A stretch of DNA of 11,196 nt, from contig JAFEEK010000495.1 of assembly GCA_018241165.1 (NCBI GenBank), positions 1-11,196 of the forward strand, written 5' to 3'. Below the pieces are notes generated by a model. That model saw only the letters and a program-made list of their open reading frames with translations. It ran no database searches and had not been told where the DNA came from. A program made the position numbers and the translations under genes. Source of the stretch: Pseudomonadota bacterium. Its GTDB lineage: Bacteria; Pseudomonadota; Gammaproteobacteria; Xanthomonadales; Rhodanobacteraceae. Below are positions 1 through 11,196 of the stretch, in pieces; the stretch's first letter is position 1, and each line of letters begins with the position of its first letter.

Positions 1-759
1 ACTGCATTCAAGGCCGGCCCGCTTGGCGCGCGCAAGCGCTGCGCCTGGGCCGAGCCCCTGCCGCTGGCGGAAGTGCGCGCGCTCGGCAAAGTCCTGCGCT
101 GCACGGTCAACGACATCCTGCTCGCGTGTGCGGCAGGCGCGCTGCGCGGCTATCTGCGCGATCTGGGCGAAGCGGTCGATGGCGTCACCATCCGCGCCAC
201 CGTGCCGGTGAATCTGCGTCCGCTGGAACATGCCAGGCAGCTTGGCAATCATTTCGGGCTGGTATTTCTGGATCTGCCGGTGGGTGAAGCGAACCCGCTG
301 CGGCGGCTGGAACTCATCGCTGCCTCGATGCGCGAACTCAAGCGCAGCAAGCAGGCTGCGCTCACGTTCGGCCTGCTCGCCGCGGTCGGCATGGCGCCGG
401 CCGGCCTGCAACGCATGGCGCTGGATCTGTTCAGCCGCAAGGCGACTACGGTTGCCACCAATGTTCCCGGCCCGAAAAAACCGCTGTATCTTGCCGGTGT
501 TGAAGTGAAGGAGCTGATGTTCTGGGTGCCGCAGAATGGCACCGTCGGCATGGGCGTGTCGATCCTGTCCTACAACGGCCGCGTGCATTTCGGCCTGATC
601 GCCGACCAAGGCCGCGTCGCCGATCCCGACGCGATCGCGCAGCGTTTCGCGTGCGAAGTGGAAAAACTGACCTTGCTGACGCTGATGGAAGACTGGGATG
701 GCGGAATCGGATCCGGCGACGCGGCGGCGACGCTGGATCGATTCGTGCGCGAGACATGA
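1..759 (+). CDS. Wax ester synthase/diacylglycerol acyltransferase (WS/DGAT), C-terminal part
   Basis: The frame is open from the first base of the window, so the gene begins upstream and only about 252 C-terminal residues are visible. WS/DGAT enzymes esterify fatty acyl-CoA to long-chain alcohols or diacylglycerol and make neutral-lipid storage droplets. The visible part matches the WS/DGAT C-terminal domain: a segment around TVNDILLA, then VPVNLRP followed by LGNHFG, then TNVPGP, and near the end a GVSILSYNG segment. The catalytic HHxxxDG motif lies in the N-terminal half, outside the window, so activity cannot be judged here. It ends at TGA 757-759. No clear neighbour on the lipid pathway is present. 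The family call is confident; the preferred substrate cannot be told. Confidence 0.9.
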   Translation, partial: TAFKAGPLGARKRCAWAEPLPLAEVRALGKVLRCTVNDILLACAAGALRGYLRDLGEAVDGVTIRATVPVNLRPLEHARQLGNHFGLVFLDLPVGEANPLRRLELIAASMRELKRSKQAALTFGLLAAVGMAPAGLQRMALDLFSRKATTVATNVPGPKKPLYLAGVEVKELMFWVPQNGTVGMGVSILSYNGRVHFGLIADQGRVADPDAIAQRFACEVEKLTLLTLMEDWDGGIGSGDAAATLDRFVRET

Positions 760-786
760 TTCCTCCGGTAACGCCGGCCGATCTTT

Positions 787-829
787 TTGTATGTACAATT
801 TCTTGACACGTACTGGATCGTGCATACAA
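787..829. promoter_or_regulatory. Candidate BrnA operator pair around the brnTA promoter
   Basis: TTGTATGTAC (787-796) recurs in inverted orientation as GTGCATACAA (820-829) with one mismatch. The centres are 33 bases apart, about three helical turns, so both would face the same side. The left copy also forms a local palindrome, TTGTA-TG-TACAA (787-798). The left copy lies upstream of the -35 box and the right copy covers the -10 box, as expected of an autorepressor. BrnA of Brucella is known to bind and repress its own promoter; its binding these sites is inference. Confidence 0.5.
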
Positions 830-830
830 T
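803..830 (+). promoter_or_regulatory. Sigma-70-type promoter of brnTA
   Basis: TTGACA (803-808, consensus -35) and TACAAT (825-830, one mismatch to the -10 consensus) are separated by 16 bases. The -10 box ends directly before the ATG at 831, so transcription should start near 837. That places the ATG upstream of the mRNA start. Confidence 0.75.
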
Positions 831-1115
831 ATGGCCGTGAACGTCGAGTTCGATCCCGTGAAGAACGAGCGCAACATTCGCGAACGCGGTCTTTCGTTCG
901 AGCGCGTTGTCGACTTCGATTTCGTGACAGCGGCGTTCGCAATGGATTCGCGCCGGGATTACGGCGAGGTACGCCACATCGCCGCCGGTTATCTGGACGG
1001 CCGGCTGCATGTCTTGTGCTTCGCGTTGAAACACGACGCGCTGCGCGTAATCAGTTTTCGCAAAGCCAATAAACGCGAGGCTAACCGCTATGGCAAACCG
1101 CAAACCCTTGATTGA
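831..1115 (+). CDS. brnT: BrnT family toxin
   Basis: A 94-codon DUF497/BrnT protein. BrnT is a RelE-like ribonuclease toxin that stops translation and is neutralised by BrnA. Family features seen: an N-terminal VEFDP followed by a KN..N..ERGLSFE segment, a central strand with a GEVRH..AGYLDGR pattern, and the C-terminal SFRKANKREANRYG motif. Length is normal. The ATG at 831 abuts the -10 box and has no Shine-Dalgarno sequence. The in-frame GTG at 837 falls at the predicted transcription start and gives the usual short N-terminus before EFDP, so translation is probably leaderless from 837. The gene overlaps brnA by 26 bases, the common toxin-first order for this family, and the pair should be co-transcribed and autoregulated. 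Confidence 0.92.
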   Translation: MAVNVEFDPVKNERNIRERGLSFERVVDFDFVTAAFAMDSRRDYGEVRHIAAGYLDGRLHVLCFALKHDALRVISFRKANKREANRYGKPQTLD

Positions 1116-1407
1116 CGACGACGGGGAAGTCCGCGAACTGGCGCGTGCGGATTTCCGCCGCTTCAAGCCTTTTTCCTCGTTGTCGAAGGATGTTCGGGAA
1201 AAGCTCTTGAGCGTACGTCGGCGGGGCCCGCAAAAAATGCCGACGAAAGAGCGAATCACCATCCGCCTGTCGGAGGAAGTACTTGTGCCGTTCCGCGACA
1301 GCGGCGATGGCTGGCAAACCCGCATGGATGCCGCGCTCGCCGACTGGTTGAAAACCCACTCGCCCAAAACCGGCAAGCGCCGCCCACGGCGCCTGGCTGG
1401 TGTTTGA
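1090..1407 (+). CDS. brnA: BrnA family antitoxin
   Basis: A 105-codon protein matching the BrnA antitoxin family: a basic, poorly structured N-terminal half, then a ribbon-helix-helix-like segment starting near residue 54 (RITIRLSEEVL), and the typical GDGWQTRMDAAL helix and short tail. BrnA binds and blocks BrnT, and the dimer binds DNA to repress the operon. The ATG lies inside brnT, 26 bases before the toxin stop, with GAGG (1076-1079) upstream as a weak ribosome site, so translation is probably coupled. The tail is rich in Arg/Lys. It converges on hicB with 34 bases between the two stop codons and no evident hairpin terminator. Confidence 0.9.
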   Translation: MANRKPLIDDDGEVRELARADFRRFKPFSSLSKDVREKLLSVRRRGPQKMPTKERITIRLSEEVLVPFRDSGDGWQTRMDAALADWLKTHSPKTGKRRPRRLAGV

Positions 1408-1441
1408 TCGCCATGGCCGAGAAGGGCTGACCCCGTTTCAT

Positions 1442-1867
1442 TTACCTGGCCGAGGTAACCCCGAGCGTCAATTTTCGTCCCATCGACTGCAACGCATCGG
1501 CGATTGCGTCGATCTTGCTCGCATGACCGAGATCGACGAGCCGAGTCACGGACTGTGGACTGGTGTGCAGCTTGCGAGCCAATTCCGCCGCGGTGATGTG
1601 CTGGTCGAGCATGGCATTCAACAAAAAAACCTTGGCTGCTGCGCTTGCCGGCAAGTCGATGCCGACCTGGCCGCGCTTTACGGGCGACGGCATGGGCACC
1701 GGGCGCTTGTCGCTGACGTAGAAATCCATCGCGGTCAGCAAGGCGTCCGCCGCCATTTCGACCGCTTCCTCGCGGGTTTCACCCTGCGTTAGCGCTTCCG
1801 GGATATCCGGGAATTTTACGAAAAAACCGTCGCCGTCGGATGCGATGATTGCGGGATACGTCAACAT
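1442..1867 (-). CDS. hicB: HicB family antitoxin
   Basis: A 141-codon protein close in layout to Escherichia coli HicB (138 residues). The N-terminal half is the partly degraded RNase H-like HicB fold, with the family signature FPDIPEALTQGETREEA near residues 19-35. The C-terminal half is a Xre-type helix-turn-helix around residues 90-120 (ITAAELARKL...VTRLVDLGH) used to bind its own promoter. It neutralises HicA. It is the second gene of hicA-hicB, starting 12 bases after the hicA stop with GAGG six bases before the ATG. The HTH type, rather than the ribbon-helix-helix type of HicB, is the one expected with the palindrome upstream of hicA. No damage is seen. Confidence 0.94.
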   Translation of the reverse strand: MLTYPAIIASDGDGFFVKFPDIPEALTQGETREEAVEMAADALLTAMDFYVSDKRPVPMPSPVKRGQVGIDLPASAAAKVFLLNAMLDQHITAAELARKLHTSPQSVTRLVDLGHASKIDAIADALQSMGRKLTLGVTSAR

Positions 1868-1879
1868 GATCTGCCTCGC

Positions 1880-2056
1880 TTATTGAATGCCTAGCTGCTT
1901 GATGATCGCCTTGCGCAGTCCCTCACCAAGCTGCTGACTCTGATGACGCGGCAGGGTCGTCTGTTTGCCCTTGTAATAGACCTTTGTGTGCTTCGCGCCT
2001 TCCTCGAAAGTTGCACCTTTCTGTGCAAGCCACTTGCGGAATTCGCTGATCTTCAC
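1880..2056 (-). CDS. hicA: HicA family mRNA interferase toxin
   Basis: A 58-codon protein with a GTG start at 2056; HicA toxins have a double-stranded-RNA-binding-like fold and cleave mRNA. The E. coli protein has the same length, and many positions look shared: the KISEFRKWL N-terminus, the predicted catalytic His23 in GAKHTK, TTLPRH in the middle, and a GLRKAIIKQLGI C-terminal helix. The start is supported by AGGGGA (2069-2064) seven bases upstream and by the promoter at 2111-2083. The open frame extends much further upstream, but there it only mirrors the flavoprotein gene. It is followed by hicB in the usual order, and both residues and length suggest an intact toxin. Confidence 0.93.
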   Translation of the reverse strand: MKISEFRKWLAQKGATFEEGAKHTKVYYKGKQTTLPRHQSQQLGEGLRKAIIKQLGIQ

Positions 2057-2082
2057 CGTCGCGTCCCCTGCACGATTGTGGA

Positions 2083-2111
2083 AACATAAACACTTTTGTT
2101 TATACGTGCAA
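2083..2111 (-). promoter_or_regulatory. hicAB promoter with palindromic operator
   Basis: A perfect inverted repeat, ATAAACA-CTTT-TGTTTAT (2086-2103), sits between a candidate -35 (TTGCAC, 2111-2106) and -10 (TATGTT, 2088-2083) spaced by 17 bases on the minus strand. Both boxes are only moderate matches. Transcription would start near 2076, about 20 bases before the hicA GTG. The HTH-type HicB is the likely binder of the palindrome. The palindrome is seen; its role is inferred. Confidence 0.6.
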
Positions 2112-2151
2112 CCCTCTGCAGGTTGCTTGTCTTCGGATTCCTGCGTTCGGA

Positions 2152-3342
2152 TCAAACCGCGCAACCCGCCGCGTGCCCCGACGCCCACGCCCACTGGAAG
2201 TTGTAGCCGCCCAGATGCCCCGTGACATCGACGACTTCGCCGACGAAATACAGGCCGGGGACGCGACGCGATTGCATTGTTGCGGATGAAAGCTCGTCGG
2301 TGTCGACGCCGCCGAGCGTCACTTCGGCGGTGCGATAGCCTTCGGTACCGCTGGCGACGATGGGCCAGTTTTTCAGGTCGACCGCTATCTGGATCAACTC
2401 CGCGTCTCGATACTGTTTCATCGGACGATTCGTGATCGTGGTTTCGCACAGGCGTTGCGCGAATCGCTTTGGCAGCCATTCGGCGAGTATCGTCTTCAAC
2501 TCGGACGCCGGTCGCTGCGCCTGCTGATCGCGTAACAGCGTCAGCGCATCGAGTTCCGGCAGCAGATCGATCGTCAACGCGTCGCGCGGCTGCCAGTACG
2601 ACGATATCTGCAGGATCGCCGGGCCGCTGATGCCGCGGTGCGTGATGAGCATCGCGCCGCGAAAACTCTGCGTGCCGCAGCGCGCTTCGACGGGCAGGGC
2701 GACACCGCTCAGATCCTGCCAGCGTTCAAGATGCGTGCCGCTCAAGGTCAGCGGCACCAGCGCGGCGCGTGTCGGCAGAACATCGTGGCCGAACTGACGC
2801 GCGATTGCGTAGCCGAATCCGCTGGCGCCCATGCTCGGAATCGACAGGCCGCCGCTGGCGACGACCAGCGCAGGCGCGGTGAATAAGCCCGAGTCCGTGC
2901 CGACGACAAAACCATCCGCGGTCTTGCGCACCGAGTCGATGGTGCAGCCGACGCGGATATCCACGCCCGCCGCCGCGCATTCGGCCAACAGCATTGCAAC
3001 GATCTGTTTCGAGGATTCATCGCAGAACAGTTGTCCCAACTCTTTCTCGTGCCAGGCGATGCGATGACGCTCGACCAGATCGATGAAATGCGCCGGCGTG
3101 TAGCGGGCGAGCGCCGATTTGCAGAAGTGCGGGTTGGCCGAGAGGAAATTGTCCGGCGTGGTGCCGGTGTTGGTGAAGTTGCAACGGCCGCCGCCGGACA
3201 TCAGGATTTTCTTGCCAACGCGATTGGCGCCTTCGAGCACGATCGCGCGCCGGCCGCGCTGGCCTGCTGTCAGCGCGCACATGAGACCGGCGGCGCCGCC
3301 GCCGGCAACCAATACGTCACAGGATCCGGGAATTAAATTCAC
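2152..3342 (-). CDS. BaiN/HI0933-family FAD-dependent oxidoreductase
   Basis: A 396-codon flavoprotein of the HI0933/YhiN family, near the usual length of about 400. Seen: the N-terminal dinucleotide-binding motif GGGAAG (residues 14-19), the family hallmark KKILMSGGGRCNFTN (about 44-58), and the C-terminal FVGEVVDVTGHLGGYNFQWAW segment that closes the FAD site. The physiological substrate of most members is unknown; one relative, BaiN, was linked to bile acid reduction, which should not be carried over here. The start is a GTG at 3342 that overlaps the stop of the upstream transporter gene (GTGA), which suggests translational coupling. The stop is 40 bases before the hicAB -35 box. Confidence 0.9.
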   Translation of the reverse strand: MNLIPGSCDVLVAGGGAAGLMCALTAGQRGRRAIVLEGANRVGKKILMSGGGRCNFTNTGTTPDNFLSANPHFCKSALARYTPAHFIDLVERHRIAWHEKELGQLFCDESSKQIVAMLLAECAAAGVDIRVGCTIDSVRKTADGFVVGTDSGLFTAPALVVASGGLSIPSMGASGFGYAIARQFGHDVLPTRAALVPLTLSGTHLERWQDLSGVALPVEARCGTQSFRGAMLITHRGISGPAILQISSYWQPRDALTIDLLPELDALTLLRDQQAQRPASELKTILAEWLPKRFAQRLCETTITNRPMKQYRDAELIQIAVDLKNWPIVASGTEGYRTAEVTLGGVDTDELSSATMQSRRVPGLYFVGEVVDVTGHLGGYNFQWAWASGHAAGCAV

Positions 3343-4754
3343 GCCCCCGCCCGCCGCGGCAGGCCGGCAAACATCAGCGAAGACAAGGTTGTCACGCCGC
3401 CGAGGATCAGCATGGTGGCGCGGAACGCGGCGATGTAGTGCTCGCCGCCGTGGGATCCGTGCAGGAATACCGCCATCAACAGCGACGCGAAGGCAATGCC
3501 GAAACTGATCGACAGGTTCTGGATCGTGCTCGTCATGCTCGATCCCATGCTTGCCTGCGTCGGCGACAAATCCACGAAACCGAGCGTGTTCATCGCCGTG
3601 TATTGCAGCGACATGACGAAGCCGTAGACGAACACCTGCACGCAGATCAGCCAGACCGGCGTTGCGTCGTGCAGGGTCGCGAACAGCATGATCAGGATGC
3701 CGGACAGCGCGGTGTTGTAGAGCAGCACGCGGCGGTAGCCCTGGTACTTGATGATCGTGCCGGCGAAAAAGCGCATCAGCAGCATCGCCACGGCCTGCGG
3801 CACCTGCAGCGCGCCGGCGACCAGCGCCGAGTAGCCGAATCCGACCTGGAACAGCAAGGTCAGCAGGAAGTAGATGCCGCCGACCCCCAGGCGCGTGGCG
3901 AATGCGCCGTTGAAGGCGATGCGAAAGCTGCGGATGCGCAACAGTTTCAGGTCCACGATCGGCGCGTGTGCGCGGCGGGCATGGCGCAGGTACAGCGCGA
4001 GCGCGGCGAAGGCGGCGATGCCGGCGAGAATGCCTTGCGCGTAACGGTTGTCCGATACCTGTTCCAGCGCCCAGGACAAGCCCCCCGCGCCGAGCGCGAA
4101 CAGCGCAAACCCCGGCATGTCCAGCCGTGAGCGCGGATCACCACGATAGTCGGGCATGAAGCGCCGCGCCATGAACAAGCCGATCAATCCGAACGGCAGG
4201 TTGACGAAAAAGATCATCCGCCACGACAGGTATTCGGAGAAGAATCCGCCCAGCAGCGGGCCGATGGCCGGGCCGATCAGTCCGGGAATCGTGGCGAATG
4301 CCATTGCATCGACGAATTCGGATTTGTCGAACGCGCGCACCAGCGCCAGGCGCCCGACCGGAATCATCATCGCGCCGCCGAAGCCTTGCACGATGCGCGC
4401 GGCGACCAGCATCCACAGGTTTTGCGCAAGTCCGCAGGCCAGCGAACCGAGGGTGAAAATCAGGATCGCCCACCAGAACACCGCGCGCGTGCCGTAGCGG
4501 TCGGACAGCCACGAACTCAAGGGGATGAACACCGCCAGCGCGAGCGTGTAGCTGGTCAGGGCAGTGCGCAAGTCCAGCGGCGCAATGCCCATGCCTGCCG
4601 CGATCGTCGGCGTCGCCGTGTTGACGATCGTCGAGTCGAGCATCTGCATGAAGAACGAAAACGCGATCAGCCACAGCAGCACGCGCTTGGCGCGGGCGTC
4701 GAGCACCGGGTCGGTGGCGAGGTTCGGGCTGGCTGCGGCGTCCATCGGCCGCAC
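3339..4754 (-). CDS. DHA2-family MFS drug efflux transporter, MdtD-like
   Basis: A 471-codon integral inner-membrane protein made of regularly spaced hydrophobic helices. DHA2-family signatures are visible: MLDSTIVNTATPTI in the first helix (about residues 38-51), the motif A loop LSDRYGTR (83-90), VQGFGGAMMIPVGRL (about 122-136), motif C GPAIGPLLGG (161-170) and SWRMIFFVNLPFG (177-189). These enzymes export drugs or metabolites by proton antiport. Overall it most resembles E. coli MdtD/YegB, which has the same length, but the substrate cannot be told. The start may be GTG 4754 or ATG 4745; neither has a good Shine-Dalgarno sequence. It begins 18 bases after the TPR-like gene and overlaps the flavoprotein gene by 4 bases. 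No periplasmic adaptor gene is next to it. Confidence 0.9.
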   Translation of the reverse strand: MRPMDAAASPNLATDPVLDARAKRVLLWLIAFSFFMQMLDSTIVNTATPTIAAGMGIAPLDLRTALTSYTLALAVFIPLSSWLSDRYGTRAVFWWAILIFTLGSLACGLAQNLWMLVAARIVQGFGGAMMIPVGRLALVRAFDKSEFVDAMAFATIPGLIGPAIGPLLGGFFSEYLSWRMIFFVNLPFGLIGLFMARRFMPDYRGDPRSRLDMPGFALFALGAGGLSWALEQVSDNRYAQGILAGIAAFAALALYLRHARRAHAPIVDLKLLRIRSFRIAFNGAFATRLGVGGIYFLLTLLFQVGFGYSALVAGALQVPQAVAMLLMRFFAGTIIKYQGYRRVLLYNTALSGILIMLFATLHDATPVWLICVQVFVYGFVMSLQYTAMNTLGFVDLSPTQASMGSSMTSTIQNLSISFGIAFASLLMAVFLHGSHGGEHYIAAFRATMLILGGVTTLSSLMFAGLPRRAGA

Positions 4755-4772
4755 ACTATACCCGGGGAATGT

Positions 4773-5615
4773 TTATGCGAGCTGAGCCTTCGCCCACTCC
4801 GAATCCAATCGTTCCATCGCATCGCGCGGTTTGAGTCTGGCCGCCTTGTCGAAGGCTGCGGCGGCATCGTCTTCGCCCTTGTCGCCGCGCAGGAGCATCT
4901 GCGCGTTGCCGTATTCGATCCAGGCGATGGGCGAATCCGGCGTCAGTTTGAGCGCTTCCTTGAGCTGTTTTTCGGCTTCAGCCGCGCTGGCGCCGTAGGT
5001 CAGCTTCGCCAGCATGCCGCCGACCTTGCCGACGATTTCGGCGTTGTACAAACCGAGCGCGGTGCGCGCCTCGGCGTGCTTTGGCGCGAGCTTGAGCGCG
5101 GCATCGAGCGACGACTTCACTTTGCCCGCGATGCCTTGCGCCAGCGCCTGCGCGACCGACAGGCACTGGCTGTAGCGGCCCAGCGCAAACGCGCGGCGAT
5201 AGTGGCTGTTGGCCTCGCCGGGCAGGGCTGCGATGGCGTCATCGGCAAGTTCAGCCAATGCCGCATAACGCGCGAGCTTGTCCTTGTCGGATTTGAGCAA
5301 ATACGTCGCGTGGATTCCTCCGGCCTTGATCGCGACCGATGCGCCGAGCGCGCCGAGCGCGACGCCGGCATCGTGCGCCTGCTGGAAATCCCCGCGATGA
5401 AACGCGCGCCAGGCGTCCTGCAACTTCTCCGCTGTTTTGTCGGCGTCCTTGCCGAGCCTGGGGTTGGCCTTGAGCAGTTTCGCGAGGTGTTTCTCGTCCG
5501 GATAGGGTTCCAGGTCCCCTGCGTGAAGTTGCTTCCAAGACTTGGCGAGCTTGTCGCCGGCGTAGTCGAATGCCTTGTCCGGATGCGGGAACGGCGCCCA
5601 GTTCGATTTGGCCAT
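4773..5615 (-). CDS. TPR-like repeat protein of unknown function
   Basis: A 280-residue, Ala-rich, probably all-helical cytoplasmic protein with no signal peptide or membrane segment. The ATG at 5615 is chosen over a farther in-frame start because GAGGAA lies five bases before it and the protein then starts MAKSNWAPFPHP. Helical pairs with TPR spacing are visible near residues 155-180 (AALKLAPKHAEARTALGLY) and 215-260 (LKEALKLTPDSPIAWIEYG, then AAAAFDKAARLKPRD). TPR repeats usually bind other proteins. I recognise no specific family member. It is the first gene of the minus-strand run with the transporter and flavoprotein and is divergent from ligA across 55 bases, where TATGCT (5645-5640) is a possible -10 box. 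Confidence 0.72.
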   Translation of the reverse strand: MAKSNWAPFPHPDKAFDYAGDKLAKSWKQLHAGDLEPYPDEKHLAKLLKANPRLGKDADKTAEKLQDAWRAFHRGDFQQAHDAGVALGALGASVAIKAGGIHATYLLKSDKDKLARYAALAELADDAIAALPGEANSHYRRAFALGRYSQCLSVAQALAQGIAGKVKSSLDAALKLAPKHAEARTALGLYNAEIVGKVGGMLAKLTYGASAAEAEKQLKEALKLTPDSPIAWIEYGNAQMLLRGDKGEDDAAAAFDKAARLKPRDAMERLDSEWAKAQLA

Positions 5616-5658
5616 GGGAATTCCTCGTTGCGATGCGCAAGCATAGCGTGGCTGCGGG

Positions 5659-7752
<2,094 letters not shown>

Positions 7753-7754
7753 CG

Positions 7755-7784
7755 CCTTCTCCCCCAATCTCGATTGAGTTGGAG
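7755..7784. repeat. Eroded copy of the hairpin repeat next to the ligA stop
   Basis: Three bases after the ligA stop, a pyrimidine run (CTTCTCCCCC) is followed by CAATC-TC-GATTG (7765-7776) and then a purine run ending GGAG. The layout, pyrimidine arm, small loop, purine arm, matches the clear repeats at 7822 and 8200, but the outer arms no longer pair well. It could also act as a weak terminator for ligA. Confidence 0.35.
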
Positions 7785-7821
7785 TTGGCTCACGCGGCGC
7801 GACGCGACTCGGCGCTCTTTT

Positions 7822-7869
7822 CTCCCTCTCCCCCAAGCAAGCTTGGGGGAGAGGGGTGGGGTGAGGGGG
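7822..7869 (-). repeat. Hairpin repeat, left copy (inverted relative to right copy)
   Basis: A perfect 14-base stem (arms 7824-7837 and 7842-7855) closes a CAAG loop, followed by the flank GTGGGGTGAGGGGG. Read on the minus strand, the flank becomes CCCCCTCACCCCA and the whole unit aligns with 8200-8246 except for the loop, the loop-proximal stem pairs and one flank base. Similarity also extends outward to a CGCTCT/AGAGCG hexamer (7813-7818). The purine flank lies just before the TTG start at 7876. Confidence 0.88.
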
Positions 7870-7875
7870 TGATGT

Positions 7876-9312
7876 TTGGAGCCTGAAAAGCGGTTACGCA
7901 AGAACTCGACCGATGCGGAAGCGAGACTTTGGTCGCTTCTGCGCAGTGCGCAACTAGGCGTGAAATTTCGGCGCCAACATGAGCTTGCTGGCTACATCGT
8001 CGATTTCGTCAGCGTCGAGCGGCGACTGATTGTCGAACTCGACGGTAGTCAGCATTTGGATGCGCATGTCTACGACGTAAAGCGCACACAAACACTTGAA
8101 CAGCTTGGATTCCGCGTACTTCGTTTCTGGAACGATGAAGTATTGTTGAAAACTGATGATGTGTTGTCTGCCATTGCGCACGTACTGGCCGAAGTGTCGC
8201 CCCCTCACCCCAACCCTCTCCCCCGACAGCGTCGGGGGAGAGGGAGTAGAGCGATGCTGCAAAGCACTCAACCTGGACAGAGTCGGGGAAGCGGGAGTAG
8301 GGAGGGACTGCAAAGCCCTCTCCTCCAGGCAAGGCTTGGGGGAAAGGGAGGGCAGCCTTCGCTGTTGCAAACACGACTCGTATTGCGTGCGCGCCTGTAC
8401 GCCCTGATCCGCGAGTTCTTCGCCACGCGCGGTGTGCTCGAAGTCGAAACGCCGATTCTGTCCGCGAGCGCGAACACCGAGCCGAATATCGCCAGTTTCG
8501 TCACGCGGTTTTCCGGACACGTCGATTCCGGTGCGCGCGAACGCTGGCTGCGCACCTCGTCCGAATTCGCGCAGAAGCGTCTGCTTGCTGCCGGCATTGG
8601 CGACAACTACGAACTCGGGCGTGTGTTTCGCGATGGCGAAGCGGGGCAGAGGCACAATCCCGAGTTCAGCATGCTGGAGTGGTATCGCGTGGGCTGGGAT
8701 CACCTGCGTCTGATCGACGAAACCGTCGAACTCGTGCACGCCGCACTCGCGCTGGTCGGAAAATCCACGACGGTTCGCAAATCAACGTATCGCGATTTGT
8801 TTCGTGATGAGATCGGGCTCGATCCGTTCGTCGTGAGCGAGGCGGAACTGCGATCTGCACTCGGTGAAATTCGTGTCGATCCAGTCGGGCTATCGCGTGA
8901 CGACTGGCTGGACCTGTTGCTCACGCACTGGATTCAGCCGAAGTTTCCGCACGATCGCATCACTGTCATCTACGACTATCCGGCCACGCAATGCGCGTTG
9001 GCGAAGCTCCGCGCAGGGAATCCGCCGGTCGCGGAGCGTTTCGAGTTATATGTTGGCCAGCATGAATTGGCGAACGGCTATCACGAACTGACGGATGCGG
9101 TGGAGCAGCGCGCGCGCTTTGTGCGCGACAACGCGCGCCGGCGCGAGCGTGGCTTGCCGGAGTTGCCGCTGGATGAGAATTTCCTTGCTGCGCTGGAACG
9201 CGGCATGCCCGATTGCGCCGGCGTCGCGCTCGGCATAGAGCGCCTGCTGATGGCGATGACGGGCAGCGACGATATCCGCGATGTGCTGGCATTTGGCTTC
9301 GCGAATGCGTGA
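7876..9312 (+). CDS. epmA: DUF559 nuclease-like domain fused in frame to EF-P lysyltransferase EpmA
   Basis: One 478-codon frame with three parts. Residues 1-107 form a complete-looking DUF559 domain, a Vsr/restriction-like fold: KFRRQH, YIVDF (Asp43), LIVELDG (Glu54, Asp56), GSQH and VLRFWNDEV. Residues 108-163 are low-complexity residues translated from hairpin repeats (HPNPLPRQRRGRG). Residues from about 164 are EpmA, a class II lysyl-tRNA-synthetase-like enzyme that adds beta-lysine to elongation factor P. Its motif 1 is GVLEVETP, motif 2 FRDGEAGQRHNPEF and motif 3 GVALGIERLLM; HELTDA is also kept. E. coli EpmA is 325 residues, so this frame is about 150 too long. The start is TTG 7876 after GAGGGGG (7863-7869). 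ATG 8254 may instead start EpmA alone (352 residues). No epmB or efp is nearby. It ends 3 bases from the convergent DUF2461 gene. Confidence 0.82.
   Translation: MEPEKRLRKNSTDAEARLWSLLRSAQLGVKFRRQHELAGYIVDFVSVERRLIVELDGSQHLDAHVYDVKRTQTLEQLGFRVLRFWNDEVLLKTDDVLSAIAHVLAEVSPPHPNPLPRQRRGRGSRAMLQSTQPGQSRGSGSREGLQSPLLQARLGGKGGQPSLLQTRLVLRARLYALIREFFATRGVLEVETPILSASANTEPNIASFVTRFSGHVDSGARERWLRTSSEFAQKRLLAAGIGDNYELGRVFRDGEAGQRHNPEFSMLEWYRVGWDHLRLIDETVELVHAALALVGKSTTVRKSTYRDLFRDEIGLDPFVVSEAELRSALGEIRVDPVGLSRDDWLDLLLTHWIQPKFPHDRITVIYDYPATQCALAKLRAGNPPVAERFELYVGQHELANGYHELTDAVEQRARFVRDNARRRERGLPELPLDENFLAALERGMPDCAGVALGIERLLMAMTGSDDIRDVLAFGFANA
8200..8246 (+). repeat. Hairpin repeat, right copy, inside the epmA frame
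   Basis: The flank CCCCCTCACCCCA is followed by a perfect 14-base stem (8214-8227 and 8231-8244) with an AGC loop and a trailing AG. It is in inverted orientation to 7822-7869. The three loop-proximal pairs differ as whole pairs (GAC/GTC here, AAG/CTT in the left copy), so pairing is kept. It is translated in frame as PPHPNPLP and onward. Confidence 0.9.
8241..8256 (+). promoter_or_regulatory. Candidate internal ribosome site and ATG for a stand-alone EpmA
   Basis: AGGGAG (8241-8246), the purine arm end of the hairpin repeat, lies seven bases before an in-frame ATG (8254-8256). Starting here would yield EpmA with about 37 extra N-terminal residues and without DUF559. The stable hairpin would hide this site when folded, but translating ribosomes would open it. 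Confidence 0.4.
8257..8372 (+). repeat. Degenerate tandem repeat units between the hairpin repeat and the EpmA domain
   Basis: CTGCAAAGC at 8257-8265 recurs at 8308-8316, and TGCAAA again at 8366-8371, giving periods of 51 and 57 bases, both multiples of three. Between them lie an eroded unit (about 8266-8307) and a better kept one (about 8316-8351) whose CAAGG loop region resembles the left hairpin copy. In the protein this appears as repeated LQS/LQT. Confidence 0.65.
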
Positions 9313-9315
9313 GGT

Positions 9316-10002
9316 TCAGAACTCCAGTTCCAGCGCCGCACACAGGTAATCGATCATCGGCGCGAGGCGCTTGAAAGTCGCCATTGCAAATGCCGGAAGC
9401 TCGGACGAACACGCCAGAGCTTCGGAAAATTCCGCGCCGGCCGCGTAGCTTTTGCGCTTGAGGTCTTCGATCAATTCGTGATCGGCGGGGTAGCCGCGCG
9501 GCGGACGCGAGAGGCTTTCGCCCCAGAACGCGAAGTGTTCGCGAAAGACCTTGCCCTGCGTGGCGCGCTTCCACGCGGCCGGATTGTCGGCAAGAAAATC
9601 GCGGATGCGCTTGAGCGTCGGCGCTTCCGGATGCCAGATGCCGCCGCCGGCGAAACAGTCGCGCGGTGCGATATGCAAGTAGAACGACGGCGCCGCGACT
9701 TCGCGGCGGCGCTCGTGGAACAGGCGCGCGCCGGCCCAGGGCTTGTACGGCGTCTTGTCGTTGGCGAAACGCGTGTCGCGATGAATGCGGAACAGCGAGC
9801 CGCCAACCTTGCGCGGATCGGCGCGCATGTGCGTGCTGATCTTCGCCAATGGCGATTGGAGGTCGGCGATCAGTTGCAGGAACGGCTCGCGCACGTGGCG
9901 TTCGTACTCGGCCTTGTGCGCGTGGAACCACGGTCGGTTGTTGTTGCGATCCAGCGCGCGCAGGAAGGCGAAGGTGCTTTTCGTGAAGTAGGGTTTGCTC
10001 AT
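9316..10002 (-). CDS. DUF2461 (TIGR02453) family protein of unknown function
   Basis: A 228-codon soluble protein matching the DUF2461 family, of normal length. Family hallmarks seen: an N-terminal FLRALDRNNNRPWFHAHK segment with the Asn-Arg-Pro-Trp-Phe core, then FRIHRDTRFANDKTPYKPW in the middle (about residues 68-90), then FYLHIAP and a GGGIWHPEA loop. The biochemical function is not known to me. The conserved Arg, His, Asp and Lys residues in the middle motif suggest a binding or active site, which is inference. The ATG at 10002 overlaps the sbcB stop (ATGA), so it is probably translated together with exonuclease I, hinting at a DNA-related role. Its stop is 3 bases from the epmA stop on the other strand. 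Confidence 0.92.
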   Translation of the reverse strand: MSKPYFTKSTFAFLRALDRNNNRPWFHAHKAEYERHVREPFLQLIADLQSPLAKISTHMRADPRKVGGSLFRIHRDTRFANDKTPYKPWAGARLFHERRREVAAPSFYLHIAPRDCFAGGGIWHPEAPTLKRIRDFLADNPAAWKRATQGKVFREHFAFWGESLSRPPRGYPADHELIEDLKRKSYAAGAEFSEALACSSELPAFAMATFKRLAPMIDYLCAALELEF

Positions 10003-11196
10003 GGCAGGGTTAACGTATGGCCGATGTCGGCGGCGATGTCGCGCCCCCAGCTGTCGAGGCTATCGAGCAGGGTTTGCTGTCCACCCGTCGTCGCCGGGGC
10101 GGCGCGCAGCGCGGCGATTTGCGCGAAGTAGTCGTCCAGCGTCAGCGAAGTGATCGACGTCGCCTGGGTGAGTCGCTGGCGGCGGAACGATTGCCAGCGC
10201 CGATGTTCGTCGGCGTTGAGCGTTTGCGGAAAATTGCGTGCGCGAAAACGGAGCAGCAGCGGCGCATAGCGCGCGTCAGCGAAGGCGTTTTCGTATTCGC
10301 GCAAGGATGCCGGCGGTGTGCCGCGAACCTTTCCGAACAGGCGTTTGTCGGCGTCGGACGGGAATCCGGCGTAGATCGCCAGTTCCGGGTCGATGGTTTG
10401 CTTCTCGTCGCGCTCGAGCGCGAACACACGGCGGACTTTTTCCCCGACATCGGCTGCATGGCGCAGCGCGTCGAGATGTTTTTCGCATTGCGCGACATCC
10501 ATGCCGATGCGCTTCGTGTCCACATCTTTCAGCACGGACAATGGCGCCAATGCGGGCGATTTGTTGACGTGCACGGTCTTGAGCGGAATGCGCGCGAACT
10601 CTTCGGGCAAGTCCGCTTTCGGCGTGAACACGAGGTCGCGGATTTCATCCGCGTCCAGGCTGATCAACGGCGCCGGATCGACGGACAGGTCGTAGACAAT
10701 CACGCCATTGGGTTGGCTGGGATGTGCGGCCAGCGGCACAACGACCGCCGCACAGCCGCGCTCGACCGGATACCGCGATGAGACATGCAGCACCGGCGTG
10801 CGATGCGCGTAATCCAGGTACTTGAACGCCTCGGACTTGCGCCGCAACGCGAAATAGAAATCCCACAGGCGCGGCTGTGCACGCTTGAGCAGGCGCGCGA
10901 GGTCGATCGTGGTGGCGACATCCGATGCGGCGTCGTGCGCGTGCGCGCTGGACAGGTTGTTCGCGGCGGCCAGGTCCTGCAGCTTGAAACTGGGTTTGCC
11001 CTCGCGCGAAGGCCATTGGATGCCGTGCGGGCGCAGTGCGTAACACATGCGCGCCAGGTCGATGATGTCCCAGCGCGAATTGCCGTTCTTCCATTCGCGT
11101 TCGTAAGGGTCGTAAAAATTGCGGTACAGCAGGTTGCGCGTGAACTCGTCGTCGAAGCGGATCGAGTTGAAGCCGGCGCCGCAGGTTCCGGGCGCG
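9999..11196 (-). CDS. sbcB: Exodeoxyribonuclease I, N-terminus outside window
   Basis: Exonuclease I degrades single-stranded DNA 3' to 5' and acts in recombination and mismatch repair. About 398 C-terminal residues are visible and the gene runs off the right edge; E. coli SbcB is about 475, so roughly 75-80 residues are missing, including the first catalytic DEDD motif. Seen near the edge: GFNSIRFDDEFTRNLLYRNF with the motif II Asp, then SRWDIIDLARMCYALRP, and motif III in AHDAASDVATTI with the His and Asp catalytic residues. Further on are the SH3-like and C-terminal regions, with LVHVS-like and RARNFPQTL segments. It is the first visible gene of a pair with DUF2461, which it overlaps by 4 bases. 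No defect is seen. Confidence 0.95.
   Translation of the reverse strand, partial: APGTCGAGFNSIRFDDEFTRNLLYRNFYDPYEREWKNGNSRWDIIDLARMCYALRPHGIQWPSREGKPSFKLQDLAAANNLSSAHAHDAASDVATTIDLARLLKRAQPRLWDFYFALRRKSEAFKYLDYAHRTPVLHVSSRYPVERGCAAVVVPLAAHPSQPNGVIVYDLSVDPAPLISLDADEIRDLVFTPKADLPEEFARIPLKTVHVNKSPALAPLSVLKDVDTKRIGMDVAQCEKHLDALRHAADVGEKVRRVFALERDEKQTIDPELAIYAGFPSDADKRLFGKVRGTPPASLREYENAFADARYAPLLLRFRARNFPQTLNADEHRRWQSFRRQRLTQATSITSLTLDDYFAQIAALRAAPATTGGQQTLLDSLDSWGRDIAADIGHTLTLP

What the first reader, a model, noticed from the sequence alone, without database searches (positions are those of the whole stretch)
7822..8246. Small nuclease gene bracketed by inverted hairpin repeats with paired base changes: a possible REP/RAYT-like cassette
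Two copies of a 47-48-base repeat, each a 14-base perfect stem plus a CCCCCTCACCCC flank, face each other around a gene of about 320 bases. The loop-proximal stem pairs differ between copies but stay paired (AAG/CTT versus GAC/GTC), so the hairpin itself seems to be maintained. REP elements with RAYT transposases are a known precedent for hairpins moved by one small nuclease; a DUF559 protein in that role would be new as far as I know.
Basis: partly seen in the sequence, partly recalled or inferred. Interest (0 to 1): 0.75.

Follow-up and report, generated by a model that had tools for sequence, protein, structure and literature searches.

The report
Nuclease gene with triplex-repeat ends
A tiny gene for a putative DNA-cutting enzyme (DUF559) is bracketed, in many kinds of bacteria, by an inverted pair of short foldable repeats that are also scattered through many of the same genomes, which points to an unrecognised mobile-repeat system and a likely owner for repeats (BoxC/PIT) left unexplained since the 1990s.

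Summary
The window's DUF559 gene lies between two facing 47-48-bp hairpin+tail repeats, inserted between ligA and epmA, which adjoin directly in 24 of 30 examined genomes. The genome's second DUF559 gene has an inverted pair of a different hairpin. Inverted pairs flank 54/73 DUF559 genes in relatives and 70/103 in a broader set, against 38/1986 and 44/6891 control spans; where both tails could be read, both face the gene in 65/96 and both face away in 8. Repeat number tracks DUF559 (>=10 copies in 28/46 carriers, 2/53 others), not Y1 transposases (19/64, 11/35). The repeats are known intrastrand-triplex motifs (BoxC/PIT; PMC4666352) without a known mover; their third strand changes with the stem (98/148 perfect mirrors, 15% shuffled). 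E. coli's ycjD (DUF559) also has BoxC at its 3' end. Best reading: a REP/RAYT-like element with an unrelated PD-(D/E)XK nuclease. Association and insertion are shown; cutting and movement are inferred. Against: 10/176 genes have neither pair nor hairpin, 53/176 a hairpin on one side only, and 15/22 Pseudomonas carriers have few repeats.

The parts
7822..7869 (+). Left terminal repeat: hairpin (arms 7824-7837 and 7842-7855), then the tail GGGGTGAGGGGG (7858-7869) facing the gene
   Evidence: sequence; inverted pair I2; DNA fold z -4.62; one of 34 genomic copies
7876..8199 (+). DUF559 (PF04480) PD-(D/E)XK nuclease gene, TTG start; HMM match 7888-8187; conserved columns E15, D43, D56, Q59 kept; no stop of its own
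   Evidence: AlphaFold model pLDDT 83.9
8200..8246 (-). Right terminal repeat, facing the left one: tail 8200-8211, hairpin arms 8214-8227 and 8231-8244
8316..8352 (.). Degenerate further hairpin-like sequence outside the right repeat
   Evidence: sequence read by eye; 8267-8317 is 75% identical to 8216-8266 (D2)
7755..7790 (.). Degenerate hairpin-like sequence outside the left repeat
   Evidence: I22
5671..7752 (+). ligA (NAD-dependent DNA ligase, name from recall), left neighbour; ends next to the insertion
   Evidence: ORF; tblastn synteny in the 30 loci examined
8377..9312 (+). EpmA/GenX-like lysyl-tRNA-synthetase paralogue (name from recall), right neighbour; here in one open frame with DUF559

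Best explanation
The unit is a minimal mobile element: one small PD-(D/E)XK nuclease gene (DUF559) bounded by two inverted copies of a hairpin repeat whose G-rich tail can lie back on the stem as an intrastrand triplex. The solo repeats and doublets scattered in the same genome (BoxC/PIT elements in E. coli) are its non-autonomous derivatives. By analogy with REP/RAYT, the nuclease recognises its own repeat type, probably when the strand is single and folded (lagging strand, repair), cuts at its border, and so lets repeats, doublets or the whole cassette be copied to new places through host repair. Shown: pairing, genome-wide dispersal tied to DUF559, repeat-type matching, structural covariation, insertion against empty sites. 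Inferred: that DUF559 binds and cuts the repeat, that the triplex rather than the duplex is recognised, and the transfer step.
For: Inverted pairs at 54/73 and 70/103 DUF559 genes versus 38/1986 and 44/6891 control spans; tails of both copies toward the gene in 65 of the 96 pairs parsed on both sides. A pyrimidine/purine hairpin in at least one flank of 154/176 genes versus 27/1864 control windows. Genomes with >=10 repeats: 28/46 DUF559+ versus 2/53 DUF559-, p 2e-10; by genus 17/28 versus 0/23, p 2e-6; of 9 genera holding both states, DUF559+ higher in 7, lower in 0, tied in 2. Type matching: within the window's genus, class-2 repeats number 4-65 in the 5 genomes with a class-2 repeat at a DUF559 gene (in 3 of the 5 seen on one side only) and 0-3 in the other 11. 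More similar proteins have more similar repeats (122 loci, Mantel r 0.32, 0/2000 permutations). Third strand mirrors the purine arm perfectly in 98/148 versus 14.9% shuffled. ligA-epmA: 24 empty, 4 cassette, 1 solo repeat, 1 other gene of 30 examined. In-frame repeat inside a monooxygenase gene in 4 of 16 congeners, another repeat-derived insert in 1, none in 10, not covered in 1. Of 16 tail-inward pairs within 1.5 kb among the places listed, the 5 at 355-404 bp all hold DUF559 and the other 11 are 69-170 bp apart. E. coli ycjD has BoxC with its tail facing it at the 3' end. Fold nearest 3hrl, I-Bth0305I and, more weakly, Vsr.
Against: No cleavage, binding or movement was observed. Target duplication and exact borders were not determined. 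Of 176 genes, 53 have the hairpin on one side only and 22 in neither flank; 12 of these 22 still have an inverted pair by alignment, 10 have nothing. Tail direction is not uniform: 8 of 96 parsed pairs have both tails away from the gene, 4 are mixed, 19 undecided; Deinococcus L274 also faces outward. In Pseudomonas the link is weaker (>=10 repeats of the tested type in 5/22 carriers versus 4/97 others, p 0.011; 15/22 carriers have <4). Four same-genus genomes without a DUF559 hit have 6-19 class-1a repeats (incomplete MAGs). E. coli ycjD lacks a 5' partner. Repeat class is only loosely clustered on the protein tree (14 changes for 19 class-2 rows of 128). The Caulobacter DUF559 protein is proposed to be a Vsr-like repair enzyme (PMC12907096, passages read).
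Confidence: 0.62

Rival explanations
1. DUF559 is a homing-type gene that invades repeats already present: it cuts the repeat (or a doublet) and its gene is copied in by recombination between repeats. The repeats themselves spread by another means.
For: Nearest non-DUF559 fold is the homing endonuclease I-Bth0305I (PDB sequence match 3r3p E 8e-4). Doublets 69-106 bp apart with tails inward look like a cassette without the gene. Five genomes without DUF559 have >=5 repeats.
Against: 0/23 DUF559-free genera reach 10 copies; repeat type abundance follows the type of the resident DUF559. In the loci examined ligA-epmA is bare or has the cassette; no doublet was seen there, though one solo repeat is there in G003.
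Confidence: 0.15
2. The repeats are moved by an unrelated enzyme, for example a RAYT/Y1 transposase or an IS, and DUF559 genes are passengers or preferred neighbours.
For: REP elements with Y1 transposases are the established precedent (PMC2817692, passages read).
Against: Y1_Tnp is not associated with repeat number (19/64 versus 11/35, p 1.0). The window's genome has 34 repeats and no Y1_Tnp match; G035 (222 copies) and G022 (86) have none either. The copies printed show no constant GTAG head. IS transposases other than Y1 were not counted.
Confidence: 0.08
3. DUF559 is a Vsr-like repair or defence nuclease, and the hairpins are terminators, insulators or RNA-stability elements that happen to collect around it.
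For: Caulobacter VsrA (DUF559) is functionally linked with a cytosine methyltransferase (PMC12907096, passages read). Enterobacter 638 authors took the same hairpins for terminators (PMC2869309, passages read).
Against: Terminators would not need an inverted pair of the same repeat type on both sides of the gene. PMC4666352 reports that the earlier PIT study found no promoter or terminator activity. Repeats also sit in frame inside coding sequence.
Confidence: 0.1
4. Pure composition or phylogenetic artefact: C-rich hairpins are common in these GC-rich genomes and DUF559 genes sit in intergenic-rich spots.
For: Control positions are neighbouring DNA, probably mostly coding; intergenic DNA would be a stricter control and was not tested.
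Against: Left and right copies match within a locus and differ between loci; reversed-pattern counts are 0 in the 99 relatives for three patterns; within-genus contrasts go one way.
Confidence: 0.03

Closest known systems
REP/REPIN elements with RAYT (TnpA-REP) transposases
   Same: One small nuclease gene flanked by two inverted copies of a hairpin repeat; repeats dispersed, as singlets and inverted doublets; some matching of enzyme type and repeat type
   Different: RAYTs are Y1 (IS200/IS605-type) enzymes acting on GT(A/G)G-headed hairpins (PMC2817692, passages read). Here a PD-(D/E)XK nuclease, no GTAG head, and a third G-rich strand mirroring the stem
[quoted passage not shown]
   Same: The repeat itself: pyrimidine arm, purine arm, purine third strand; >260 bacteria; inverted pairs in E. 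coli
   Different: In that paper no gene class was tied to them, and around the E. [quoted passage not shown] here they are the ends of a DUF559 cassette, and a second class with an extra hairpin between stem and third strand is described
I-Bth0305I (EDxHD homing endonuclease; family name from recall) and Vsr
   Same: Fold: Foldseek E 9e-6 for 3r3p_B and 5e-3 for 1cw0
   Different: No intron or intein; Vsr profiles stay below their cut-offs; inverted repeats at the ends. A linked methyltransferase was not searched for
Rickettsia palindromic elements (from recall)
   Same: Palindromic repeats inserted in frame inside protein genes
   Different: No owner nuclease known to me; not compared here by sequence

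Membership tests
REP/RAYT system | Gene flanked by two palindromic repeats in inverted orientation | tested here: met
   Window gene; 54/73 and 70/103 DUF559 genes; for RAYTs it is said to be always so (PMC2817692)
REP/RAYT system | Y1/HUH transposase related to IS200/IS605 | tested here: not met
   Window protein matches PF04480, no Y1_Tnp in Pfam; genome has 0 Y1_Tnp matches
REP/RAYT system | GT(A/G)G head before the palindrome | tested here: not met
   27 copies of the window's genome printed in register show no such constant head
REP/RAYT system | Repeats dispersed in the genome with doublets of set spacing | tested here: met
   34 exact copies; tail-inward doublets 69-83 and 104-106 bp apart, one at 170
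REP/RAYT system | Enzyme and repeat co-diverge | tested here: inconclusive
   Mantel r 0.32, 0/2000, mainly from close relatives; class label needs 14 changes for 19 rows
REP/RAYT system | Enzyme cuts its repeat | not testable with these tools
   no assay
BoxC/PIT intrastrand triplex motif | Y-R-R architecture with third strand mirroring the purine arm | tested here: met
   Window repeats by sequence; 98/148 perfect mirrors
BoxC/PIT intrastrand triplex motif | Triplex forms | not tested
   Reported for the isolated strand in vitro in PMC4666352, not supported there in vivo
DUF559 (PF04480), PD-(D/E)XK | Profile match and fold | tested here: met
   E 3.4e-38; 3hrl best fold match, E 9.7e-9
Vsr (very-short-patch repair endonuclease) | Vsr profile above its cut-off | tested here: not met
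   PF03852 13.7 bits against 27; TIGR00632 23.2 against 97.85
Homing endonuclease | Gene that copies itself into a site it cuts | tested here: inconclusive
   Fold match to I-Bth0305I; empty and occupied sites; no cut site known
Anti-phage defence gene | PADLOC model match | tested here: inconclusive
   Only weak partial matches (Hhe 16.1 bits, DpdF 16.6, Vsr 13.6)

The most novel reading that the evidence does not exclude
A bacterial class of mobile repeats runs on a homing/Vsr-type PD-(D/E)XK nuclease that recognises a folded intrastrand DNA triplex, each DUF559 its own triplex type; E. coli BoxC/PIT elements are relics of such a system (ycjD). This would be the first nuclease that I know of tied to triplex-forming ends, and a second, independent invention of the REP/RAYT strategy.
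Probability: 0.4. Interest if true: 0.95.

Novelty: new variant of a known kind. Interest (0 to 1): 0.85.

Why it matters
BoxC/PIT triplex motifs have been known in E. coli since the 1990s, and in more than 260 genomes since 2015 (PMC4666352), without a known owner or way to spread. Tying them to one small nuclease family of unknown function would explain both at once, makes the origin of these repeats directly testable in laboratory E. coli, and suggests that small foldable DNA with a dedicated nuclease arose at least twice. It may also explain a source of the genome instability that PMC4666352 attributes to triplex DNA.

Tried and rejected
Rejected: the pair as a chance inverted repeat (controls). 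Rejected: Y1/RAYT as the mover. Led nowhere: Rfam scan of the window, no family at gathering scores. E. coli strains without ycjD as clean empty sites: the three that I read carry an efflux operon there instead (the same locus swap is described in PMC12817139, passages read). Class-1d pattern census: 9/99 genomes, too few for a test. Repeat class on the protein tree: weak clustering. Phages and plasmids: records with a match to the window protein number 3/50,697 and 41/72,556 (tblastn, E 1e-5; some 'plasmid' records are chromosome-sized), so at that sensitivity it looks mainly chromosomal. Borders/target duplication: not settled by the monooxygenase alignment.

Rows dropped before counts: L037, L075 and L148 (flank under 100 bases); 4 duplicate loci; short HMM fragments were not fetched; only the 29 new loci were used, although 145 of 398 genomes have a match. 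The named set was chosen by likeness to alignment A1, mostly repeat-flanked genes, so its rate may run high; it also includes some relatives of the window. G043's three tandem copies count as three in the 73. One tandem copy (L053b) was placed one base off: harmless for flanks, wrong as a protein in the tree; it and its neighbour L053c were left out. The 46 DUF559+ genomes are those with a full-length or long match (G029, with split matches, included); 6 genomes with weak matches, mostly in long open frames, were counted as negative. The reversed-pattern control fails for the Pseudomonas pattern because that pattern is nearly its own mirror. Of this genome's 34 class-1a sites I read 27 copies, so some were not read. 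One search used nine of the genomes whose places print; those lists are capped.

Full report
1. The observation. The window carries two facing repeats, 7822-7869 and 8200-8246, around a DUF559 domain at 7888-8187. Each folds as a perfect 14-bp stem with a G-rich tail toward the gene. The loop-proximal pairs differ (AAG/CTT, GAC/GTC) and stay paired. The motif CCCTCACCCCNNCCCTCTCCC occurs 34 times in the genome and 0 times read backwards. I read 27 copies of this genome; 15 have the long stem, and 14 of the 15 keep the loop-proximal part paired over at least 3 bp, with eight spellings of it.

2. A second gene gives an independent case. The genome has one more DUF559 gene (L002). It is flanked by an inverted pair of another hairpin (CCCTTCCCCCGC...GCGGGGGAAGG, then a small second hairpin, then a G-rich third strand).

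3. The association is general. I took the long DUF559 matches of the 99 genomes (own included) with flanks: 54 of 73 usable genes have an inverted pair within 250 bp (local score >=14); control spans of the same shape that lie wholly outside the gene give 38 of 1986. In a second set, 80 named loci and 29 loci from 398 genomes of the phylum, 103 usable after duplicates and short flanks were dropped, 70 have it against 44 of 6891 controls; at score >=18 it is 61 against 10. Loci with pairs include alpha-, beta- and gammaproteobacteria, Desulfobacterales and Syntrophales, Nitrospirota, Chloroflexi, Omnitrophota and Gastranaerophilales. Tail direction: of the 248 repeats in these 124 pairs, 157 have the tail toward the gene, 25 away, 27 are undecided and 39 gave no hairpin in the parse; of 96 pairs parsed on both sides, 65 are in/in, 8 out/out, 4 mixed, 19 undecided on one or both sides. 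A pyrimidine/purine hairpin with 8-bp arms lies in at least one flank of 154 of 176 genes (both flanks 101, one flank 53) against 27 of 1864 control windows; of the 22 without it, 12 still have an inverted pair, 10 have neither. Outside these sets, the two Deinococcus plasmid loci that I read have inverted pairs (scores 47 and 20, in L274 with the tail outward); the gonococcal locus and the Picosynechococcus plasmid locus show hairpin repeats nearby but only weak pair scores (11 and 13).

4. What the repeats are. [quoted passage not shown] abstract, section 18, the first parts of sections 3 and 20, and passages read): pyrimidine arm, purine arm, purine third strand, in more than 260 bacteria, 23 copies in E. 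coli MG1655. That paper states that around the E. coli sites no activities providing mobility were found. Enterobacter sp. 638 has 100 of the hairpins (PMC2869309, passages). I find that the third strand changes with the stem: it mirrors the purine arm perfectly (A may face A or T) in 98 of 148 parsed repeats, against 14.9% when tails are shuffled among repeats with different stems; this shuffle ignores relatedness. Examples: GGGGAGAGGG with GGGTGAGGGG, GGGAGAGGGG with GGGGTGAGGG, GGGAGAAGG with GGATGAGGG. A second class has an extra hairpin between stem and third strand, itself with paired changes by eye.

5. E. coli. MG1655 ycjD is a DUF559 gene (PF04480 E 1.4e-49). A BoxC copy lies about 170 bp beyond its 3' end and a decayed one at the 3' end itself. 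Strain SCU-482 has an intact BoxC there, tail facing the gene. There is no 5' partner. The region is present (>=80% of the query) in 3362 of 5375 genomes with a match; the three strains without it that I read have an efflux operon at the place, as PMC12817139 describes (passages read).

6. Copy number follows DUF559. Counting two repeat classes in the 99 genomes, 28 of 46 DUF559+ genomes have >=10 copies and 2 of 53 others (Fisher 2e-10); by genus 17 of 28 against 0 of 23 (2e-6); among 9 genera with both states, carriers have more in 7, fewer in 0, equal in 2. The copies at the genes themselves are included in the counts. Y1 transposases show no link (19 of 64 against 11 of 35, p 1.0), and the window's genome has no match. 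Type matters: in the window's genus class-2 repeats number 4, 10, 20, 65, 49 in the five genomes with a class-2 repeat at a DUF559 gene and 0-3 in the other eleven.

7. Insertion. ligA and epmA adjoin with 19-59 bp between them in 24 of the 30 loci examined (the best 30 of 60 genomes searched, own included); 4 (own genome, G012, G017, G035) carry a DUF559 cassette, G003 a solo repeat, G001 another gene. The four proteins need 3 changes on the tree, so one or several arrivals cannot be told apart. A monooxygenase gene carries an in-frame repeat in 4 of 16 congeners, another repeat-derived insert in 1, none in 10, and 1 is not covered. Among the places printed for nine genomes (lists are capped), 16 tail-inward pairs lie within 1.5 kb: ten at 69-106 bp, one at 170, five at 355-404; all five long ones hold DUF559.

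8. The nuclease. The 52-row alignment keeps T12, E15, D43, D56 and Q59 invariant. The model has mean pLDDT 83.9. Best folds: 3hrl, a DUF559-like protein of Neisseria (E 9.7e-9); the homing endonuclease I-Bth0305I (9.3e-6); more weakly Vsr (5e-3), behind two mitoribosomal proteins. YcjD was already placed in the PD-(D/E)XK superfamily (PMC1189080, passages). In Caulobacter a DUF559 protein, VsrA, is needed for the DNA-damage response seen when a methyltransferase is missing (PMC12907096, passages).

9. Reading. Shown: a single-gene unit with matched inverted ends, dispersed ends, insertion into bare sites, conservation of structure. Inferred: DUF559 cuts its own repeat, probably in folded single-strand form, and host repair completes the spread. 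It works like REP/RAYT but is not a member: enzyme class and head motif fail the test. I kept 'new variant of a known kind' because the organisation is that of REP/RAYT although the parts are different.

10. Prior art. Searches for DUF559 with REP and palindromic, DUF559 alone, RAYT terms with Xanthomonas, CCCTCTCCC, intrastrand triplex, COG2852/PF04480, RAYT, BoxC/PIT, I-Bth0305I, and ycjD/NGO0050 listed no paper that, from title, start of abstract or the passages I read, joins DUF559 to these repeats. Most listed papers were seen only as listings, and the library lacks most subscription papers and bioRxiv, so an earlier report cannot be excluded.

Noticed in passing
window 7876-9312: DUF559 and the epmA homologue share one open frame through the right repeat; epmA matches in G012 and G017 also lie in long open frames (519 and 482 aa).
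   Followed up: partly
L053 (G043:C3:274314-278618): Three tandem copies of a DUF559 cassette at 501-bp spacing.
   Followed up: no
L237 (window's genome, C110) and L238 (C31): Repeats inserted in frame inside a kynurenine-monooxygenase-like gene and a nucleotidyltransferase-like gene (names from recall); the first is without the repeat in 10 of 16 congeners.
   Followed up: partly
G072:C12:41860-42595 and 57111-57494: Tandem arrays of class-2 repeats at 88-bp spacing.
   Followed up: no
L217 (G012): Between the DUF559 cassette and epmA lies a long run of about 6-base tandem repeats (AAGCCA/AAGCCC).
   Followed up: no
L187/L040 (G027), L008 (G045), L055 (G031): DUF559 copies with an internal stop, as in decaying mobile elements.
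   Followed up: no
genomes such as G506, G582, G596: A DUF559 group of about 123 aa in genomes with no repeats of the tested type; perhaps domesticated.
   Followed up: no
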